64,000 bases of DNA from Nonomuraea sp. NBC_00507. GTDB lineage: Bacteria > Actinomycetota > Actinomycetes > Streptosporangiales > Streptosporangiaceae. The DNA lies in NCBI RefSeq assembly GCF_036013525.1, contig NZ_CP107853.1, forward strand, positions 3,472,001 through 3,536,000, in the 5' to 3' direction. A program made the position numbers and the translations under genes. The notes under the pieces were generated by a model. That model did no database searches. It was not told where the DNA came from and saw only the letters and a list, made by a program, of their open reading frames with translations. Below are positions 1-64,000 of the stretch, piece by piece. Each line of letters starts with the position of its first letter. Positions within the stretch are counted from its first letter, which is position 1.

Positions 1-89
1 GTCGAAAATCGGGCTCGGCCCGCCGGTCACCCAAATCGGTCTCTCACTCAGTAGTACATCGTAAGGATTCCAACGGGCGGAGGTTCAGG

Positions 90-629
90 ATGGCGGATGG
101 TTTCGCCAACTACGTCGGACAGCGGCACGAGCGGTTGTGCCGCACCGCGTACCTGCTGACCCGGGACTGGGCCATGGCCGAGGATGTGGTGCAGCATTCG
201 CTCGTCAAGGCGTGGACTGTATGGCCGAAGATCGGCGACGACCCCGACCGGTACGTGTACCGCATCATCGTCAACTGCGCGGACCCGCAGGCGTGGGTGC
301 TGGTGCGATCGGTGCACGATCCCGGCCAGTGGACCGATTTCGGGCGGTGCGGCGAGCGGAAGGGGAACATTCTCGACAGCCAGAATGATGCGCAGTCCGT
401 CCCGCCCGGGTGGCTGGAGCGGCCGCAGGGCGTGGAGATCTGGGTCTTCCCCGCCGACGCGTCGATCGGCTCCAGCGCCGGCTGCGCCATCGAGGACAGG
501 AAGAAGGGTGCCTGCAACGCGCCGTTCGACCACGAGACGCTGACACTCGCGCCGGAGCTGCTGGCGAACCAGATCGGCCCCCGGGAGGGCGCCCCGTGGT
601 GGATCGGCGTCTACGACACTCGCCAATGA
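90..629 (+). pseudogene. Chimeric remnant: SigE-type ECF sigma region 2 fused to an unrelated tail
   Basis: The 179-aa reading frame has a good GGAGG ribosome site just upstream. Residues 1 to about 63 look like region 2 of a SigE-family ECF sigma factor (RTAYLLTRDW, then AEDVVQHSLVKAW, then DDPDRYVYRIIVN). After that the similarity stops: sigma region 4, needed for -35 recognition, is absent. The last 115 residues, with four cysteines and a WWIGVYDTRQ end, resemble the C-terminus of a separate secreted or anti-sigma-like protein. The simplest reading is a deletion that joined the front of a sigma gene to the back of a downstream gene. It may still be translated but should not work as a sigma factor. 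Confidence 0.6.
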
Positions 630-707
630 TCGTCGCTGGCGCGGTGGGGCGTCAGTCGCCGCCATTGCGCCACGAACCCGTCACCCAACGACTCTACGAT
701 CTTAAAC

Positions 708-1556
708 GTGACACCTTCAGTTTCGCGCCCCCCAGAAGCGGTACTGACAGCATTCGGCATCCGCGCTGATCCAGTGGTATTACCAGGCGGCAAGGGCGGC
801 ACCTGGCGAGCTGATCAGGTGGTCCTTAAGCCCGTGGAGTTCTTGGCGGAGACGCTCTGGCGAGCGGAGGTGCTTGCCGCCCTGCCCGACTCGGCCGAAT
901 TCAGAATTGCCCGCCCCGTTCGGACCTTGGACGGGACATGGGTGATCGACGGTTGGGAGGCGTCTCGGCTCATCGAGGGCGTCCCGGATGTCGGGCGTCA
1001 GGATGACGTGCTGCGCGCCGGCATCGCCTTTCACACAGCCATCGCGAGCCTGCCCCGTCCTGAATTCTTGGACCTCCGCGACGACCCCTGGTCCATCGGT
1101 GACCGTGTCGCATGGGAGGAATTGCCCATCCAGGCATGCCCGCTGGCCCTGAACCTGCTGGAGCCGCTGGTGCGCGCTCGCCGCCCGGTCAATCTCGCCT
1201 CGCAAGCGGTTCATGGGGATCTACCCGGCAACGTGCTGTTCGCGGACGGCCAGCCACCAGCGATCATCGATTGGCCCGTTTACTGGCGCCCCGCATCATG
1301 GGCGGCAGCGGTCGCGGTGGTCGATGCATTGTGCTGGTATGGCGCTTCACCCGAGTTGGCCGCCCGGTGGTCGCATCTGCCGGCCTGGGGCCAGATGCTG
1401 ATCCGTGCTCTGATCTACCGGATTGCCACCCACGAAACGGCATTCGGCTCCTCCGGATGGACACCCGACCAGGTTGCGGCATACCTGCCCACCATCAATC
1501 TCGCTGTTGTCTATGCCGACCACGGTGTCGACCCCGCGCATCCCCGCAGTCCATGA
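708..1556 (+). CDS. Aminoglycoside phosphotransferase (APH)-fold kinase, TIGR02569-like
   Basis: A 282-aa protein of the APH/choline-kinase fold. The catalytic loop is VHGDLPGNVLF with the Mg-binding IIDW motif about 17 residues later, as in TIGR02569-type actinobacterial kinases. A lysine in VVLKPVEF is the likely ATP-contact residue. Substrate unknown; resistance cannot be inferred from the fold alone. The GTG start at 708 lies exactly seven bases after a TACGAT -10-like hexamer (695-700), so the mRNA may be leaderless. Solitary gene. Confidence 0.8.
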   Translation: MTPSVSRPPEAVLTAFGIRADPVVLPGGKGGTWRADQVVLKPVEFLAETLWRAEVLAALPDSAEFRIARPVRTLDGTWVIDGWEASRLIEGVPDVGRQDDVLRAGIAFHTAIASLPRPEFLDLRDDPWSIGDRVAWEELPIQACPLALNLLEPLVRARRPVNLASQAVHGDLPGNVLFADGQPPAIIDWPVYWRPASWAAAVAVVDALCWYGASPELAARWSHLPAWGQMLIRALIYRIATHETAFGSSGWTPDQVAAYLPTINLAVVYADHGVDPAHPRSP

Positions 1557-1648
1557 CCGACGCCCGATACGGCCGAAACGATAAGACTCCCCATCTCCTT
1601 CCAACACGCTGCGTGACGATGCCCCGAGCAGATTGAGAGGTGTGAATC

Positions 1649-2299
1649 GTGGGCTCAACAGGGTTGTGGGTGGTCGGTGCCATCCCTGATGAAGAGGCCC
1701 GGACACTACCGGATCGCTACATCCATCTCCTACAGTCAGGCGACCGGGACAGGCCGCCGGATTTTCGCGAGACGCTTGCGTGGTGGTCGAACGGCGGTGA
1801 CCAAGAGCCCTTCTTCGAGCACCCCGCGGACCCTCACGGCCCTTTGATACCCACGCCGACCGCCCGGCGATTCGCGGACTTCATCGACGACGCCAACGCG
1901 CCTACCGAGGCGACGGAAGCCATGCGGGACGCGAGCATGACGCTCATGCCCGAGGCGGAGGGCGCCGGTCTGTTCGTCGCGACTGCCCGCAAGGCGAACC
2001 CGGCGGCAGCCCTGTGCTACGGCCTCGGCGCAGAACGATCAACGATGTTCCCTGGCTGGTTTGGCGACTTCCTCCTGTCCGCTGAGGACGTTCGGACCGC
2101 CTTGCCTCGAGCTGAGGAAGCCCTCTTCCTCTCCACCACACAGCGAAGCGAGGTCCTCAGCCGGATCACCGCCTGGATGACCGCCATGGGCGACGCCCCC
2201 GACTTCGATGCGGCGGAGCTCATTGACGCGCCGCTGCGGGTTCTTCAGTTCGCCGCGGAGACCGGATCCGGCGCCACCGCATTCAGCCGCTGGTACTGA
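1649..2299 (+). CDS. Hypothetical protein, 216 aa
   Basis: The GTG start is preceded by GAGAGG (1634-1640). No signal peptide, membrane helix or motif I recognise; acidic and soluble in composition, ending SRWY. Codon use is ordinary for the window, so it is probably a real gene. It follows the APH-like kinase with a 92-bp gap and may be co-transcribed. Function unknown. Confidence 0.6.
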   Translation: MGSTGLWVVGAIPDEEARTLPDRYIHLLQSGDRDRPPDFRETLAWWSNGGDQEPFFEHPADPHGPLIPTPTARRFADFIDDANAPTEATEAMRDASMTLMPEAEGAGLFVATARKANPAAALCYGLGAERSTMFPGWFGDFLLSAEDVRTALPRAEEALFLSTTQRSEVLSRITAWMTAMGDAPDFDAAELIDAPLRVLQFAAETGSGATAFSRWY

Positions 2300-2625
2300 C
2301 TGCGGATCCCGTGACCGGCTCCCGAACGCACGAAGCGTGTCATCGCCCATCCCACGTGGGTGCGTAACGTCACAAGATCAGTGACGAGGACTACGACTGG
2401 CAAGCCGCCATGCTTGCGGGACGCAGCACGGTGAACCCCCGACCGCTCGGCTGGGAAACGATCTTCGCCAGGGCATCATCGTCGGTGCTCAACTACTCCC
2501 CGAATTCAGGGTCAGTTGTCGAAGTGATGTCGAGAACGCTCTGGCCGCTCCGACCTTCCTACCGAGGGAACCGCCGGTTCGCACAGCGGCGCCTCATGGA
2601 CGACACCCGATTCGAAGGAGCAGGC
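2300..2625. other. Intergenic stretch with a weak coding-like trace
   Basis: No intact gene. A plus-strand open frame (about 2380-2625) runs into the SnoaL-like gene but has no usable ribosome site and lies upstream of that gene's obvious AAGGAG and ATG. It could be a degraded leader or fragment. I see no terminator hairpin. Confidence 0.4.
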
Positions 2626-2994
2626 ATGTCACGGAACATCGAGACCGTCAACACTTACCTGGACGGTTTCCGCAAGAACGATCACGAGCAGATCCTGTCC
2701 TGCCTGACCGACGACATCGAGTGGACCGTCTTCGGCGCCTTCCACCTGACCGGCAAAGACGCCTACGACAGGGCCATCGACGGCCCGCCCGAACTCATCA
2801 ACCCTCCCCACCTGGAGGTCGTGCGCATGGTCGAGCAGGGCGATGTCGTCATGGCGGAACTCACCGGGACGGTGAAGCGAGTCGCGGGCGGGGAGATGCG
2901 CATGTCCATGGCGGAGGTGTTCGTCATGCGCGACGGCAAGATCGCCGAGCGTCGTGCCTGGGTCATCGAGCTGAAGGAGAACGACTACCGCTGA
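2626..2994 (+). CDS. SnoaL/NTF2-like domain protein, 122 aa
   Basis: A single cone-shaped NTF2/SnoaL-like domain of normal length (NTYLDGFRKNDHEQILSCL near the start, then LTDDIEWTVFG, then MAEVFVMRDGKI). The fold binds small hydrophobic ligands; many members are isomerases or cyclases, many have no known role. I chose ATG 2626 because AAGGAG (2615-2620) lies just upstream and the domain begins there; an in-frame extension to 2410 has no such support. Stand-alone gene. Confidence 0.8.
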   Translation: MSRNIETVNTYLDGFRKNDHEQILSCLTDDIEWTVFGAFHLTGKDAYDRAIDGPPELINPPHLEVVRMVEQGDVVMAELTGTVKRVAGGEMRMSMAEVFVMRDGKIAERRAWVIELKENDYR

Positions 2995-3048
2995 CGGAAG
3001 GAGCTCGATCACGGGCGGCCCGGCTCGGGGAAGGTCGTTGGCATTACC

Positions 3049-4272
3049 TCAGCCGGCTACGCGGCGGACGAAAGCGCCCGCTCGTTCCAGCGCGTCTGCG
3101 GCCTCCGGCAGGAACGACCAGAAGTAGTGGAAAACGTGGGCGGACACCGGATAGAGCTCGAGCCGCGCGTCGACGCCGTACGACCGGGCCCTTTCCGTGA
3201 GCCGGTGGGCGTCGCCGGCCAGCGGGTCGCCGGTGCCTGCCTGCAGGAGCATCGGCGGCAGGCCGGACAGGTCCGCGGTGAGCGGGCTGACCCGCGGGTC
3301 GCCGGGATCGTGACCGGCCAGGTACGCGGCCGCGAACCGGCGTAGCTGCCGAGGATCGATGCCCGGCTGTGGCTCCTGCTCATCGGGCGCTCGCACGTCG
3401 CCCGTCAGGTCCACCCACGGGCAGAGGAGCAGGACCCGGCCGGGCTGTGGCAGCTGCTGCTCTTTGAGGGTCATCAGCAGGGAGAGGACCAGCCCGGCGC
3501 CGGCGGAGTCACCTCCAACGGTGATCCCGGCCGCGGGAGTCCCGGTGTCCAGCATCCACGTGTACGCGCGTAACGCGTCGTCGACGGCCGCCGGGAACGG
3601 ATGCTCCGGCGCCAGCCGGTAGTCAGGCACCAGTATGCCGACACCGGCCGCGAGCGAGAGCGCCCCGCCCAGCGGGCGGAACCCGAAGGCAGACCCGGCC
3701 ACGTACGAGCCGCCGTGCAGGTGCAGCAGGGTCGGCGGGCAGTCCGCCACCTCGGCCACCGCCAGGGCCGGCACCCCGCCGGCGTTGACCGGCCGTACGC
3801 CGATCCCTTCCGGCAGCGTGAGTCCGGCGTGGAAGTCCTCCACCGCGGCGCGGAACTGCTGGATCCCGGCGCCGGCGCGGAACAGGTCGTCGAGCGGCCG
3901 CCAGGCCTTGGCGGCCCGTTCGGCCAGCTCACCGCCCACCGATCGGGTCGCCGAGATCGCGTCGTCGAGATCGCTCAGCAGGCGCCGCGCCCGGTCCAGC
4001 AAGGCGTCGCCGGCCAGCGTGAGCTCCACCCGGTGCGTCGAGCGGCGCAGCAGGTCGCTGCCGACCAGCCGCTCGAGCATACGGATCTGTCTGCTCAGCG
4101 CCGGCTGGGACAGGTAGAGGCGGGCGGCGGCCCGGCCGAAATTGAGCTCGTCGGCGACCGCCACGAAGGCCCGCAGGTGCCGCAGCTCGATCGCGTCGGG
4201 CGCGGCAGGCAGCGGCAGCACCCGCTCGGGCGGCTGGTCTTCCTCGTCCCGTTTCAGCCCGTCGACGGCCAT
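3049..4272 (-). CDS. LysR-type HTH fused to an HSL-family alpha/beta hydrolase
   Basis: A 407-aa fusion. Residues 28-95 are a LysR-type winged helix (LRAFVAVADELNFGRAAARL, then SQPALSRQIRMLE). Residues 150-405 are a complete hormone-sensitive-lipase-type hydrolase replacing the usual LysR sensor domain: oxyanion motif HLHGGS (184-189), nucleophile elbow GGDSAGAG with Ser256, Asp349 in GDPLAGD, His379 in SAHVFH. All catalytic residues are present. The protein may couple binding or hydrolysis of an ester to transcription control. Start chosen at ATG 4272; an upstream in-frame extension to 4383 is low-complexity basic sequence. Divergent from the hydrolase/RibD-like reading frame at 4382. Confidence 0.8.
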   Translation of the reverse strand: MAVDGLKRDEEDQPPERVLPLPAAPDAIELRHLRAFVAVADELNFGRAAARLYLSQPALSRQIRMLERLVGSDLLRRSTHRVELTLAGDALLDRARRLLSDLDDAISATRSVGGELAERAAKAWRPLDDLFRAGAGIQQFRAAVEDFHAGLTLPEGIGVRPVNAGGVPALAVAEVADCPPTLLHLHGGSYVAGSAFGFRPLGGALSLAAGVGILVPDYRLAPEHPFPAAVDDALRAYTWMLDTGTPAAGITVGGDSAGAGLVLSLLMTLKEQQLPQPGRVLLLCPWVDLTGDVRAPDEQEPQPGIDPRQLRRFAAAYLAGHDPGDPRVSPLTADLSGLPPMLLQAGTGDPLAGDAHRLTERARSYGVDARLELYPVSAHVFHYFWSFLPEAADALERAGAFVRRVAG

Positions 4273-4381
4273 GTCGGCATTATCCACCCGCCGCGGCCGC
4301 CGCCGGTGATGCTTGGTCGGCAAGACTGCCATGCACCATCGGTCTTTCCCCTGACGACCGTGCCGATGCGAGCCTCTACCC

Positions 4382-4819
4382 ATGCCCGATCATCCAGCCG
4401 TACGGCTGGTCGCGGACACCCGGCTGCGGGGTGTCGCCGGGCCGCTGCCGGTCCGCACGTACTGGCCGGCGGCGACCCGGACCGCGCCGATGCTGGTGTT
4501 CCTGCCGGCCGACGGCATCGAACGCGCGGATGCGCTCTGCCGCGCCGTGTGCTCGAGTGCCGGGGTGGTGGTCTTGTGCGTGTCGTACCGGAAACCGCTC
4601 TGGCCGGACGGGCGGTGCGACGCCATCCTGGCCACCGAGTGGGCCGCCGACCACGCCCGCGAACTGGACGCCGACCCCGATCGCCTGCTGCTGGCCGGCG
4701 AAGGCGTCGGCGCCGAGCTGGCTGCGGCCGTCGCCTCGCACGCACGCGAGCGGGGATGGCCGCCGCTGGTCCACCTGGCGATCGACCCAAGCCAGCTGAT
4801 CAACAGCGAAAGGAAAGAC
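4382..4819 (+). pseudogene. Truncated, catalytically dead alpha/beta hydrolase reading into the next gene
   Basis: About 146 residues matching the first half of an HSL-type hydrolase. The HGGG oxyanion motif has become FLPADG, and the nucleophile elbow, normally GDSAGG, reads AGEGVGAE without a serine. The C-terminal half with Asp and His is missing. The frame has no stop and runs straight into the RibD/DHFR-like gene at 4820, so a 343-aa fusion could be made. The divergent gene at 4272 carries an intact hydrolase of the same family, suggesting an old duplication. Confidence 0.65.
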
Positions 4820-5413
4820 ATGAGCAAGGTCATCAGCGCCCACGCCGTCTCGGTCGACGGCTACATCACCGGCCGCAACCCCGGCCCCGGACGCGGCCTC
4901 GGCGAGGCGAACATGCTGTTCGACTGGTACTTCAACGGCGACACACCCAGCCAGACGTTCGACGGATTCACACTCAGCGAGCCCAGCGCCCGCCTCTTCG
5001 ACACTCTCGCCGGACGCGTGGGCGCGATCGTGGCCGGCCGCAACACCTACGACGACTCCGACCACTTCGGAGGCGGCAGCCCACACCCGACAGCCCGGCT
5101 GATCCTTCTCAGCCACCGACCGGCCCCAGAAATCACCGAACGGCAGACGCTGGTCACCACCGGCATCGAGGACGCGGTCGCGGCTGCCCGCCAGGCCGCC
5201 GACGGCAAGGACGTCGGCCTCATGGGCGGCGGCGTGCTGGCCTCCGCGATGGAAGCGGGCCTCGTCGATGAGGTGATCCTCCACCAGGTGCCCATCCTGC
5301 TCGGCGGCGGCCGCCCCTTCTTCCAGACGCTCCCGAAACACGTGCACCTGCGCCTGGTGGAGTCCATCCCGGCCCCCGGCGTGACCCACCTCCACTACGA
5401 GGTGGCCCGATGA
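4820..5413 (+). CDS. Dihydrofolate reductase-like (RibD C-terminal domain) protein
   Basis: A 197-aa protein with the RibD-C/DHFR-like NADPH fold: [10 protein letters not shown] at the start, [10 protein letters not shown] in the middle, [12 protein letters not shown] for the nucleotide site, and [20 protein letters not shown] near the end. Actinomycetes hold many paralogues of unknown substrate; true folate reduction is unlikely. ATG 4820 has an AAAGGA site a few bases upstream and matches the family start, although the frame is open to 4382. Its stop overlaps the next start by ATGA, so translation with the epimerase is coupled. Confidence 0.8.
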
Positions 5414-6330
5414 TCCTCATCACCGGCGGGCTGGGCATGATCGGCGCCCACACCGCCCGCGCGCTCGCCGACCTCGGACACCAGGTCGTCGTCACCACGC
5501 ACCGCCGGACCCAGGTCCCGTCGTTCCTCGCCGGCCGGGTCACTGTGGAACCCCTCGACGTCACCGACCGGAACGCCTTCCTCTCCCTCGCCGACCGCCA
5601 TGACATCAGCGACATCGTCCACCTCGCCGGCACCATCCCCGACCAGGACCCGGTCGGCTTCTTCCGTACGGACACGACCGGCCTGCTCAACGCGCTGGAC
5701 GCCGCCCGCACCTGGGGCGTCCGCAGGTTCGCCGTTGCCGGCAGCCTCGGCGTGTACATCGGCCGGACCGAGACCCGCTGGCACGAGGAACTCGCACTGC
5801 CCACCGCGGACCTGCCGCACCTGATCGTCGCCTTCAAGAAGGCCGTCGAGCCACTGACCACGCACAGCCTCCAGGGCACCGGGGTCCAGCCGGTCGTCTT
5901 GCGGATCGGGAGCATCTGGGGACCGCTGATGGACCCGGAATCACCGTTCAACCCCATCCCGCCGTACATCAACGCCGTGCTCCGCGGTGAGCAGCCGCAG
6001 TCGCTGTACGCCGACGACGGCGGCGACAGCTGCTACGCACCCGACGCCGGGCGCGCGATCGCCCTGCTGATGACCGCGCCGACCCTGCGGCACACCACCT
6101 ACAACGTCTCCAGCGGCCGGCCCTTCACCAACCGCGAGCTCGCCGACGCCCTGCAGGCGATCACCCCCGGCTCGCGGCTCGACCTCCTGCCCGGACGGCA
6201 GAGCGGCCCCGGCGCCAACCCCTACCTCGATATCACCCGGCTCACCCACGACACCGGCTTCACCCCGACCTTCGACATCGCCAAGGCGGTCGCCGACTAC
6301 GTCGCCTGGCGCGCCGACAACCCCCGCTGA
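5410..6330 (+). CDS. NAD-dependent epimerase/dehydratase family protein
   Basis: A 306-aa extended SDR with the Rossmann motif GGLGMIG (residues 6-12), VHLAGTIPD in place of the usual HLAA, and a sugar-epimerase-like C-terminal domain. The catalytic YxxxK tyrosine is missing: the aligned stretch is IVAFK, with Ile139 for Tyr and Lys143 kept. It may be a binding or regulatory NAD(P) sensor, or use another acid. Starts by ATGA overlap with the RibD-like gene and is followed 24 bp later by a PPOX gene, forming a three-gene operon. Confidence 0.8.
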
Positions 6331-6354
6331 CAACCCCGCTGAAGGAGCACCCCC

Positions 6355-6738
6355 ATGCTTGACCCCGACGTGCGCCGCGTCCTCGACGGCACCTCGATCG
6401 CGCACCTGGCCACCGTCTTGCCGGACGGCTCGCCGCACACCACTCCCGTCTACGTCGGCACCCAGGGCGACCGAATCGTCTTCTTCACCGGCCCGGGTAT
6501 GCGCAAAGCACGCAACCTGCGCCGTGACCCCCGGCTGGCGCTGTCCATCGCGCCCGTCGACAACCCGTTCGAGCCGGTTGTCGTCCGTGGAAAGGCCGTC
6601 GAATGGCTCGAGGGCGACGCGGCGTGGGAGATCATCGACCAGCTGGCCACGAAGTACACCGGTGCGCCCTACCCTCGAGGGCAAGAGCGCGTCGTGGTCG
6701 TGATCGAGCCCGAGCGGCAAACCGTCGGAGTTGGCTGA
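6355..6738 (+). CDS. PPOX-class (F420/FMN-dependent) oxidoreductase
   Basis: A 127-aa split-barrel flavin/deazaflavin protein of the TIGR03618 type: HLATVLPDGSPHTTPV near the N-terminus, FFTGPGMRKARNLRRDPR for phosphate contact, and VVVRGKAVEWLE. Such proteins bind F420 or FMN and reduce varied substrates. Start ATG 6355 has AAGGAG at 6341-6346. Last gene of the operon with the RibD-like protein and epimerase. Confidence 0.85.
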   Translation: MLDPDVRRVLDGTSIAHLATVLPDGSPHTTPVYVGTQGDRIVFFTGPGMRKARNLRRDPRLALSIAPVDNPFEPVVVRGKAVEWLEGDAAWEIIDQLATKYTGAPYPRGQERVVVVIEPERQTVGVG

Positions 6739-6783
6739 GCAGCCCCAGTCCGTCCCGAGGAGAGCGCGCCCGTCGCCGAGCCT

Positions 6784-6818
6784 GACGGGATCCCGTCCGA
6801 TCGATTGATCGGACGGAA
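6784..6818. terminator. Two overlapping perfect palindromes between convergent genes
   Basis: GACGGGATCCCGTC (6784-6797) is a perfect 14-bp palindrome. It overlaps a 10-bp stem CCGTCCGATC / GATCGGACGG (6793-6802, 6807-6816) with a GATT loop. The two structures are mutually exclusive. The place, after a plus-strand operon and facing a minus-strand gene, fits a bidirectional terminator although there is no T tract; protein binding is also possible. Confidence 0.5.
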
Positions 6819-7020
6819 TCTTGGTCGTTGTGAGCGCCGACTCGCTCAGTACCCGCTGCGGCGAGGGGCGGCGGTCGGGCGGCGGGAGGGATTGGTCCGG
6901 CCCGTGGGCTTGAGGTCGCGCGCCGGGTGTTCGTGCCGGTGCGGCGATCGGGCCTGGCGGTTGGTCTTGGCCTGGTCGTTCAAGGCTGAGAGTTTGATAT
7001 GCATGCTTCCTCCTGCGGTT

Positions 7021-7593
7021 CTAAGCCCTGGTGAGCCAGGTGACCTGGGCGCCGTTGTCGAAGGACTCGCGCTGGGTGGGGGTGAACAGGGTGGGGCGGA
7101 ACTGTCCGGAGAACATGGGGATGCCCGTGCCCGCCACCACGGGGTAGCTCTTGAGGATGATCTCGTCGATCTCCGGGAGCAGGGAGGCGGCGAGCCTGCC
7201 GCCGCCGCAGAGATAGATGTCCATGGCGGTGTCCTCGGCCTTCAGCCGCCGGATGAGCTCGATCGGGTCGCCCGTTTCCACCTGCACCGTGGGGTCGTCG
7301 ATCGTCAGCGTGCTGGAGACGACGTACTGGCGCAGATGGGAGTACGGGCTGGTGGTGGGGACGTCCAGGGCCGGCTCATAGGTGCCGCGGCCCATCACCA
7401 GGGTGTCGAAAACTTTGTTGGGCACGCCGTCGAGGCCGACCAGCTTGCGGATGTGAGTGGGGAGCGTCTCGGGGTAGCGGGCGTTGATCCAGGCGGCCAT
7501 CTGGTCCGACAGGGGGTAGAAGTCGATCTCGGCGTTGGGGCCCGCGATGTAGCCGTCGAGTGAGACGCCGACGTAGTAGACAAGCTTCCGCAT
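7021..7593 (-). CDS. Dihydrofolate reductase-like (RibD C-terminal domain) protein
   Basis: A 190-aa RibD-C/DHFR-like protein: VGVSLDGYIAGPN at the start, LVMGRGTYEP, YLCGGGRLAASLLP for the cofactor loop, and the terminal FDNGAQVTWLTR. Start taken at the MRKLV methionine (7593); a Met three codons upstream is possible. Divergent from the TetR gene at 7666 with an 11-bp inverted repeat between, so almost certainly the TetR's target. The 6739-7020 gap downstream holds only the overlapping palindromes. Confidence 0.85.
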   Translation of the reverse strand: MRKLVYYVGVSLDGYIAGPNAEIDFYPLSDQMAAWINARYPETLPTHIRKLVGLDGVPNKVFDTLVMGRGTYEPALDVPTTSPYSHLRQYVVSSTLTIDDPTVQVETGDPIELIRRLKAEDTAMDIYLCGGGRLAASLLPEIDEIILKSYPVVAGTGIPMFSGQFRPTLFTPTQRESFDNGAQVTWLTRA

Positions 7594-7607
7594 ACTGATC
7601 AACTCCT

Positions 7608-7651
7608 GATGTAGTACTCTGTTTGGAGTGGTTTGAACGTAGTACTACATC
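7608..7651. promoter_or_regulatory. TetR-type operator between divergent genes
   Basis: GATGTAGTACT (7608-7618) and AGTACTACATC (7641-7651) are perfect 11-bp inverted arms 22 bp apart. The right arm also contains a self-palindrome GTAGTACTAC (7639-7648). The arms sit between the starts of the DHFR-like gene and the TetR gene, so one or two repressor dimers bound there could close both promoters. Confidence 0.75.
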
Positions 7652-7665
7652 TGGAGTGGTGTCAA

Positions 7666-8238
7666 GTGCGGAGCAATCCCGAGCGGCGGCAGGCGCTGAT
7701 CGACGCGGCCATCGAGGTGTTGGCCAGGGAGGGGGCGCGGGGGCTGACCTTCCGGGCCGTCGATGCGGAGGCGGCGGTGCCCCCGGGCACGGCTTCCAAC
7801 TACTTCGCTAACCGCGACGACCTGTTCACCCAGGTCGGCGGACGCATCTATGAGCGGTTGCTGCCCGACGAGGCCACAATCGCCCGCAGCCGGGAGGGCG
7901 TGCAGGACCAAACCCGCTATTCCGAGCTCATGCATGAACTGGTGGATCGGGTCTCCGCCTTCAACTCCGGCTACCTGGCCCTGCTCGAGCTCCGGCTGGA
8001 GTCCACTCGGCGCCCCGAGCTGCGCGCCGTGCTGACCAAGCGCATCCGCGAGGACATCGACGCCAACATCGGCTACCACGCCGCCTCGGGTCTGCCCGGC
8101 GACTCGACCTCGGTGGTGCTCCTCTACCTCGCTCTGAACTGGCTCATCGTGGAGCGGCTGACGCTGCCCGACATCTTCAGTGAGCAGGAGATCCACGAGC
8201 TGGTGGACGCCGCCGTGCAAAGATCGCTGAATGCCTGA
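7666..8238 (+). CDS. TetR/AcrR family regulator
   Basis: A 190-aa TetR protein. The HTH covers residues 5-50 (RQALIDAAIEVLAREGARGL, then PPGTASNYFANRDDLF). The helical C-terminal ligand domain is of normal length. GTG 7666 is preferred because residue 1 then begins just before the HTH and the operator stays outside the gene. Probably represses itself and the divergent DHFR-like enzyme. Confidence 0.85.
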   Translation: MRSNPERRQALIDAAIEVLAREGARGLTFRAVDAEAAVPPGTASNYFANRDDLFTQVGGRIYERLLPDEATIARSREGVQDQTRYSELMHELVDRVSAFNSGYLALLELRLESTRRPELRAVLTKRIREDIDANIGYHAASGLPGDSTSVVLLYLALNWLIVERLTLPDIFSEQEIHELVDAAVQRSLNA

Positions 8239-8299
8239 CGTGTAAGGCCACCCGAGGGAACCCCACCAGGGCCGTTCTTGAAACGGCCGGGGAGCAGGT

Positions 8300-8420
8300 G
8301 CCCGGGCGATGTCAGGCCGCTGTCGGCGCTCGTGGCGAAGGTGAGCTCGCCGCCGGACTCGTAGCCGTACCAGATGGGCACCGCCGTTCCTCGACCCGTT
8401 GGATGGGCTGGGAAAGCGGC
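8300..8420 (-). pseudogene. Fragment of a pyridoxamine-phosphate-oxidase-like gene
   Basis: A minus-strand frame reads PTGRGTAVPIWYGYESGGEL followed by TFATSADSG, matching the early beta strands (VPIWYGYEPGGE...) of PPOX/F420 proteins. No start and no remainder of the domain are present; the frame soon meets antisense of the TetR gene. A degraded relic about 40 residues long. Confidence 0.5.
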
Positions 8421-8439
8421 AGGTCAGGCGCCACGTGTC

Positions 8440-9441
8440 TCAGAGCCTCACCAGCATCTTGCCGACGTTGCCGCCGCGCATCATGTCCATAAAGGCAGAG
8501 GGCGCCCGCTCGATGCCCTCGGCCACGGTCACCTCGGTGTACAGGGAGCCGTCGGCCAGCCAACCGGCCGCCTTCGCGATCCATTCCGGGAACAGGTGGA
8601 AGTAGGAATTGATCAGCATGCCGCGCAGAGTGGCGTCCTTGGCGGCCAGGATGAACAGGTTGCCCGGGCCCGGCACCGGCTCGGTGGCGTTGTAGGAGCT
8701 GATCGCGCCCACCATCGCGATCCTGCCGCCGTGACGCAGTGCGTCGATGGCCGCCACCAGGTGGTCGCCGCCGACGTGGTCGATGTAGACGTCGATGCCG
8801 TCGGGGGCGGCCTCGGCGAGTTGCTCGGCGAGCGAACCGGCGCGGTAGTCGATCGCGGCATCGTAGCCGAAGTCCTGCACGAGCTTCTTGGCCTTCAGCG
8901 TCCCGCCTGCGGAACCGATCACGCGGGAGGCGCCGAGCTTGCGGGCGAGTTGCCCGGCGATGCTGCCCACCGCCCCGGCCGCCGCCGAGACGAGGACCAC
9001 GTCGCCCTCCCGCACGGGGGCCACCTGGGTCAGGGCCGCGTAGGCGGTCAGCCCGGTGGTCCCTAGCGCGCCGAGCCACGCCTCGGCGGGAGCCAGGGCG
9101 AGGTCGGCGACGGTGACGGCCGCGGCGTCCACCGCGGCGTACTCGCGCCAGCCCAGGAAGTGCACGACGGTCGCGCCCACCGGGATGTCAGCCGAGCGTG
9201 AGGCCACGACCTCGCCGATCGCCGAGCCGTCCAGAGGTTCGCCGAGCTGGAACGGCGGCAGATAGGAATCGGCGTCGTGCATCCGCTCGCGCATGTAGGG
9301 ATCGACCGACATCCAGGTGTTGCGAACCAGGACCTGGCCTTCGGCCAGTTCGGGCAGCGCGGTGGTGACCAGCTCGAAGTTCTCTGTGCCTGGCTCGCCG
9401 AAGGGGCGGGCGGCCAGGTGGATCTCACGGTTCACGGTCAT
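8440..9441 (-). CDS. NADP-dependent MDR oxidoreductase (prostaglandin-reductase type)
   Basis: A 333-aa zinc-free medium-chain dehydrogenase of the leukotriene-B4 dehydrogenase/PTGR type: SVDPYMRERM, GTTGLTAYAAL, SAAAGAVGSIAGQLARKLG for the Rossmann site, IDYRAGS, and a terminal GGNVGKMLVRL. These reduce activated double bonds with NADPH. ATG 9441 has GGAG a few bases upstream. Divergent from the AfsR-type regulator; its upstream region carries the 22-bp element also found ahead of the MDR gene at 12703, so both are probably under that regulator. Confidence 0.85.
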   Translation of the reverse strand: MTVNREIHLAARPFGEPGTENFELVTTALPELAEGQVLVRNTWMSVDPYMRERMHDADSYLPPFQLGEPLDGSAIGEVVASRSADIPVGATVVHFLGWREYAAVDAAAVTVADLALAPAEAWLGALGTTGLTAYAALTQVAPVREGDVVLVSAAAGAVGSIAGQLARKLGASRVIGSAGGTLKAKKLVQDFGYDAAIDYRAGSLAEQLAEAAPDGIDVYIDHVGGDHLVAAIDALRHGGRIAMVGAISSYNATEPVPGPGNLFILAAKDATLRGMLINSYFHLFPEWIAKAAGWLADGSLYTEVTVAEGIERAPSAFMDMMRGGNVGKMLVRL

Positions 9442-9494
9442 GGGGGTGCTCCTCACTCGTGGTGCCTCTGTTTCGGGCCCCACTCTTGACGGGG

Positions 9495-9516
9495 GCGCGC
9501 ACGATCGGCTGGGGGT
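9495..9516 (-). repeat. Copy 1 of a 22-bp promoter element shared by two MDR genes
   Basis: On the minus strand it contains CCCCAGCCGATCGTGCGCG and is identical over 22 bp to 12634-12655. It ends 53 bp before the start of the MDR gene at 9441. CCGTCA follows shortly after, as in copy 2. Likely a binding site of the AfsR-type regulator, or the edge of a duplicated promoter. Confidence 0.75.
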
Positions 9517-9538
9517 TCGCTGCGGGTACCGTGACCGG

Positions 9539-12500
9539 GTGCGATTCGGTGTGCTTGGCCCCCTATGCGTATGGACAGACGACGGGCGGCATGTGCGGGT
9601 CCCCGAGGCGAAGGTCCGGGCACTGCTCGCCGACCTACTGGCCCACGAGGGACGTCCGGTGTCGGCGGACCGCTTGGCCGAGGACCTGTGGGGGGACAAT
9701 CCTCCGGGCAACCCCGTCAACACGTTGCAGACCAAGGTGTCCCAGCTGCGCCGCGCCCTGGAGCAGGCGGAGCCGGGAGGTCGCGAGCTGGTGGCCTTCC
9801 AGGCGCGGGGCTACGTCCTGCGCGCCGACGACGTGGACGCCGCCCGTTTCGTCGCGCTGCTCGACCGCGCCCGCGCCGCCACCGATCTGCGGGCGAAGGC
9901 GGAGCTGCTGGCGGATGCGCTGGCCCTGTGGCGCGGTCCCGCCTACGCCGACTTCGGCGACGAGGAGTTCGCCCGTACCGCCGCCACCCGTCTGGAGGAG
10001 CAGCGCCTGACCGCGCTGGAGGAGTGGGCGGAGGTACGGCTGGAGCTGGGCGAGCACAGCCTGGTGACCGACGAGCTGGGCGAGTTGGTGGCCGCGCACC
10101 CGCTGCGTGAACGCCTGCGCGCCGCCCACCTGCGCGCGCTCTACCGGTCGGGACGTCAGGCAGAGGCGCTGGCCGGGTACGACGACCTGCGGCACCGGCT
10201 GGCCGACGAGCTGGGCCTCGACCCCGGACCCGAACTGGCCGCGCTCCACCAGGCGATCCTGCGCCAGGATCCCTCGCTCGCGCCCCCGCGCCCGCGCACG
10301 AACCTTCCCGCTCCCCTGACCGGACTGATCGGCCGCGAGCTGCCCGTGGCCGAGGTCGGTGCCCTGCTCGGCTCGGCGCGTCTGGTCACGCTGACCGGTC
10401 CGGGCGGTGTCGGCAAGACCAGACTCGCCCTGGCGGTCGCGGACCTCGCCGTCGACGCCTTTCCCGACGGGGTGTGGCTGGTCGAGCTGGCGGGCACTTC
10501 GGGCGAGACAGCGACCGTGGCCGAGGTGGTGGCCGCCGAGCTGGACGTCCGCGACGACACGGCGACCGGTTCGCGTCCCGGGGTGCGCCCGGCCGGCCTG
10601 GCGCACCGGCTCGCCGACGCCTTGCGCGGCCGCCGGCTGCTGCTCGTGCTGGACAACTGCGAGCACGTGGTCGAACCGGTCGCCGAGCTGGTGGACCTGC
10701 TCCTGCGGGCCGCCCCCGACCTGCGCGTGCTGACCACGAGCCAGGAGCCGCTGGCGCTCCCGGGGGAGACGCTGTACGTGGTGCCGCCGCTCGAGCTTCC
10801 GGCGCCCGGAGCCGATCCGGCGCTGGCCGCCTCCGTGCGGCTGTTCGTGGCCCGTGCTGCGGCCGCCGCGCCCGGGTTCGTGCTGGACGAGGTGAGCGCG
10901 CCCTCAGTGGCGGCGATCTGCAGGAGGCTGGACGGCCTGCCGCTGGCGCTGGAACTGGCCGCCGCCCGGGTACGCGCGCTGGGCGTGCGCGGGGTTGCCG
11001 ACCGGCTGGACGACCGCTTCCACCTGCTCACCGTCTCGGGCCGGGGACGGCCTGCCCGCCAGCAGACCCTGCGCGCGGTGATCGACTGGAGCTGGGAGCA
11101 GCTCACCGAGCAACAGCGGCTGATCCTGCTACGGCTTGTCGTTCACCCGGGAGGCTGCACGCTGGAGGCAGCCGAGGCGGTGTGCGCCGGCCCCGGACTG
11201 GACCCTGGCCTAGACGTCGCAGACCTGCTGGACCAGCTGGTGGCCAGGTCGATGGTCGAGTCCTCCGACGGGAACCGCTACCGGCTGCTGGAGTCGATCT
11301 CCGCCTACTGTCTGGAACGGCTCGCCGACGGCGACCCCGTCTTCCAGCGCCGCGACCTCTACTACACCGAGCTGGCCGAGCAGGCGAGGCCCCACCTCTA
11401 TGGTCCCGCCCAGCGCCCATGGCTGGACCGTCTGGACACCGAGGCGCCCAACCTGCGGGCCACCCTCGAGCACACCACCGACCACGTGCTGGCACTGCGC
11501 CTGGTCGACGCCCTGGCGTGGTACTGGTACCTGCGCGGCAGACACCGCGAGGGCCGCGCCTCCATCGCCACGGCCATGGCGCTGCCCGGCGCGGAGTGCT
11601 CCAGGACGGCGGCGTGGGAGGCCGGGTTCGCGATGCTGACCGGCGACGGCACCGACCTGCTGCTGCGCAGCCGTGCCGCAGCGCAGGCGCTGGACGCCCG
11701 CGACGCACGATCACGCTGGTTCCTGGCCTTCGCGCACCTGAGCTTCGGGGACGCCGCCACCGCCGAGGGCCTGCTGACGGAGGCGCTGGCCGGATTCCGC
11801 GCCGTCGGCGACCGCTGGGGCGAGGCGGCGGCGCTGGCGGGCCGCGCCAAGCAGGCGATGTTCCAGGGCGACCACGCCCTCGCCGAGCGGTCCGGCACCC
11901 AGAGCCTGGCGATCTTCGCTGAGCTGGGCGATGGCTGGGGACGGCTGCAGGCCTCTGACATGCTCGGCTACCTCGCCGAGATCACCGGCGACTATGAGCG
12001 GGCCGCCCGCCTGCACCGCGAGGGCCTGCGCATCGCCGAGGACCTGAGGCTGTGGACCGACGCGTCCTATCGGCTGTCCGGCCTCGGCCGGCTCGCCCTG
12101 CTGACCGGGGACATGGACGGATCCCGGGAGCTGCATGAGCGGGGAATGCGCCTGGCGGCCGAGCAGTCCAACAGCTTCGCCGAGGAGTTCGCCCGGGTGG
12201 GCCTCGGCCTCGTGGCCCGCCGCGCCGGCGACCTCGACACCGCGGAGCGGCTCTTCCAGCAATCAATGGCCTGGAATCGCCGCCTGGAAGCCGACTACGG
12301 CGTGCCCTTCTACGGGATGACGCTGCTGCTGGCCGAGCTCGGTTTCATCGCCGAACAGCGCGGCGACCTTGCCACGGCCAGGTCGCTGCACCTGGAGGGG
12401 CTCGCCACGGCCCGAGAGGTCGGCGATCCGCGGGGCATCGCCCTGGCCCGGGAGGGGCTGGCCGGGGTCGCGGCGGCCGAGGGTGCCTACGAGGAGGCCG

Positions 12501-12634
12501 CGGCCCTGCTGGGTGAGGCCACCGCGCTCAGGGAGTCGGTCGGCGCACCCCTGCCGCCCGCGGAACGCGGCGACGTCGACCGGATCACCGCCGCCGTCCG
12601 CGCAGCGCTGGGCGGGGAGGCGTCCGTGCGCTGA
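9539..12634 (+). CDS. AfsR/SARP-type regulator: OmpR-like HTH, BTAD, NB-ARC ATPase, TPR
   Basis: A 1031-aa regulator. Residues 1-92 form the winged helix (MRFGVLGPLCVW, SADRLAEDLWG). Residues 98-245 are the BTAD domain. The NB-ARC/STAND ATPase begins near 260 with Walker A GPGGVGKT (287-294) and Walker B LLLVLDNCEHV. From about 600 to the end are TPR helices. STAND proteins act as ATP-driven, signal-gated activators. GTG 9539 starts exactly at the domain; a TACCGT -10-like hexamer lies seven bases upstream. The gene sits between two MDR oxidoreductase genes with identical upstream elements, which are its probable targets. Confidence 0.9.
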   Translation: MRFGVLGPLCVWTDDGRHVRVPEAKVRALLADLLAHEGRPVSADRLAEDLWGDNPPGNPVNTLQTKVSQLRRALEQAEPGGRELVAFQARGYVLRADDVDAARFVALLDRARAATDLRAKAELLADALALWRGPAYADFGDEEFARTAATRLEEQRLTALEEWAEVRLELGEHSLVTDELGELVAAHPLRERLRAAHLRALYRSGRQAEALAGYDDLRHRLADELGLDPGPELAALHQAILRQDPSLAPPRPRTNLPAPLTGLIGRELPVAEVGALLGSARLVTLTGPGGVGKTRLALAVADLAVDAFPDGVWLVELAGTSGETATVAEVVAAELDVRDDTATGSRPGVRPAGLAHRLADALRGRRLLLVLDNCEHVVEPVAELVDLLLRAAPDLRVLTTSQEPLALPGETLYVVPPLELPAPGADPALAASVRLFVARAAAAAPGFVLDEVSAPSVAAICRRLDGLPLALELAAARVRALGVRGVADRLDDRFHLLTVSGRGRPARQQTLRAVIDWSWEQLTEQQRLILLRLVVHPGGCTLEAAEAVCAGPGLDPGLDVADLLDQLVARSMVESSDGNRYRLLESISAYCLERLADGDPVFQRRDLYYTELAEQARPHLYGPAQRPWLDRLDTEAPNLRATLEHTTDHVLALRLVDALAWYWYLRGRHREGRASIATAMALPGAECSRTAAWEAGFAMLTGDGTDLLLRSRAAAQALDARDARSRWFLAFAHLSFGDAATAEGLLTEALAGFRAVGDRWGEAAALAGRAKQAMFQGDHALAERSGTQSLAIFAELGDGWGRLQASDMLGYLAEITGDYERAARLHREGLRIAEDLRLWTDASYRLSGLGRLALLTGDMDGSRELHERGMRLAAEQSNSFAEEFARVGLGLVARRAGDLDTAERLFQQSMAWNRRLEADYGVPFYGMTLLLAELGFIAEQRGDLATARSLHLEGLATAREVGDPRGIALAREGLAGVAAAEGAYEEAAALLGEATALRESVGAPLPPAERGDVDRITAAVRAALGGEASVR

Positions 12635-12655
12635 CCCCCAGCCGATCGTGCGCGC
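12634..12655 (+). repeat. Copy 2 of the 22-bp promoter element
   Basis: Identical over 22 bp to the reverse complement of 9495-9516. It overlaps the last base of the AfsR-type gene's stop codon and ends 47 bp before the MDR gene at 12703. Same orientation relative to the MDR gene as copy 1, with CCGTCA again shortly downstream. Confidence 0.75.
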
Positions 12656-12702
12656 GTTCCGTCAGGGTCGTGCCCGTCACCCACTGATGGAGGAGTAACG
12701 CG

Positions 12703-13602
12703 ATGCGAGCCCTGACCTTCAAGCCGGACCTCTCCTTGGATGTCGTGCCCGACCCGGTGCCCACGCCCTCCCAGGCGCTCGTCCAGGTTGCGGCGTTCTC
12801 GCTCAACTTCGGCGAGATCGCCTACACAAGCGCGAACGTCCGGCCCGGGCACGTGCCGGGCTGGGATGCCGCCGGGGTGGTCGTCCAGGCCGCCGCCGAC
12901 GGTTCGGGCCCTGCCGCCGGCACCCGCGTGGTCACTTTCGGCTGGTCGGGGGCCTGGGCGGAGCTGCGCGCCGTGGACACCGCCGAGCTGGCCGTCGTTC
13001 CCGCCGCCGTCGACCTGGGGCCGGCCAGCGCCCTGCCGGTCGCCGGAGTCACGGCGCTGCAGGCGGTCCGCCGGCTCGGGCCGGTGGCGGGCCGCCGCGT
13101 CCTGGTCACCGGGGCGTCCGGCGGCGTCGGCCGCTTCGCCGTACAGCTCGCCGCCCGTGCTGGAGCGCATGTCGTCGCCTCCGCCGGCAGCCCCGCCCGC
13201 GCGCGGGGCCTGCGTGAACTGGGCGCCGCGGAGATCGTCATCGGTCCGGAGAACCTGAAAGGCCGCGTGTACGGCGTGCTGGACAACGTAGGCGGGCGGC
13301 AGCTCGCGCAGGCGTTCTATCGGCTGGAGGACGACGGCGTGGTGATGGCCATCGGACGGGCGGCCCGCGAGGCCACGGTCATCGACTTCGAGCTCGCGGG
13401 CACGCGATCGGCGCGGGGGCGGATCGAGAACTTCAACGTGACCACGCCGTTCGGCCCCGACCTTGCTCACCTGGTCGGACTGCTGGCGGCCGGCGAGCTG
13501 GACGTGCAGGTCGGCTGGCGCGGGCCGTGGGACAAGGCGATGGAGGCCGCCGATGCCCTGATAGCCCGCCGCGTCGCCGGAAAAGCGGTCCTCGACGTAT
13601 GA
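12703..13602 (+). CDS. MDR family oxidoreductase (quinone-reductase type)
   Basis: A 299-aa zinc-free MDR protein: N-terminal GroES-like domain (SLNFGEIAYT, PGWDAAGVVV) and Rossmann domain with VTGASGGVGRFAVQLAARAG. Short for the family but complete. Start ATG 12703 follows GGAGGAG. It lies downstream of the AfsR-type gene but has its own upstream element matching that of the MDR gene at 9441. Substrate unknown. Confidence 0.85.
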   Translation: MRALTFKPDLSLDVVPDPVPTPSQALVQVAAFSLNFGEIAYTSANVRPGHVPGWDAAGVVVQAAADGSGPAAGTRVVTFGWSGAWAELRAVDTAELAVVPAAVDLGPASALPVAGVTALQAVRRLGPVAGRRVLVTGASGGVGRFAVQLAARAGAHVVASAGSPARARGLRELGAAEIVIGPENLKGRVYGVLDNVGGRQLAQAFYRLEDDGVVMAIGRAAREATVIDFELAGTRSARGRIENFNVTTPFGPDLAHLVGLLAAGELDVQVGWRGPWDKAMEAADALIARRVAGKAVLDV

Positions 13603-13722
13603 CCACCGAGCCGTGCTGCGTACTGTGCTGTCGCCGGGCGCGACCTGGCTCCACCCGTTAACTCGATTGCGAGGCACCGCCGGCTCAGGGACCATGGTCG
13701 GTCGACGTGACGAAAGGCGATC

Positions 13723-14706
13723 ATGACACGAGCGTTCCTGCAGCCGGACGATGTGCGCGACCTTGTGGCGGAACAGCTCGGCGCTGGTCGGCGACTGACT
13801 GCGCTGGACCGACTGACCGGCGGCAGCAAGAAGGGCGTCTACCGTCTCGGTCTGGACGACCAGACGACCGTGATCCTCTACGTATGGGCGGCCGGGGAGA
13901 ACTACTGGCCGCCGTCGCCGGCCGTCCCTGATGACCCGTTCACCGACGCCTCTGGAGCGGAGCTGTTCGCCGTCAACCACGCGGCCCTGGCCGCCGCAGG
14001 TGTGCGAACCCCACGGCTGCTGATGCTCGACCGCGGCAGCCGCTACCTCGATGCCGACGTCGCACTGGTCGAGGACGTCGGTGCGGTGAAGCTCGAGGCG
14101 TTGATGGAAGACGATCCGGCTGCGGCTGCCATGCCGCTGTCCAGGCTCGGTGACGCCTTGCGCCGCATGCACACCACGCTCGGCCCGACGTATGGCAAGC
14201 TCGCCGCTATCAACCGCGGCGAGGCGTCCCAGGCCCGACGCACCGAGGACATCATCGTGGACCGGGCGCTCGGCCACCTCGACGCCGTGGCGACCCGCGA
14301 CGCCCGGGTGGAGGAGGCGCATGACCAGATCGCCGGACATGTGCGTCACCTTCGTGGCGCGGTCACGGCACGCGAGACATATGGGCTGGTACACGGCGAA
14401 CTGGGACCGGATCACGTGCTCATCACGCCCGCGGGCGAACCCGTCATGATTGATTTCGAGGGCCTGACCTACTTTGACGTCGAGTGGGAACACGCCTGGC
14501 TGCAGATGCGCTTCGGCGAGGCATATCCAGTGCTGCGTCCGGTCGATCTCGACCCCCACAGGTTGGAGCTCTACCGGTACGCGCACGTGCTGTCGCTGAT
14601 CGAGGGCCCGCTACGGATCGCGGACACCGACTTCCCCGATCGGCAATGGATGCTGAACCTAGCCGAGTGGAACATCACCAAGGCGCTGGCCGCCGTCAAC
14701 AGCTGA
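13723..14706 (+). CDS. Aminoglycoside phosphotransferase-fold kinase
   Basis: A 327-aa APH-like kinase: glycine loop LTGGSKKGVYRLG, catalytic loop LVHGELGPDHVLI, metal motif VMIDFEGLTYFDVEWE. The catalytic Asp of HGD is Glu here (HGEL), seen in some homologues but a possible loss of activity. Substrate unknown. A perfect GACCATGGTC palindrome (13690-13699) lies 24 bp before the start and may be an operator. Solitary. Confidence 0.8.
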   Translation: MTRAFLQPDDVRDLVAEQLGAGRRLTALDRLTGGSKKGVYRLGLDDQTTVILYVWAAGENYWPPSPAVPDDPFTDASGAELFAVNHAALAAAGVRTPRLLMLDRGSRYLDADVALVEDVGAVKLEALMEDDPAAAAMPLSRLGDALRRMHTTLGPTYGKLAAINRGEASQARRTEDIIVDRALGHLDAVATRDARVEEAHDQIAGHVRHLRGAVTARETYGLVHGELGPDHVLITPAGEPVMIDFEGLTYFDVEWEHAWLQMRFGEAYPVLRPVDLDPHRLELYRYAHVLSLIEGPLRIADTDFPDRQWMLNLAEWNITKALAAVNS

Positions 14707-14918
14707 CGGCGGCGGTGGTCTGGGCCGGTCCGTCGACGGAGCCGACCTCCTCTTCCACCGCAGCCCGACGGCGATCGGCAATTTGTGGAGGACTGCAGCC
14801 TCGCGGGCCTACCGGACGTCGTCGCGGCGACGGTTGCGTCCGAAACGTGCCAGTGCCCGCTGCTGCACCACTGATTGGCTGTGTTCGCAGTCCACTCGCA
14901 CCTGCCTGAACGGGAACG

Positions 14919-16094
14919 ATGTCTACCACCACGCTCGCCCGGCCCCGCTCGCCCTTCATCAGCTGGCTCGCGGTCTCCTCGCTCATGCTGGGCATCTTCT
15001 CCATCGTCACCAGCGAAATCCTGCCCATCGGCCTGCTGACCGCCATCGGCGCCGACTTCGGCATCTCCGACGGCGCCACAGGGCTGACCATGACACTGCC
15101 CGGCGTCGTCGCGGCGGTCGCCGCACCCACCGTCACACTGACCACCGCGCGCCTGGACCGCCGCGTGATGCTGTGCGTCCTCATGGCGGTGCTTGCCGCC
15201 GCCGACGTGCTGGCCGCAGTGGCGACCTCCTACTGGGTCATGCTGATTTCCAGAGTGCTCGTCGGCCTCACCATCGGCGGCTTCTGGTCCATCGGGTCAG
15301 GGCTGGCCGCCCGCCTGATGCCGCCGCACGCCGTCGGCACCGCCACCGCTGTGATCTTCTCTGCCGTGCCGCTGGGCTCCGTGCTCGGCGTACCGGCCGG
15401 CACCTTCATCGGCAACCTCGCCGGCTGGCGAACCGCCTTCCTGGTCCTGGCCGCGCTGGCCATCCTGGTCCTGGGCGCCCTGCTGACGCTGCTGCCGCCA
15501 CTGCCCGCCCACCAGGTCACCAGCACTCGCGTCCTGCTCGACCTGCTGCGTACCCGAGGGGCCAAAACCGCCCTGCTGGCCACCTCTCTCATCGTCCTGG
15601 CCCATTTCGGCACCTATACCTACGTCACGCCCTTCCTCCAGGACGTCACCGGCCTGCATCCCGCAACCGTCGGCGCCGTCCTGCTGGCGTACGGCATCGC
15701 CGGAATCGCCGGCAACTTCCTGGCCGGCAAGGCCACCGCCACACGCCTGCGAGCCGCTTTCGCAACCTGCGGCTGCCTGATCGCGGCCACCACCCTGCTG
15801 CTGCCCTTGATCGGCGGCACAACCGTCGGCGCCGTGGTGTTGCTCCTGGTCTGGGGCCTGGCCTACGGAGGCGTGCCCGTCTGTTCGCAGGCATGGTTCA
15901 TCACCGCCGCCCCTCACACGCCCGAAGCCGCCACGGTCATCTTCACCTCCTCCTTCCAGGCGACCTTCGCGCTCGGCGCGTTCCTCGGCGGACGCGTCGT
16001 CGACGCCTTCTCGGTCTCCACCGTGATGATCTGCGGCGGGCTGACCGCTCTGCTCATGGCGGTATCCCTATGGTCACTGCCCCAATCCCGCTAA
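14919..16094 (+). CDS. MFS efflux transporter (AraJ/sugar-efflux type, DHA1)
   Basis: A 391-aa, 12-helix MFS protein. TSEILPIGLLTAIGADFGIS near the start and the repeated glycine-rich helices match the AraJ/YdhP drug or sugar efflux branch; RLDRRVMLCVL is the loop 2-3 motif A and GDVTGLHP-type loops follow. Probably exports small molecules. The 212 bp upstream (14707-14918) shows no gene; the regulator at 16357 downstream may belong to another unit. Confidence 0.85.
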   Translation: MSTTTLARPRSPFISWLAVSSLMLGIFSIVTSEILPIGLLTAIGADFGISDGATGLTMTLPGVVAAVAAPTVTLTTARLDRRVMLCVLMAVLAAADVLAAVATSYWVMLISRVLVGLTIGGFWSIGSGLAARLMPPHAVGTATAVIFSAVPLGSVLGVPAGTFIGNLAGWRTAFLVLAALAILVLGALLTLLPPLPAHQVTSTRVLLDLLRTRGAKTALLATSLIVLAHFGTYTYVTPFLQDVTGLHPATVGAVLLAYGIAGIAGNFLAGKATATRLRAAFATCGCLIAATTLLLPLIGGTTVGAVVLLLVWGLAYGGVPVCSQAWFITAAPHTPEAATVIFTSSFQATFALGAFLGGRVVDAFSVSTVMICGGLTALLMAVSLWSLPQSR

Positions 16095-16329
16095 GCCGGC
16101 GCCTCGCATCCCGCAGCCGACAGGAGCCCTTCCTTCATCCCAGCTCAATCACACCCGTGAACACCCCACCCAGCTCAAAGGCCGTTTCCGTGATCACAAA
16201 GGATTTGGTCGCCGAGGCCAGCGGCTGGGATGGTCCCGGGAGTGTCGTCTGCGAGTGAGTGTCCGCGGACAGGAACGGGCTCCTGACCAGAGCGGTGTTG
16301 TCAAAGCAGGAGGGCTCGCTCCGAAACTG

Positions 16330-16349
16330 TACCGGCCGACCGGTATAGT
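16330..16349 (+). promoter_or_regulatory. Autoregulatory TetR operator overlapping a -10 box
   Basis: TACCGG (16330-16335) and CCGGTA (16340-16345) form a perfect inverted repeat with a 4-bp centre; another CCGGTA-like half lies at 16352-16357. TATAGT (16344-16349) is a good -10 hexamer exactly seven bases before the ATG at 16357, predicting a leaderless mRNA. Repressor binding would cover the -10. Confidence 0.65.
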
Positions 16350-16356
16350 TTCCGGT

Positions 16357-16908
16357 ATGTCACGACCAAGCTCGAAGGACCGTCTCCTCGACGCCGCCGC
16401 TGACGTGCTGCTGTCGCAGGGAGGTGAGTCGCTCACTCTCGAAGCCGTCGCCAAGCGGGCCGGGGTCTCCAAGGGCGGACTGTTCTACCACTTCCCCACA
16501 AAACATGCCCTGGTCGGAGCCATGGTCGACCGGCTGACCAAGGCCTTCGAGGACGCGCTCGCTCAGGCGGGCACCCACCCGGGCGACTTCTTGCGCGCCT
16601 ATGTCGAGGCGACCATCCCCGAGCGGCACACCACCGCCACGGTGCCTACCGACCGCGTCACCGCTGCGCTGCTTGCCGTGATGCTCGTCGACCCGGCGGA
16701 GCTCGAGCCGTTGCGTGCGCGGTTCGCCGCCTGGCAGGCCAGGCTCGCCGACGACGGCATCGACCCCGCAGCGGCGACAGCCGTACGGCTGGCCGTGGAC
16801 GGGTGGTGGGCGGCCAGGCTGCTTGGGCTCGGCCCTCCTGGACCTGACCTGCATGACGGGACCCGCCGCTACCTGATGGAGGCTATCGACCGTGCTGCGC
16901 GCGACTAA
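16357..16908 (+). CDS. TetR family regulator
   Basis: A 183-aa TetR protein: DRLLDAAADVLLSQGGESLT and the recognition part SKGGLFYHFPTKHALV, then a TetR_C_37-like domain ending in YLMEAIDRA. Overlaps the DUF5360 gene by 17 bp; a TetR next to a DUF5360/YvaD membrane protein is a recurring pair. Likely autoregulated through the CCGG-type repeat directly upstream. Confidence 0.9.
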   Translation: MSRPSSKDRLLDAAADVLLSQGGESLTLEAVAKRAGVSKGGLFYHFPTKHALVGAMVDRLTKAFEDALAQAGTHPGDFLRAYVEATIPERHTTATVPTDRVTAALLAVMLVDPAELEPLRARFAAWQARLADDGIDPAAATAVRLAVDGWWAARLLGLGPPGPDLHDGTRRYLMEAIDRAARD

Positions 16909-17293
16909 GGGCCTGATGCTGGTCACGGATGTCGGCTTCGTGGTCTATTTCGGCGTCACCGGTCTCGGGCTGATCCCGCTGGAATGGGCGTTCGCTGACT
17001 ACGCCAACCCGCTGATGGTCGACTGGAACTGGTCATTCCTCTGGATCGACCTGCTGGCCAGCGTCACCGGGCTGACCAGCCTGTGGCTCCTGCGCCGCGG
17101 CAGGGCGAGCGGTTCGTCACTGATGCTGGTCTCGCTGGCGCTGACCATGGCCTCAGGGCTCATGGCGATCGCGTTCTGGACGTTGCGGGTAGACTTCTCA
17201 CTCGCCTGGTGGATACCGAACCTCTACCTCATGCTCTTCCCCGTTCCCGGGATCATCTGTCTGACGAGCCAACCCGTTGGGAGTCGCGCATGA
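16892..17293 (+). CDS. DUF5360 (YvaD-like) membrane protein
   Basis: A 133-aa protein with four predicted membrane helices. LMLVTDVGFVVYFGVTGL, then DYANPLMVDWNWSFLWIDL, match the DUF5360 family (Bacillus YvaD). Function unknown. The GTG start at 16892 lies inside the end of the TetR gene, so the two are translationally coupled. Confidence 0.8.
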   Translation: MLRATKGLMLVTDVGFVVYFGVTGLGLIPLEWAFADYANPLMVDWNWSFLWIDLLASVTGLTSLWLLRRGRASGSSLMLVSLALTMASGLMAIAFWTLRVDFSLAWWIPNLYLMLFPVPGIICLTSQPVGSRA

Positions 17294-17352
17294 TCTCTCA
17301 GGGCGTCGCGACGGTACGGTGTGCCGAGGGGCAAAGGGCACGACCTGAGCGA

Positions 17353-18057
17353 CTAGCGGCCGTCAGCTGATGGCGATCCATTCGCGCGGGCCCTGTCCTT
17401 TGGGCGGTGGGAGTCGTGCGTCGGGCGCGCATCGGCGCCGTAACGCAGTCCGTCGATGAGGAGCGCGACCATGCGCTGGCTGTACGCGACTCCCTCGTCC
17501 TCCACGGGCAGGCACAGATGGGAGACGGCGTACAGGAGCTCCTTGGGGCTGATGTCGGCGCGGATCTCGCCGCCGGCGGCGGCTGCTTGGAGTAGCGACC
17601 CGAGGGCGGGTCCGAGGCGTTGCATGAAGTAGCCGGGCAGGGCGTCGAATGCCGGGTCGCCGGAGTGCAGGGCTGTGGCGAGTCCGCGTTTGGCCGCGAG
17701 GAACTCGGTGTAGCGGTGGAGCCACTTGGCCAGTGCCACCACCGGCTCGTGCGCTGCGGCCAGCGCCGGGGCGGCGTCGGCGCAGGCATCCACCTCGCGC
17801 TGGAACACCGCTTTGACCAGGTCCGAGCGCTGGGGGAAGTGCCGGTACAGCGTTCCGACGCCGACGCCGGCCAGATCGGCGATCTCTTTTGCGGGGGCGT
17901 CCACGCCCGAGGTGCCGAAGACGGTCTTGGCTGCGTCAAGCAAGGAGTCGATGTTGCGTTGCGCGTCGGCGCGCAGCCGGCGCGGCGCTCCTTCACGCGC
18001 GCCCGGACCCGCAGCGCCGGTCGAGTCGTCCCTGGCCGGGGTCGTGTTCTCGGTCAC
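17353..18057 (-). CDS. TetR family regulator
   Basis: A 234-aa TetR protein with a 30-residue disordered N-terminus, HTH at about 33-80 (SLLDAAKTVFGTSGVDAPAK, then GVGTLYRHFPQRSDL) and a C-terminal domain of the SCO1712-like kind. Two perfect operator repeats lie just upstream (18079-18116). Probable targets: itself and the divergent unit, formerly an aldo/keto reductase (now a fragment) and now the hydrolase at 18380. Confidence 0.9.
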   Translation of the reverse strand: MTENTTPARDDSTGAAGPGAREGAPRRLRADAQRNIDSLLDAAKTVFGTSGVDAPAKEIADLAGVGVGTLYRHFPQRSDLVKAVFQREVDACADAAPALAAAHEPVVALAKWLHRYTEFLAAKRGLATALHSGDPAFDALPGYFMQRLGPALGSLLQAAAAGGEIRADISPKELLYAVSHLCLPVEDEGVAYSQRMVALLIDGLRYGADARPTHDSHRPKDRARANGSPSADGR

Positions 18058-18078
18058 GTCACTCCTTCGCTTGCTAAC

Positions 18079-18116
18079 CGGAATACTTTTCCGTATAGTT
18101 CCGGAATAGCTTTCCG
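18079..18116. promoter_or_regulatory. Tandem TetR operators
   Basis: CGGAA-TACTT-TTCCG (18079-18093) and CGGAA-TAGCT-TTCCG (18102-18116) are two inverted repeats with identical 5-bp arms and 5-bp centres, 23 bp apart centre to centre. They sit just upstream of the TetR gene start at 18057. Confidence 0.75.
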
Positions 18117-18187
18117 CTTCGGTTCAGGGTACGGCACCGACAGAGTGCTCACCACACTTCGACCACAACTTCAGGAGACGCCGTAGG

Positions 18188-18293
18188 TGATGCCGCACCC
18201 TCGGCCGGACCGGCATCGAGGTCAGTCCCTACGCGCTCGGCGCCAATGATGCTCGGGGCGGTCGGCAACCCCGACCACGACGACTCGATCCGC
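18188..18293 (+). pseudogene. N-terminal fragment of an aldo/keto reductase, frameshifted
   Basis: From 18194 the frame reads RTLGRTGIEVSPYALGA, the classical aldo/keto reductase start. One extra A at 18245 then shifts the frame; in the corrected frame MMLGAVGNPDHDDSIR follows, ending at 18293, after which similarity stops. The expected start region is also disturbed. A relic of a gene once controlled by the adjacent TetR. Confidence 0.7.
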
Positions 18294-18379
18294 GGGCGCA
18301 TCGGCAGCGCCCGCCGTGCCCCGAGAACCCGGGATGGTCGTCAGAGATCAAAGCAACCTTATGAGAGGAGATGTGTTGT

Positions 18380-19342
18380 ATGAGCACGCCGTTCAATGAA
18401 GCAGCCGGTATTCCCGTCAGCGATCCCACCCCCGTCGCGACCTTCAGCCCCGTGGTGCTGCCGGTCCCTGGCCGGATCGTGGATCTGCAGATCAAGGTCT
18501 CCGCGCCCGCAACGGGCAGCGATCTGCCCGTGATTCTCCTGTCACACGGCCACGGCCCTTCGAACTTCGTGTCATCCCTCCATGGCTACGGGCCCGTCGC
18601 GAATTTCTGGGCAGCTCACGGTTTCGTCGTGATCCAGCCCACTCACTTGGACTCGATGACACTGGGACTGCGTGAATCGGACGACCCAGAGGCGCCGCTG
18701 TATTGGCGGTCCCGAGCCGAGGACATGCGCTACATCCTCGATCACCTCGACCAGATCGAGGCTGCTGTTCCGGGGCTCAGCGGACGCCTGGACCTGAGCC
18801 GGATCTCCGCAGTTGGGCATTCAATGGGCGGGCATACGGTAGGCATGTTGTGTGGTCAGAGGGTCACCGATCCGGCCGACCGGACGGAAGTGGATCTGAC
18901 CGACGCCCGGGTCAGGGTGGGTGTGCTGATGGCCCCGCCAGGCAACGGTGAGGACCTCGCCGCATTCGCAACCGAGCACTACCCGATCCTGGGGACCAGC
19001 AGCTTCGCCAAGATGACAACGCCGGCCCTCGTCATCGTTGGTGAGAACGACTGGCACCCCAACTTTTCCGAACGCAAGGACTGGCGCGCTGATGCGTACT
19101 TCCTGAGCCCCGCCCCCAAGAGCCTGCTGACGCTGTTCGGGGCGGAGCACGGCCTTGGCGGGGTGTCCATGTACGACGCGGCGGAGACGACCGACGAGAA
19201 CCCCAAACGCGTGGCCGCGCTGCGGGCGCTCGTCTGGGCTTACCTCCGCACCGCGCTGTACCCCGGCGACTCCGCCTGGGCGGATGCGACTGCCGCGCTA
19301 CTGAGCATGCCCGGCCCGTTGGGCAGGGTCGAATCGAAGTGA
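18380..19342 (+). CDS. Alpha/beta hydrolase (chlorophyllase/dienelactone-hydrolase-like)
   Basis: A 320-aa soluble hydrolase: LLSHGHGPSN oxyanion region, nucleophile elbow AVGHSMGGHT, acid in VIVGENDWH, and His in GAEHGLGG. Substrate unknown, probably an ester. ATG 18380 is chosen over 18371 because GAGAGGAG ends at 18370, which would be too close to the first ATG. Divergent from the TetR gene, whose operators lie about 270 bp upstream. Confidence 0.8.
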   Translation: MSTPFNEAAGIPVSDPTPVATFSPVVLPVPGRIVDLQIKVSAPATGSDLPVILLSHGHGPSNFVSSLHGYGPVANFWAAHGFVVIQPTHLDSMTLGLRESDDPEAPLYWRSRAEDMRYILDHLDQIEAAVPGLSGRLDLSRISAVGHSMGGHTVGMLCGQRVTDPADRTEVDLTDARVRVGVLMAPPGNGEDLAAFATEHYPILGTSSFAKMTTPALVIVGENDWHPNFSERKDWRADAYFLSPAPKSLLTLFGAEHGLGGVSMYDAAETTDENPKRVAALRALVWAYLRTALYPGDSAWADATAALLSMPGPLGRVESK

Positions 19343-19375
19343 ACCCCTGAGGCGCCCATCTCGTCCGCCAGGACC

Positions 19376-19640
19376 GGGGTGCACAACTGCCCGTGACGCA
19401 CTCGTGCTCCACGATCAGGTCGCCCGACGGATGCTCGACCTTGAACACGGACTTGGCCGTGGAGTCCGTCGCCTCGAAGCCGACCATCTCGATGTGCCCG
19501 GTGCCGCTGCCCGGCAGGCCGGAGATGCCCCGCCCGGCGTGGGCCCAGGTCGAATACCTGCCCGGGCCGACCTCCCAGTGCACCTTCGCGGGCGGATCGA
19601 GGTAGGTCGGGCTGCGGCGGCCTTGCACAAGCGATCCAGG
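19376..19640 (-). pseudogene. Orphan coding fragment of unknown family
   Basis: A minus-strand frame with strong G/C third-position bias reads YLDPPAKVHWEVGPGRYSTW, later GHIEMVGFEATDS and DLIVEHECVTG. The bias fades at both ends, there is no convincing start, and the frame runs on into antisense of the upstream hydrolase. It looks like part of a secreted or beta-rich protein that I cannot name. Nothing else is visible in 19343-19644. Confidence 0.4.
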
Positions 19641-19644
19641 CGGT

Positions 19645-20958
19645 CTAAGCGCAGGTCTTCTGCTCGACGTCACACCGTTTGACCTCGGGGTAGCGTGTCG
19701 ACGGCTCTTGAAGAAGCGGCTGCGGCCTGCCGCGAAGATGCTGGTCGAAGAAGGCCGCCACGTACGCGCGGGTGATCTCCAGCGAACGCACGGGGGGTAG
19801 GTCGGTGTTGCGGTAGATGCCGATCTGTTCGGCCAGCACGGAGATGTCGGTGAATGAGGCGTGCTCTGCCCCCGCCACCACGAGCCAGCGCTTCCATCCC
19901 GTCAGGTTCTGCCAGGCCTGCTCCCACGAGGCATCCCTGCCACCTGGGCTGTGTGTCGCCTGCGCACCCAGGAAGAGGAACGGCCGCGACAGTCCGCTCT
20001 CGGGTACGGGGACGATCGCGGTGCCGTCCATGTTCATCCCGGCGCGGAGCCTGGAGTCCTTGAGCATGGCCCCCACGGCGCTCGCGCCGCCTGCCGAGTG
20101 ACCGGCCATCGCGATCCTGGAGGGGTTGATCAGCCTGGCGCCCTTCCAATGGGGCTGCGCGCGCGTGAGTTCGTCGAGGACGAAGGAGACGTCGGCCGCT
20201 CGGGTCGCGCCCACCTTGCCCCAGAATGCCGGGTCCTTCTTCTCGACCTCGCAGGCCACACAGGTGGTGACCCGTCCGTCGGGGAAGCTGGTGGCGATGT
20301 TCTCGTACGTGTGGCCGATGACGGTCACCACATAGCCTCGGCTCGCCAGGTCCTCGGCCAGTCCGGTGAGCGAGCTCCGGGGCTTGGTGAAGCCAGGGGA
20401 GAGCACCACGAGCGGCAGTCCGCGTCGGCGACCGGCGGGTTTGGCGTCGCTGATGGCGTTGGTCCGCGTCTTGCTGAGCAGGTCGAGCGGCAGGTCGGTG
20501 ATCTCCCCGTCTTTCAGGGTGAGCTCTGATTCCTTGGGCGTCATGTACGGGGCCCGTTTCCCGCTGCGGGATTTCGCCGGGTACCACAGGGAGACCATGA
20601 GTTCCCTCGCCTTCACGCTGGGAACCCAGGGGTCGGCGCGAGAGGTGTCCTTGAGATACAGGGAGACGGTGCCGATTGGCTGGGATCCGGTCGGTTTGGG
20701 GATGTACGGCGTGCCGATCCGGGTGGACGGCGGATCGGCGGGTGCGGATGAGGTGGAGCCGGGCGACGGCCGGCGCGAGGGGGCGTCGGACACGGCCGGG
20801 CTGGACGCGGATGCCGAGGCGCAGGAGGTGGCGGCCACGAAGGCGAGCAGGGCCGCGACAGCGGTGGCGCCTCGGCCGATGCGGCGGGCCGGCGTCGATC
20901 TGCCGGCGCCGGTGCCCTGCCCTGAGGCCGGCGTTTCCCGTCCAATCACATGATCCAT
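19645..20958 (-). CDS. Secreted or lipid-anchored PAF-acetylhydrolase-like hydrolase
   Basis: A 437-aa protein. The N-terminus has a basic stretch, a hydrophobic segment VAALLAFVAATSC that may end in a weak lipobox cysteine, then a Ser/Pro-rich linker. The hydrolase domain has LPLVVLSPGF, VTVIGHTYEN, nucleophile elbow AMAGHSAGGASA, and His in AGAEHASFTD, as in platelet-activating-factor acetylhydrolase-like lipases. Likely acts outside the cell on short-chain phospholipids or esters. Single gene. Confidence 0.8.
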   Translation of the reverse strand: MDHVIGRETPASGQGTGAGRSTPARRIGRGATAVAALLAFVAATSCASASASSPAVSDAPSRRPSPGSTSSAPADPPSTRIGTPYIPKPTGSQPIGTVSLYLKDTSRADPWVPSVKARELMVSLWYPAKSRSGKRAPYMTPKESELTLKDGEITDLPLDLLSKTRTNAISDAKPAGRRRGLPLVVLSPGFTKPRSSLTGLAEDLASRGYVVTVIGHTYENIATSFPDGRVTTCVACEVEKKDPAFWGKVGATRAADVSFVLDELTRAQPHWKGARLINPSRIAMAGHSAGGASAVGAMLKDSRLRAGMNMDGTAIVPVPESGLSRPFLFLGAQATHSPGGRDASWEQAWQNLTGWKRWLVVAGAEHASFTDISVLAEQIGIYRNTDLPPVRSLEITRAYVAAFFDQHLRGRPQPLLQEPSTRYPEVKRCDVEQKTCA

Positions 20959-21195
20959 GAACTGTCCTTCGTGGTCGGGGCGGCCGCCTCGACGCGTTAT
21001 CGCGGGCGGCGGCCGGTGGCGGCAACGACGCTAGGGCGCGGCGAGATCCGTCCGCGTCGGCTGTCACGCCGATATCCACGCCCTCTCAGGGAGGACTCCT
21101 CCGCCGTGTCATCCCTGCGATGTACTCCTGGGGGAGGTCGGACGCGGTCACCGGGGCTGACGCGGGACGTGCCGTGCAATCGGGACAATGCACCA

Positions 21196-22530
21196 GTGAC
21201 AGTGAGCAAAGGACGTGGATGGTGGCAGTTGGGTCTGGATGCGCTGCGCCCCGCGCGGAAACCCACCCGGCCTTCGCACCGGTCGCTCCTTGTCGACCTG
21301 TTGCTCGCGATCGTCTTGACCGTTGTCGCAGTGGCCGCGACGGCGGGCACCGTAGACAGTCCCCATCGCGTCGACGAGCAGCCGCCCTCCCTGCTGGAGC
21401 CCTTGCAACTGCGGCCCCCTCCCCAGTCACGAAGCAGCGATGCGCCGCCCGACCGCCTGATACAGCCCGGCACCCCCGCCGACAACCAGGAGGGCCCCCT
21501 TCCGCTCCTGGTGGTCCTGACGGCGCTGCCGTTGGCGGTGCGGCGGCTGTACCCACTGATCACCTTCTGGGTGGTGCTGGCCGCCGCGTTGGCCACCCAC
21601 GACGACGCGACGTGGATCACCGTGCTGACGTTCGCCATTGCCGCCTATGGCGCCGTGGCCCACAGCCGTCACCGGGTGCCGGCCATCGGCGGACTCGTCC
21701 TCGCCGCCGTCCTGGCAGGCACCGCCTTCCAGGACTCCGTCCCGGCGTTGCCGAGCTGGATGGGGCCGTTCGTGGTGCTGCTGAGTGCCGGAGTCGCCGC
21801 CGGTGTCGTCCGCTCCTGGCGGCAACAGCTCGACACCGGCCGCCGTCGGTTCGCTGAACTACAGCGCGCACAGGAGGAGGCCATGCGCCAGGCCGTCCAG
21901 GAGGAGCGCTCCCGGATCGCCGGTGAACTCCATGATGTCGTCACCCACAATGTGAACGTGATGGTGATCCAGGCAGGAGCGGCGCGCAAGGTGATGGACA
22001 CGGCCCCGGACCGGTCGAAGCAGGCCATGCTGGCGGTCGAGGCCAGCGGCCGGGCCGCCATGGCCGAACTCCGCCACGTCATGGGCCTGCTCGCCGGCCA
22101 TGAAAGCGAACGGGCGGCCGGCAGCGCCGACGGGCTCGAACCACAACCGGGGCTCGACCAACTCGACTCCTTGATCGAACGGGTTCGCGCAGCGGGTGTG
22201 CCGGTCAGCATCGAGATCTCCGCGCCGCCCGGCCCGCTGCCACCCGGGGTGGACCTGGCCGCTTACCGTGTCGTTCAGGAAGCGCTGACCAACACGATCA
22301 AGCACGCGGCCGGTGCGACGGCGTCCGTCACGATCGGCCATTGCGGCGACTGGCTGGAGATCGAGGTCACCGACACCGGCGGCAGACAGACGGCGCGCGC
22401 CGCAGACGGCCAGGGCCGAGGCCTGATCGGGCTGCGTGAGCGGCTCGCGCTCTACGGCGGCGCCCTGCAGGCCGGGCCGCAGAGCGGCGGCGGCTACCAG
22501 ATCAAGGCACGGGTTCCGTGGACCACGTGA
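21196..22530 (+). CDS. NarL-type sensor histidine kinase
   Basis: A 444-aa HisKA_3 kinase. Membrane helices at about 31-52, 102-122, 124-150 and 160-205 leave an outside loop at 53-100. The phosphoacceptor is His246 in GELHDVVTH; N box QEALTNTIKHA (361-371); ATP lid around DTGG (393-396) and GLIGLRERL (409-417). GTG 21196 is the probable start; the frame is open further upstream but lacks coding character. Overlaps the response regulator gene by a few bases. Confidence 0.85.
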   Translation: MTVSKGRGWWQLGLDALRPARKPTRPSHRSLLVDLLLAIVLTVVAVAATAGTVDSPHRVDEQPPSLLEPLQLRPPPQSRSSDAPPDRLIQPGTPADNQEGPLPLLVVLTALPLAVRRLYPLITFWVVLAAALATHDDATWITVLTFAIAAYGAVAHSRHRVPAIGGLVLAAVLAGTAFQDSVPALPSWMGPFVVLLSAGVAAGVVRSWRQQLDTGRRRFAELQRAQEEAMRQAVQEERSRIAGELHDVVTHNVNVMVIQAGAARKVMDTAPDRSKQAMLAVEASGRAAMAELRHVMGLLAGHESERAAGSADGLEPQPGLDQLDSLIERVRAAGVPVSIEISAPPGPLPPGVDLAAYRVVQEALTNTIKHAAGATASVTIGHCGDWLEIEVTDTGGRQTARAADGQGRGLIGLRERLALYGGALQAGPQSGGGYQIKARVPWTT

Positions 22531-23216
22531 ACAGGCCTCTGCGCGTGGTCATCGCCGACGACCAAGCGCTGGTACGCAGCGGGTTCGGCATGATCCTCGC
22601 CGCGGACGGCATCGAGGTGGCGGCTGAGGCGGCCAACGGAGTCGAAGCCGTCGCCGCCGTCCGGCGTACCCGGCCTGACGTCGTGCTCATGGACATCCGG
22701 ATGCCGCAGATGGACGGACTCGAAGCCACTCGGCAGATCATGGCAGAAGGCGCGGACGAGACCCGCGTCCTCATTTTGACCACGTACGACCTCGACCACT
22801 ACGTCTACGCCGCCCTCACCGCGGGGGCCAGTGGGTTCCTGCTCAAGGACGTCACGCCCGAACACCTGGTGGCCGCGGTGCGTCTGGTGCGCGCGGGTGA
22901 CGCCCTGCTCGCGCCGACGATCACCCGCCGCCTGGTTGAACGGTTCGCCCCTCGTGATGAGGCCAAAGCAGCCGTACACCGGGATCTGTCGGAGTTGACA
23001 CCCCGGGAGCTGGAGGTGTTGCGCCTGCTCGCCACCGGGCTGAGCAACGGCGAGCTCGCGGAGCGACTGAGCCTCAGCCCGACGACGGTGAAGACTCATG
23101 TCGCCCGCATCCTGTCCAAGCTCGGCCTCAGGGACCGGGTTCAGGCGGTCGTGCTCGCCTACGAGACCGGGTTGATCGCGCCTGGCTCGCCCGTCGACGG
23201 GCCCGCCAGGGAGTAG
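22518..23216 (+). CDS. NarL/FixJ response regulator
   Basis: A 232-aa regulator: receiver domain with DD at 14-15, phosphoacceptor Asp59 in VLMDIRMPQMDG and LLKDVT near 110; LuxR-type HTH at 165-225 (LTPRELEVLRLLATGLSNGE). Partner of the kinase encoded just before. GTG 22518 or GTG 22527 (GTGA overlap with the kinase stop) are both possible. Target unknown; no operator was recognised. Confidence 0.88.
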   Translation: MDHVNRPLRVVIADDQALVRSGFGMILAADGIEVAAEAANGVEAVAAVRRTRPDVVLMDIRMPQMDGLEATRQIMAEGADETRVLILTTYDLDHYVYAALTAGASGFLLKDVTPEHLVAAVRLVRAGDALLAPTITRRLVERFAPRDEAKAAVHRDLSELTPRELEVLRLLATGLSNGELAERLSLSPTTVKTHVARILSKLGLRDRVQAVVLAYETGLIAPGSPVDGPARE

Positions 23217-23224
23217 GCGTGGGC

Positions 23225-23335
23225 CGTGGTAGCTCGCGACCGCGTCGCCCCGCGCGCGACCAGCCTGCTCTCGCGCAACACGCCGAGGTGCTGTGACACC
23301 GCGCTGGGTGTGACGCCGAGCGCCACCATGGCCGT
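23225..23335 (-). pseudogene. Fragment of an ArsR-family regulator
   Basis: A minus-strand frame reads ALGVTPSAVSQHLGVLRESR then LVARGATRSR, the helix-turn-helix of ArsR proteins, with nothing of the flanking helices. It overlaps the end of the response regulator gene on the other strand. A relic, too short to fold. Confidence 0.55.
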
Positions 23336-23423
23336 GTCAAGGCGCTGCACGACTCGGAAAACGATCACTTCCAGCCCTTCCTGGTCCAGGCTCGACAATC
23401 CACCGCGCCGAGAACCTCACCTC

Positions 23424-24542
23424 TCACCTCCTCTTCTCGCAGCCTTTCGGAGGAGCGGGCCGCTCCGCGGTCCAGCCCGACTCTGGAGCCGTGGCGGTGA
23501 AGGTCACGGGGTCGCCCTTGGTAGCCCAGACAGCCGTACGGGCCGCGTAGGAGACGGAAGCGAGCGTGGAGCCCGTGCCGGGGTCGAGGAGCGTTCTTGG
23601 ATAGGTCGGCAGCTCTCCGCCCTGCTTGTGGTCGTAGACCAGTGTGTTGCCGGCCAAGCCGAAGTCCACGGACAGGGCCGGCCTGCCCAGCGGATCCGTC
23701 ACGGTGCCCACGACCTTGGTGCTTGGCAGTCCGGCCAGGAAGCGGATGAGCGCGGCGCGCTGGTCGGGACGGAGCGGCAGGTCCAGGAGGTTCGTGGTTA
23801 AGGGCAGGAACTTCTCGATGGGCTCCTTGAAGCCGCGCTCGTGCCAGACGCTGTGGTACGCGCGGAGCTTCTCCTTCAGACGAGCCTGGTCGGTGGGAAA
23901 CGCCGCCAGGTCCGCCATGGTCAGAGTGGCGACCGTGCGATCAGCCAGAGTCCCTCCGGCAGTGGCATCCCACTTCTGGGAGCACTGCCGTGGCTCGTCG
24001 GTGAACGACACGTAGGGGCAGCGCTTACCGGCCTCGCAGGGGGGCTTGATCCGGCGCGGGCTCCCGACGGCTCGCCAGGCACGCTCATCCGCGGCCGTGG
24101 CCGGACGGGCGATGGGTTCGGACCACGACAACGTGACCCTCGGGTCGTCCGGGTCACGTGACTGCCAGATCTCCTGGCGCGTGGACGCCACAAGGGTAAA
24201 GCCGCCCGTCTCCAGATAACTCCCGCGGATCAGCACCTGCCGCCAGTAGACACCGCTCTCCACGGGCAGTTTCTCGATCTTGTCCGCCAGGTCGAACAGC
24301 GCCTGGTTGGCCTTCGGCGTGAGCGCGACCGGCGCCGGCGTCAAATACGCCACCAGCGAGAACACCAGCGTCACGATCGCTGCCGTGGCCGAGGCGGCCG
24401 CCACGGTCCAGGTCCACGTACGCCGCCTCACCGGGCGGCGGACGGGCGGACGGCTCAGCCGGGCCCGGGCCCGGGCGACGATCTCGGGAGACGGGGGCCG
24501 CGCGTCGGGCAGGGCGCGGGCCAGCAGGTCCAGCTCATCCAT
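23424..24542 (-). CDS. CU044_5270 family protein, probable anti-sigma or sigma-linked membrane protein
   Basis: A 372-aa protein with a cytoplasmic N-terminus (MDELDLLARALPDARPP), an Arg-rich stretch, one membrane helix at about 45-70 (AAIVTLVFSLVAYLTPAP), and a large outside domain. This layout and its place directly after an ECF sigma gene match the CU044_5270 family. It overlaps the sigma gene by 8 bp. Likely senses an envelope signal; no anti-sigma zinc motif is visible, so an inhibitory role is inference. Confidence 0.7.
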   Translation of the reverse strand: MDELDLLARALPDARPPSPEIVARARARLSRPPVRRPVRRRTWTWTVAAASATAAIVTLVFSLVAYLTPAPVALTPKANQALFDLADKIEKLPVESGVYWRQVLIRGSYLETGGFTLVASTRQEIWQSRDPDDPRVTLSWSEPIARPATAADERAWRAVGSPRRIKPPCEAGKRCPYVSFTDEPRQCSQKWDATAGGTLADRTVATLTMADLAAFPTDQARLKEKLRAYHSVWHERGFKEPIEKFLPLTTNLLDLPLRPDQRAALIRFLAGLPSTKVVGTVTDPLGRPALSVDFGLAGNTLVYDHKQGGELPTYPRTLLDPGTGSTLASVSYAARTAVWATKGDPVTFTATAPESGWTAERPAPPKGCEKRR

Positions 24543-25089
24543 CAGAGTCCTCCTTCAGCGGGTTGACGTCGCCGAGTGCCCGGCGCAGCTGCTTGCGTGC
24601 CCGATTCAGCCGGGACCCGACGGTGCCGGCGGGGATGCCGAGGGCCTGGCCCACCTCGGCATGGCTGAGCCCGCCCAGCGCGACCAGCAACACCACATCC
24701 CGGTCGCCCCGCTTCAGCCCAGCCAGGGCGCCGGCCAGCGGGCCGGTGAAGCGCGCCGCCGTCACCCGGTCGAGCACCTCGTCCTCGTGGCCGCTGCCGT
24801 CACGTTCGGCTGTCCGGCTGATCGCCTTCCACCGCCTGATCTCGGCACGTCGGTGTCGCGCGACGAGATTGGTGGCGATGCCGTACAGCCAGGGCCTGAC
24901 CGCACCGATCGCCGGGTCGTAGCCGCCTTGCAGGGCCGCCACGAACACCTCGGCAGCGAGATCGTCGGCCACGTCCTCAGACAACCGCCGGGCGATGTAA
25001 CGGTGGATCTCGGCGAAATGCGCGTCGAAGAGATCAGGAGGAAGCTCTAAACGCCGCCCTGTCCAGGTACGCGTGTTGTGCACTATCAC
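24535..25089 (-). CDS. ECF RNA polymerase sigma factor
   Basis: A sigma-70 ECF protein: region 2 FDAHFAEIHRYIARRLSEDV with DDLAAEVFVAAL and PWLYGIATNLVARHRR; region 4 LSHAEVGQALGIPAGTVGSR. About 184 aa from GTG 25089; GTG 25083 is an alternative, and a longer frame to 25236 is not supported. Operon with the CU044_5270 protein, which overlaps its end. Confidence 0.85.
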   Translation of the reverse strand: MIVHNTRTWTGRRLELPPDLFDAHFAEIHRYIARRLSEDVADDLAAEVFVAALQGGYDPAIGAVRPWLYGIATNLVARHRRAEIRRWKAISRTAERDGSGHEDEVLDRVTAARFTGPLAGALAGLKRGDRDVVLLVALGGLSHAEVGQALGIPAGTVGSRLNRARKQLRRALGDVNPLKEDSDG

Positions 25090-25162
25090 GCCCGTTCTTG
25101 CCCGTTCGACGGAAATGCTTTCACGCCCCCGCCAGGGTTGAGGCGGCAACGATGGCGCGTCC

Positions 25163-25879
25163 TCAGGCGTCGCCCCGATCCCCGGGCATCGGTTCGCCGG
25201 TGCCGCTTCCGCGGTCGTCGAGCACCAGAGCGGCACGACCGTTGACGGTGTACCGCAGGTGCGTGACGGCAGGGGTGTGGACGACCCTGTTCGGCGTCAG
25301 TTCGATGGCCTCCTTGCCGGAGAGGTCGAGATCGGCGTCGAGGAGCCGCATCCCGGTGCCGAGCACGACCGGCACGACGTGCAGCTCCAGCTCGTCCAGC
25401 AGGCCGGCCTTGATCACTTGGCGGAGCAGACTGCCGCCCCCGGCGATGGCGACGTTCTTACCGTTCGCCGCCGCGCGGGCCTGCTCTATGGCGCCGGCTA
25501 TGCCGTCGGTGACGTACGTGAAGCTAGTGCCGCCTCGGCGTACCAACGTCTGGCGGGGGCGGTGCGTCACGACGAACACCGGCGCGCGGAAGGGCGGCTC
25601 CTCCCCCCAGGGGATCTCGCCGCCGTCGGCCATACGCCGGCCCATGACGTACGCGCCGGCGGACTCGAATGACTCGGCGATGATGTCGGAGTTCGTGTCC
25701 TGCACGCCCCCGGCGAAGCCCTGCCGCTCGCGCCACGCCATCGCGTCGATCACCCAGCGCGTGATCCGGAAGAAGCCCGCGGCCTCTGCCGAGTCGATCC
25801 AGCTTCCGTCGCCGCTGTGCCGTGCGCCGGCGTAGAAGCCGTCCAGGGACACCGACATCTGTGCCGTCACCTTGGTCAT
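25163..25879 (-). CDS. Dihydrofolate reductase-like (RibD C-terminal domain) protein
   Basis: A 238-aa RibD-C/DHFR-like protein: MSVSLDGFYAGARH at the start, YVMGRRMADGGE, VAIAGGGSLLRQVIKAGLLD, and VVLGTGMRLL. It is the third such paralogue in the window and longer than the other two. Probably an NADPH-dependent reductase of unknown substrate. Solitary; 73 bp lie between it and the sigma gene start downstream. Confidence 0.85.
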   Translation of the reverse strand: MTKVTAQMSVSLDGFYAGARHSGDGSWIDSAEAAGFFRITRWVIDAMAWRERQGFAGGVQDTNSDIIAESFESAGAYVMGRRMADGGEIPWGEEPPFRAPVFVVTHRPRQTLVRRGGTSFTYVTDGIAGAIEQARAAANGKNVAIAGGGSLLRQVIKAGLLDELELHVVPVVLGTGMRLLDADLDLSGKEAIELTPNRVVHTPAVTHLRYTVNGRAALVLDDRGSGTGEPMPGDRGDA

Positions 25880-26194
25880 CTCGCTTCGCCTCCTTCTCTG
25901 GCGGCGCCCCGTCCGGGCCCGCTCACCAGAGGGTCGAAGCCGGCGGCCTCTTCTCTACATCATCGCGAAAGGCGCTAGCGGTCATCGCCTCCGTGAGTAC
26001 GTAGGCACCCCACCCGGCCGACCTTCGCTCGGTACGCCAGGCGCGTCGGTCGGCGCTGGGGCGCATGAGCTCGGGGCCCAGGTCCGGGAGGCACGATCTG
26101 GGACAAATATGCACATAGCGGCCCTTCCCGCTCTTGACTGCGCGTGTAAGGTTCTCAAAGTGCCTGACCAGCATTCGCGATGAAGGTGATGCGC
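25880..26194. other. Intergenic region with a possible promoter
   Basis: No convincing gene on either strand; a minus-strand frame to 25923 lacks coding character throughout. TTGACT (26134-26139) followed 16 bp later by CAAAGT (26156-26161) is a possible promoter for the DUF6069 gene. The stretch around 26100-26170 is less GC-rich than its surroundings. Confidence 0.4.
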
Positions 26195-26776
26195 ATGTCA
26201 TATCCCTCCCATGATCGCTATGATCACCGTCCACGATCGGCCAGGCCGTCGGTCAATCCGGCGCGGGTGTGGGGAGGCGGCGTGGCCGCCGCCGTCGTGG
26301 CCGCTCTGATCGTGGTGGTCGGAGTCATGATCAGCAAGAGGCTTCTGGGCATCCGCGTCCTCACCCCCGATGGGGCTTCCGCGTACGGCACCGCGGCGAC
26401 CACGGGATATGCGATCTCGGCCGCGGCTGCCGCGCTCGTCGCCACGCTGCTGCTCTACGTCCTCATGCTGTCGACGCCGGAGCCGACCAGGTTCTTCGGC
26501 TGGATCGCCGGGCTCTTCACCGTCCTCATCACGATCCTGCCGTTCATGTACGACGCCGGTCTCATCGAGCAGATCGCCACGGCCGTGATCAACGTCGTCA
26601 TCGGCATCGCCATCGTCTCGCTCCTGGCGTCGATCGGGCGCACGGCCCTCGAGGAAGCGCCGGATCCGGAGCCGTATCCGTACGAGCAGCCTCGGGGGTA
26701 TGACCCCCGTGGGTATGAGCAGCAGCGGAGCTACGAACGACCCCGCGAGCGCCGAGACGTCGACCCGTACGACTGA
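26195..26776 (+). CDS. DUF6069-like four-helix membrane protein
   Basis: A 193-aa protein with four predicted membrane helices (for example AAAVVAALIVVVGVMISKR, then AAAALVATLLLYVLML, then AGLFTVLITILPFM, then AVINVVIGIAIVSLL) and a hydrophilic Tyr/Arg-rich tail. The layout matches DUF6069 proteins of actinomycetes. ATG 26195 is chosen because AAGGTGA lies at proper spacing; ATG 26180 has no ribosome site. Function unknown. Confidence 0.7.
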   Translation: MSYPSHDRYDHRPRSARPSVNPARVWGGGVAAAVVAALIVVVGVMISKRLLGIRVLTPDGASAYGTAATTGYAISAAAAALVATLLLYVLMLSTPEPTRFFGWIAGLFTVLITILPFMYDAGLIEQIATAVINVVIGIAIVSLLASIGRTALEEAPDPEPYPYEQPRGYDPRGYEQQRSYERPRERRDVDPYD

Positions 26777-26827
26777 GCCGGCCGGCCGATGTCCGCTCTG
26801 CGGGCGAGGCATGCCGACCGGCGCGGT

Positions 26828-27793
26828 TCACCAGCGCTCGTGCAGCCAGCGCAGCGAAGCCCGGGCGAGAGCGATCATCATGTCCAGCAGATGGCGATCC
26901 GCTGTCGGCCCCGCCGTGACGGCCGTCTTGAACAGGAACCCGGCATGCAGGACCAGCAGATCGTCGATCTGCCCGGGAGCCAGGTGACGCGTGAGCGGAT
27001 GGGCATCGGTGAGCGGTTGCGGGTCCACACCGCTCAGGCGGGCGCTCGACAGCAGCGTGATCACGTCGCAGTACGGGGCTCCCACCCACGCATGCGGCCA
27101 GTCGATCACGACCACGCGGTCAGTGCTCACCAGGACATTGAACGGATATAGGTCCCCGTGGAGCAGGGTCTCCCCGGCGAACGGTGACACCGCGGCCTCC
27201 TCCGTCGCGATCAAGTCGTCGAGACGGTCCACCGCCCATGGCGCCAGCACCGCCAAGGCGTCGCGTTCGTCGCGGGCCGTCAACGCCTGCCACCCGCCGA
27301 GCCGCGGCCGGGCCAGCGACGCCTGATCGATCGGGGACGGCGTCAGCAGCGCTGCCAGCTTGCCTGCCGTCTCCAGGACTCGCTGCAGCTCGTCGGCACG
27401 CCATGGCTGGGCGGGGAGGCGGCCGTCGATCTCCTCGAAGGCCAGGGCGATCCAGTCCCCGTCATCGTACGTGCCCAGCATGCGCGGCACCGGCGCCCGC
27501 GCGGGAAGCCGTACGGAGATCGCCGCCTCCCGGCGGTGGAAGCTTGCCGCCGCAGGCGCACGCGCGGACTGCGCGGCCTTGACGAAGGCGCCCCTGCCGT
27601 CGGCCAGCCGGACGCGAGCGGCCAGCCCTTCGGAAAAGCCGCCGGGTTGAGTGATCGCGGCGGCCACCTTGGCGCCGAGCAGGCGCTCGATGCCCGCACG
27701 CGCCTCGGCGGGCAGGTCATCCCACGTCAACCGCCCGCCCCCGGTGGCACGTGGCATCCTCACGCCGAACTCGTCACGGTCTTTGGCAGGCAC
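26828..27793 (-). CDS. Aminoglycoside phosphotransferase-fold kinase
   Basis: A 321-aa APH-type kinase: catalytic loop LLHGDLYPFNVLVSTD, metal motif VVVIDWPHAWVGAPYCD, and AFVKAAQSAR for the ATP lysine. All key residues are present. Substrate unknown. GTG 27793 begins the frame; ATG 27757 is an alternative. Followed upstream on the same strand, 12 bp away, by a small membrane protein gene. Confidence 0.8.
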   Translation of the reverse strand: MPAKDRDEFGVRMPRATGGGRLTWDDLPAEARAGIERLLGAKVAAAITQPGGFSEGLAARVRLADGRGAFVKAAQSARAPAAASFHRREAAISVRLPARAPVPRMLGTYDDGDWIALAFEEIDGRLPAQPWRADELQRVLETAGKLAALLTPSPIDQASLARPRLGGWQALTARDERDALAVLAPWAVDRLDDLIATEEAAVSPFAGETLLHGDLYPFNVLVSTDRVVVIDWPHAWVGAPYCDVITLLSSARLSGVDPQPLTDAHPLTRHLAPGQIDDLLVLHAGFLFKTAVTAGPTADRHLLDMMIALARASLRWLHERW

Positions 27794-27805
27794 ATCTCCG
27801 CAGTA

Positions 27806-28234
27806 TCACGACACCGGTCTTGGCCGTGCACGCGTCACCCTGATCTGGCGCCAGATGGGGTAGCCGATGGCGGTGAGGGCGGCGAACAGCGGGGCGGGGT
27901 TCCCGAACACGACCTCGGCGAGCAGCAGATCCAGCAACGGCGCCAGCAGCGTGAGGGAGACGACCCACTTGGCCGGTGTGGGGACGTCGAGCCACGCCTT
28001 CGCCCAGGGGGTGCGTTTCCATGGTTTCGCCACCGACAGCCAGGCCTGGAAGGCGATGACGGAGGCCAAACCCCACCTGGTCATCGCCGACAACATGATC
28101 CCGGTCAGGATCGACGCGTTGGCCAGATGGAGCAGCACGTGGTTGTCGAGCAGGTGCGCCATCTCGTACCCGACGGGGTCGCCGGTGACGGTGCTGTGGA
28201 GGGTGAGGGCGAGCAGAGCCAGCGCTTGGCTCAT
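27806..28234 (-). CDS. Small membrane protein, 142 aa
   Basis: Starts MSQALALLALTLHS and has about four hydrophobic helices separated by short loops, with TPAKWVVSLTLLAPLLDLLL and GYPIWRQIRVTRARP at the end. I do not recognise the family. ATG 28234 is preferred because upstream in-frame sequence is Arg-rich noise. Probably co-transcribed with the kinase at 26828; divergent from the methyltransferase at 28276. Confidence 0.6.
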   Translation of the reverse strand: MSQALALLALTLHSTVTGDPVGYEMAHLLDNHVLLHLANASILTGIMLSAMTRWGLASVIAFQAWLSVAKPWKRTPWAKAWLDVPTPAKWVVSLTLLAPLLDLLLAEVVFGNPAPLFAALTAIGYPIWRQIRVTRARPRPVS

Positions 28235-28275
28235 CCAGTCGTGCGTCGTACAGGCGGGAATGGCAGCATGATCCG

Positions 28276-28974
28276 GTGATGACCACGTGGGACGAGGCGT
28301 TCGCGAACCGGTATGAGGAGTGGTCGGCCCACATGACGGCCGACGTCGCCTTCTACGTCGACCTCGCACGCGAGGCGGACGGGCCGCTGGTCGAGCTCGC
28401 CGTCGGCAACGGGCGAGTCGCGATCCCGGTCGCGCAGGCGACGGGCCGGCGTGTCATTGGCATCGACGCGTCACCGTCGATGCTGGCCCAAGCCCGGACC
28501 CGGGCGGCCTCGGCAGGAGTCGAGCTCGACCTGCGTGCGGCCGACATGCGGGACTTCGTCCTGGACGAGCCGGCGGCGCTGATCTCCTGCCCGTTCCGAT
28601 CGCTGCAGCATCTGCCGACCTGGGCCGACCGCCGCCGCACCTTTGAACGTGTCGCCGCCTCGCTCCAGTTGGAGGGACGGTTCGCCTGGAACGCCATCGC
28701 CTTCGACCACCGCATCGCCGCGCGGCTCGACGGCGCGCACCAGGACGAGCCCGTGCCCCACACGATCCGCTACGCCGTCGGCGACAACCGCATCGACGTC
28801 GTCCTCGACGACGGCGCGACGAGCTCCTTCTGGTGGGCGACCAAGAACGAATGGCTCGGGCTGATCGACGTCGCGGGGCTCGAGCTGGAGGCGCTGTACG
28901 GGGGCTTCGCGCGCGAGCCGTTCACGGAGGAAAGCCGGGAGTACGTGTTCATCGCCCGCCGCCGGGAGCCGTGA
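28276..28974 (+). CDS. Class I SAM-dependent methyltransferase
   Basis: A 232-aa methyltransferase: motif I VELAVGNGRVAIPVAQ, GIDASPSMLAQAR as the acidic post-I segment, LRAADMRDF as motif II, and ISCPFRSLQHLP. Acceptor unknown. GTG 28276 or ATG 28279 may start it. The kinase-like gene begins on the base after its stop, so the two form a tight operon. Confidence 0.85.
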   Translation: MMTTWDEAFANRYEEWSAHMTADVAFYVDLAREADGPLVELAVGNGRVAIPVAQATGRRVIGIDASPSMLAQARTRAASAGVELDLRAADMRDFVLDEPAALISCPFRSLQHLPTWADRRRTFERVAASLQLEGRFAWNAIAFDHRIAARLDGAHQDEPVPHTIRYAVGDNRIDVVLDDGATSSFWWATKNEWLGLIDVAGLELEALYGGFAREPFTEESREYVFIARRREP

Positions 28975-29991
28975 ATGCCGCACGCGCTACGCCTGGCCGG
29001 CTACCAGGCCGTCGCCACCCGGCTGTCGTTGCTCAGCGACCGCCAGATCATCGGCCTCGTGAACGCGGCCACGCCGCACGGCTCCGGCATCGGCGGCAGA
29101 TCGGCGGAGCTGGACGTCGGCGGCAGGCAGGTCTTCGTCAAACGGGTGCCGCTGACGGACCTGGAAACCCGGCCGGAACACCTCCGCTCGACGGCCAACC
29201 TCTTCGACCTGCCCACCTTCTACCAGTACGGCATCGGCTCGGCCGGCTTCGGGGCCTGGCGCGAGTTGGCGACGCACATCATGACCACCAACTGGGTCCT
29301 CGGCGACACCTACGAAGGTTTCCCCCTGATGTACCACTGGCGGGTCATCCCCGACTCGCCTCCGGTGGGGTTCGCCGAGGAGTTCGGGGGCATCGACGGG
29401 GCGGTCAGGCACTGGGAAGGATCCCCGGCCGTGCGTGCGCGGCTGGAGGCCATCGGGCGGTCATCCCATAGCCTGGTGCTCTTTCTGGAGCACATCCCGC
29501 AGACGCTGGCCGCATGGCTGAGCGAGCACCACGACGGTGACGCCTTCGCCTGGGCAGAGCGGGGTCTCGCCCGCGGAACCGCCTTCATGAGCGCCAACGG
29601 GCTCGTCCACTTCGATGCCCATTTCCACAATGTCCTGACCGACGGCCGCCTCATCTATTTCGCGGACTTCGGGCTCGCGCTTTCTTCCCGGTTCGACCTT
29701 TCGGCGGCCGAGGCCGCGTTCCTGCGGGATCACCTCGCCTACGATCAGCACTACACCGCGACCCATCTGCTCCGATACCACCTTCCGGGCGGCGTGCGCG
29801 ACGAGGCGTTCTTCCGCGACTGGATGGCGGGTGACACGAAGGCCGCCAACGTCCCCTCCGCTTTCGCCGGCATCGTCGACCGGCACGCCAGGACGGCGCT
29901 CGTTCTCATCTACTTCCACCGCCGCCTTCTCACCGAGACCAAGCGGACGCCGTATCCGGTCGAAGAACTCAAACAAGCCACGGGACAGTGA
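28975..29991 (+). CDS. Protein-kinase-like fold protein
   Basis: A 338-aa protein with kinase-fold signatures: VFVKRVPLTDLE (ATP lysine), GLVHFDAHFHNVLTDGR (catalytic HxD and Asn), and IYFADFGLALSS (DFG). Homologues in actinomycetes are annotated as kinases or phosphotransferases with unknown targets. It starts immediately after the methyltransferase stop (TGA then ATG), so translation is coupled. Whether it acts on a protein or small molecule is open. Confidence 0.7.
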   Translation: MPHALRLAGYQAVATRLSLLSDRQIIGLVNAATPHGSGIGGRSAELDVGGRQVFVKRVPLTDLETRPEHLRSTANLFDLPTFYQYGIGSAGFGAWRELATHIMTTNWVLGDTYEGFPLMYHWRVIPDSPPVGFAEEFGGIDGAVRHWEGSPAVRARLEAIGRSSHSLVLFLEHIPQTLAAWLSEHHDGDAFAWAERGLARGTAFMSANGLVHFDAHFHNVLTDGRLIYFADFGLALSSRFDLSAAEAAFLRDHLAYDQHYTATHLLRYHLPGGVRDEAFFRDWMAGDTKAANVPSAFAGIVDRHARTALVLIYFHRRLLTETKRTPYPVEELKQATGQ

Positions 29992-30046
29992 CCCATGGTC
30001 CGACGGTGGCCGGCCGCAGGGATGAGAGCCGCCGGTGAGCCGCCAT

Positions 30047-30529
30047 TCAGCCGGTGACCCAAGTGGTGACGTCGATGTCGCGCGGGTTGACGAGTTCGGA
30101 GAGCACGACCGAGGACGTGGTCTCGCCCAGCGTGCCCAGCTCCTCCAGCACCGTTTCGAGGTGGCGGGCGTCGCGGACGGCGATCGTGAGCTCGTAGCAG
30201 TTCTGGCCGGTCACATGGACGCAGGACAAGACGCACGCTGTTGTCAGCAGGCGTTCGCGGAGCCGATGCACGTCCTGCCTCGAACGGTAGTGGGGGCGCA
30301 GCGCGACACGAGCCTGGAGGCCGAGGCCGAGCCGGGCGAGATCAAGATGTGTGGTGTAGCCCTGGATCACGCCGCTCTCCTCGAGCCGGCGAAGCCTCTC
30401 GGCCACCGCGGACCGGCTCAGGGACACGCGGCGGCCCAGTTCGGCGAGGCTGGTCCGGGCGTCGAGGGTCAGCTCGCGGACGATGTCCATGTCGATGGAA
30501 TCGAGGGCCGGCGTTTCGTCGGCGGGCAC
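30047..30529 (-). CDS. Lrp/AsnC family regulator
   Basis: A 160-aa Lrp/AsnC protein: N-terminal HTH (IDMDIVRELTLDARTSLAEL, SLSRSAVAERLRRLE) and a RAM ligand domain (CVLSCVHVTGQNCYELTIAV). GTG 30529 starts the frame; ATG 30496 is also possible. Divergent from the alcohol dehydrogenase gene with an 11-bp palindrome between them, so it probably controls that gene. Confidence 0.9.
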   Translation of the reverse strand: MPADETPALDSIDMDIVRELTLDARTSLAELGRRVSLSRSAVAERLRRLEESGVIQGYTTHLDLARLGLGLQARVALRPHYRSRQDVHRLRERLLTTACVLSCVHVTGQNCYELTIAVRDARHLETVLEELGTLGETTSSVVLSELVNPRDIDVTTWVTG

Positions 30530-30580
30530 GGCTCAATGTCTCCAGAACGGTGGTCAAAGGGGCTGAATGGCGTCATTTTT

Positions 30581-30591
30581 GCATGTCATGC
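30581..30591. promoter_or_regulatory. Palindrome, candidate Lrp/AsnC site
   Basis: GCATG-T-CATGC is a perfect palindrome preceded by a run of five T, in the gap between the divergent Lrp and alcohol dehydrogenase genes, 30 bp before the latter's ATG. Confidence 0.5.
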
Positions 30592-30621
30592 GGAAGGTTG
30601 GGCGTAATAGCGTTCCAGTCC

Positions 30622-31650
30622 ATGAAAGCGACTGTTCTGCGGGGCGTGGGTGACATCGAGTTGGTCGAACTGCCTGATCCGGTGCTACGCGAGCCCACTG
30701 ACGCGCTGGTGCGGGTGCGGCTGGCGGCTGTGTGCGGGTCCGATCTGTGGCCGTACCGGGGCCAGGAGTCCTTCACACCCGGCGATCGTATGGGGCACGA
30801 GTGGATCGGGACCGTGGAGGAGACCGGTCCGGAGGTCGTAGGCCTGCGGAAGGGTGATCTGGTGGTCGCGCCGTTCGCGTTCGCGGACGGCAGGTGCCCG
30901 GCGTGCCGGGAGGACGTGCCCACCTCCTGCCGGCGGGGCGGGTTCTGGGGCGGTGCCAACGATGGCGGGCAGGCCGAGGCGGTACGGGTGCCGTTCGCCG
31001 ATGCGACCCTGGTCCCCGTCCGGGCCGACGTCGACGATGACCTGGCGCGGCGGCTGTTGCCGCTGACGGACGTCATGGCGACCGGTCACCACGCCACCGT
31101 CCTGGCCGGGGTCGTACGCGGCGGGACGGTCGTCGTGATCGGCGACGGCGCGGTGGGCCTGTGCGCGGTGCTGGCCGCCCGGCGGGCCGGGGCCGAACGG
31201 ATCATCTCCGTCGGCCGTCACCCCGAACGCGCCTCGCTGGCCCGGCGCTTCGGCGCCACCGACACCTACCACGCCGACGATCCGCAGACCGCCCCACTGA
31301 TCGTCGAGCGAACCGCAGGCGGCGCCGCGTCCGTGGCCGAGTGCGTCGGCGCCCAGTCCGCGCTTGACCTCGCGCTGGCCGTGGCCCGTCCCGGCGGCAC
31401 CATCGGCTCCGTCGGGGTGCCCAACGGCATCACGGGGGTGAACCTCTACCGGTTCTTCCGGGCCAACGTCGGACTGCGCGCGGGGGTCGCCCCGGCACGG
31501 GTCTATCTCGACGCGCTCATCGCCGACGTGCTCGCCGATCGTCTCGATCCGTCACTCGTCTTCACCGCGGAGACGACCTTGGCCGACATCGCCGACGCTT
31601 ACCGGGCCATGGACGAGCGTAAGGCGATCAAGGTCGTGGTCCGCCCATGA
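30622..31650 (+). CDS. Zinc-dependent alcohol dehydrogenase family protein
   Basis: A 342-aa zinc MDR enzyme: AAVCGSDLWPYRG (catalytic Cys), GHEWIGTVEETG, a structural-zinc-like CPACREDVPTSCR with fewer cysteines than usual, and Rossmann motif GDGAVGLCAVLAARRAGA. Close to threonine/sorbitol-type dehydrogenases; oxidises an alcohol with NAD(P). No clear ribosome site; the ATG lies 12 bp after a TAATAG -10-like box. Probably regulated by the divergent Lrp protein. Confidence 0.85.
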   Translation: MKATVLRGVGDIELVELPDPVLREPTDALVRVRLAAVCGSDLWPYRGQESFTPGDRMGHEWIGTVEETGPEVVGLRKGDLVVAPFAFADGRCPACREDVPTSCRRGGFWGGANDGGQAEAVRVPFADATLVPVRADVDDDLARRLLPLTDVMATGHHATVLAGVVRGGTVVVIGDGAVGLCAVLAARRAGAERIISVGRHPERASLARRFGATDTYHADDPQTAPLIVERTAGGAASVAECVGAQSALDLALAVARPGGTIGSVGVPNGITGVNLYRFFRANVGLRAGVAPARVYLDALIADVLADRLDPSLVFTAETTLADIADAYRAMDERKAIKVVVRP

Positions 31651-31657
31651 AGACGCG

Positions 31658-33010
31658 TCAGAAGTGCTCCTTGGCGATGACCCCGTGGACGCCCGTCGTG
31701 CGGTCCACCACCTGCGACACCTCGAAGTTGACCGCGGCCGACAGGTAGGCGTAGGCGACGGCGCGGTCCATGCCCTGGTCGTGTTCGAGGAAGTCCAGCG
31801 CGTTGACGACGGCCCGCCGCATGGCGATGTCGAGGTCGTTCACCTGCCCGCGCTGGGAGCCGTCGGGGTCGGACAGGCCTATCGGCACCCACGCCTCCGG
31901 AGTCTCGGCGAACGGGTAATGGAAGGCGACCGACGGAGCGTCGCTCGAGCCGGGCTTGCACACCGTGAGCCGGAACGTCGCACGCAGCGAGCCCTCCATC
32001 GCGGTCAGCGCGGCCTCGCCGCCGCCCATCGCATGGTGCGGGTCACCGGTGTAGAAGAGCGCCCCCTCGGCGAACACCGGCAAGTAGAAGGTCGCACCCA
32101 CGCCGAGCAGGTTGATGTCGATGTTGCCGCCGCCGAGAGTAGGCGGGATCGAGTTGAGCGCCGGGTCCGTCTGCCGGTCCGCGGAGGCGAAGGCGACGCC
32201 CATCATGCCCATGAACGGGCGCAGGGGAAAGGTCACCTCGCCGGAGGTCCCGCGCTTCATGACGCCGCTTGCCACACCTTTCCGCCCGCGGCGGACCGGC
32301 GTGAACACCGACACGTTGCCGTAGCGGGTCGGATCACCCGTCGGCCGCCCGTCCGTCGCCACGGGCGGCATGACCTCGTCCACCGTGATCCCGTCCGGCG
32401 CCCCGCCGCCGGCCGTGCGGGCCAGCGCGCCCTTGCCGTGCCGGCTGGACACGACGCCGTACGGGACGCGGGGCAGGACCGAGAGCATCTCGATCTTGAG
32501 TACGTCGCCGCGCTCCGCGCCGTCCACATAGACCGGCCCCGTCACGACGTGCGGCCCGTCGACGTCGAAGTCGCGTGTCGTCCGTGAGTAGTCGCGGGCG
32601 ATCGCGATCGCGTCCTGGAGCACGTTCGCCTGGGGTACGCCGTGCTTGCCGAAGTAGGCGACGGGGTCGCGGCCCTGGTCCTCGAGGATGCCCTCATGCG
32701 AGACCGAGTCGATGGTGACCGTCTCGCCCGATTTCATCCGGAGGACCGGCTTGCTGCCCACCGACGGCACGTACCCCCATCGGACCTGCTCCACCGCCGA
32801 CGGAAGGTAGTGCTTGCCGTGGATCGGGCCTTTGCGGGGCTGGAGTATGTCCCGGGGCAGCGTGACGGGCGGTGTGGCGGAAGCGGCGCGCGCGCCGAGC
32901 AACGTTCCGCCCGTTCCGGTCACGATCGCGGCGGCGCGCAGGAAGTTCCTCCGTCCCAGCCTCGCGATCAGGGCGTCGCGCACGTCGGTCGGGTTCTTCG
33001 GCACTCTCAT
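31658..33010 (-). CDS. Acetamidase/formamidase family protein, Tat-exported
   Basis: A 450-aa amidase of the FmdA_AmdA family: SVSHEGILEDQG, DVDGPHVVTGPVYVDGAERG, GDPHHAMGGGE, and an extended C-terminal region. The N-terminus has a twin-arginine signal GRRNFLRAAA followed by a hydrophobic stretch and AASA, so it is probably exported folded. It hydrolyses formamide-like short amides in this family; an exported member is uncommon. Single gene, converging with the alcohol dehydrogenase. Confidence 0.85.
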   Translation of the reverse strand: MRVPKNPTDVRDALIARLGRRNFLRAAAIVTGTGGTLLGARAASATPPVTLPRDILQPRKGPIHGKHYLPSAVEQVRWGYVPSVGSKPVLRMKSGETVTIDSVSHEGILEDQGRDPVAYFGKHGVPQANVLQDAIAIARDYSRTTRDFDVDGPHVVTGPVYVDGAERGDVLKIEMLSVLPRVPYGVVSSRHGKGALARTAGGGAPDGITVDEVMPPVATDGRPTGDPTRYGNVSVFTPVRRGRKGVASGVMKRGTSGEVTFPLRPFMGMMGVAFASADRQTDPALNSIPPTLGGGNIDINLLGVGATFYLPVFAEGALFYTGDPHHAMGGGEAALTAMEGSLRATFRLTVCKPGSSDAPSVAFHYPFAETPEAWVPIGLSDPDGSQRGQVNDLDIAMRRAVVNALDFLEHDQGMDRAVAYAYLSAAVNFEVSQVVDRTTGVHGVIAKEHF

Positions 33011-33077
33011 GCCCCAAGGGTGAAGTACGTCTGTTACATCCCCATTTGCACCAGATTTCGGAGGATGCGGAGACCGA

Positions 33078-33599
33078 CTAGCGGACGTCCGGGGAGAGGC
33101 GGAAGACGCGGAGTTCGCGGCCGGAGCGGTCGGTGTAGCCCTGGTAGAGCGGCCAGAAGCGGATGAGGGTCTCCCATGCCTGCTCGCGTTCGGCGTCGGT
33201 CAGCAGGGCGGCCGTCACAGGGATCACGCGGCCCCGGAACCGTACCGTGGCCTGCGGGGTCTTGAGGAGGTTGCCGCTCCAGGCGGGGTGATGCTCCCTG
33301 CCGAAGTTGCTGCCGACGACGAGGAACGTGCCGCCGTCCTCGGGCAGGCAGGCCAACGGGGTCTCCCGGAGCTGCCCCGACTTGCTGCCGGTGGTGGTGA
33401 GCAGCAGGTGGGGGATCATCTGGTCGCCCATGAGCGCGCGGCCGCCGGTCATCCGGTTGACGAGGCGGTCCAGCGGGGGCACGATCTTGGGCGCGATCAG
33501 GGCGAAGCCCCTGGTGCCCGCCAGCCACTGGAAGAACGGGCGCAGCGCGGTGCTGACGCGTGCCTTGACCCCGCCGTTGGACTGCTGCTGCTCGATCAC
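33078..33599 (-). CDS. Nitroreductase/deazaflavin (F420)-dependent oxidoreductase
   Basis: A 173-aa Ddn-type split-barrel protein: LLLTTTGSKSGQLRETPLAC, FLVVGSNFGREHHPAWSGNL, then ATVRFRGRVIPV. These bind F420H2 and reduce quinones or nitro compounds. GTG 33599 has GAGG just upstream; an in-frame TTG at 33656 is less likely. Downstream of the DinB gene on the same strand with a gap of about 70 bp. Confidence 0.85.
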   Translation of the reverse strand: MIEQQQSNGGVKARVSTALRPFFQWLAGTRGFALIAPKIVPPLDRLVNRMTGGRALMGDQMIPHLLLTTTGSKSGQLRETPLACLPEDGGTFLVVGSNFGREHHPAWSGNLLKTPQATVRFRGRVIPVTAALLTDAEREQAWETLIRFWPLYQGYTDRSGRELRVFRLSPDVR

Positions 33600-33669
33600 G
33601 GTGACCTCACGTCCCGATCCGGTGGGGGCTGGTGACGGGGCAAGGATAGTGCCCAAGCAAGCGATTGGT

Positions 33670-34272
33670 CTAGCGGCTCTTGCCGGCCTCCTGCGCCGTC
33701 TGCTCCAGGCGGCTCCAGTACGACTGCCACCACGCCTGATCCGCGGCCGGCAGGTTGCCGTTGTCCGCGCGTAGTCCGGCGGCGCCGTCGATCAGCTCTC
33801 TGACGATGTCGGCGTGGCCGGCGTGGCGGTTGGTCTCGGCGATCACGTGGATCAGGATCCGGTGCAGCGTGACCTCGCGGCGTTCGGCCGGCCACCAGGC
33901 GACTCGGCCGACCGCGTCCAGCCGCAGCTCATTGATCGTGGCGTCCGCGTGCGCCCAGGCCCGGTGGTACAGGGCGGTGATCTGCTCGCGGGACTCGTCG
34001 GCCGTCGCCCACATGTCCGCGTTGGGCTCCGCGTCGTCCTCGTGCCAGGGCAGTGGCTCGCCGGACGGGCGGCCGAAGGTGTCGCTGAAGTAGCCGAACT
34101 CGACGCTGGCCACGTGTTTGACCAGGCCGAGGAGGTTGGTGCCCGTCGGTGTCATGGGGCGGCGGATGTCGTACTCGGAGAGGCCGTCGAGTTTCCAGAG
34201 CAGGGCCTCGCGAGCGGTCTGCAGATAGCGGTGGAGGTCGGCTTTGGGGTCCGATACGGTCATGCCGATCAT
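33670..34272 (-). CDS. DinB/DUF664 family protein
   Basis: A four-helix-bundle DinB protein, 200 aa: [36 protein letters not shown] with the metal His, and [19 protein letters not shown] with two further His. A metal-dependent thiol transferase-like fold, often linked to mycothiol use. ATG 34272 or 34263 may start it. Divergent from the NUDIX gene across a 26-bp gap. Confidence 0.88.
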
Positions 34273-34298
34273 TGTGTCATTTCGGGGGGGTTGGGTTC

Positions 34299-34799
34299 GT
34301 GCGAACGCGATGGGGTGCCCGGGTCGTGCTGCTCGATCGCGATGAGCGGGTCCTGCTGGTTCAGCACAGGAACGACGGCGCCATCGTGGTGCCGGGCTCG
34401 CCCGTGCGGGATCTGTTCTGGATCCCGCCGGGTGGGGGTGTGGAGGACGGCGAGGACCTCCTCGACGCCGCGCGGCGGGAGTTGGCGGAGGAAACCGGGC
34501 TGACGGAGGTCGAGTGGGGCCCGTGCCTGTGGATTCGCGACGTTCACGTGACGTGGGACGGGCGGCCGGTGCATGCGCGGGAACAGTACTTCCTCGCCCG
34601 GTATCGGGGCGGGGAGGATGTCTGCCGCGCTCGTCTGGATCCCAGCGAGCAGGATGTGATCACTGAGCTTCGATGGTGGTCCCCGGGGGAGCTGACCGTC
34701 GCCGATGGTGAGACGTTGCGGCCTCCAGGACTGTCCGACCTCCTCGCCGAGGTGCTGGCCGGACGGTTGCCGGATGAACCTCGTGTGTTGAGTGCTTGA
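34299..34799 (+). CDS. NUDIX hydrolase
   Basis: A 166-aa NUDIX protein. The box is complete: [18 protein letters not shown] followed by AEETGL. The upstream strand begins [18 protein letters not shown]. Hydrolyses a nucleoside diphosphate linked to another group; substrate not predictable. GTG 34299 follows a G-rich ribosome site. Confidence 0.88.
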
Positions 34800-34817
34800 G
34801 CGTCGTGTTCCCAGGCG

Positions 34818-35408
34818 CTATCGGCGGGGCCACATCGCGTTGAGGCGGTCCGCCGTCGCCTGGTACGCATCCTCCACCGCCGGCGTGAGCACGACGTCGG
34901 CGCCAGGGCCCGCGGCGGCCAGGCGCTCGCGCAGCACGATGGACTCGGCCGTGTCGGCCAGGTCCAGCAGACCGCTGATGCCGGCCGCGGCGGCGACGAT
35001 GTCCGTGCTCGAGCCGTTGGCGCCACCGGCCTCCAGAGCGTCACGCACTACGCCGGGGCTCACCACGCCCCTGCCCAGCGCGGCGGCGGCGGCCGACAGC
35101 GTCGCGACGTCGATCGGGTCGACGTCCACCAGGCGCAGCGGGACGTGCTCGGTCCGGCCGCCCGGCGCGTACAGCCGGCCCGCCAGCCTGGCGGCCGCTG
35201 CGCGCTGTCCCTGCGTGGGCGCGAGCGCTCGCCACAGCCTGCGCAGTGCGGTCAGCGCGGCGCCGTTCGCCAGAGGGCCGGGCAGGGTGGCGCCGTCGTC
35301 CTCGGCGGCCTTCAACGTCAGCAGCAGTCGCTCCAACTCCTCGATCGCGCGGGCCAGGTCCTCCCCCAGGTCGGGCACCAGAACCACCCGCGGGCCCAGG
35401 CCCGTCAT
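34818..35408 (-). CDS. Helical hypothetical protein, 196 aa
   Basis: Starts MTGLGPRVVLVPDLGEDL and is predicted almost wholly helical, rich in Ala and Leu (AIEELERLLLTLKAAEDD, LTALRRLWRALAPTQGQR). No family recognised. ATG 35408 overlaps the stop of the proline-rich gene at 35405 by ATGA, so the two are coupled. The frame is open far upstream through the repeat region but has no other clear start. Confidence 0.6.
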   Translation of the reverse strand: MTGLGPRVVLVPDLGEDLARAIEELERLLLTLKAAEDDGATLPGPLANGAALTALRRLWRALAPTQGQRAAAARLAGRLYAPGGRTEHVPLRLVDVDPIDVATLSAAAAALGRGVVSPGVVRDALEAGGANGSSTDIVAAAAGISGLLDLADTAESIVLRERLAAAGPGADVVLTPAVEDAYQATADRLNAMWPRR

Positions 35409-35710
35409 ACGTCGCTCCGGGCACGCGGAGGAGGGGCGTCGCCGGGCAACGGGGCGAGGGCAGGCAGGGCGTTGCCGGGTAAGGGCGCGAGGGCAGGCGG
35501 GGCCTTGCCGGGCGAGGGTTCGGGGGTAGGCGGGGCGTTGCCGGGCCGAGATGTGAGGGCAAGCCGGGTGTCGTTGGGCGGGGGAGCAGGGGTCGGCTGG
35601 GGGGCGCTGGGCGCGGGTGCGGCGAGTCCGGTGGCTAAGTGCGTGCGAGCCTCGACGGCAGCGCCGACCGGGGCGTGCGCCGGGGACAGCGGGTGCTGAA
35701 GGGGGGTCAC
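35405..35710 (-). CDS. Proline-rich repeat protein, 101 aa
   Basis: A short reading frame in which 11-residue units like PALAPLPGNAP repeat about four times (residues about 55-95). No signal peptide is visible. It precedes the helical protein with a 4-bp overlap. It may be a real disordered protein or a by-product of the DNA repeat; the other frame is also open through the repeat. Unknown function. Confidence 0.4.
   Translation of the reverse strand: MTPLQHPLSPAHAPVGAAVEARTHLATGLAAPAPSAPQPTPAPPPNDTRLALTSRPGNAPPTPEPSPGKAPPALAPLPGNALPALAPLPGDAPPPRARSDV
35434..35600. repeat. Degenerate 33-bp tandem repeat
   Basis: About five units of roughly 33 bp with the recurring core GGGCGTTGCCGGG then GCGAGGGCAGGC. 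The unit is a multiple of three, so it encodes 11-residue repeats on the minus strand in two open frames. Expansion and contraction by slippage are likely. Confidence 0.7.
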
Positions 35711-35812
35711 ATTCGCGAGGGTACGCCGAGCTTCGGGAGTTCGCCGGTTTCTGTGATGGTTTGTGCATATTGCTCGCTTTGGGGACCCGAGCGAAGCCGG
35801 CCGCGGCCCGGG

Positions 35813-36226
35813 TCAGGGGCCGTGCGCCTGATCCCGACCGGAATGCTCGGCGTCGTATGCCGCCACGGCGCGCTTGCCTGCCGTCATCCGCCACGCCTGC
35901 TCCAGCAGCGCTCCGATCTCCGCCCAGTCGGGCTCGACCTCGAGCAGCTCGACGCCGACCCACGACTTGACGTAGGCGGGGCGGAAGTAGCGTGCCGGGT
36001 CGGCGGCCATCAGCGTCTCCAGCTCGCCCGGCGGCGCCTTCACGGCGAGCGTCAGCCGACCGTCGCCGTGGTGGTCGATGAGCAACCACGCGATCCGCTT
36101 GCGCCCCACCATGAACCCGACGTGCCCGAAGGAATCCTCGTCGACCACCCCGGGCAGCCCACCGGCCAGCTCGGCCAGCCGTCCCCGCACCAGCTCGACG
36201 TCCGCATCCGTCCAACCGCCAGCCAT
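35813..36226 (-). CDS. MmcQ/YjbR family protein
   Basis: A 137-aa MmcQ/YjbR-like protein: MAGGWTDADVELVRGRLAEL, VGRKRIAWLLID, TLAVKAPPGELETLMAADP, then VGVELLEVEPDWAEIGALLE. A CyaY-like fold, once suggested to bind DNA; role unknown. ATG 36226 chosen as the start; an 8-residue extension is possible. Solitary. Confidence 0.88.
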   Translation of the reverse strand: MAGGWTDADVELVRGRLAELAGGLPGVVDEDSFGHVGFMVGRKRIAWLLIDHHGDGRLTLAVKAPPGELETLMAADPARYFRPAYVKSWVGVELLEVEPDWAEIGALLEQAWRMTAGKRAVAAYDAEHSGRDQAHGP

Positions 36227-36236
36227 ACCAGGCACC

Positions 36237-37298
36237 CTAGAACCCGGCACCGACAGTTCGCGCCCCGGCGCCCAGAGCGATCGGCCAGACCACGAGCAGG
36301 TATGACTCGCCGGGCCGGTTCGACGGCCGCTCGCCCCGGCGCGAACGACCGTAAACGCGCAGGCCGTAGCGGCCGACGCCCTGGTAGGTCAGGTTAGGCG
36401 GCTCCTCTCCGTGGTCGTCCGACATGCCCTCGACCCGCATGATCCCGGTGGTCGTGACGAACTCGATCTCCTCGGTCTCCTCCCAGCTCGAGGGGGGCAT
36501 GCGAGCCCCGGACTGGTCCCACCGCACGTGCACCCCCACCACGGACCGGTCCCTCAGGGTCCTGATGACGACCGCGTCGGGCGCGGCGGCGACCAGGCCC
36601 TCGGGCAACGCCGGCTCGGCGGCAGGAGGCTGGTAGGGGTTGGCGATGCGTAACCTATGTAACGATGCCCTTGCCACCCCTCGTACGGGAGCGGGCGGCA
36701 GGGGAGGCTGGATCTCCCGGGCGGGGCGTCCCGGCTGGTGCTCCGGCCGAGCGTGCTCCCTGGCCCAGTGCCGGATCTCGCTGCTCTTGTCCGGCAGGCC
36801 CAGCTCTTCGGCGACGCCCACGCCGAGCTTGGCGCAGGCCTCCGGCCCCACCTCGATGGGCCAGACCGTGACGAGGTAGAACTCGAACGGCACGTCCGGC
36901 ACGGCGGCGGGATGGAGGTCGCGGCCACGGGCGTGCACGCGCATGCCGTAGCGACCCGGCCCCAGCGGGGTGAGGTTGGGGAGCGCCTCAGGCGCTTCCA
37001 TCATCATGCCGGACACCCGCATCTCGCCGGTGAAGGTGATCAGCTCCACCTCCTCCACCTCGTCCCACCCCTCGTCCGTGACGGCAGGAGGCGCGTCGGT
37101 GAGCTGAACGGTGACGTCCACGGCACCGGTATGAATGCCGGTCAGGATCACGGCAGCACCGGGGGCCGACGCCGTCAGGCCGTTCGGGACGCCGGAGACG
37201 CCGGTGGGGTGGTCCGCGCCCGATCCGTCCGTCACGAGCATCTGGTGGTAGCTCACGTGGACGTCCGCCCGGGCGGACGTGGGAGATGGCGTGCTCAT
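36237..37298 (-). CDS. Tandem-duplicated hypothetical protein (ComJ-like domains)
   Basis: A 353-aa protein of two homologous halves. Half 1 (about 36-150) has GLTASAPGAAVILTG, WDEVEEVELITFTGEMRVSG, LGPGRYGMRVHARG and FYLVTVWPI; half 2 (about 230-345) has GLVAAAPDAVVIRTL, WEETEEIEFVTTTGIMRVEG, QGVGRYGLRVYGRS and YLLVVWPI. A polar linker with HWAREHARPEH joins them. The start SYHQMLVTD recalls ComJ-like nuclease-inhibitor proteins, but this is a weak inference. No signal peptide. Divergent from the secreted gene at 37383. Confidence 0.6.
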   Translation of the reverse strand: MSTPSPTSARADVHVSYHQMLVTDGSGADHPTGVSGVPNGLTASAPGAAVILTGIHTGAVDVTVQLTDAPPAVTDEGWDEVEEVELITFTGEMRVSGMMMEAPEALPNLTPLGPGRYGMRVHARGRDLHPAAVPDVPFEFYLVTVWPIEVGPEACAKLGVGVAEELGLPDKSSEIRHWAREHARPEHQPGRPAREIQPPLPPAPVRGVARASLHRLRIANPYQPPAAEPALPEGLVAAAPDAVVIRTLRDRSVVGVHVRWDQSGARMPPSSWEETEEIEFVTTTGIMRVEGMSDDHGEEPPNLTYQGVGRYGLRVYGRSRRGERPSNRPGESYLLVVWPIALGAGARTVGAGF

Positions 37299-37340
37299 TC
37301 AGGGCCCTTCTCGCGGCGACCGCAGCGGAGCTCGGAAATT

Positions 37341-37375
37341 AGTGCTGGCACTCTTTATCACCACGACCCTATTCT
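37341..37375 (+). promoter_or_regulatory. Palindrome and -10 box before a leaderless gene
   Basis: AGTGC-TG-GCACT (37341-37352) is a perfect palindrome. TATTCT (37370-37375) is a -10-like hexamer ending seven bases before the GTG at 37383. No second CIRCE-like half is present. Confidence 0.5.
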
Positions 37376-37382
37376 CCGCATT

Positions 37383-38165
37383 GTGAAACTCCTGAAGAGT
37401 GCGGCGCTCGCGTGCGTCCTGACGGCGTCCATTGCGGTTACGGCCCCCACCGCGGCGACCGCGTATCCGGTGAAAGACCCCAAACTTACCAAAAACTCTC
37501 TCTATGACATGGGCGCGCTGCCCATGACCACGTGCGAGGAGCCGCCGATCAAGCGCAACAATCGCAAGCTCGCCCGCGCCTATCTGAACGCGGTCATCGC
37601 CTGTTTGGAAGACACGTGGGAGCAACACCTGTGGAACGCCGGCATGCGTTACGAGAAGGTCAAGGTCCGGCACATGGATCGGATTCCCAAGAACTACTGC
37701 GGCTTCGACGTGGGAAAAGAGGATTCCCAGGCGTGGTACTGCGGCCGTAATGGCACGCTGGTCTTCCAGCTCGGCAAGGGATGGCTCGACGACCCCTACG
37801 ACCTGTGGCTGTTCGATACGGCGGCCTCCATGTACGGCTACCACGTCCAGAAGCAGGTCGGCATCGCCACCGCCATCGACAAATTACGCCACGGCAAGAA
37901 GGCGGAATACTACGAGCAGGAGCGCCGCGAGAGCCTGCAGACCGAATGCCTCGGCGGCGCCTTCATAAAGAGCGTGTGGCCGATCGGCAACAGGACGACG
38001 GACGACTGGGACGAATTGCTGGACCTCTTCGTGGGTGACGAGCCCGGCGACGAGCGGTGGTACGGCAAGGCGTCCACCATCAAGATGTGGATCAAGCGGG
38101 GGTTCGCCACGGGTGATCCTGCCGCCTGCAACACCTGGACCGCCTCGTCGTCCGAGGTCGCCTGA
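37383..38165 (+). CDS. Secreted neutral zinc metallopeptidase homologue with a lost active site
   Basis: A 260-aa protein with a signal peptide (LLKSAALACVLTASIAVTAP, cleavage near residue 28). The rest follows the YpfJ/PF04228 zinc peptidase pattern: RAYLNAVIACLEDTWEQHLW, YCGRNGTLVF, and RRESLQTECLGGAF for the usual ELQADCFAG. At the HEYGHHVQ site it reads SMYGYHVQ (149-156): the first His is Ser149, the Glu is Met150, the second His is Tyr153. It should not bind catalytic zinc. Possibly a decoy, inhibitor or scaffold. Likely leaderless from GTG 37383. Confidence 0.75.
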   Translation: MKLLKSAALACVLTASIAVTAPTAATAYPVKDPKLTKNSLYDMGALPMTTCEEPPIKRNNRKLARAYLNAVIACLEDTWEQHLWNAGMRYEKVKVRHMDRIPKNYCGFDVGKEDSQAWYCGRNGTLVFQLGKGWLDDPYDLWLFDTAASMYGYHVQKQVGIATAIDKLRHGKKAEYYEQERRESLQTECLGGAFIKSVWPIGNRTTDDWDELLDLFVGDEPGDERWYGKASTIKMWIKRGFATGDPAACNTWTASSSEVA

Positions 38166-38196
38166 CACCCTCAGCCGCCTCGCGGGAGGAGCCGAC

Positions 38197-38754
38197 ATGC
38201 GTGCACTGGTGGTGTGTGCCCTCGCCGTCCTCATGGCGGTCGCGGCCTGCGGCGACGATCCGCCGTCCAGTCCCACGTTACGCACCGAGTTGCTGCAGAT
38301 GTTGAAGGTCGACCAGGAGGTCCGGACGCTCGAGGCGACCGAGGAGGACTGGAACCGGGTGGAGAAGGCCAACACCGACCGCATGCGCCAGATCCTCGAC
38401 GCGCACGGCTGGCCGGGCCACTCGATGGTCGGCAAGGACGGCGCGCACGCCGCCTGGGCGCTGATCCAGCACGCCGACCGCGACCTCGACCTGCAACGCC
38501 GCGGCCTGGAGCTGATGCGCCAGGCCGTGGAGAAGGACGAGGCGGATCCCTCCGACCTGGCCTATCTCGTGGATCGGGTGCGGGTGGCGGAGAAGAAGCC
38601 GCAGGTGTACGGCACGCAGTGGGAGACCGATCCGCAGGGAAACTGGCGCCCCCGCACCCCGATCGAGAACGAGGCGGAGGTGGACGAGCGGCGTGCGGAC
38701 GTCGGGCTGAAGCCCATCAAGGAATACGTGGAGGAGCTCAAGTCGCTCGAGTGA
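38197..38754 (+). CDS. DUF6624 family lipoprotein
   Basis: A 185-aa protein with a lipoprotein signal ending at the lipobox VAAC. The mature part matches DUF6624: ILDAHGWPGHSMVGKDGAHA, AWALIQHADRD, LAYLVDRVRVAEKKPQVYGT, and RRADVGLKPIKEYVEEL. Role unknown. ATG 38197 follows GGGAGGA. It lies 31 bp after the pseudo-peptidase gene and is probably co-transcribed, so the two exported proteins may act together. Confidence 0.85.
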   Translation: MRALVVCALAVLMAVAACGDDPPSSPTLRTELLQMLKVDQEVRTLEATEEDWNRVEKANTDRMRQILDAHGWPGHSMVGKDGAHAAWALIQHADRDLDLQRRGLELMRQAVEKDEADPSDLAYLVDRVRVAEKKPQVYGTQWETDPQGNWRPRTPIENEAEVDERRADVGLKPIKEYVEELKSLE

Positions 38755-38800
38755 CGGCTAATATATAAGCACTGTTACATCGGTGAGAGGAGCCGTCCGC

Positions 38801-39760
38801 TTGTATCCCCCGATTGAGCCCTACGACCACGGCATGCTCGACGTCGGCGATGGCAACCTCGTCTATTGGGAGGTCTGCGGCAACCCCGAGGGCAAGCCCG
38901 CGCTCGTCGTGCACGGCGGGCCGGGCTCGGGCTGCTCGGTCGGCGTGCGGAAGACGTTCGACCCGGAGCGTTATCGGATCGTCCTGTTCGACCAGCGCAA
39001 CTGCGGCCGCAGCCGGCCGCACGCCAGTGACCCGGCGACCGACCTGAGCGCCAACACCACGCACCACCTGATCGCCGACATGGAGGTGCTGCGTGAGCAC
39101 CTCGGCATCGGCAAATGGCTGCTGTACGGCGGCTCGTGGGGCTCGACGCTGATCCTGGCCTACGCCGAGGCGCATCCCGAGCGTGTGTCGGAGATCGTCA
39201 TCCCCGCTGTGACGACCACGCGCCGCTTCGAGATCGACTGGCTCTACCGAGGCGTCGGCAGGTTCTTCCCCGAGGAATGGGAGCGGTTCAGGCAGGGCGT
39301 GCCGGAGGCCGACCGCGACGGCGACACCTTCGCGTTGCTGGCGGCGTACTCGCGGCTCCTGGCCGACCCGGACCCCGCCGTCCGTGCGAAGGCCGCCCGC
39401 GACTGGGTCACCTGGGAGGACGCGGTGATCTCCCTGGAGACCAACGGCAAGCCGAACGCCTACAGCGACCGGCCCGACGAGGCCGTCATGGCCATGACGC
39501 GGATCTGCTCGCATTACTTCTCCAACGGCGCCTGGCTGGAGGAGGGCGTGTTGCTGCGCGAGGCCGGGCGGCTGGCCGGGATCCCCGGCGTGCTCATCCA
39601 CGGCCGCCTGGACCTGGGCGGGCCGGTCGACACGGCGTGGCACCTGGCCCAGGCGTGGCCCGACGCCCGGCTGGTCGTGGTGGACGACTCCGGGCACACC
39701 GGCAGCGAGACGATGCGGAAAGAGATCTTCGCGGCGCTGGACGCCTTCGCTCCCCGGTGA
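38801..39760 (+). CDS. pip: Prolyl aminopeptidase (proline iminopeptidase)
   Basis: A 319-aa S33 peptidase: YPPIEPYDHGMLDVGDGN start, VVHGGPGSGCS oxyanion motif, FDQRNCGRSRPHA, nucleophile elbow YGGSWGSTL, acid in IHGRLDLGGP, and His in DDSGHTGS. Removes N-terminal proline from peptides in the cytoplasm. TTG 38801 fits the family start and has GAGAGGAG (38785-38792) at 8-bp spacing; GTG 38783 would place that site inside the gene. Confidence 0.92.
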   Translation: MYPPIEPYDHGMLDVGDGNLVYWEVCGNPEGKPALVVHGGPGSGCSVGVRKTFDPERYRIVLFDQRNCGRSRPHASDPATDLSANTTHHLIADMEVLREHLGIGKWLLYGGSWGSTLILAYAEAHPERVSEIVIPAVTTTRRFEIDWLYRGVGRFFPEEWERFRQGVPEADRDGDTFALLAAYSRLLADPDPAVRAKAARDWVTWEDAVISLETNGKPNAYSDRPDEAVMAMTRICSHYFSNGAWLEEGVLLREAGRLAGIPGVLIHGRLDLGGPVDTAWHLAQAWPDARLVVVDDSGHTGSETMRKEIFAALDAFAPR

Positions 39761-39852
39761 AAGGCGGAACCCCGCGGCTCGCGATCATCTGAGGCGTACG
39801 GAAGGCCTGTGCCGATCAGTGTCTTGAAAATGTCGCATATTGCGTCTCGAAA

Positions 39853-40593
39853 TTAAGACCCGGAAAGGTGCCGGTAGAGCGTCGCGCGGGACACGCCGAG
39901 CGTGCGGGCGATCTCGGCGGCAGTGTGCCGGCCGGAGGCGTGCATGCGCCGCGCCGTCTCGACCGCCTCCGGGCTCAGCGCCCCCGGCCGGCCACGCCGG
40001 CGTCCCACCGGCCGCGGTGCGGCGCGGCTCGGGGCCGGCTCTTCCAGTAGCCGTTCCACCCCTGACAGCACAGCGGGTCGCAGCAGGTCGGCGGGCAGGT
40101 CCGCGAACATCACGACGGGGTCGCTGAGCATGGCGAACGCCTGCACCGCCCGGATCCGCACCACGTGATCCGCGAGCGGCCCGGCGATGAGGTGCTCGGC
40201 CAGGACGGCGGCGTCTCGAAAACGCTCGAAGACAGGCTCTTCGGAGGCCAGCGCCAGGTCCCTCAGTTGCAGCCTGAGCAGGTAACGGTGGGCCAGCCAC
40301 ACATCCAGCAGGCCCTCGATGACGGCCCACCGCCGCCGGCGCTCGTCGCCGGCCGGCAGGCGGCCGGCCGCGTCCAGCGCCGCCTGCATGTCGGTCAGCA
40401 TCGGCTCGGCCAGCGCCGCGATGATGGCGCCCTTGCTGGGGAAATGGTAGAGAACCGCGGTCTTGGTCAGCTCCAGGCGCTCGGCGATCTCGCGGATCGA
40501 GGTGGCGTGGTAGCCGCGCGCGGCGAACAGGTCGAGCGCCACCTGAAGGATGCGCGAGCGGGTGTCGTCCGTCACGCCGCCGATTCTACGCAT
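39853..40593 (-). CDS. TetR regulator with an extra C-terminal Hin-type HTH
   Basis: A protein of about 246 aa (240 from GTG 40575). Residues 10-58 are the TetR HTH (SRILQVALDLFAARGYHATS, TKTAVLYHFPSKGAII). After the ligand domain and a basic linker GRRRGRP, the last 45 residues form a second HTH of the resolvase/Hin type: SPEAVETARRMHASGRHTAA then EIARTLGVSRATLYRHL. A second protein of this layout is encoded at 58230. Divergent from the FAD monooxygenase with a TetR-type repeat between. Confidence 0.85.
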   Translation of the reverse strand: MRRIGGVTDDTRSRILQVALDLFAARGYHATSIREIAERLELTKTAVLYHFPSKGAIIAALAEPMLTDMQAALDAAGRLPAGDERRRRWAVIEGLLDVWLAHRYLLRLQLRDLALASEEPVFERFRDAAVLAEHLIAGPLADHVVRIRAVQAFAMLSDPVVMFADLPADLLRPAVLSGVERLLEEPAPSRAAPRPVGRRRGRPGALSPEAVETARRMHASGRHTAAEIARTLGVSRATLYRHLSGS

Positions 40594-40628
40594 TGCCTGA
40601 CCCGGGGTCTGGAGCCTAGAGTAGGCCA

Positions 40629-40643
40629 CTGACCGATGGTCAG
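40629..40643. promoter_or_regulatory. TetR operator
   Basis: CTGACC-GAT-GGTCAG is a perfect inverted repeat between the divergent TetR (start 40593) and FAD monooxygenase (start 40651) genes. Its closeness to the monooxygenase start fits repression of that gene. Confidence 0.7.
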
Positions 40644-40650
40644 GGAGGCC

Positions 40651-41775
40651 ATGATGGGCGGGCGAATTCTGATCGCAGGGGCGAGCATCGCGGGGACGAC
40701 GCTGGCGCACTGGCTGGCCAGGCACGGGCTGCGGCCCACCCTGGTCGAGCGAGCCCCTGGGCTGCGCGTGGGCGGGAACGGCGTCGACCTGCGGGACGAG
40801 GCGATGGCGGTGGCCGAGCGGATGGGGATCATGCCGCGGGTCCGGGAGGCGGCGGCGGATGTGCGGGGCATCCGGTTCGTCGACGCCGACGACCGGGCCG
40901 TGGCCCGCATCGACATGCGACGCCTGCAGAGCGGGGGCGGCGAGGTCGAGATCATGCGCGGCGACCTGGTGAGGCTGCTCCACGAGGCGGGGGGATCGGG
41001 TGTCGAGCACCTCTTCGGCACCGCTGTGCAGGGCATCGAGCAGGACGACGACGGGGTGACGGTGTCCTTCGACAGGGGCGTGAGCAGGCGGTTCGACCTG
41101 GTGGTAGGCGCGGATGGGCTGCACTCCACGGTGCGGCGGCTGGCCTTCGGGCCCGAGAGCGGGTTCGTCCGGCACATGGGGCACTACTTCGCCTTCGCCA
41201 AGACGGACGCGGCGCTGGGGGAGGACCGTCACGTGACGATGTACAACCTGCCGGGGAAGATGGCGGGCATCTACCGGTCGGGCAACCACGCGCAGGCCAT
41301 GGCGTACTTCATGTTCCGGTCGGGGCCGCTGGCCTACGACCACCGCGACGTCGGGGAGCACAAGCGGCTGGTGCGGGAGGCGTTCGGGCACGAGACCTCG
41401 TGGCGGGTGCGCGAGCTGCTGGCCACGGCGCTCGACGATCCCGATTTCTACTTCGACGCGTTGAGCCAGGTACGCATGCCGTCGTGGTCGTCGGGCCGGG
41501 TGACGCTCGTCGGCGATGCCGCCCACTGCGCGGCGCCGGCCTCGGGAGCGGGAGCGGAGCTGGCGATCGTGGGGGCGTACCGGCTCGCGGAGGCGCTCGC
41601 GAACGCGCCCGATCACACGGCGGCCTTCCGGCACTACCAGGAAGGGCACAGAGGGCTGGTCAGGAGCAAGCAGCGGATCGGGCCCAACGTGCGGATGATG
41701 GTGCCGAAGAACCGCCTCGGGATGTGGACCAGAAACGTGCTGGTCCGCTCGCCGCTCGTCGGCGGAAGCACGTGA
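40651..41775 (+). CDS. FAD-dependent monooxygenase (PHBH/aromatic hydroxylase type)
   Basis: A 374-aa class A flavin monooxygenase: ILIAGASIAGTTLAHWLARH (FAD Rossmann), DLVVGADGLHSTVRR (DG motif), VTLVGDAAHCAAPASGAGAE (GD motif). It lacks a long thioredoxin-like tail. Likely hydroxylates an aromatic compound or antibiotic such as a tetracycline; substrate not shown. CAGGGAGG just before ATG 40651 supports that start. Regulated by the divergent TetR protein. Confidence 0.85.
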   Translation: MMGGRILIAGASIAGTTLAHWLARHGLRPTLVERAPGLRVGGNGVDLRDEAMAVAERMGIMPRVREAAADVRGIRFVDADDRAVARIDMRRLQSGGGEVEIMRGDLVRLLHEAGGSGVEHLFGTAVQGIEQDDDGVTVSFDRGVSRRFDLVVGADGLHSTVRRLAFGPESGFVRHMGHYFAFAKTDAALGEDRHVTMYNLPGKMAGIYRSGNHAQAMAYFMFRSGPLAYDHRDVGEHKRLVREAFGHETSWRVRELLATALDDPDFYFDALSQVRMPSWSSGRVTLVGDAAHCAAPASGAGAELAIVGAYRLAEALANAPDHTAAFRHYQEGHRGLVRSKQRIGPNVRMMVPKNRLGMWTRNVLVRSPLVGGST

Positions 41776-41785
41776 CAGGCCCCCG

Positions 41786-42406
41786 TCAGAGCGGGGCCAG
41801 GCGGGCGGCGAGCAGGGCGGCGAAGACGATCAGGGACAGCCCGCAGGCCGCCTCCAGAAGGCGTACCGCCAGGGGTGGCAGCGCTCTGCGGAGCAGGGCG
41901 ATGAGGCCCGCGGAGACGAAGCACCAGGCCAGAGAGGAGGTCATGAAACCGGTGAAGAAGACGGCGAGGCCGCTCACGCCCGCGTCCCGCCCCAGGACGG
42001 AGCTGACCGCGCCGGCCGCCCCTGACCAATAGACGACGTTCCAGGGGTTGCCGAGCGACATGGCCGCGCCGACCGAGAGCGCGCCCCGTCGTGACGGGGT
42101 GCGGGAGGTCGCCTCGGCAGGTGGGAAGGCGGCCTCCCGCAGGGCCGTCACCCCGAGCCAGCCCAGCAGCAGGCACCCGGACACCGTCAGCGGGACGCGC
42201 AGAGCAGGCACGGCGAACAGCGCCCCGACGCCGGCCAAACCGAGCAGCGCCCACACGGCGTCACCCGCCAGCGACCCGACCTGCACGGCGAACGCCGGAC
42301 CGAAGCCGCCGCGCACGCCCCGCCGCAGCGACTCGCTGAAGACCGCGCCCGGTGCCGCGTTGAACAACAACCCCACCCAGAAGGCCAGCAGGAAGATCTC
42401 GGACAT
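41786..42406 (-). CDS. LysE/RhtB family exporter
   Basis: A 206-aa protein with about six membrane helices: FLLAFWVGLLFNAAPGAVFS, AVQVGSLAGDAVWALLGLAG, SLGNPWNVVYWSGAAGAV. The N-A-P-G motif of LysE/RhtB exporters is present. Exports an amino acid or related compound. Followed upstream on the same strand by an AraC-type gene 38 bp away, so the pair may be one unit. Confidence 0.85.
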   Translation of the reverse strand: MSEIFLLAFWVGLLFNAAPGAVFSESLRRGVRGGFGPAFAVQVGSLAGDAVWALLGLAGVGALFAVPALRVPLTVSGCLLLGWLGVTALREAAFPPAEATSRTPSRRGALSVGAAMSLGNPWNVVYWSGAAGAVSSVLGRDAGVSGLAVFFTGFMTSSLAWCFVSAGLIALLRRALPPLAVRLLEAACGLSLIVFAALLAARLAPL

Positions 42407-42444
42407 GACGTTCAATCTGGCGGTAACGGCCCCGGGGCGTCTTG

Positions 42445-43257
42445 TCAGATGTTGACGCGACGGTAGCGGCCGGGGGTGACGGCGTACGCGGCCGTGAAGT
42501 GCCGGTGGAAATGTGCCTGGTCGGCGAACCCCAAAGCGTGGGCCACGTCGGCGACCGGCTCGCCGTGCCGCAGCCGCCGGCGCCCCTCGGCCAGCCGCGC
42601 CTGCAGGTGCCACGCGTACGGTGGGCAGCCGGTGGCCCGGGTGAACGAGCGGATGAGGTGTTCGCGGGACATCCCGGCGTCCTCGGCGAGACCGGCCAGG
42701 GACGGCGGGTTGGACAGATCGCCGCGGAGCCGGTCGAGCACGGCGGCGATCCTGCCGTCGCCGGTCCCGGCGCCGGTGGGGCCGCTGGTGCCGTCCGGGC
42801 CGCGCCGGCGGGTGGCACTCGTTCCGGTGAGGTCCAGCAGGCGCAGCAGGAGCACCGTGAGGCGCTCCTCGATCAGCGCCGGGTCGCCGCCCGGCAGGTC
42901 CCTGGCCGCCCGCAGCAGCTCAGCACGCAGGGGGGCGGAGCGGACGAGCGGGCGCTCGAAGTCCACCGGCGCGCCGCCGGTCAGGGCGGTGAGGACGGCA
43001 GGCGGCACGTACCAGCTCACGCACGCGAACGCCGCCCCGTCCGGCGTCCGCGTCGTGCAGGACTGGACCTGGCCGGGGTTGTAGACGGTCACCTCGTCCA
43101 GGTCCACGTCGAACGAGGCCCGGTCCAGACGCACCGCCTCGCGGCCACACAGGTTGGTGCTGATGACGTACTCGTCGTGGCTGTGCCGTGGGAACCCGCC
43201 GGAGGCCGGCCTGACCACGGCCAGCTGCGTGCCGTTCACGTCCCTGACCTGCTGCAT
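42445..43257 (-). CDS. AraC family regulator with N-terminal cupin
   Basis: A 270-aa protein: N-terminal AraC-binding cupin (GFPRHSHDEYVI, VDLDEVTVYNPGQVQSC) and C-terminal double HTH (LAGLAEDAGMSREHLIRSF, PVADVAHALGFADQAHFHRH). ATG 43257. Just upstream of the LysE-type exporter on the same strand, which it probably activates in response to a substrate amino acid. Confidence 0.88.
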   Translation of the reverse strand: MQQVRDVNGTQLAVVRPASGGFPRHSHDEYVISTNLCGREAVRLDRASFDVDLDEVTVYNPGQVQSCTTRTPDGAAFACVSWYVPPAVLTALTGGAPVDFERPLVRSAPLRAELLRAARDLPGGDPALIEERLTVLLLRLLDLTGTSATRRRGPDGTSGPTGAGTGDGRIAAVLDRLRGDLSNPPSLAGLAEDAGMSREHLIRSFTRATGCPPYAWHLQARLAEGRRRLRHGEPVADVAHALGFADQAHFHRHFTAAYAVTPGRYRRVNI

Positions 43258-43272
43258 ATCGGAAAGATTAGG

Positions 43273-44532
43273 TCATATGGGAGAAACCTCCGCCTGACTA
43301 TCCTCACGCCGAGCCGCGTGCCGACCGGCGAGCGCGGCGACGCCGCCCAGGAGCAGCGCGGCGATCACCAGCAGCGCGCTGACCCACAGCGGCGACCGGT
43401 AGCCGAACCCGGCGCCGATGACGATGCCGCCGAGCCAGGGACCCGCCGTGGCGCCCACGTTGAGCGCGGCCGTGGCGGACGCCCCGCCCAGGGTGGGGGC
43501 GCCGGTCGCCGCGTACAGTGCCTGCGAGATCAGCGTGGAGCCGACGGCGAACGACAGCGTTCCCTGGACGAAGACGAGCACGAATGCGACTGCCGGGAAC
43601 CCGGCGGTCAGCGCGAAAACGGCCCAGCCGAGCGACAGGGCCGGCCCGCCGATGGCCAGGAGCCGCACGGGCCGCACGTCGGCGATTCGGCCGCTGATGG
43701 TGACCCCGGCGAACGAACCCAGCCCGAACAGCGCCAGCATGGCGGGCATCCAGGCCGGCTGGAGACCGGTGACTCCGGTGAGCAATGGTGCGAGGTACGT
43801 GAACGTGCAGAAGGTCGCGCCGTTCACCAGGGCGCCGAGGACCAGCATCACCAGCAGCCGTGGCCGGCGCAGCGACCGCAACTCGGCGCGCACGATCGAA
43901 CGGCGCACGCTCGAGCGGCGCACGCTCGGGCGGCGGGCCTCCCCAGGCGCTGCCGAAGCTCCGCCCGCCTCCGCGCCGGCCGGAGGGCCGCCGGCGGGCA
44001 CCGATTTCAGCACCGCGACGATGGCCGGGATCAGGGCGAAGGACACCGCCCAGAACGCCGACCGCCACCCCCACACCTCCCCGAGCACCGCACCCCCGGG
44101 TACGCCGGCGACGCACGCCATCGTGACCCCGCCGAGCAGGACGGACGTGGCCCGGCCTTTGGCGTTCGGCGCGACCATGCCGAGAGCGGTCGCCATGGCC
44201 ACGGCCAGGAACCCGGCGTTGGCCAGCGCCGCGACGACCCGCGTGACAAGCAGCACGCCGTAGCTGGTCGTGACCGCGCCGACGACGTGGGCGAGCAGGA
44301 AGGTGAGGAGGAACGCCAGCAACGCGTTCCGTCGCGGCCAGCGCAGGCCGAGCACCGCCATCAGCGGCGCCCCCACCACCATCCCGGCGGCGAACGCCGA
44401 GGTCAGCAGTCCCGCGGCCGGAATGGACACGTGCAGGTCCCGCGCGATCCCGGGCACCAGCCCGGACAACATGAACTCGGACGTCCCTTGGGCGAAGATC
44501 GCCAGCCCGAGCAGGTAAACAGCGAATGGCAT
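43273..44532 (-). CDS. cmx: Cmx/CmrA-type chloramphenicol efflux MFS transporter
   Basis: A 419-aa, 12-helix MFS protein. The start MPFAVYLLGLAIFAQGTSEF followed by MLSGLVPGIARDL, and LTSAFAAGMVVGAPLMAVLG, match the Cmx/CmrA phenicol exporters; an Arg/Ser-rich central loop is longer than usual. Start taken at the MPFAV methionine (44532); an in-frame Met seven codons upstream is possible. A short leader peptide and a strong hairpin lie about 180-220 bp upstream, suggesting drug-controlled expression. Confidence 0.8.
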   Translation of the reverse strand: MPFAVYLLGLAIFAQGTSEFMLSGLVPGIARDLHVSIPAAGLLTSAFAAGMVVGAPLMAVLGLRWPRRNALLAFLLTFLLAHVVGAVTTSYGVLLVTRVVAALANAGFLAVAMATALGMVAPNAKGRATSVLLGGVTMACVAGVPGGAVLGEVWGWRSAFWAVSFALIPAIVAVLKSVPAGGPPAGAEAGGASAAPGEARRPSVRRSSVRRSIVRAELRSLRRPRLLVMLVLGALVNGATFCTFTYLAPLLTGVTGLQPAWMPAMLALFGLGSFAGVTISGRIADVRPVRLLAIGGPALSLGWAVFALTAGFPAVAFVLVFVQGTLSFAVGSTLISQALYAATGAPTLGGASATAALNVGATAGPWLGGIVIGAGFGYRSPLWVSALLVIAALLLGGVAALAGRHAARREDSQAEVSPI

Positions 44533-44706
44533 GAGAAGACTCCGCGACCACATCGTGGATCGACGACAAGGAAGCGGGCAGGCCGGATGGACGTCGCCCT
44601 GCCGCGCTGGAAAGAACCCCGGAAAACGGTGATCCGAGTGGCGAGAGCGGTCGCGAAAGGCCCGGCCTCAAGGGCGGGCGAGCCTGCGGGGCGACAACGC
44701 GAGATC

Positions 44707-44728
44707 AGCCACCGGACGACCGGTGGCT
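44707..44728 (-). promoter_or_regulatory. Leader hairpin of the Cmx-like gene
   Basis: AGCCACCGG-ACGA-CCGGTGGCT is a perfect 9-bp stem with a 4-base loop. On the minus strand it overlaps the stop codon of a 9-codon reading frame (44756-44727). This arrangement resembles a ribosome-controlled attenuator. No T tract follows, so termination is not certain. Confidence 0.55.
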
Positions 44729-44756
44729 AGCGTCTTGACGCCTCGGGGCTGGACAT
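44727..44756 (-). CDS. Putative 9-residue leader peptide
   Basis: ATG at 44756 opens MSSPEASRR and stops at TAG inside the adjacent hairpin. A TACGGT -10-like hexamer lies six bases before the ATG, so the transcript could start at the leader itself. Nine-residue leaders control several chloramphenicol resistance genes (for example cmlA). Inference from position and length only. Confidence 0.4.
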   Translation of the reverse strand: MSSPEASRR

Positions 44757-45081
44757 GCGGACACCGTAGCACCCGGACCGGCCCGATGCGGTCCTCCCAT
44801 CACGCGGACGCGCTGCCCCCCAACGCCACCGTGGTGTCGTGTTCCCGCCAGGTGACTTGAACTCGCCACCCCTGCGGCAGCTCACGCCAGACCGGCCCGC
44901 GGACGGAAAAGCCGCAGCTAGCTGCGCCTTTTAAGGGCTTGCACGAGGAAGTGAGCCCGGCCGCCACGAATGTTAAATCTCGCTTCCCGCCCTTGCGACC
45001 GAACACATGATCCACTCACGATGCTGCCCGGTGGGTTCACAAGATCCCACACCTCCCGAGGGCACTGTTCAAGGAGATCGT
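44757..45081. other. Intergenic region before the subtilase gene
   Basis: Contains a perfect 14-bp palindrome CGCAGCTAGCTGCG (44913-44926) followed by CCTTTT, a weak terminator-like element for the plus strand. A minus-strand frame (44800-45015) exists but matches nothing I know. The less GC-rich stretch 44965-45000 may hold the protease promoter. Confidence 0.4.
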
Positions 45082-48000
45082 GTGTCCATTCCCCGTCCTT
45101 GGCGAGCAGTCCTGATCGGGACCGCGCTCGCCGTGATGGCCATCCAGACCCCCGCGGTCGCACAGGCCCCACCGGAGTCCGACAAGATCGATCGGGTGGT
45201 CCAAGCCGATCTGGCCGCCGACGACAAGGCCACCTTCTGGGTACGGCTGAAGGACAAGGCCGACCTGCGATCGGCGCGTACCGCCAAGACCAAGGCAGAC
45301 AAGGGCCGGCAGGTCTACCGGACGAAGACGGATACCGCCACCGCCTCCCAGGCCAACCTGCGCAAGCTGCTCAAGTCCGCGCGCGCCGAGTTCACCCCGT
45401 TCTGGATCGTCAACACGATCAAGGTGACCGGCGACGCCGCCCTGGCGGCCGAGATCGCCAAGCTTCCCGAGGTGGAAGAGATCGCCCCCGACCAGGTCGT
45501 CGAGTTACCCGAGCCGAAGGCAGGCGTCGCCCAGGCCGCGGCCGGCTCGGTCGAGTGGAACGTCGACCGGGTCAACGCCCCCAAGGTCTGGGACGAGCTG
45601 GGCGACCGCGGCGAGGGCATCGTCATCGCCGCCCTCGACAGCGGCGTGCAGTGGGACCACCCGGCCCTGATCGGCAGCTACCGCGGCACGCAGGCCGACG
45701 GCACGGTGGACCACAACTACAACTGGTACGACCCGACCGCCGTGTGCCCGAACCGCGTACCCTGCGACGACCGCACGCACGGCACCCACGTCACGGGCAC
45801 CTTGGCCGGCGCCGACGGCATCGGCGTCGCCCCCGGCGCCAAATGGATCACGACCAAGGCGTGTGGCATCGGCGGTTGCCCGGGTTACGCGCTGCTGGCG
45901 GCCGGCGAGTGGATCCTCGCCCCCACCGACCTCAACCGCCAGAACCCGCGCCCCGACCTCGCGCCCGACATCGTCAACAACTCCTGGGGCAGCGCGGGCC
46001 TGGACCTCTGGTACAAGGAGATCGTCGAGGCGTGGGCGGCGGCGGGCATCTTCCCGGCCTTCTCCAACGGCAACAACGGCCCTGCGTGCACCACCACCGG
46101 CTCGCCCGGTGGCTACGCGGCCTCCTACAGCGCCGGGTCCTTCGACGTCAATGGCACGATCATGCCCGAATCCTCCCGCGGCCCCGGCGAGAACGGCGAG
46201 ATCAAGCCGAACATCGCCGCACCCGGCGTGAACGTGCGCTCGGCCGTGCCCGGCAACGCGTACGGGATCAAGTCCGGCACCTCGATGGCCAGCCCGCACG
46301 TCGCGGCGACGGTGGCGCTGATGTGGTCGGCCTCGCCCACCCTGCGGGGCGACGTCGAGGCGACGCGGGCGCTGCTCGACGGCACCGCCTCCGACGTCGA
46401 CGACGCACGGTGCGGCGGCACCGCCGGCGACAACCTCACCTGGGGCGAGGGCAGGCTGGACGCCTATGCCGCGGTCAAGGCCACCCCGGCCGGTGAGCTC
46501 GGCACGCTGACGGGCAAGGTCACCTCCGAGGGCTCCCCGGTGGCCGGGGCGAGCGTCAGCGTCTCCGGGCCGCTGAGCCGTACGGTGCCCACCGGGCAGG
46601 ACGGGACGTACACGTTGCCCCGCCTGCTGAGCGGCGACTACCAGATCACCGTCAGGAAGTTCGGCTACGACGACGCCACCGGCACGGCCACCGTCGCCGA
46701 CAACCAGACGGCCACCCAGGACCTGACGATGGTGGCCCAGCACATGAGCACGGTGTCGGGCACGGTCTCCAGCACCGGCGCGCCGGAGGCGGGCGCCACG
46801 GTCCAGGCGGCCGGCACCCCGGCGACGGCCGTCACCGACGCCACTGGTCATTACGAGCTCAAGCTGCCCCACAAGGACTACGTCCTCAACGTCGCGCCGG
46901 CCTCACGATGCTCGAACGAGAAGACCGTGCCGGTCACGGTGACCGGGGTGATGACCCTGGACATCGAGCTCCCCGCCAACGCCGACGCCTTCGGCTACAC
47001 CTGCAGGAGCGGCAAGGACGCATACGTGGAGGCCACCACCAAGCAGCCGCTCATGTTCGACGACGAGGTCCAGTCGATCGACCTGCCGTTCGCCTTCCCG
47101 TTCTACGGCAGGACGTACAGCCGCGGCACTATCAGCACCAACGGGTTCCTGGCCTTCGGCGACCCCCTCTGGTATTCCTTCCCGAGCAACGACCCCCTGG
47201 CCGATGCGGACGCCCCCAACGCCGGCATCTACCCCTACTGGGACGACCTGGCCCTGGACGAGCGGGGCGGTCTCTACACCGCCACGCTCGGCACCGCACC
47301 GAACCGCACCTTCGTCATCGAGTGGCGCAACGCCCGCTTCTACGACGCCGACCAGTGGTTCTCGTTCGAGGCGCTGCTCGGTGAGAACGGCTCCATCGAC
47401 TTCCGCTACCGAGGGATCTCCACCTCGCGCGCGGCGGGTGAGGGCGCCACGATCGGCATCGAGAACGGAGACGGCACCGACGCGCTGCAGTACTCCGCCG
47501 GCCTCGCCGCCATCTCCGACGGTCAGAGTCTCGGCTTCGCCGCCCGGCAGTACGGCCTGGTGAGCGGCACCGTCACCGACGCCAACGACGGCAAGCCGCT
47601 GGCGGGCGCGACGGTCAAGGTAGGCGGGGCCGCCTCGTTCACCACCGGGGCCGACGGCATGTTCCTAGGCCAGGCGCCCGCCGGTGACCACCTGCTGGAG
47701 GTCACGGCGGACAATTACGGCACCTTCACCAAGGACGTAACGGTCAAGGCGGGCGAGCGCAGCCTGCTCGACACCGCGCTGACCACCGGCCGGGTGAGCG
47801 CTTCCACCGGGCAGCTCACCCTGGTCATGCCGGCCTCGGCCGGCAGGAAGGGCGCCGTCGAGCTGACCAACACGGGCGCGGACACGACGTACACGATCGA
47901 GGTCGATCCCGGCCAGAGCGGCTGGCTGAGCGTCACCCCGGCGAGTGGGGAGATCGCGGCGGGCACGTCCGCGGCCCTGGAGGTCACCGCGTCCAGCGCG

Positions 48001-48588
48001 GGCATGGAGCCGGGGACCGTGCGCACCGGCGTGCTGGTGGTGCGCTCGGCCAGTGGGCGCAACCCGGCCTTCCCCGTGCTGGTGTCCGTGGTCGTGCCCA
48101 AGCATCAGGTGGCCGTGGACGCGGGCAGCGGCCGGAGCGTGACCGACGCGGCCGGCGATATCTGGGCGGCCGACCACAAGTACACCCCCGGCGGGCACGG
48201 CTACCTGGCCGCGTCCGACAAGTCGAGCACCAGCGGCAAGACGATCGAGGGCACGAACGAGCAGAAGTTGTTCGGCAGCGTGCGTGAGGGCATGCGCGAA
48301 TACCGGTTCGACAACGTCCCCGACGGCGTCTACGTCGTCGAGCTGGGCTTCGCCGAGATCCGGCATCAGCTGCCCGGCAAGCGGGTCTTCGACGTCGCCA
48401 TCGAGGGCATGCCGGTCATCCGGACGCTCGACCTGGTCCGCGAGGCCGGGCCGAACACCGCCGTCAGCCGGCAGCACACGGTGCGGGTCAGCGACGGCCG
48501 CCTCAACGTGACCTTCCACGAAAGGATCGGCAACCCTGTCCTGAGCTTCATCCGCATCACCGAACGTCCCGACAAGGCAGTCTCCTAG
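45082..48588 (+). CDS. Secreted S8 subtilase with carboxypeptidase-regulatory repeats and a malectin-like end
   Basis: A 1168-aa exported protease. Signal peptide at 1-28 (AVLIGTALAVMAIQTPAVAQ). A pro-domain follows to about 150. The S8 domain has Asp186 (ALDSGVQ), His233 (HGTHVTG) and Ser401 (SGTSMASPH). After about 470 come three Ig-like carboxypeptidase-regulatory repeats (GKVTSEGSPVAGASVSV, GTVSSTGAPEAGATVQ, GTVTDANDGKPLAGATV), a beta-rich domain between the second and third, a BACON-like segment, and a malectin-like carbohydrate domain (VAVDAGSG to SFIRI). GTG 45082 follows AAGGAG. Likely degrades protein bound to polysaccharide. Confidence 0.9.
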   Translation: MSIPRPWRAVLIGTALAVMAIQTPAVAQAPPESDKIDRVVQADLAADDKATFWVRLKDKADLRSARTAKTKADKGRQVYRTKTDTATASQANLRKLLKSARAEFTPFWIVNTIKVTGDAALAAEIAKLPEVEEIAPDQVVELPEPKAGVAQAAAGSVEWNVDRVNAPKVWDELGDRGEGIVIAALDSGVQWDHPALIGSYRGTQADGTVDHNYNWYDPTAVCPNRVPCDDRTHGTHVTGTLAGADGIGVAPGAKWITTKACGIGGCPGYALLAAGEWILAPTDLNRQNPRPDLAPDIVNNSWGSAGLDLWYKEIVEAWAAAGIFPAFSNGNNGPACTTTGSPGGYAASYSAGSFDVNGTIMPESSRGPGENGEIKPNIAAPGVNVRSAVPGNAYGIKSGTSMASPHVAATVALMWSASPTLRGDVEATRALLDGTASDVDDARCGGTAGDNLTWGEGRLDAYAAVKATPAGELGTLTGKVTSEGSPVAGASVSVSGPLSRTVPTGQDGTYTLPRLLSGDYQITVRKFGYDDATGTATVADNQTATQDLTMVAQHMSTVSGTVSSTGAPEAGATVQAAGTPATAVTDATGHYELKLPHKDYVLNVAPASRCSNEKTVPVTVTGVMTLDIELPANADAFGYTCRSGKDAYVEATTKQPLMFDDEVQSIDLPFAFPFYGRTYSRGTISTNGFLAFGDPLWYSFPSNDPLADADAPNAGIYPYWDDLALDERGGLYTATLGTAPNRTFVIEWRNARFYDADQWFSFEALLGENGSIDFRYRGISTSRAAGEGATIGIENGDGTDALQYSAGLAAISDGQSLGFAARQYGLVSGTVTDANDGKPLAGATVKVGGAASFTTGADGMFLGQAPAGDHLLEVTADNYGTFTKDVTVKAGERSLLDTALTTGRVSASTGQLTLVMPASAGRKGAVELTNTGADTTYTIEVDPGQSGWLSVTPASGEIAAGTSAALEVTASSAGMEPGTVRTGVLVVRSASGRNPAFPVLVSVVVPKHQVAVDAGSGRSVTDAAGDIWAADHKYTPGGHGYLAASDKSSTSGKTIEGTNEQKLFGSVREGMREYRFDNVPDGVYVVELGFAEIRHQLPGKRVFDVAIEGMPVIRTLDLVREAGPNTAVSRQHTVRVSDGRLNVTFHERIGNPVLSFIRITERPDKAVS

Positions 48589-48592
48589 AAGC

Positions 48593-48630
48593 CGGTGGTC
48601 GGCCCGTCCCTCAGGACGGGCCGACCACCG
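48593..48630. terminator. Strong hairpin terminator after the subtilase gene
   Basis: CGGTGGTCGGCCCGTCC pairs without mismatch with GGACGGGCCGACCACCG across a CTCA loop (17 bp). It begins five bases after the subtilase stop. No T run follows, as is common in high-GC actinomycetes. Confidence 0.85.
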
Positions 48631-48681
48631 CAACGCGCCGGATGCTATCTTGGACTAACCGTTCCAGGATGGGAAGTGCCG

Positions 48682-49272
48682 ATGCCGGATGTGAAACATT
48701 TCGATCCCGATGCCGTGCTGGGGCAGGTGGAGCGCTTGTTCTGGCAGCGCGGCGCAGCCTCCACGGGGATCGCGGAGGTCGTGGCGGCCACCGGGCTCAG
48801 CCGCTCCAGCCTGTACGCCACCTTCGGCGGCAAGCAGCAGCTGTACGTGAAGGCGCTGCGCCGCTACGTCGAGCGGCGCTCGCAGCCTGTCTTCCAAGCC
48901 CTGGCCGACGACGGGCGCGGCCTGGAGGCCATCGAGGGCTTCTTCGACCGGCTGATCGAGGCCCGGTGCGCCGGCGAGCACGCCCGCTGGGGATGCATGG
49001 TGTCCAACGCCCACGCGGGCGCGGAAGGCGGCGACCCGGAGGTGCGTGACCTGCTGGACCAGCACCAGGACCGGCTGCGTACGGCGATGCGCGCCGCCAT
49101 GGAGTCCGCGGATCTCCGCCCGGGCCTGGACCTGGACGCCACCGCCGAGATGCTCGCCCTGCTGGCTTACGGGGTCAACCTGCGCTCGCGGGCCGGCGCG
49201 GACGCGGCCGCCCTGCGGCGGGGCGTGTGCGCCGCACTCGACTCGCTGAGAGACCCCAAGGAGCAGAGATGA
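48682..49272 (+). CDS. TetR family regulator
   Basis: A 196-aa TetR protein: VLGQVERLFWQRGAASTGIA, ATGLSRSSLYATFGGKQQLY, and a TetR_C_16-like domain with CAGEHARWGCMVSNA. ATG 48682 has GGGAAG upstream. Its stop overlaps the HAD gene start (ATGA), so the two are one operon, with the regulator probably controlling itself and the HAD enzyme. Confidence 0.9.
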   Translation: MPDVKHFDPDAVLGQVERLFWQRGAASTGIAEVVAATGLSRSSLYATFGGKQQLYVKALRRYVERRSQPVFQALADDGRGLEAIEGFFDRLIEARCAGEHARWGCMVSNAHAGAEGGDPEVRDLLDQHQDRLRTAMRAAMESADLRPGLDLDATAEMLALLAYGVNLRSRAGADAAALRRGVCAALDSLRDPKEQR

Positions 49273-49916
49273 CCAGACCGCAGGCCGTGATCTTCGACGT
49301 GAACGAGACGCTCACCGACATGGAGCCGCTGCGCGCCAGGTTCGAGGAGGTCGGGCTGCCCGGACACCTCATGGACACCTGGTTCGCGAGCGTGCTGCGC
49401 GACGGCTTCGCGCTGGCCGTGGCCGGCGGCTACGCCGAGTTCGCCGAGGTCGCCCGCGACGTGCTCAGGGGGATGGGCCTGGAGGACAAGGCGATCGGCC
49501 ATGTGCTGAGCGGGTTCGCCGAGTTGCGGGTGCATCCCGACGTGCCGGAGGGGATGCGGATGTTGCGGGAGGGCGGCATCCGGCTGTTCACGATGACGAA
49601 CGGGGCCGCGGCCATGACCGAGGGCATCCTGCGCCGCGAAGGGCTGCTGGACCTGGTGGAGGCCAGGCTGGACGTGAGCGGCCCGGGGGTGTGGAAGCCC
49701 GCCCGCGCCGCCTACGACTACGCCGTCGGCCGCGCGGGCGTGCGCCCAGAGCAGGCGGCCCTCGTCGCGGTGCACCCCTGGGACATCGACGGCGCCCAGC
49801 GCGCCGGGCTGGTGGGGGCGTACCTGGAGCGGCGTGGCACGCCGTACCCGAGCGTGATGGGCGCCCCGGCGGTGTCCGCCCCGGACCTGCGGGCACTGGC
49901 CGCACTCTGGAGCTGA
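49269..49916 (+). CDS. HAD-superfamily haloacid dehalogenase type II-like hydrolase
   Basis: A 215-aa HAD protein: nucleophile Asp10 in VIFDVNETLTD, motif II FTMTNGAA, motif III Lys in VWKPARAAYDYA, and HPWDIDGAQRAGLVGAYL in place of the usual acidic motif IV. Close to L-2-haloacid dehalogenases; substrate not certain. Overlaps the TetR gene by four bases. Confidence 0.88.
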   Translation: MTRPQAVIFDVNETLTDMEPLRARFEEVGLPGHLMDTWFASVLRDGFALAVAGGYAEFAEVARDVLRGMGLEDKAIGHVLSGFAELRVHPDVPEGMRMLREGGIRLFTMTNGAAAMTEGILRREGLLDLVEARLDVSGPGVWKPARAAYDYAVGRAGVRPEQAALVAVHPWDIDGAQRAGLVGAYLERRGTPYPSVMGAPAVSAPDLRALAALWS

Positions 49917-49919
49917 CCT

Positions 49920-50405
49920 TCACGGCCTGCCGGAGAAGAACTCCGCGCCCTGGACGTACTCCATCGCCTTGGTGAACTCCGGGTCGCTCATGCGGCGCTC
50001 CCACTCCTCCGGCCCGACGTCCTCGATGTGGGTCTGGATCCACCACAGGTTCCCGAACGGGTCCCGGACCCGGCCCACGAGGTCGCCGAAGGCGAGGTGC
50101 GTGACCTCCGTGACGGACGTGCCGCCCGCCTCGACAGCCCGGCGGTGGGTGGCGTGGGCGTCAGGGACGTACAGGCGCAGGAAGCCCAGCGTCGGCGGCC
50201 AGTCCGGCTTCGCGTCGAACAACATCACGATCGCGTTCCCGATCCGCACCTCCGCGTGGCCGATGCGGCCCTGTTCGTCGGTGACGCGGCCCAGTTCCTC
50301 GGCGTCGAAGGCGCTCTTGATCCAGTCGATGAGCCCGGCCGTGTCGTGCGAGATGAGCCATGGCGTCACGGTGGTGTAGCCCTCGGGGATCGGCTTGACA
50401 GTCAT
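49920..50405 (-). CDS. VOC (glyoxalase/bleomycin-resistance fold) protein, PhnB-like
   Basis: A 161-aa vicinal-oxygen-chelate protein: PWLISHDTAGLIDWIKSAFD, IGHAEVRIGNAIVMLFDAKP, LRLYVPDAHATHRRAVEAGG, and VRDPFGNLWWIQTHIEDV. Metal-dependent enzyme or binding protein of unknown substrate. Divergent from a WYL regulator 84 bp away, a common pair; that regulator probably controls it. Confidence 0.88.
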   Translation of the reverse strand: MTVKPIPEGYTTVTPWLISHDTAGLIDWIKSAFDAEELGRVTDEQGRIGHAEVRIGNAIVMLFDAKPDWPPTLGFLRLYVPDAHATHRRAVEAGGTSVTEVTHLAFGDLVGRVRDPFGNLWWIQTHIEDVGPEEWERRMSDPEFTKAMEYVQGAEFFSGRP

Positions 50406-50489
50406 GATTCCTCCTGGAAAGTGCGTTGCCGCCACGCTAATTCCGAAGTAGGTCAGAACCTGTCCTATATGGCGCGGCATTCTGGTTCC

Positions 50490-51449
50490 ATGAGCGAATC
50501 CCGCCTCCTCAGCCTCCTGTCGCTGCTCCAGACCCCGCGCGAGTGGTCCGGAGGCGAGCTGGCCGAGCGGCTCGGCGTCAGCCGGCGCACGATCCGGCGT
50601 GACATCGAGCGCCTGCGCGACCTCGGCTACCCGGTCGAGGCCACCATGGGCGCCGACGGCGGCTACCGGCTGGTCGCGGGCAAGGCCGTGCCGCCGCTGC
50701 TGCTGGACGACGAGGAGGCGGTGGCCATCGCCGTCGGCCTGGCCACCGCGGCCAGGCACCCGGTGCAGGGCATCGAGGAGGCGTCGGTACGGGCACTGGC
50801 CAAGCTGGAACAGGTGTTGCCGTCACGGCTGCGCTATCGGGTGAGATCTCTAGGCGGCGCCACCGTCCCGCTGCCTGCCGTCGAGACACCCGAGGTCGAT
50901 CCCCAGCAGCTGACCATGCTGGCGACGGCCGTGGCGAACCGGGAGCGGGTGCGATTCGCGTATCGGGCCAACGACGGCGTCACCCGTACGCGCCTGGTCG
51001 ATCCGCACCGGCTGGTCGCGGCCGGGCGGCGCTGGTATCTGCTCGGGCACGACCACGAGCGCGAGGACTGGCGGATCTACCGCATCGACCGCATCGCGGA
51101 CCTGCGCGCGACCGGCGCCAGGATCGTGCCGCGCGAGCCGCCTGCCGAGGACGCCGCCGCGTACGTGCGGGACAAGCTCTACTCGACGGCCCCCACCTAC
51201 GAGGCCGTCGTCACACTGCACGCGCCCGTCACGGAGGTGATCAGGGGAATGGGCGAGGTCACTCCGGTCGGCGAGCGGACCTGCCGGCTGCGCATGCCCG
51301 GCGACACCCTGGACTGGCTGGCGTTCCGGCTGCTCGCGCTGGGTTGCGAGTTCGAGGTGCACGAGCCGCCCGAACTCCTCCCGCACCTGCGCGCGCTGTC
51401 CGAGCGCCTCAGCCGAGCGGCTGGCCGGCCAGGAACTCCAGCACCATAG
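50490..51449 (+). CDS. WYL-domain regulator (YafY/HTH_11 type)
   Basis: A 319-aa regulator: N-terminal HTH_11 (SLLSLLQTPREWSGGELAER, SRRTIRRDIERLRDLG), WYL domain at about 140-235 (WYLLGHDHEREDWRIYRIDR) and a WCX C-terminus. Such proteins bind a ligand through the WYL domain. Divergent from the VOC gene. Its 3' end overlaps the convergent hydrolase gene by 41 bp. Confidence 0.9.
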   Translation: MSESRLLSLLSLLQTPREWSGGELAERLGVSRRTIRRDIERLRDLGYPVEATMGADGGYRLVAGKAVPPLLLDDEEAVAIAVGLATAARHPVQGIEEASVRALAKLEQVLPSRLRYRVRSLGGATVPLPAVETPEVDPQQLTMLATAVANRERVRFAYRANDGVTRTRLVDPHRLVAAGRRWYLLGHDHEREDWRIYRIDRIADLRATGARIVPREPPAEDAAAYVRDKLYSTAPTYEAVVTLHAPVTEVIRGMGEVTPVGERTCRLRMPGDTLDWLAFRLLALGCEFEVHEPPELLPHLRALSERLSRAAGRPGTPAP

Positions 51450-52197
51450 GGCTCGCGACCGCGCGAAACTCCTCGAAGTACGCGTGCCGCGCCCCCTCGA
51501 TCCACCGCAGCCCCGCCCCGGGGATACGCCCGGCCAGCAGTGGCGCGTTGGCCGCCGGGTTGAACACGTCGTCGGTCCCGTGCGCCACCAGCGTGGGAGC
51601 GGTGATGGACGGCAGCACGTCCCAGCTGTCGTGCCCCGCGCTGGCGGCCAGGTGGCGGCGGCGGGCGTAGGCGGGCATGCCGGAATCGCCGGCCGTGTGG
51701 TACGGGCCGGGGTGTCCGGCCAGCCAGGCCGGGGTGTACATGAGCTCGAGCAGCGCCCGCTCGGCCGCCGCGCGGTCCGGCTGGGCCAGCGACCGGCGTA
51801 CGTCGTTGCCGCGTTCCACCCCGTGCGCGCCGCCCGGCGAGCTGCAACCGAGCACCAGCGCCCCGACCCGCCCGGGATGGTCGGCGGCCAGCCACTGGGC
51901 CACCCGCCCGCCCATCGACGTCCCGTAGACGTGCGCCTGCCGCACGCCCAGCTCGTCCAGCACAGCGAGCACGTCGGCGGCGAAGCCCCGGGTCGTGTAC
52001 GGCTCGTCGGGTTTGTCACTGCCACCCGTGCCGCGGTAATCGAAGGTGATCGTGCGATAGGCGGCGGCGAAGTCCTCGCGTACCGGGTCCCACCAGTGAT
52101 GGTTGTTCGCCTGGCCCTGCAGCAGCACGAGCGGCGGCCCCTCGCCGCGGACCTGATAGGACAGCTTGACGCCGTCCGCCGTGGTTGCGTATGACAC
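51409..52197 (-). CDS. Alpha/beta hydrolase
   Basis: A 262-aa hydrolase: LVLLQGQANNHHWW replaces the HG oxyanion motif, then TFDYRGTGGSDKPDEPYTTR, nucleophile elbow VYGTSMGGRV, acid in HGTDDVFNP, His in GARHAYFEEF. Substrate unknown. GTG 52197 starts the domain; a longer frame to 52494 crosses the YciI promoter and is unlikely. Converges on the WYL gene with a 41-bp overlap, so transcripts should be mutually antisense. Confidence 0.85.
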   Translation of the reverse strand: MSYATTADGVKLSYQVRGEGPPLVLLQGQANNHHWWDPVREDFAAAYRTITFDYRGTGGSDKPDEPYTTRGFAADVLAVLDELGVRQAHVYGTSMGGRVAQWLAADHPGRVGALVLGCSSPGGAHGVERGNDVRRSLAQPDRAAAERALLELMYTPAWLAGHPGPYHTAGDSGMPAYARRRHLAASAGHDSWDVLPSITAPTLVAHGTDDVFNPAANAPLLAGRIPGAGLRWIEGARHAYFEEFRAVASPMVLEFLAGQPLG

Positions 52198-52302
52198 GCC
52201 TACGATCCTGCCAGGGACGAAAAAAGTTCCCGGCGAGAGGTCCGGTCCGCCGTCCCGGCTCCGACGTCCCCTGCGAAAGACACCGAAGAGAGGGCACCAA
52301 CC

Positions 52303-52722
52303 ATGAAGTACATGATCCTTTCCTACGCTTCGCAGCGGGACTACGACTCCATGTCGGGCAAGGACGCCGACGGCCTGCCCGCCTGGACCGAGGAGGACCT
52401 GACGGCCATGGGCGAGTTCATGACGACCGTCAACAAGGAGCTGGAGGAATCGGGCGAACTGGTCGAGACCCGTGGCCTGGCCGCGCCGGTCCACACGCGC
52501 AGGGTCGGCGCGCGGGACGGTCAGCCGTTCGTCACCGACGGGCCGTACGCCGAGACGCAGGAGGTGCTGGCCGGCTACTGGGTCGTGGAGTGCGAGAGCA
52601 TCGACCGGGCCACTGAGATCGCCGCCCGCCTGGGGCAGTGCCCCTACCCGGGCGACGTCTACGACAACGCCTACGCCGACATCAGGCCCATCATGGAGTC
52701 GGCCGACGACATGGGGTTCTGA
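52303..52722 (+). CDS. YciI family protein
   Basis: A 139-aa YciI-like/DGPF protein: MKYMILSYASQRDYDSMS, RDGQPFVTDGPYAETQEVLA, and YWVVECESIDRATEIAARLG. Ferredoxin-like fold, often upstream of a SigJ-type ECF sigma gene in actinomycetes, as here. Possibly an enzyme or sensor for the sigma factor. Its TGA overlaps the putative CTG start of the sigma gene. Confidence 0.9.
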   Translation: MKYMILSYASQRDYDSMSGKDADGLPAWTEEDLTAMGEFMTTVNKELEESGELVETRGLAAPVHTRRVGARDGQPFVTDGPYAETQEVLAGYWVVECESIDRATEIAARLGQCPYPGDVYDNAYADIRPIMESADDMGF

Positions 52723-53966
52723 TCGACGACACGCGGACCGAGGACCTGCTGCGCGAGCTGGCGCCGCAGGTCCTCGGCGCGCTCGTCAGGCGTTACGGGC
52801 ACTTCCCCACCGCCGAGGACGCCGTGCAGGAGGCGCTGCTCGCCGCCGCCGCCCAGTGGCCGGAAGAGGGCAGGCCGGACGACCCGCGTGCCTGGCTGAT
52901 CACGGTGGCCTCGCGCCGGCTGACCGACCTGCTCCGCAGCGAGCAGGCGCGCCGGCGGCGCGAGGACGCCGTGGCGGCGTGGACGTTGCCCGGCGACTGG
53001 CTCACCCCCGCCGCCGACCAGCCGGTCGATGCGACCGACGACACGCTCGTGCTGCTGTTCATGTGCTGCCACCCGTCGCTGACGCCGTCCTCCCAGATCG
53101 CGCTCACGCTCCGCGCGGTCGGCGGCCTCACGACCGCGGAGATCGCCCGGGCGTTCCTGGTGCCGGAGGGGACGATGACGCGCCGCATCACGCGGGCCAA
53201 GCAGCGCGTCAAGGACAGCGGCGTGCGCTTCCGCCTGCCCGGCGCGGCCGAGCGCGCCGAACGGCTCGCCGCGGTGCTGCACGTGCTCTATCTGATCTTC
53301 AACGAGGGGTACGCCAGCACGTCCGGTCCCGACCTCCAACGCGCCGAACTGGCCGCCGAGGCGATCCGGCTGGCCCGCGTCGTCCACCGGCTGCTGCCCG
53401 AGGACGCCGAGGTGGCCGGGCTGCTCGCGCTCATGTTGCTCACCGACGCCCGCCGCCCCGCCCGCACCGGCCCTGATGGCGCACTGATCCCGATGGCCGA
53501 GCAGGATCGCCGCCTGTGGAACGCCGCCCAGATCGAGGAGGGCGTCGCGCTCGTCACGGGGGCGCTCAGCCGGGGGACTCCGGGACCGTACCAGTTGCAG
53601 GCGGCCATCGCGGCGGTGCACGACGAGGCGCCGAGCGCGGAGGAGACCGACTGGCCGCAGATCACGGCTCTCTACGAGCTGCTGATGCGGCTGTCCGGCA
53701 ACCCCATGGTGGCGCTCAACCACGCCGTCGCCGTGGCCATGTCCCAGGGTCCGGCCGCCGGGCTCGCCCGGCTCGAACGGCTCGCCTCCGACGAGCGCAT
53801 CGCCGGCGACCATCGCATGTACGCGGTCCGGGCGCATCTGCTGGAGATGAGCGGGGACCACGCGGCGGCGCGGGAGGCGTACGAAGAGGCGGCCGGGCGC
53901 GCCATGAGCCTGCCGCAGCAGCGCTACCTTCACGCCAGGGCCGCCCGGCTGAAGGACTCAGGATGA
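52719..53966 (+). CDS. SigJ-type ECF sigma factor (DUF6596 C-terminal domain)
   Basis: About 415 aa: sigma region 2 (RYGHFPTAEDAVQEALLAAA, DPRAWLITVASRRLTDLLRS), region 4 (LTTAEIARAFLVPEGTMTRR), and the long C-terminal domain typical of this family (VLYLIFNEGYASTSGPDLQR, NPMVALNHAVAVAM). The natural start MIDDTRTEDLLREL needs CTG 52719 (CTGA overlap with the YciI stop); no ATG, GTG or TTG is in frame nearby, and GTG 52638 would add 27 residues of YciI antisense-frame noise. Coupled to YciI. Confidence 0.85.
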   Translation: MIDDTRTEDLLRELAPQVLGALVRRYGHFPTAEDAVQEALLAAAAQWPEEGRPDDPRAWLITVASRRLTDLLRSEQARRRREDAVAAWTLPGDWLTPAADQPVDATDDTLVLLFMCCHPSLTPSSQIALTLRAVGGLTTAEIARAFLVPEGTMTRRITRAKQRVKDSGVRFRLPGAAERAERLAAVLHVLYLIFNEGYASTSGPDLQRAELAAEAIRLARVVHRLLPEDAEVAGLLALMLLTDARRPARTGPDGALIPMAEQDRRLWNAAQIEEGVALVTGALSRGTPGPYQLQAAIAAVHDEAPSAEETDWPQITALYELLMRLSGNPMVALNHAVAVAMSQGPAAGLARLERLASDERIAGDHRMYAVRAHLLEMSGDHAAAREAYEEAAGRAMSLPQQRYLHARAARLKDSG

Positions 53967-54204
53967 CCGCGCCGCGAACGCCGTCAGGCTCTTCAGCTCG
54001 TGCCGCTTCACCTCGTCGAACAGCTCCGACAGCCCTTCCTGGATCCGTGCCGGCTTGTCCTCGGGCAGGCGCAGACTGCGGGCGATTCTGGACGGGTCCC
54101 GGCCGCCGTGCCAGGCGACGACCACCCGGCCGCCGGGACGGGTGACGCGGTGCCCAGCCGCAGGTCGGCGCCGCCCGCCCGGCGAGCCGCCTGCTCACGC
54201 ATCT
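53959..54204 (-). pseudogene. Internally deleted SAM methyltransferase
   Basis: Reading right to left, SPEMREQAARRAGGADLRLG matches the motif I/II region of a class I methyltransferase; the frame then shifts and TRPGGRVVVAWHGGRDPSR, LPEDKPARIQEGLSELF and KRHELKSLTAF follow, its normal C-terminus. The middle of the domain is missing. The MerR operator at 54219-54245 lies at its old 5' end, so it was probably the MerR target. Confidence 0.7.
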
Positions 54205-54218
54205 CGGGAGAGGGGTAA

Positions 54219-54245
54219 GCGGTTCAAGTCGGCTTGAGGTCAAAT
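54219..54245. promoter_or_regulatory. MerR operator and -10 box
   Basis: TTCAAG-TCGG-CTTGAG (54223-54238) has perfect TCAAG/CTTGA arms. TCAAAT (54240-54245) lies six bases before ATG 54252. GCGGTTCAAGTC (54219-54230) recurs at 56533-56544 by the second MerR gene. Confidence 0.65.
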
Positions 54246-54251
54246 GGTGAC

Positions 54252-54680
54252 ATGGACCTCATTCCCATTGGGGAGGCTGCCCGCCTCGTCGGCATGAATG
54301 CCTCCGCGCTGCGTTACTACGAGGAACGCGGCCTGGTCACCCCCGTCACCCGCACCGGGGGCCGCCGCATGTACGGGAGGCAAGAGCTGCGGTTTCTGGC
54401 CTTTCTGCGGACGATGCAGCAGCTCGGCATCTCGCTGGACACCGCCGGGGCCGTGCTGCACGCGCCGGGGGAGGAGTGGCGGAAGGCCGCGGCCGAGCAG
54501 ATCGACGTGCTGGAGGAGCTCATCCACCGGGCCAAGGCGGCGCAGTGGGTGTTGCGGCACTCCATCGAGTGCCCGGCCGAGCACCCTGCCCGGGAGTGCC
54601 CAACCTGGATCGGCATGGTGGATCAGCTGCTCGAGGGCTACACGCTCGACCAGCTCGCGGCAGACCACGTGACGGAGTAA
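54252..54680 (+). CDS. MerR family regulator
   Basis: A 142-aa MerR protein: PIGEAARLVGMNASALRYYE, GGRRMYGRQELRFLAFLRTM, a coiled-coil helix, and HSIECPAEHPARECPTW with two cysteines near the end, perhaps a metal or redox site. ATG 54252 lies directly after the operator, so the mRNA is likely leaderless. Its presumed divergent target is now a methyltransferase pseudogene. Confidence 0.88.
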   Translation: MDLIPIGEAARLVGMNASALRYYEERGLVTPVTRTGGRRMYGRQELRFLAFLRTMQQLGISLDTAGAVLHAPGEEWRKAAAEQIDVLEELIHRAKAAQWVLRHSIECPAEHPARECPTWIGMVDQLLEGYTLDQLAADHVTE

Positions 54681-54706
54681 GCCCCGGAAAATTGTGCGGC
54701 GGGGCG

Positions 54707-54738
54707 GGGAATGTTCCGCCGCGGGGTGTGGTTACATA
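54707..54738 (+). promoter_or_regulatory. SigR-like promoter of the predicted RNA
   Basis: GGGAAT (54707-54712), exactly 18 bases, then GTT (54731-54733) matches the SigR consensus GGGAAT-N18-GTT known from Streptomyces thiol-stress genes. A TACATA box (54733-54738) would place the start near 54745. One match could arise by chance in a window of this size. Confidence 0.5.
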
Positions 54739-54744
54739 GATCGT

Positions 54745-54893
54745 GGCCGGTGTGTCCAGTGTCCCCGGGCCTCACCTATTGCCTTCGCGGACTACCGTTC
54801 GGCTGGAGCCGCGTTGTGCCTTTCGCCGAGAGGCGACCTGCACACCGGTACGCACTCGTTGAGCGCCCGCCCTCTCCGGAGGGCGGGCGCTCT
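54745..54893 (+). ncRNA. Predicted structured RNA, about 150 nt
   Basis: No gene fits here, but there is ordered structure. CCGGTGTG (54747-54754) pairs perfectly with CACACCGG (54841-54848), enclosing about 85 nt. Inside, CGCGG/CCGCG (54786-54790, 54809-54813) and GCCTTTC/GAGAGGC (54818-54824, 54828-54834) can form hairpins. A promoter-like sequence ends just before the closing stem and a strong terminator follows. Not matched to a known RNA family by eye. Confidence 0.45.
54861..54892. terminator. Bidirectional hairpin terminator
   Basis: GAGCGCCCGCCCTC pairs perfectly with GAGGGCGGGCGCTC across a TCCG loop (14 bp). It lies between the predicted RNA on the plus strand and the stop of the DUF5996 gene on the minus strand. 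Confidence 0.8.
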
Positions 54894-54900
54894 CGTGCGT

Positions 54901-55704
54901 TCACGCCTTGGCGTGGTGCGGGTCCGTCACGCCTCCGGGGCAGGCCAACGCCTCCACGTCGAGGCCGGTCAGCCGGGCCCCCGCCTGGTAGGCGCTGTCC
55001 AGGAACTCCAGCACGCCGGTGACCGGATCCCCCATGGCTCGGACGTCGTCGTACCGCAGCACGGCCAGGTGGCTGCCGTGCGAGGCGATCCACTCGGCCT
55101 GCTCCGGCCGCAGCGGCTCCCGTTCCAGACCCTCGGGTTCCGGCGCGGTGTAGGAGTAGAACGCCGGCCACGGCCGCTCCCTGTCCCCGAACCAGAACCC
55201 CGAGCTGATCACCTCACAGCTGTACGCCTCCCGGCTCACCGGATCGACCTCCGGCGACACCCGCACGGCACGTCCGGTGAACCGCGTCACCGCGATGTCG
55301 AACGTGTGCCAGAAGTGGTGCACGGGACTGGTCTTGCCGGAGAAGTCCGCTGCGAATCGGTCGAGCAGCTGCGCCACCCCCGCCAGCGTGTCGAACAACC
55401 GCTGGTAGAACGACGCCACCGACTGCCCGATCAGGCTGAACTCCGCGCTGCGGCCGTCGAGCACGTCCACCACCAGGCGGTGCCGTACGAGGTCGAAGTC
55501 GATGCTGAACAGCGGCTGCTCGCCCAGCCCACCCATCGGCCGCGTCGTCAGCCCGCGCCCGGTCGGATGGAACGGCACCTGCCACCAGTGGTTACGTCGA
55601 TTGCTCGACGCCAGCCGGATCTTGCCGACGATCTGCGCGAACCGGTGAAAGGTGTCCTTGACCTCGGCCCACTCCGCGAGCGGCATGGCGGGGAAGAGCT
55701 CCAT
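54901..55704 (-). CDS. DUF5996 family protein
   Basis: A 267-aa protein: LAEWAEVKDTFHRFAQIVGK, VPFHPTGRGLTTRPM, FSIDFDLVRHRLVVDVLDGR, and VHHFWHTFDIAVTRFTGRAV. Matches DUF5996 of unknown function. No signal peptide or membrane helix. It is followed upstream on the same strand by the MBL gene 13 bp away, so both are probably one operon under MerR control. Confidence 0.85.
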   Translation of the reverse strand: MELFPAMPLAEWAEVKDTFHRFAQIVGKIRLASSNRRNHWWQVPFHPTGRGLTTRPMGGLGEQPLFSIDFDLVRHRLVVDVLDGRSAEFSLIGQSVASFYQRLFDTLAGVAQLLDRFAADFSGKTSPVHHFWHTFDIAVTRFTGRAVRVSPEVDPVSREAYSCEVISSGFWFGDRERPWPAFYSYTAPEPEGLEREPLRPEQAEWIASHGSHLAVLRYDDVRAMGDPVTGVLEFLDSAYQAGARLTGLDVEALACPGGVTDPHHAKA

Positions 55705-55717
55705 GACGGCATGGTAA

Positions 55718-56509
55718 CTACTCGTGGTAATCGGACAGCTCCCAGGGGTCGTGTGCGCAGAAGACGGCGACCCCGTGGTCGTGGGCGAGTGCGCGCAGGC
55801 GCTCCTGGCTGGACACCCGGCGCTCGGCGTCGACCTGCGAGTCGAGCTGCACGATGTCCATCAGCGGATGGGACTGCGGATCTTTGGAGATTTCGCCGTG
55901 GTGGAAGTACGCGTCGCCGGCGTGCAGCAGCCACCGGTCACCGTCGTGGACGGCCACTCCGGCGTGCCCTTCCGTGTGCCCTTCGAGCGGCACGAGCAGG
56001 AACTCCTCCGGCAGGCCCACGAGCGGCCGCACCCCCTCCACGCCCAGCCACTGTGTGCCGGTGCCGGGATAGGTGACCCAGCGCGGCCCGTGCGCCCAGT
56101 GGCCGGGCCGATAGCGACGGCTCGGCGCCTGCGTGAGCGCGGTCTTCAGCTCCGCCTCCATGACGTGCACCTGGGCGCCGGGGAAGTCCGGCAGGCCGCC
56201 GCTGTGGTCCACGTCCAGGTGGGTGAGCACGATGTGGCGCACGTCGGCGGGGTCGTGGCCGAGCTCGGCGACCTGCCGCACGGCGGTTTCGGCAGGCGAC
56301 AGGACCGGCTCGACGAGCTCCGTCCATTCGTGTTCAAGCAGCTCACCCGGACGGGTCACGTCATCGGTGCCGAGCCCGGCCTCCACCAGCACCAGCCCGG
56401 AGGCCGGGGTCTCGATGAGCAGGGCGTGGCATACGGCCCGCGCGGCCGGGCCGCCGTCGAGCGCGTGGATCTCGCGCATGGAGCCGAGATTCAAATGGTG
56501 AATTCGCAT
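55718..56509 (-). CDS. MBL-fold metallo-hydrolase (AHL-lactonase-like)
   Basis: A 263-aa metallo-beta-lactamase-fold enzyme: THLDVDHSGG (H97, D99, D101, H102) as the metal core, EGHTEGHAGV, HAGDAYFHHGE, and the final His in FCAHDPWEL. Layout resembles N-acyl-homoserine lactonases and related lactonases; a lactone substrate is a guess. Expressed from the MerR-type promoter at 56523, divergent from the MerR gene at 56555, and leading into the DUF5996 gene. Confidence 0.85.
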   Translation of the reverse strand: MRIHHLNLGSMREIHALDGGPAARAVCHALLIETPASGLVLVEAGLGTDDVTRPGELLEHEWTELVEPVLSPAETAVRQVAELGHDPADVRHIVLTHLDVDHSGGLPDFPGAQVHVMEAELKTALTQAPSRRYRPGHWAHGPRWVTYPGTGTQWLGVEGVRPLVGLPEEFLLVPLEGHTEGHAGVAVHDGDRWLLHAGDAYFHHGEISKDPQSHPLMDIVQLDSQVDAERRVSSQERLRALAHDHGVAVFCAHDPWELSDYHE

Positions 56510-56522
56510 GTGGCTAGACTGC

Positions 56523-56544
56523 GACTTGAAGCGCGGTTCAAGTC
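56523..56544. promoter_or_regulatory. MerR operator between divergent genes
   Basis: GACTTGAA-GCGCGG-TTCAAGTC is a perfect inverted repeat with 8-bp arms. On the minus strand it overlaps a TTGACT -35 box, with a 19-bp gap to CAGTCT, the long spacer typical of MerR-activated promoters, pointing to the MBL gene. Confidence 0.7.
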
Positions 56545-56554
56545 AAGGAGCCAG

Positions 56555-56950
56555 ATGGACACGTTGCTCGACATCGGCGAGGTGGCCAGGCGCAGCGGGC
56601 TGGCCGCCTCCGCGTTGCGGTTCTACGAGCGCAAGGGCCTCATCGAGGCCGATGGGCGCAATGGGCTGCGGCGCGCGTACCGGCCGGAGACGCTGGAGCG
56701 CCTGGCGCTGATCACATGCGCCCGCGACGCCGGCTTCAGGCTCTCCGAGATCGCCGCGTTCCTGCGGGCCGGCCCGTCGGACACACGGCTGCGTGAGCAC
56801 CTGGCGGCCAAGGAACGCGAGGTGGACGCGCGGGTCGCGCAGCTGACCAGGCTGCGTGACAGCCTGCGCCACGCGGCGGTCTGCGAGCACGACCCGCTGG
56901 TCGAATGCCCCGAGTTCAAGCAGGCGATACGAAGGGTTCCAGAAGGATGA
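56555..56950 (+). CDS. MerR family regulator (SoxR-like)
   Basis: A 131-aa MerR protein: DIGEVARRSGLAASALRFYE, GLRRAYRPETLERLALITCA, and a C-terminal segment AVCEHDPLVECPEFK with two cysteines nine residues apart, without the SoxR four-Cys cluster. ATG 56555 follows AAGGAG. Likely activates the divergent MBL operon in response to a drug or redox signal. Confidence 0.9.
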   Translation: MDTLLDIGEVARRSGLAASALRFYERKGLIEADGRNGLRRAYRPETLERLALITCARDAGFRLSEIAAFLRAGPSDTRLREHLAAKEREVDARVAQLTRLRDSLRHAAVCEHDPLVECPEFKQAIRRVPEG

Positions 56951-57002
56951 TCAGCCAGAGCCGACATCAGCGTGCCGTCGGCGAGCAACATGAGCGCGGC
57001 CG
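56948..57002 (-). pseudogene. Deleted partial copy of the 59031-60233 gene
   Basis: TGATCAGCCAGAGC (56948-56961) equals 59028-59041, the end of the orphan gene. The next 41 bp (56962-57002) match 59286-59326, an internal part of that gene, with about four mismatches (encoding LMLLADGTLM). So an end and an inner part are joined, a relic of a duplicate with a large deletion. The MerR stop overlaps its end. Confidence 0.75.
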
Positions 57003-57004
57003 CC

Positions 57005-57985
57005 CTACCGCTGAGGGTCGGCGAAGAAGGTTTGGAGGTGGCGGTTGACCGGTTCTGGGCAGTCCAGTTGCGGGGCGTGGCCGCAGCCGTCCAGGATCAC
57101 GAGCTGCTCGTTGGGGAGCAGTTGGGCGAAGCGGTGGGCGCGTTCGACGGGCTGGATGGTGTCCTGGCTGCCCCACAGCACCAGGGTCGGGGTCTTGGTG
57201 GCGGGCAGGGCGTGTTCGGTCTGTGCCCAGTTCAGGCGGCGTTCCAGCAGGTAGGTGGCGCGGATGTTGTCGTGGAAGGTCATTGGCGCCCACCACTCGT
57301 TCAGCAGTTGCTCGGTGAGGCGCTGTTTGTTGACCATCATGCCCTCGGCCAGGCTGTGGACGGTGGATTTGCCGGTGGACAGCTTGACGGCGAGTTCGCC
57401 GATGACGGGGATCTTGAGGGATTCCCACATCAGGGTGCCGGGCAGGTCCAGGCCGGTGGCGTCCAGCAGGGCGAGCTTGGTGACGCGGTCGGGGTGGCGC
57501 TGGGCGAAGGCCAGGGCCCAGCCGCCGCTCCAGGAGTTGCCCGCCAGGGCGGCCTGCCGTACGCCGAGGCCGTCCAGGAACGCTCCGACGGCGGAGACCA
57601 TGGCGTCCAGGTCGAAGGCGAAGCCGGGGTCCTTCAGCTGGGTGTAGCCCTGGCCGGGCAGGTCGACCACGTACACGGTGTGGTCGCGGGCCAGCGCGTC
57701 GAGTTGATCCTTCCAGCCGATGACCGAGGTGCCGCCGGGGGAGAGCAGGATCACCGGCGTACCGGATCCGGCCTGGACGTAGTGGAAGCGGGCGATCGGG
57801 GTGTCGGCGTAGCGCGAGCCGACCTGGGCCAGGTACGGCGAGCGGAAAGCTCGGCCGTCCTCGGCCGGCTGCCAGCCGTACGCGCCGAACAGCATCCCGG
57901 CCACCAGCAGCGCCATCACAGCCGCCAACCAGCGAGGCCAGCGCCGCCTGCGCACCGATAGGGCTGCGTTGTCACGTCGAACCAT
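57005..57985 (-). CDS. Membrane-anchored alpha/beta hydrolase
   Basis: A 326-aa protein: basic N-terminus, one membrane helix (WLAAVMALLVAGMLFGAYGW), then an outside hydrolase with ILLSPGGTSVIGW, YVVDLPGQGYTQL, nucleophile elbow AGNSWSGGWA, acid in LWGSQDTIQP and His in GCGHAPQLD. Likely acts on a lipid or ester outside the cell. Divergent from the TetR gene at 58230 across a region with CTTACC/GGTAAG repeats, so probably its target. Confidence 0.85.
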   Translation of the reverse strand: MVRRDNAALSVRRRRWPRWLAAVMALLVAGMLFGAYGWQPAEDGRAFRSPYLAQVGSRYADTPIARFHYVQAGSGTPVILLSPGGTSVIGWKDQLDALARDHTVYVVDLPGQGYTQLKDPGFAFDLDAMVSAVGAFLDGLGVRQAALAGNSWSGGWALAFAQRHPDRVTKLALLDATGLDLPGTLMWESLKIPVIGELAVKLSTGKSTVHSLAEGMMVNKQRLTEQLLNEWWAPMTFHDNIRATYLLERRLNWAQTEHALPATKTPTLVLWGSQDTIQPVERAHRFAQLLPNEQLVILDGCGHAPQLDCPEPVNRHLQTFFADPQR

Positions 57986-58145
57986 GGTGATCCCTTGCCT
58001 TGGTCGGGAGGATGTTCACGAGCTCAGGACGGGACAGCGCGGGCCAGCGTGACAGGGGTGGTCAGTGATCGGGATTACATTCCGCGGGTGGCTGTCGTCC
58101 GCCCGCCTGTGCCCGGACATGCTGATCATGCCCAACAGCCGTAGA

Positions 58146-58192
58146 CTTACCAAGCGGTAAGCGTCATAGCCGCAGATTGGACCCGTGGTAAG
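58146..58192. promoter_or_regulatory. TetR operator with three half-sites
   Basis: CTTACC-AAGC-GGTAAG (58146-58161) is a perfect inverted repeat; a third GGTAAG half lies at 58187-58192. Placed between the divergent hydrolase (start 57985) and TetR (start 58230) genes. Confidence 0.65.
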
Positions 58193-58229
58193 TACGATCT
58201 CCGCGGCGAACCAGGCCCACAGGAGTTCC

Positions 58230-58982
58230 ATGAGCGCCCCAGACGCCGCCGAGACCACCCCGCGGCGGATCCTCGCAGCCGCCCGCGCGCAGTTCGCCGC
58301 CCGTGGCTACCGCGCGACGTCCATGCAGGCCATCGCCGAGCGGGTGGGCATCACCAAGGCCGCTCTCTACTACCACTTCGCCGCCAAGGACGAGATCCTG
58401 CACCGCCTCACCCTGCCCCTGCTCGACGAACTCGAGGAGGTGCTCGGCGAGGCGGAGTCGCACGGCGACCCCGAAACAGTGCGGTGGCGGGCGATCGAGG
58501 GCTACGTCGATGTGCACCTGCGTCACCGCGAGACGTTGAGCATGCTGGTCAGGGACATGTCGCTGCTGGTCGAGGCGCCGCTGGAGGGGCGGTTCCGGGC
58601 CGCGATCGCGCTGGCCAACGACCTCGTCTCCGGGCCGGGCGGCGACCTCGGGCAGCGCGTGCGCGCCTCGCAGGTGGTCGCGGGCCTGGCCGATCCCGTC
58701 GTGCTCTTCCGCGACGTGCCCGCAGACCGGCTCAGGCACCTCATCCTCGACGGCGCCAGGGCACTGCTCGGCGCCCCTCCTGCACAGGATGCGGACGGAC
58801 GGGTGGCCGGCCTGCCTACACGTGGGCGCCCGCGCGGACGGGGCGGCGGGCGCCCTGCCGCGCTGAGCGAGGAGCAGACCGCCCAAGCGCGCCGCATGTA
58901 CGACTCCGGTCAGGCCGTCGAGGAGATCGCCGCCGCCTTCGGGGTCTCCAGAGCGACGATCTACCGCAGTCTCAGAACCTGA
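58230..58982 (+). CDS. TetR regulator with an extra C-terminal Hin-type HTH
   Basis: A 250-aa protein like that encoded at 40593. TetR HTH at about 12-60 (RRILAAARAQFAARGYRATS, TKAALYYHFAAKDEILH), ligand domain, an Arg/Gly linker (GRPRGRGGGRP), then a resolvase/Hin-type HTH at about 208-250 (SEEQTAQARRMYDSGQAVEE, IAAAFGVSRATIYRSLR). ATG 58230 follows AGGAG. Probably represses the membrane hydrolase and itself through GGTAAG repeats. Confidence 0.85.
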   Translation: MSAPDAAETTPRRILAAARAQFAARGYRATSMQAIAERVGITKAALYYHFAAKDEILHRLTLPLLDELEEVLGEAESHGDPETVRWRAIEGYVDVHLRHRETLSMLVRDMSLLVEAPLEGRFRAAIALANDLVSGPGGDLGQRVRASQVVAGLADPVVLFRDVPADRLRHLILDGARALLGAPPAQDADGRVAGLPTRGRPRGRGGGRPAALSEEQTAQARRMYDSGQAVEEIAAAFGVSRATIYRSLRT

Positions 58983-59030
58983 GTTATGAGACGTTGATTT
59001 CGAAACAGCCAGTTTCAGAAGGGTGATTGA

Positions 59031-60233
59031 TCAGCCAGAGCTCGTGCGCCGCCCCGAGCTGACGTACTTGCGCGGGCGCAGGGCATGGGCGCGCAGGGCC
59101 GCCAGGGCGGCGAGTTGCCCCGGCCGGTCCATCCGCACCACCAGCTCGTCGCTGAACGCCAGCCCCAGCGCGGTCAGCTGGGAGACCAGGTCCGCCACCG
59201 GCGCGGCGACCTCCCGCAGCCCCCTGGCCGGATGCCAGCCCTCGCCGCCGACCACCTCCGCGACCCGCTCGTGCAGCTTGGCCGGCGACATCAGCGTGCC
59301 GTCGGCGAGTAGCATGAGCGCGGCCTCCCTGGCCGACACCTCGAACTCGTGCTCGCCCTTGGCCAGCAGCAGCTTGGTGACCGCCGACCACATGGCCTCA
59401 GGCGAGGTCAGCAGCCGCTGGCCATAGTCGGTGATGACCAGCCTCGTGCCGTCCCGGCTGATGGCGCCCAGCTCCCGCTCGGCCAGCTCGCGCAGCCTGA
59501 GCGCCTCCGGAGACGGCGCCAGCCGCAGCGGCAGCGTGCCCTCCCTGGCCGCCAGGGACAGCAGCCCGTGCAGGGCGGGCAGGGGCTGCGGGCTCACGGG
59601 CGCGTGCAGGCGCACCTCGAACGGCTGAGCCAGCTCCCGCCTGGCCGGGCCGCGGCCCAGCACCCAGCGGTTGAGGCGCTCGCCGTGCACCCGGTTGAGC
59701 CAGCTGTCCCCGCCCAGCTCGGTGCGCGGCTCGGTGAGCCAGCGGCGGGTCAGCGCGGACCGGTCCACCGTCTCGCCGGAGACGATGGCCAGCTCCAGGG
59801 CCGCGGCGCAGGCGACGTGCGCGCCCAGCTCCTCCGGCCCCATGATCATGCTCCACTGGAGCTCCGGCACGTCGGGCGGCAGCACGCCCGTGGCCTCTAG
59901 CGCCTGCTGGTAGGCGCTCGTGCCCGCGTCCTCGCCCTCGCGGGCGTAGGTGCGCAGGATCTGCAGGGTCGTCGGGGACACGCACAAGGCCGCGTAACGC
60001 TCCATCCCACCCAGCTGGAGCAGCCGCCCGAGCGAGCGTGCCAGTCGCTCGTGGTCGCCGCCCACCTTCAGCGGCAACGTGTACCAGAGGAACTCGCAGA
60101 CATCGAGCTGGGTCACCGTCTCCAGCGGTTCCCCACCCGTCAGCCAGCCGACGGCGGTCCTGGCGTCCTCGGCCAGCTCCGGGTGAGAGCGCTCCAACTC
60201 GGCGAGAAGGGCGGTGACATCCGGTGCACTCAT
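59031..60233 (-). CDS. Orphan protein, 400 aa
   Basis: Starts MSAPDVTALLAELERSHPEL. Largely helical and soluble, with LDVCEFLWYTLPLKVGGDHE and a winged-helix-like stretch LLADGTLMSPAKLHERVAEV. No family recognised; the length and codon bias indicate a real gene. A deleted partial copy lies at 56948-57002. Downstream of pmt on the same strand, 113 bp away. Confidence 0.65.
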   Translation of the reverse strand: MSAPDVTALLAELERSHPELAEDARTAVGWLTGGEPLETVTQLDVCEFLWYTLPLKVGGDHERLARSLGRLLQLGGMERYAALCVSPTTLQILRTYAREGEDAGTSAYQQALEATGVLPPDVPELQWSMIMGPEELGAHVACAAALELAIVSGETVDRSALTRRWLTEPRTELGGDSWLNRVHGERLNRWVLGRGPARRELAQPFEVRLHAPVSPQPLPALHGLLSLAAREGTLPLRLAPSPEALRLRELAERELGAISRDGTRLVITDYGQRLLTSPEAMWSAVTKLLLAKGEHEFEVSAREAALMLLADGTLMSPAKLHERVAEVVGGEGWHPARGLREVAAPVADLVSQLTALGLAFSDELVVRMDRPGQLAALAALRAHALRPRKYVSSGRRTSSG

Positions 60234-60346
60234 GCCTGGAAGTTTGCCGTATCGACCCCTGGCCTGACGATGACCGAATCCGGTCCGTATTGGGTCTTGC
60301 ACAGTGACTACCCTAAGAAAGCACTATACGACAGGCGGTAACCGGA

Positions 60347-61981
60347 TCAGATCCATCGTTTTTCGAACAACATGCGGGCCTTCCATTCGGCGTACGGGAT
60401 CAGCTCAGCGGTCAGGATCGGATGCAGCCACCAGAAGTTGATCAAGGCTAGCAGGGCGTAGGCGCCCACGATGGCCGCCCCCCACGTACGCCGCGCCGTC
60501 ACGACACCTTCGGCCGTCCGCGTGGACGGTCCTATCAGCAGCCCGGCGCACAACGTGATGGCCAGCACCATGAACGGCACCATCGGGATGGCGTAGAACA
60601 GGAACATCGTGCGGTTGTCGGCGAGGGCGAAGTAGAACCACGGCAGCCAGCCCATGGCGTAGGCCAGCAATACGGCCCCGGCCCGCCAGTCCCGCGAGGA
60701 GACATACCAGGCGATCAACGCCACCAGCGCCGCCACCGCGCCGAACCAGATCACCGGCGTGCCGACGCCCAGCACCGCCTCCGAGCAGTCCTTGACGCCG
60801 CAGGCGTTCTGCTTGCCCTCGTAGTAGAAGGCGACCGGGCGCAGCAGCAGCGGCCACTGCCACGGCTCGGACATGTACGGATGCGTGGTCTCCAGGTCGC
60901 TGTGGAAGGAGAAGACCTGCCACTGGTATTGGATCCACGACCGCATCGAGTCGAAGAGGAAGAACAACGGATTGTCCGCCGTGGTGGCCCGCTCCCAGTT
61001 GCGCCCATAGCCGGTGTCCGTCGCGAACCAGCCGGTCCAGGTGGCCATGTACGCCACGAACGGCACGATTCCGAACGCCAGGACCCCCTGCGGCACGTCC
61101 TTGTTGAACGCGCCCGCGTACGGACGCCGCAACCCCACGGCCCGCCGTGCCCCGAAGTCCCACAGCAGCGACATGATCGTGAACGCCACCGCGAACGCCA
61201 GCCCCGACCACTTGACCGACATCGCGAAGGCCAGGCACACACCGGCGGCCAGGCGCCACGGCCTGGCCCCCAGCCACGGCCCCTGCGGCGAGACAGGCGA
61301 GTTCTCATACCAGGTGACCAGCCGCTCCCGCGCCTGGTCCCGGTCCACCACGAGGCACGCGAACGCGGCCAGCACCCAGAACATCAGGAAGATGTCCAGC
61401 AGCGCCGTCCGCGACAACACGAAGTGCAGGCCGTCCAGCGCCAGCAGCAGCCCGGCGAAGCAGCCCAGCAGCGTCGAGCGGGTCATCCTGCGCGCCACCC
61501 TGGCCAGGATGAGGATGGACAGCGTGCCGATCACCGCCGCGCTGACCCGCCAGCCGATCGGGTTGAGCCCGAACAACCACTCGCCGACGCCGATCATCCA
61601 CTTGCCGAGCGGCGGGTGCACCACGTAGGAGGCGCACTTGTCGAGCGTCTCCTGGGTGCACGACTGCCAGATGTTGGTGTTGCCGGCCAGGATCGCCTTG
61701 TCCGCGTCCTTGATCGAGACCCGCTCCACACCCCACGTGATCAGCGAGAACGCGTCTTTCATGTAGTAGGTCTCGTCGAACACCACGGCCTTCGGATGGC
61801 CGAGGTTCATGAAACGCAGGATCCCGCCGAAGGCGGTGACCAGCAGCGGCCCGATCCACCCCCACAGCACGCTGCCGCGCATCGGAGGTATGACCCGATC
61901 GCGCACGGAGCGAGTCGGTGGCAGGCTCTCGCCGGCCTCCGATGTCTCGTAGGCCTGGTACGGGGAATCGGTCACCGCCAT
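60347..61981 (-). CDS. pmt: Dolichyl-phosphate-mannose-protein mannosyltransferase
   Basis: A 544-aa GT39 membrane enzyme with about ten helices. The catalytic acidic pair is Asp69-Glu70 in AVVFDETYYMKDA; ARVARRMTRSTLLGCFAGLL and SRTALLDIFLMFWVLAAFAC are typical helices. It moves mannose from a polyprenyl phosphate to Ser/Thr of exported proteins; many secreted proteins here are likely substrates. Divergent from rsmI, the conserved arrangement in Actinobacteria. Confidence 0.9.
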   Translation of the reverse strand: MAVTDSPYQAYETSEAGESLPPTRSVRDRVIPPMRGSVLWGWIGPLLVTAFGGILRFMNLGHPKAVVFDETYYMKDAFSLITWGVERVSIKDADKAILAGNTNIWQSCTQETLDKCASYVVHPPLGKWMIGVGEWLFGLNPIGWRVSAAVIGTLSILILARVARRMTRSTLLGCFAGLLLALDGLHFVLSRTALLDIFLMFWVLAAFACLVVDRDQARERLVTWYENSPVSPQGPWLGARPWRLAAGVCLAFAMSVKWSGLAFAVAFTIMSLLWDFGARRAVGLRRPYAGAFNKDVPQGVLAFGIVPFVAYMATWTGWFATDTGYGRNWERATTADNPLFFLFDSMRSWIQYQWQVFSFHSDLETTHPYMSEPWQWPLLLRPVAFYYEGKQNACGVKDCSEAVLGVGTPVIWFGAVAALVALIAWYVSSRDWRAGAVLLAYAMGWLPWFYFALADNRTMFLFYAIPMVPFMVLAITLCAGLLIGPSTRTAEGVVTARRTWGAAIVGAYALLALINFWWLHPILTAELIPYAEWKARMLFEKRWI

Positions 61982-62058
61982 TCGGACATCGTACGGGGCT
62001 CAAGCCGATAGGTAAGTCGAAACACGGTCTAATGGGGATGCCCTGCCACAATGGGCAG

Positions 62059-62898
62059 GTGGCAGGAGACGGCAGGTTGGTGCTGGCAGGGGCCCCCATA
62101 GGCCAGGCGGGTGACGTCTCTCCGCGGTTGCGCGAGGTGCTCGGGAGCGCCGACGTCGTGGCCGCCGAGGACACCAGGCGGCTGCGCAGGCTCGCGGCCG
62201 AGCTGGGCGTCGAGATCGAGGGCCGGGTGGTGTCCTATTACGACCAGAACGAGGCCGCCCGGGCCCAGGAGCTCCTGGAGGTGCTCGAGCAGGGCCGCAC
62301 GGTTGTGATCATCACGGACGCGGGCATGCCGGGCGTCTCGGACCCCGGCTACCGGCTGACCCGCCTCGCGGTCGAGGCGGGCATCACGGTCACCGCGCTG
62401 CCGGGGCCGAGCGCCGTCACCACCGCACTGGCTGTGTCAGGGCTGGCCAGCGACCGGTTCTGCTTCGAGGGCTTCCCGCCGCGCAAGGCCGGCGACCGGG
62501 CCCGCCGCCTGGCCGCACTGGCCGGCGAGGAGCGGACGATGGTCTTCTTCGAGGCCCCGCACCGGCTGGCGGACTCGCTCGCGGCCATGGCCGAGGCATT
62601 CGGGGCGGACCGCGAGGCCGCCGTGTGCCGCGAGCTGACCAAGACGTACGAGGAGGTCCGCCGGGGCGGGCTCGGCGAGCTGGCCGAGTGGGCGGCCGGG
62701 GGCGTCAAGGGCGAGATCACGATCGTGGTGGCCGGCCACGTGCCCGTGGCGGGCGAGCCGGACCCGGACGCGCTGGTCGCGGAGGTGGACCGCAGGGTGG
62801 CCGAGGGCGCGCACCGCAAGCTGGCCATCGCCGACGTGGCCAAAGAGGCCGGGATCCCCAAGCGAGAGCTGTATGACCTGGTTCACAAACGCCTATAG
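62059..62898 (+). CDS. rsmI: 16S rRNA (cytidine(1402)-2'-O)-methyltransferase
   Basis: A 279-aa tetrapyrrole-methylase-fold enzyme that adds the 2'-O-methyl group at C1402 of 16S rRNA. GAPIGQAGDVSPRLREVLGS, VVAAEDTRRL, ITDAGMPGVSDPGYRL, and FEGFPPRKAGDR are standard. GTG 62059 fits the family start; ATG 62032 would add residues not found in homologues. The second pmt gene overlaps its stop by one base. Confidence 0.93.
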   Translation: MAGDGRLVLAGAPIGQAGDVSPRLREVLGSADVVAAEDTRRLRRLAAELGVEIEGRVVSYYDQNEAARAQELLEVLEQGRTVVIITDAGMPGVSDPGYRLTRLAVEAGITVTALPGPSAVTTALAVSGLASDRFCFEGFPPRKAGDRARRLAALAGEERTMVFFEAPHRLADSLAAMAEAFGADREAAVCRELTKTYEEVRRGGLGELAEWAAGGVKGEITIVVAGHVPVAGEPDPDALVAEVDRRVAEGAHRKLAIADVAKEAGIPKRELYDLVHKRL

Positions 62899-64000
62899 TG
62901 CGCATCGTGAGGAACAGGGGGGTTTCGCCACAGCGGCTCGTCCCGCCCTTTCAGGGGTCCGCGTTGCTGGGCTGGGTGGGGCCGCTCGTGGTCGCGTTGT
63001 TCGGCGGGATCCTGCGCTTCGTCAGGCTCGGCGAGCCCAAGGCCGTGGTCTTCGACGAGACCTACTACATCAAGGACGCGTACTCACTGCTCAGGTACGG
63101 CGTCGAGCGGGCCACCCTGGGTGACGCCAAGGATCCCATCGCCGACCGGCGCCTGATCGCCGGCAACCTGGACATCTTCAAGCAGTGCCCAGAGCCGGCC
63201 GACTGCGCCTCGTTTGTGGCGCACCCGCCGCTGGGCAAGTGGATGATCGGCGTCGGCGAGTGGTTGTTCGGCATGAACCCGTTCGGCTGGCGCTTCGCCG
63301 CAGCCCTCGTGGGCACGCTGTCCATCCTCGTCCTGGCCAGGGTGGCGCGCAGGATGACCCGCTCGACGCTGCTGGGCTGCCTGGCCGGGCTGCTGCTGGC
63401 GCTGGACGGCCTGCACTTCGTGTTGTCGCGGACGGCGCTGCTGGACATCTTCCTGATGTTCTGGGTGCTGGCCGGGTTCGCGTGCCTGGTGGCCGACCGG
63501 GACTGGGCGCGGCGGCGGCTGGTGGACTGGTACGAGAGCGCGCCCATCACCGAGCTCGGCCCGCGCCTCGGGGCTCGGCCGTGGCGGCTGGCCGCCGGGG
63601 CATGCCTGGGCGCGGCCTGCGCGGTCAAATGGTCGGGGATCTTCTTCCTCATCGCCTTCGCGGCGCTCAGCCTCATGTGGGACATGGGGGCCAGGCGGGC
63701 ACTGGGACTGCGGCGGCCGCACCGGGGGGCGCTGACGTACGACGCGCCCGGCGGGCTGGCCGCGATGGCCCTCCTGCCGGCGGCGGTGTTCCTGGCGAGC
63801 TGGACGGGCTGGTTCGCCACCGCCGACGGCTGGGGCCGCAACTGGGACCGGGCCACCTCGGCGCGAAGTCCGATCTTCTTCGTCATCGACTCGATGCGGT
63901 CATGGTTGGACTACCAGAGCCAGGTGCTCGGCTTCCACAGCGGCCTGGACGACTACCACTCCTACATGTCGGAGCCGTGGTCCTGGCCGCTGTTGTTGCG
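62898..64000 (+). CDS. Second dolichyl-phosphate-mannose-protein mannosyltransferase (partial)
   Basis: A second GT39 enzyme, open at the window end (about 367 residues visible). VVFDETYYIKDAYSLL carries the catalytic Asp53-Glu54; ARVARRMTRSTLLGCLAGLL and SRTALLDIFLMFWVLAGFAC are nearly identical to those of the first Pmt, but loops differ. GTG 62898 overlaps the rsmI stop by one base; GTG 62907 is also possible. Probably an in-operon paralogue with different acceptor preference. Confidence 0.88.
   Translation, partial: MRIVRNRGVSPQRLVPPFQGSALLGWVGPLVVALFGGILRFVRLGEPKAVVFDETYYIKDAYSLLRYGVERATLGDAKDPIADRRLIAGNLDIFKQCPEPADCASFVAHPPLGKWMIGVGEWLFGMNPFGWRFAAALVGTLSILVLARVARRMTRSTLLGCLAGLLLALDGLHFVLSRTALLDIFLMFWVLAGFACLVADRDWARRRLVDWYESAPITELGPRLGARPWRLAAGACLGAACAVKWSGIFFLIAFAALSLMWDMGARRALGLRRPHRGALTYDAPGGLAAMALLPAAVFLASWTGWFATADGWGRNWDRATSARSPIFFVIDSMRSWLDYQSQVLGFHSGLDDYHSYMSEPWSWPLLL

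Follow-up and report, generated by a model that had tools for sequence, protein, structure and literature searches.

In the window (the whole stretch of 64,000 nucleotides analysed here), an identical 22-bp box precedes two reductase genes. It is very probably an afs-like operator bound by the large SARP whose gene lies between the copies, and this SARP would control a small reductase regulon. The preliminary description had already taken the regulator as the protein that binds the element and predicted a regulon of two reductases. Our computation supports this through the placement of the boxes, their retention before reductase orthologues that lie away from the regulator, their spacing from the promoter hexamer, and their 22-bp/11-bp format.

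The locus and the rarity of its boxes

MDR1 (8440..9441, minus strand) encodes a 333-aa MDR reductase with ADH_N_2 and ADH_zinc_N domains; its best NCBIfam match is curcumin/dihydrocurcumin reductase, below the cut-off. The regulator (9539..12634, plus strand) is an AfsR-like protein of 1031 aa, with Trans_reg_C (residues 25-94) and BTAD (99-241) at the N-terminus followed by NB-ARC/AAA and TPR. Trans_reg_C, BTAD, NB-ARC, and TPR_12 all score above the Pfam cut-offs. By this domain order and a length of about 1000 residues, it is a large SARP (AfsR-type). MDR2 (12703..13602, plus strand) encodes a 299-aa MDR reductase of the zinc-binding-dehydrogenase type (ADH_N and ADH_zinc_N), which resembles quinone reductase / acrylyl-CoA reductase below the NCBIfam cut-offs. 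By Pfam scan, the close neighbours of the regulator are a TetR-type gene, both reductases, and one gene without a Pfam match.

Direct reading of the sequence confirmed that the 22-mer ACCCCCAGCCGATCGTGCGCGC is present without mismatch at 9495-9516 (minus strand) and 12634-12655 (plus strand), as had been described. Copy 1 (ACCCCCAGCCG plus ATCGTGCGCGC) lies 53 bp before MDR1 (ATG at 9441, minus strand) and 22 nt before the start codon of the regulator. Copy 2 lies 47 bp before MDR2 (ATG at 12703), and its first base is the last base of the regulator stop codon TGA (12632-12634); both distances agree with the 47-53 bp given earlier. The preliminary description also placed CCGTCA after both boxes. 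The motif is indeed there, but one base out of register (2 nt after the box for MDR1 and 3 nt for MDR2). The weaker similarity that it saw beyond the boxes amounts to 77% over 43 nt.

A chance origin of the identical boxes, previously judged very unlikely, was rejected by shuffles and genome-wide counts. For the 19-base core, the window presented two exact matches and one with three mismatches, and none of 100 shuffles gave at least three matches. Over the whole genome (12.9 Mb, 2 contigs), the core was found twice exactly, at no site with one mismatch, and at six sites with two; this was the search for further copies suggested beforehand, and it retrieved no other copy at 0-1 mismatch. Up to three mismatches there were 66 matches, only modestly more than the 46 of a reversed-pattern control, and thus the looser matches are mostly background. 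A one-mismatch version of the 19-mer (ending GTGAGCG) recurs in 12 congeners; in the 7 loci examined, it lies in one conserved stretch unlike this system.

Promoter layout and conservation of the boxes

At both boxes of the window, a -10-like hexamer lies in register 7 nt downstream: AAGAGT for MDR1 (9482..9487, minus strand) and CAGGGT for MDR2 (12663..12668, plus strand). The site format is a 22-bp conserved block that overlaps the -35 region, 7 nt before the hexamer. The two 11-bp units inside the 22-mer are poor mutual repeats, with 3 of 8 leading bases alike. A third 11-bp unit, ACCCGCAGCGA (9517..9527, minus strand), stands in tandem with the first half of copy 1 and shares 7 of 8 leading bases with it. 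This unit overlaps by one base the start of the -10-like hexamer that belongs to the regulator itself, TACCGT (9527..9532, plus strand), which lies 6 nt before the GTG start and predicts a leaderless transcript.

The spacing was tested on 33 reductase loci including the window's own, of which 16 had a box within five mismatches and were chosen without regard to the hexamer. NANNNT was found at spacer 7 in all 16 promoters (CANNNT in 14/16), and at every other spacer from 0 to 15 in none or one of them. An exception outside these 16 is the box beside the regulator of G006 (L099), with a 6-nt spacer.

Across 32 boxes, mean entropy was 0.25 bit over the 8+8 leading positions and 0.67 over the three that end each unit, a modest contrast between contacted and uncontacted positions since box positions 4, 5, 12, and 13 vary too. 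Outside the box, it was 1.23 upstream and 1.41 in the spacer. This set required [CAG]ANNNT at +29 and at most three mismatches for the named loci and the window, a best match within eight for selected unnamed loci, and a limit of four for two boxes that lie beside the regulator, in G031 and G006. Similarity and hexamer were therefore used to choose the set, and the conservation of core and hexamer in it comes partly from selection. Several genomes contributed more than one box, and the regulator-side box of G006 with the 6-nt spacer was left out. Lag-11 tandem similarity before CANNNT at the box spacing was found in 18 of 80 regulator upstream regions, against a mean of 2.5 over the other cells. 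The cell one base shorter reached 20, slightly more, and the lag-11 row was raised throughout, so that this test fixes the 11-bp lag and not the exact spacing.

Searching the own genome with ACCNNCAGC-N4-CGTGCG-N10-CANNNT retrieved one exact match (MDR2) and six one-mismatch matches including MDR1. The remaining five all lay away from relatives of MDR1 and MDR2; one of them (L174) was inside a regulator relative of 31% identity. Up to two mismatches, the 82 matches were near the control level of 70. Among the eight next-best 19-mer loci examined (L003-L010), none presented CANNNT at the 7-nt spacing. In 250 genomes of the family, the pattern gave 28 matches in 23 genomes, and the reversed control gave 17. 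Fifteen were at the regulator, at MDR1 or MDR2 relatives, or at related regulators (L205, L208), part of them by construction because the pattern was written from known boxes, some of them from these very genomes (G000, G006, G012, G018); the other 13 were elsewhere. By sequence reading only, the neighbour at L205 is a transporter.

Beside the orthologous regulator, the box is conserved in further Nonomuraea and also outside the genus, in single representatives of Actinomadura, Streptomyces, and Antribacter. In nine of the ten best loci (L011-L020), including Actinomadura spongiicola, Streptomyces abyssomicinicus, and Antribacter gilvus, the 22-mer was found with at most two mismatches, 22 nt before the regulator start; the tenth (L019) has a five-mismatch version further upstream. 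Moreover, in five other loci a box precedes an orthologue of one of the reductases, and the retrieved stretch contains no orthologue of the regulator: MDR1 of G031 (1 mismatch), MDR2 of G289 (2), the second MDR2 of G006 (4), MDR2 of G008 (4), and MDR1 of G267 (1). At MDR2 of G023 and MDR1 of G006, the box stands beside a fragmented regulator, and a full-length regulator is found elsewhere. Among the regulators of G267, the closest relative (73%) has one in-frame TGA and a 63% relative is open. An FMN reductase can also belong to the predicted regulon in relatives.

No box within five mismatches was found in 17 of the 33 reductase loci. These were 10 MDR1 homologues of 59-71%, 8 of which have a more distant regulator as neighbour; 4 MDR1 of 77-79% that do not directly adjoin the regulator; and 3 MDR2.

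Proposed mechanism and alternatives

We infer binding, activation, autoregulation, and signal as follows. Each 11-bp unit would take one DNA-binding/BTAD protomer, as in the afs box of AfsR, and the side-by-side pair over the -35 region would recruit RNA polymerase to the weak -10 hexamer that follows after 7 nt. The left box would drive MDR1 and the right box MDR2. Together with the third 11-bp unit, the left box would overlie the predicted leaderless promoter of the regulator, which runs in the opposite direction; such an overlap points to autoregulation, which is probably negative. Through its NB-ARC/TPR part, the regulator would respond to a signal, for which plausible candidates are the reactive carbonyls, enones, or quinones that MDR1 and MDR2 would eliminate. 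The regulator may repress instead of activating.

Alternatively, and improbably in our view, the box could be the operator of another protein, for example the product of the TetR-type gene at 7633-8238 or a regulator with a wider range, and the SARP gene would simply happen to lie next to the box. The TetR-type gene is indeed close, as its end lies about 0.2 kb past that of MDR1, but tblastn with its product (E <= 1e-8) found nothing in the 41 SARP-defined regulator loci (flanks up to 3 kb). Besides, the box has the 11-bp format and the -35 placement of SARP sites, and the genome holds two good sites only.

There is a similarly low chance that the promoter of MDR1 was recently copied before MDR2, so that the identity reflects descent and not shared control. 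The 22-bp identity and the weaker similarity over 43 bp would fit such a duplication, but the reductases are not recent duplicates: their N-terminal Pfam domains differ, and MDR1 matches the MDR2 of G031 at only 32% over residues 88-304. The two boxes of relatives diverge yet keep the core and the 7-nt spacing, as in G007, where they differ at 3 positions. The box is also kept within five mismatches in 8 of 11 MDR2 loci. It is weak or missing in the other three, namely MDR2 of G032 (76% identical; its best candidate has 9 mismatches and is not recognisable as a box), MDR2 of G005 (best 7 mismatches), and the first copy in G006. Copying may have been the origin of the second box; its maintenance seems due to selection.

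The two copies could also be the inverted ends of a mobile element with the regulator as cargo, or the borders of an invertible segment. This would account for inverted copies that tightly bracket the regulator gene, but the reading is very improbable and was rejected on interval content (the regulator ORF fills it, with no transposase or recombinase domain found therein) and on boxes that stand alone or lie away from the regulator. Moreover, a -10-like hexamer follows the box at a fixed distance, and in the window and all six two-box loci examined (L011, L012, L013, L098, L099, L230) the regulator points the same way relative to its targets. Both the duplicated promoter and the ends of a lost element had been raised in the preliminary description, and are disfavoured here.

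Comparison with AfsR and the wider family

An operator of the SARP can be compared with the afs box, which PMC10936776 describes as 22 bp of two 11-bp repeats overlapping the -35 region, with CACTGT as the -10 element. According to the same paper, it is bound by a side-by-side AfsR dimer that contacts the first 8 bp of each repeat, and SARP sites have 8 bp from the 3' repeat to the -10 element. The box-to-hexamer distance here is 7 nt in 16/16 promoters and 6 nt in L099, and the published 8 bp depends on how the repeats are delimited. Our box resembles the afs box of the afsS promoter in its 22 bp, its 11-bp register over the -35, and its weak CANNNT-type -10.

The regulator shares the domain order of Streptomyces coelicolor AfsR (OmpR-type DNA-binding, BTAD, NOD/NB-ARC, TPR), and differs from it in having reductases as targets. 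In PMC10972967, the AfsR repeats are given as CGTT(T/C)ATCGNN, and AfsR is described as integrating signals of Ser/Thr kinases on a global scale; here, the box has another sequence and only two good copies were found in the genome. PolY and RslR3 are presented there as cluster-situated large SARPs. The likeness lies in a large SARP acting on nearby genes through sites that, for SARPs, are direct repeats overlapping the -35, and the difference in the predicted targets, which are reductase genes here and antibiotic clusters there.

The regulator matched the AfsR chains 8k60 (E 2.8e-56), 8jke (1.9e-55), and 8hvr (6.2e-43). It is no orthologue of AfsR, since it scored 249.8 bits with the AfsR equivalog model SARPRegAfsRStmc (NCBIfam), whose cut-off is 1430. 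From 12 named DNA-contact residues of AfsR, W74, P79, T88, S91, and R94 are identical and K95 is replaced by R; the other six (S46E, Q48K, S80G, Q81N, R87Q, R92Q) are non-conservative or differ in kind. We assume an AfsR-like mode of DNA reading, in which a different box would call for some contact changes.

Divergent local regulators of MDR reductases share an intergenic operator with their target and usually belong to the TetR, MarR, or MerR family. The arrangement predicted here is alike in that regulator and target are divergent and have the operator between them in common, and unlike in that this regulator is a SARP, about 1000 residues long, whose box is afs-like. Among papers listed by full-text searches of a library with few subscription papers, no title or abstract opening presented a SARP that controls such reductases.

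We lean slightly towards placing the regulator in a large and little-charted branch of AfsR-like SARPs of actinomycetes, with several members per genome, leaderless and with 11-bp codes of their own. They would act mainly as local switches of redox enzymes and exporters and less of antibiotic clusters, with box and regulator separable and small regulons in trans. The redox enzymes meant here are NAD(P)H-dependent: MDR reductases, imine-reductase-like enzymes, and FMN reductases. For one large SARP beside reductases, this case offers a candidate operator, a promoter layout that stays constant, and a short list of targets, and given these the NB-ARC/TPR sensor function becomes testable by a two-promoter readout. 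The layout of box, 7 nt, and hexamer suggests a rule for predicting the targets of related regulators.

In 80 loci of related regulators, 77 divergent ORFs were found, of which 61 were scanned and 16 left out as likely wrong frames. Redox enzymes made up 34 of these 61 divergent neighbours. For 4 of the 61, MDR1 coordinates were used instead, and some of the others may be wrong frames. Taking tblastn alignment starts and not annotated starts as the starts of the 80 regulators, none had an SD-like motif before the aligned start; TANNNT was present 6 or 7 nt before it in 70 of the 80, which look leaderless.

Identical boxes and promoter layout

At the sequence level, we confirmed that two MDR-type reductase genes are preceded by an identical 22-bp element, as claimed in the preliminary description, and the distances to the start codons, put there at 47-53 bp, were 53 and 47 bp by direct reading. 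The box ACCCCCAGCCGATCGTGCGCGC lies at 9495-9516 (minus strand) before MDR1 (8440..9441, minus) and at 12634-12655 (plus strand) before MDR2 (12703..13602, plus), respectively. The sole gene between both copies (9539-12634) encodes the regulator, a large AfsR-like SARP of 1031 aa with OmpR-type DNA-binding, BTAD, NB-ARC, and TPR domains in a domain search. The genome search suggested for further copies found exactly two of the 19-mer first reported, and no match with one mismatch, in the 12.9-Mb genome.

Each box is followed by a -10-like hexamer, AAGAGT for MDR1 and CAGGGT for MDR2, and this layout is nearly constant. Across all 33 MDR1/MDR2 loci, we accepted boxes with up to five mismatches and ignored the hexamer in the selection. 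Among the 16 loci with such a box, NANNNT came exactly 7 nt after it in 16/16 and CANNNT in 14/16; at every other spacer from 0 to 15, NANNNT occurred 0 or 1 times. The spacing exception was the regulator-side box of G006, a related genome (6 nt), and the sequence upstream of MDR2 in G032 had no recognisable box.

Conservation with and without the regulator

In the named collection, the regulator had its closest orthologues in four Nonomuraea species (88-92% identity). Of the ten best loci (L011-L020), which included Actinomadura spongiicola, Streptomyces abyssomicinicus, and Antribacter gilvus, nine carried the 22-mer with at most two mismatches 22 nt before the regulator start, and the bases on the reductase side of the box varied; the tenth, L019, had a five-mismatch version further upstream. 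The second box, before MDR2, was also present in L011, L012, and L013. Judged from these orthologues, the comparison indicates that the box is under constraint. Both alternatives of the preliminary description have a low probability: it is improbable that the identity reflects promoter copying instead of shared control, and also improbable that the boxes are the ends of a lost mobile element.

The box accompanies the reductases, not the regulator alone. One contig of G031 carries the regulator together with an FMN reductase (exact box) and MDR2 (five-mismatch box); MDR1, preceded by a one-mismatch box, sits on a separate contig, where 18 kb contained no match to the regulator. Four further genes have a box but no orthologous regulator in the stretches examined: MDR2 of G289, MDR2 of G008, the second copy of MDR2 in G006 (hexamer GAGGCT), and MDR1 of G267, where the box lies about 0.2 kb before the gene. 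A relative of 42% identity is located about 8 kb from G289 MDR2, whose contig stops about 1.1 kb past the gene. G289, G006, G008, and G031 encode a regulator of 68-74% identity elsewhere in the genome. In G267, the closest relative (73%; G267:C2:7911302-7914178), interrupted by one in-frame TGA, is 3.6 Mb from MDR1 on the same contig, and a second (63%) is an open frame 3.3 Mb away. At L226 (G023) and L224 (G006), a regulator copy in pieces adjoins a reductase that still has its box, and each genome has a full-length regulator elsewhere. G289 has a further box ahead of an FMN reductase gene, which is followed by MDR1. A similar box, with the same first codons behind it, occurs at L019 and L097, and L096 has one in the corresponding gap, each time with a 7-nt spacer.

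Comparison with AfsR and proposed regulation

The box resembles the afs box of AfsR. According to the AfsR structure paper (PMC10936776), the afs box is made up of two 11-bp repeats (22 bp in all) that overlap the -35 region, the -10 element is CACTGT, and AfsR binds as a side-by-side dimer that contacts the first 8 bp in each repeat. Across 32 boxes collected by similarity and hexamer, variation was 0.25 bit at the 8+8 positions matching these contacts versus 0.67 bit at the last three of each unit, and positions 4, 5, 12, and 13 also varied. The two halves of the 22-mer match each other poorly as repeats; the first half has a closer tandem match in the adjacent unit at 9517-9527.

The regulator is alignable with AfsR and falls below the NCBIfam cut-off for an AfsR orthologue. 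Five of the 12 residues that the paper names as contacting DNA are identical (W74, P79, T88, S91, and R94), K95 is replaced by R, and six differ, including R92 to Q. Some changes of this kind would go with a box sequence unlike that of AfsR, but they do not amount to proof.

Family, format, and co-occurrence suggest that the regulator binds the box. By analogy with AfsR, it would activate by recruiting polymerase over a weak -10. It may also regulate itself, since the third unit overlaps TACCGT at 9527-9532. From the enzyme families, we would guess reactive carbonyls, enones, or quinones as the inducing signal. The preliminary description had proposed this regulator as binder, with a regulon of two reductases. 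The computed results favor it as the probable binder: the boxes are identical and conserved, keep a nearly constant spacing to the hexamer, and persist where the regulator is distant; in relatives (G031, G289), boxes also precede an FMN reductase. That the box is the operator of another binding protein has, beside these results, little probability.

Related regulators

The same box-promoter logic appears across related regulators: in 80 upstream regions, lag-11 tandem similarity followed by CANNNT occurred in 18 at this spacing and 20 at one base shorter, against a mean of 2.5 over the other cells. In 70/80 related large SARP genes (L011-L090), TANNNT precedes the aligned start codon by 6 or 7 nt, and a Shine-Dalgarno-like motif was found in 0/80; therefore, these genes are apparently leaderless as a class.

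Redox enzymes made up over half of the 61 divergent ORFs scanned at L011-L090: 18 were imine-reductase-like (NAD_binding_2 and RedAm-like_C), 11 of the MDR1 family (ADH_N_2), and five FMN reductases (FMN_red), and eight were MFS transporters. At L208 (G166), a 64%-identical, apparently leaderless regulator has a four-mismatch box before a divergent MFS transporter.

L022 and L034 have ACCCAAAG-type units upstream and the recognition helix TLQTR, versus TLQTK in L011 and L013-L020, and a box-helix code is possible from these sequences. Beyond the window, this genome contains another divergent pair (L161, G000:C1:3388012-3389010): its regulator is 61% identical and its MDR1 65%, and the units ahead of a -10-like hexamer are of other types (CCCAAAG and CCCGAAG, by reading).
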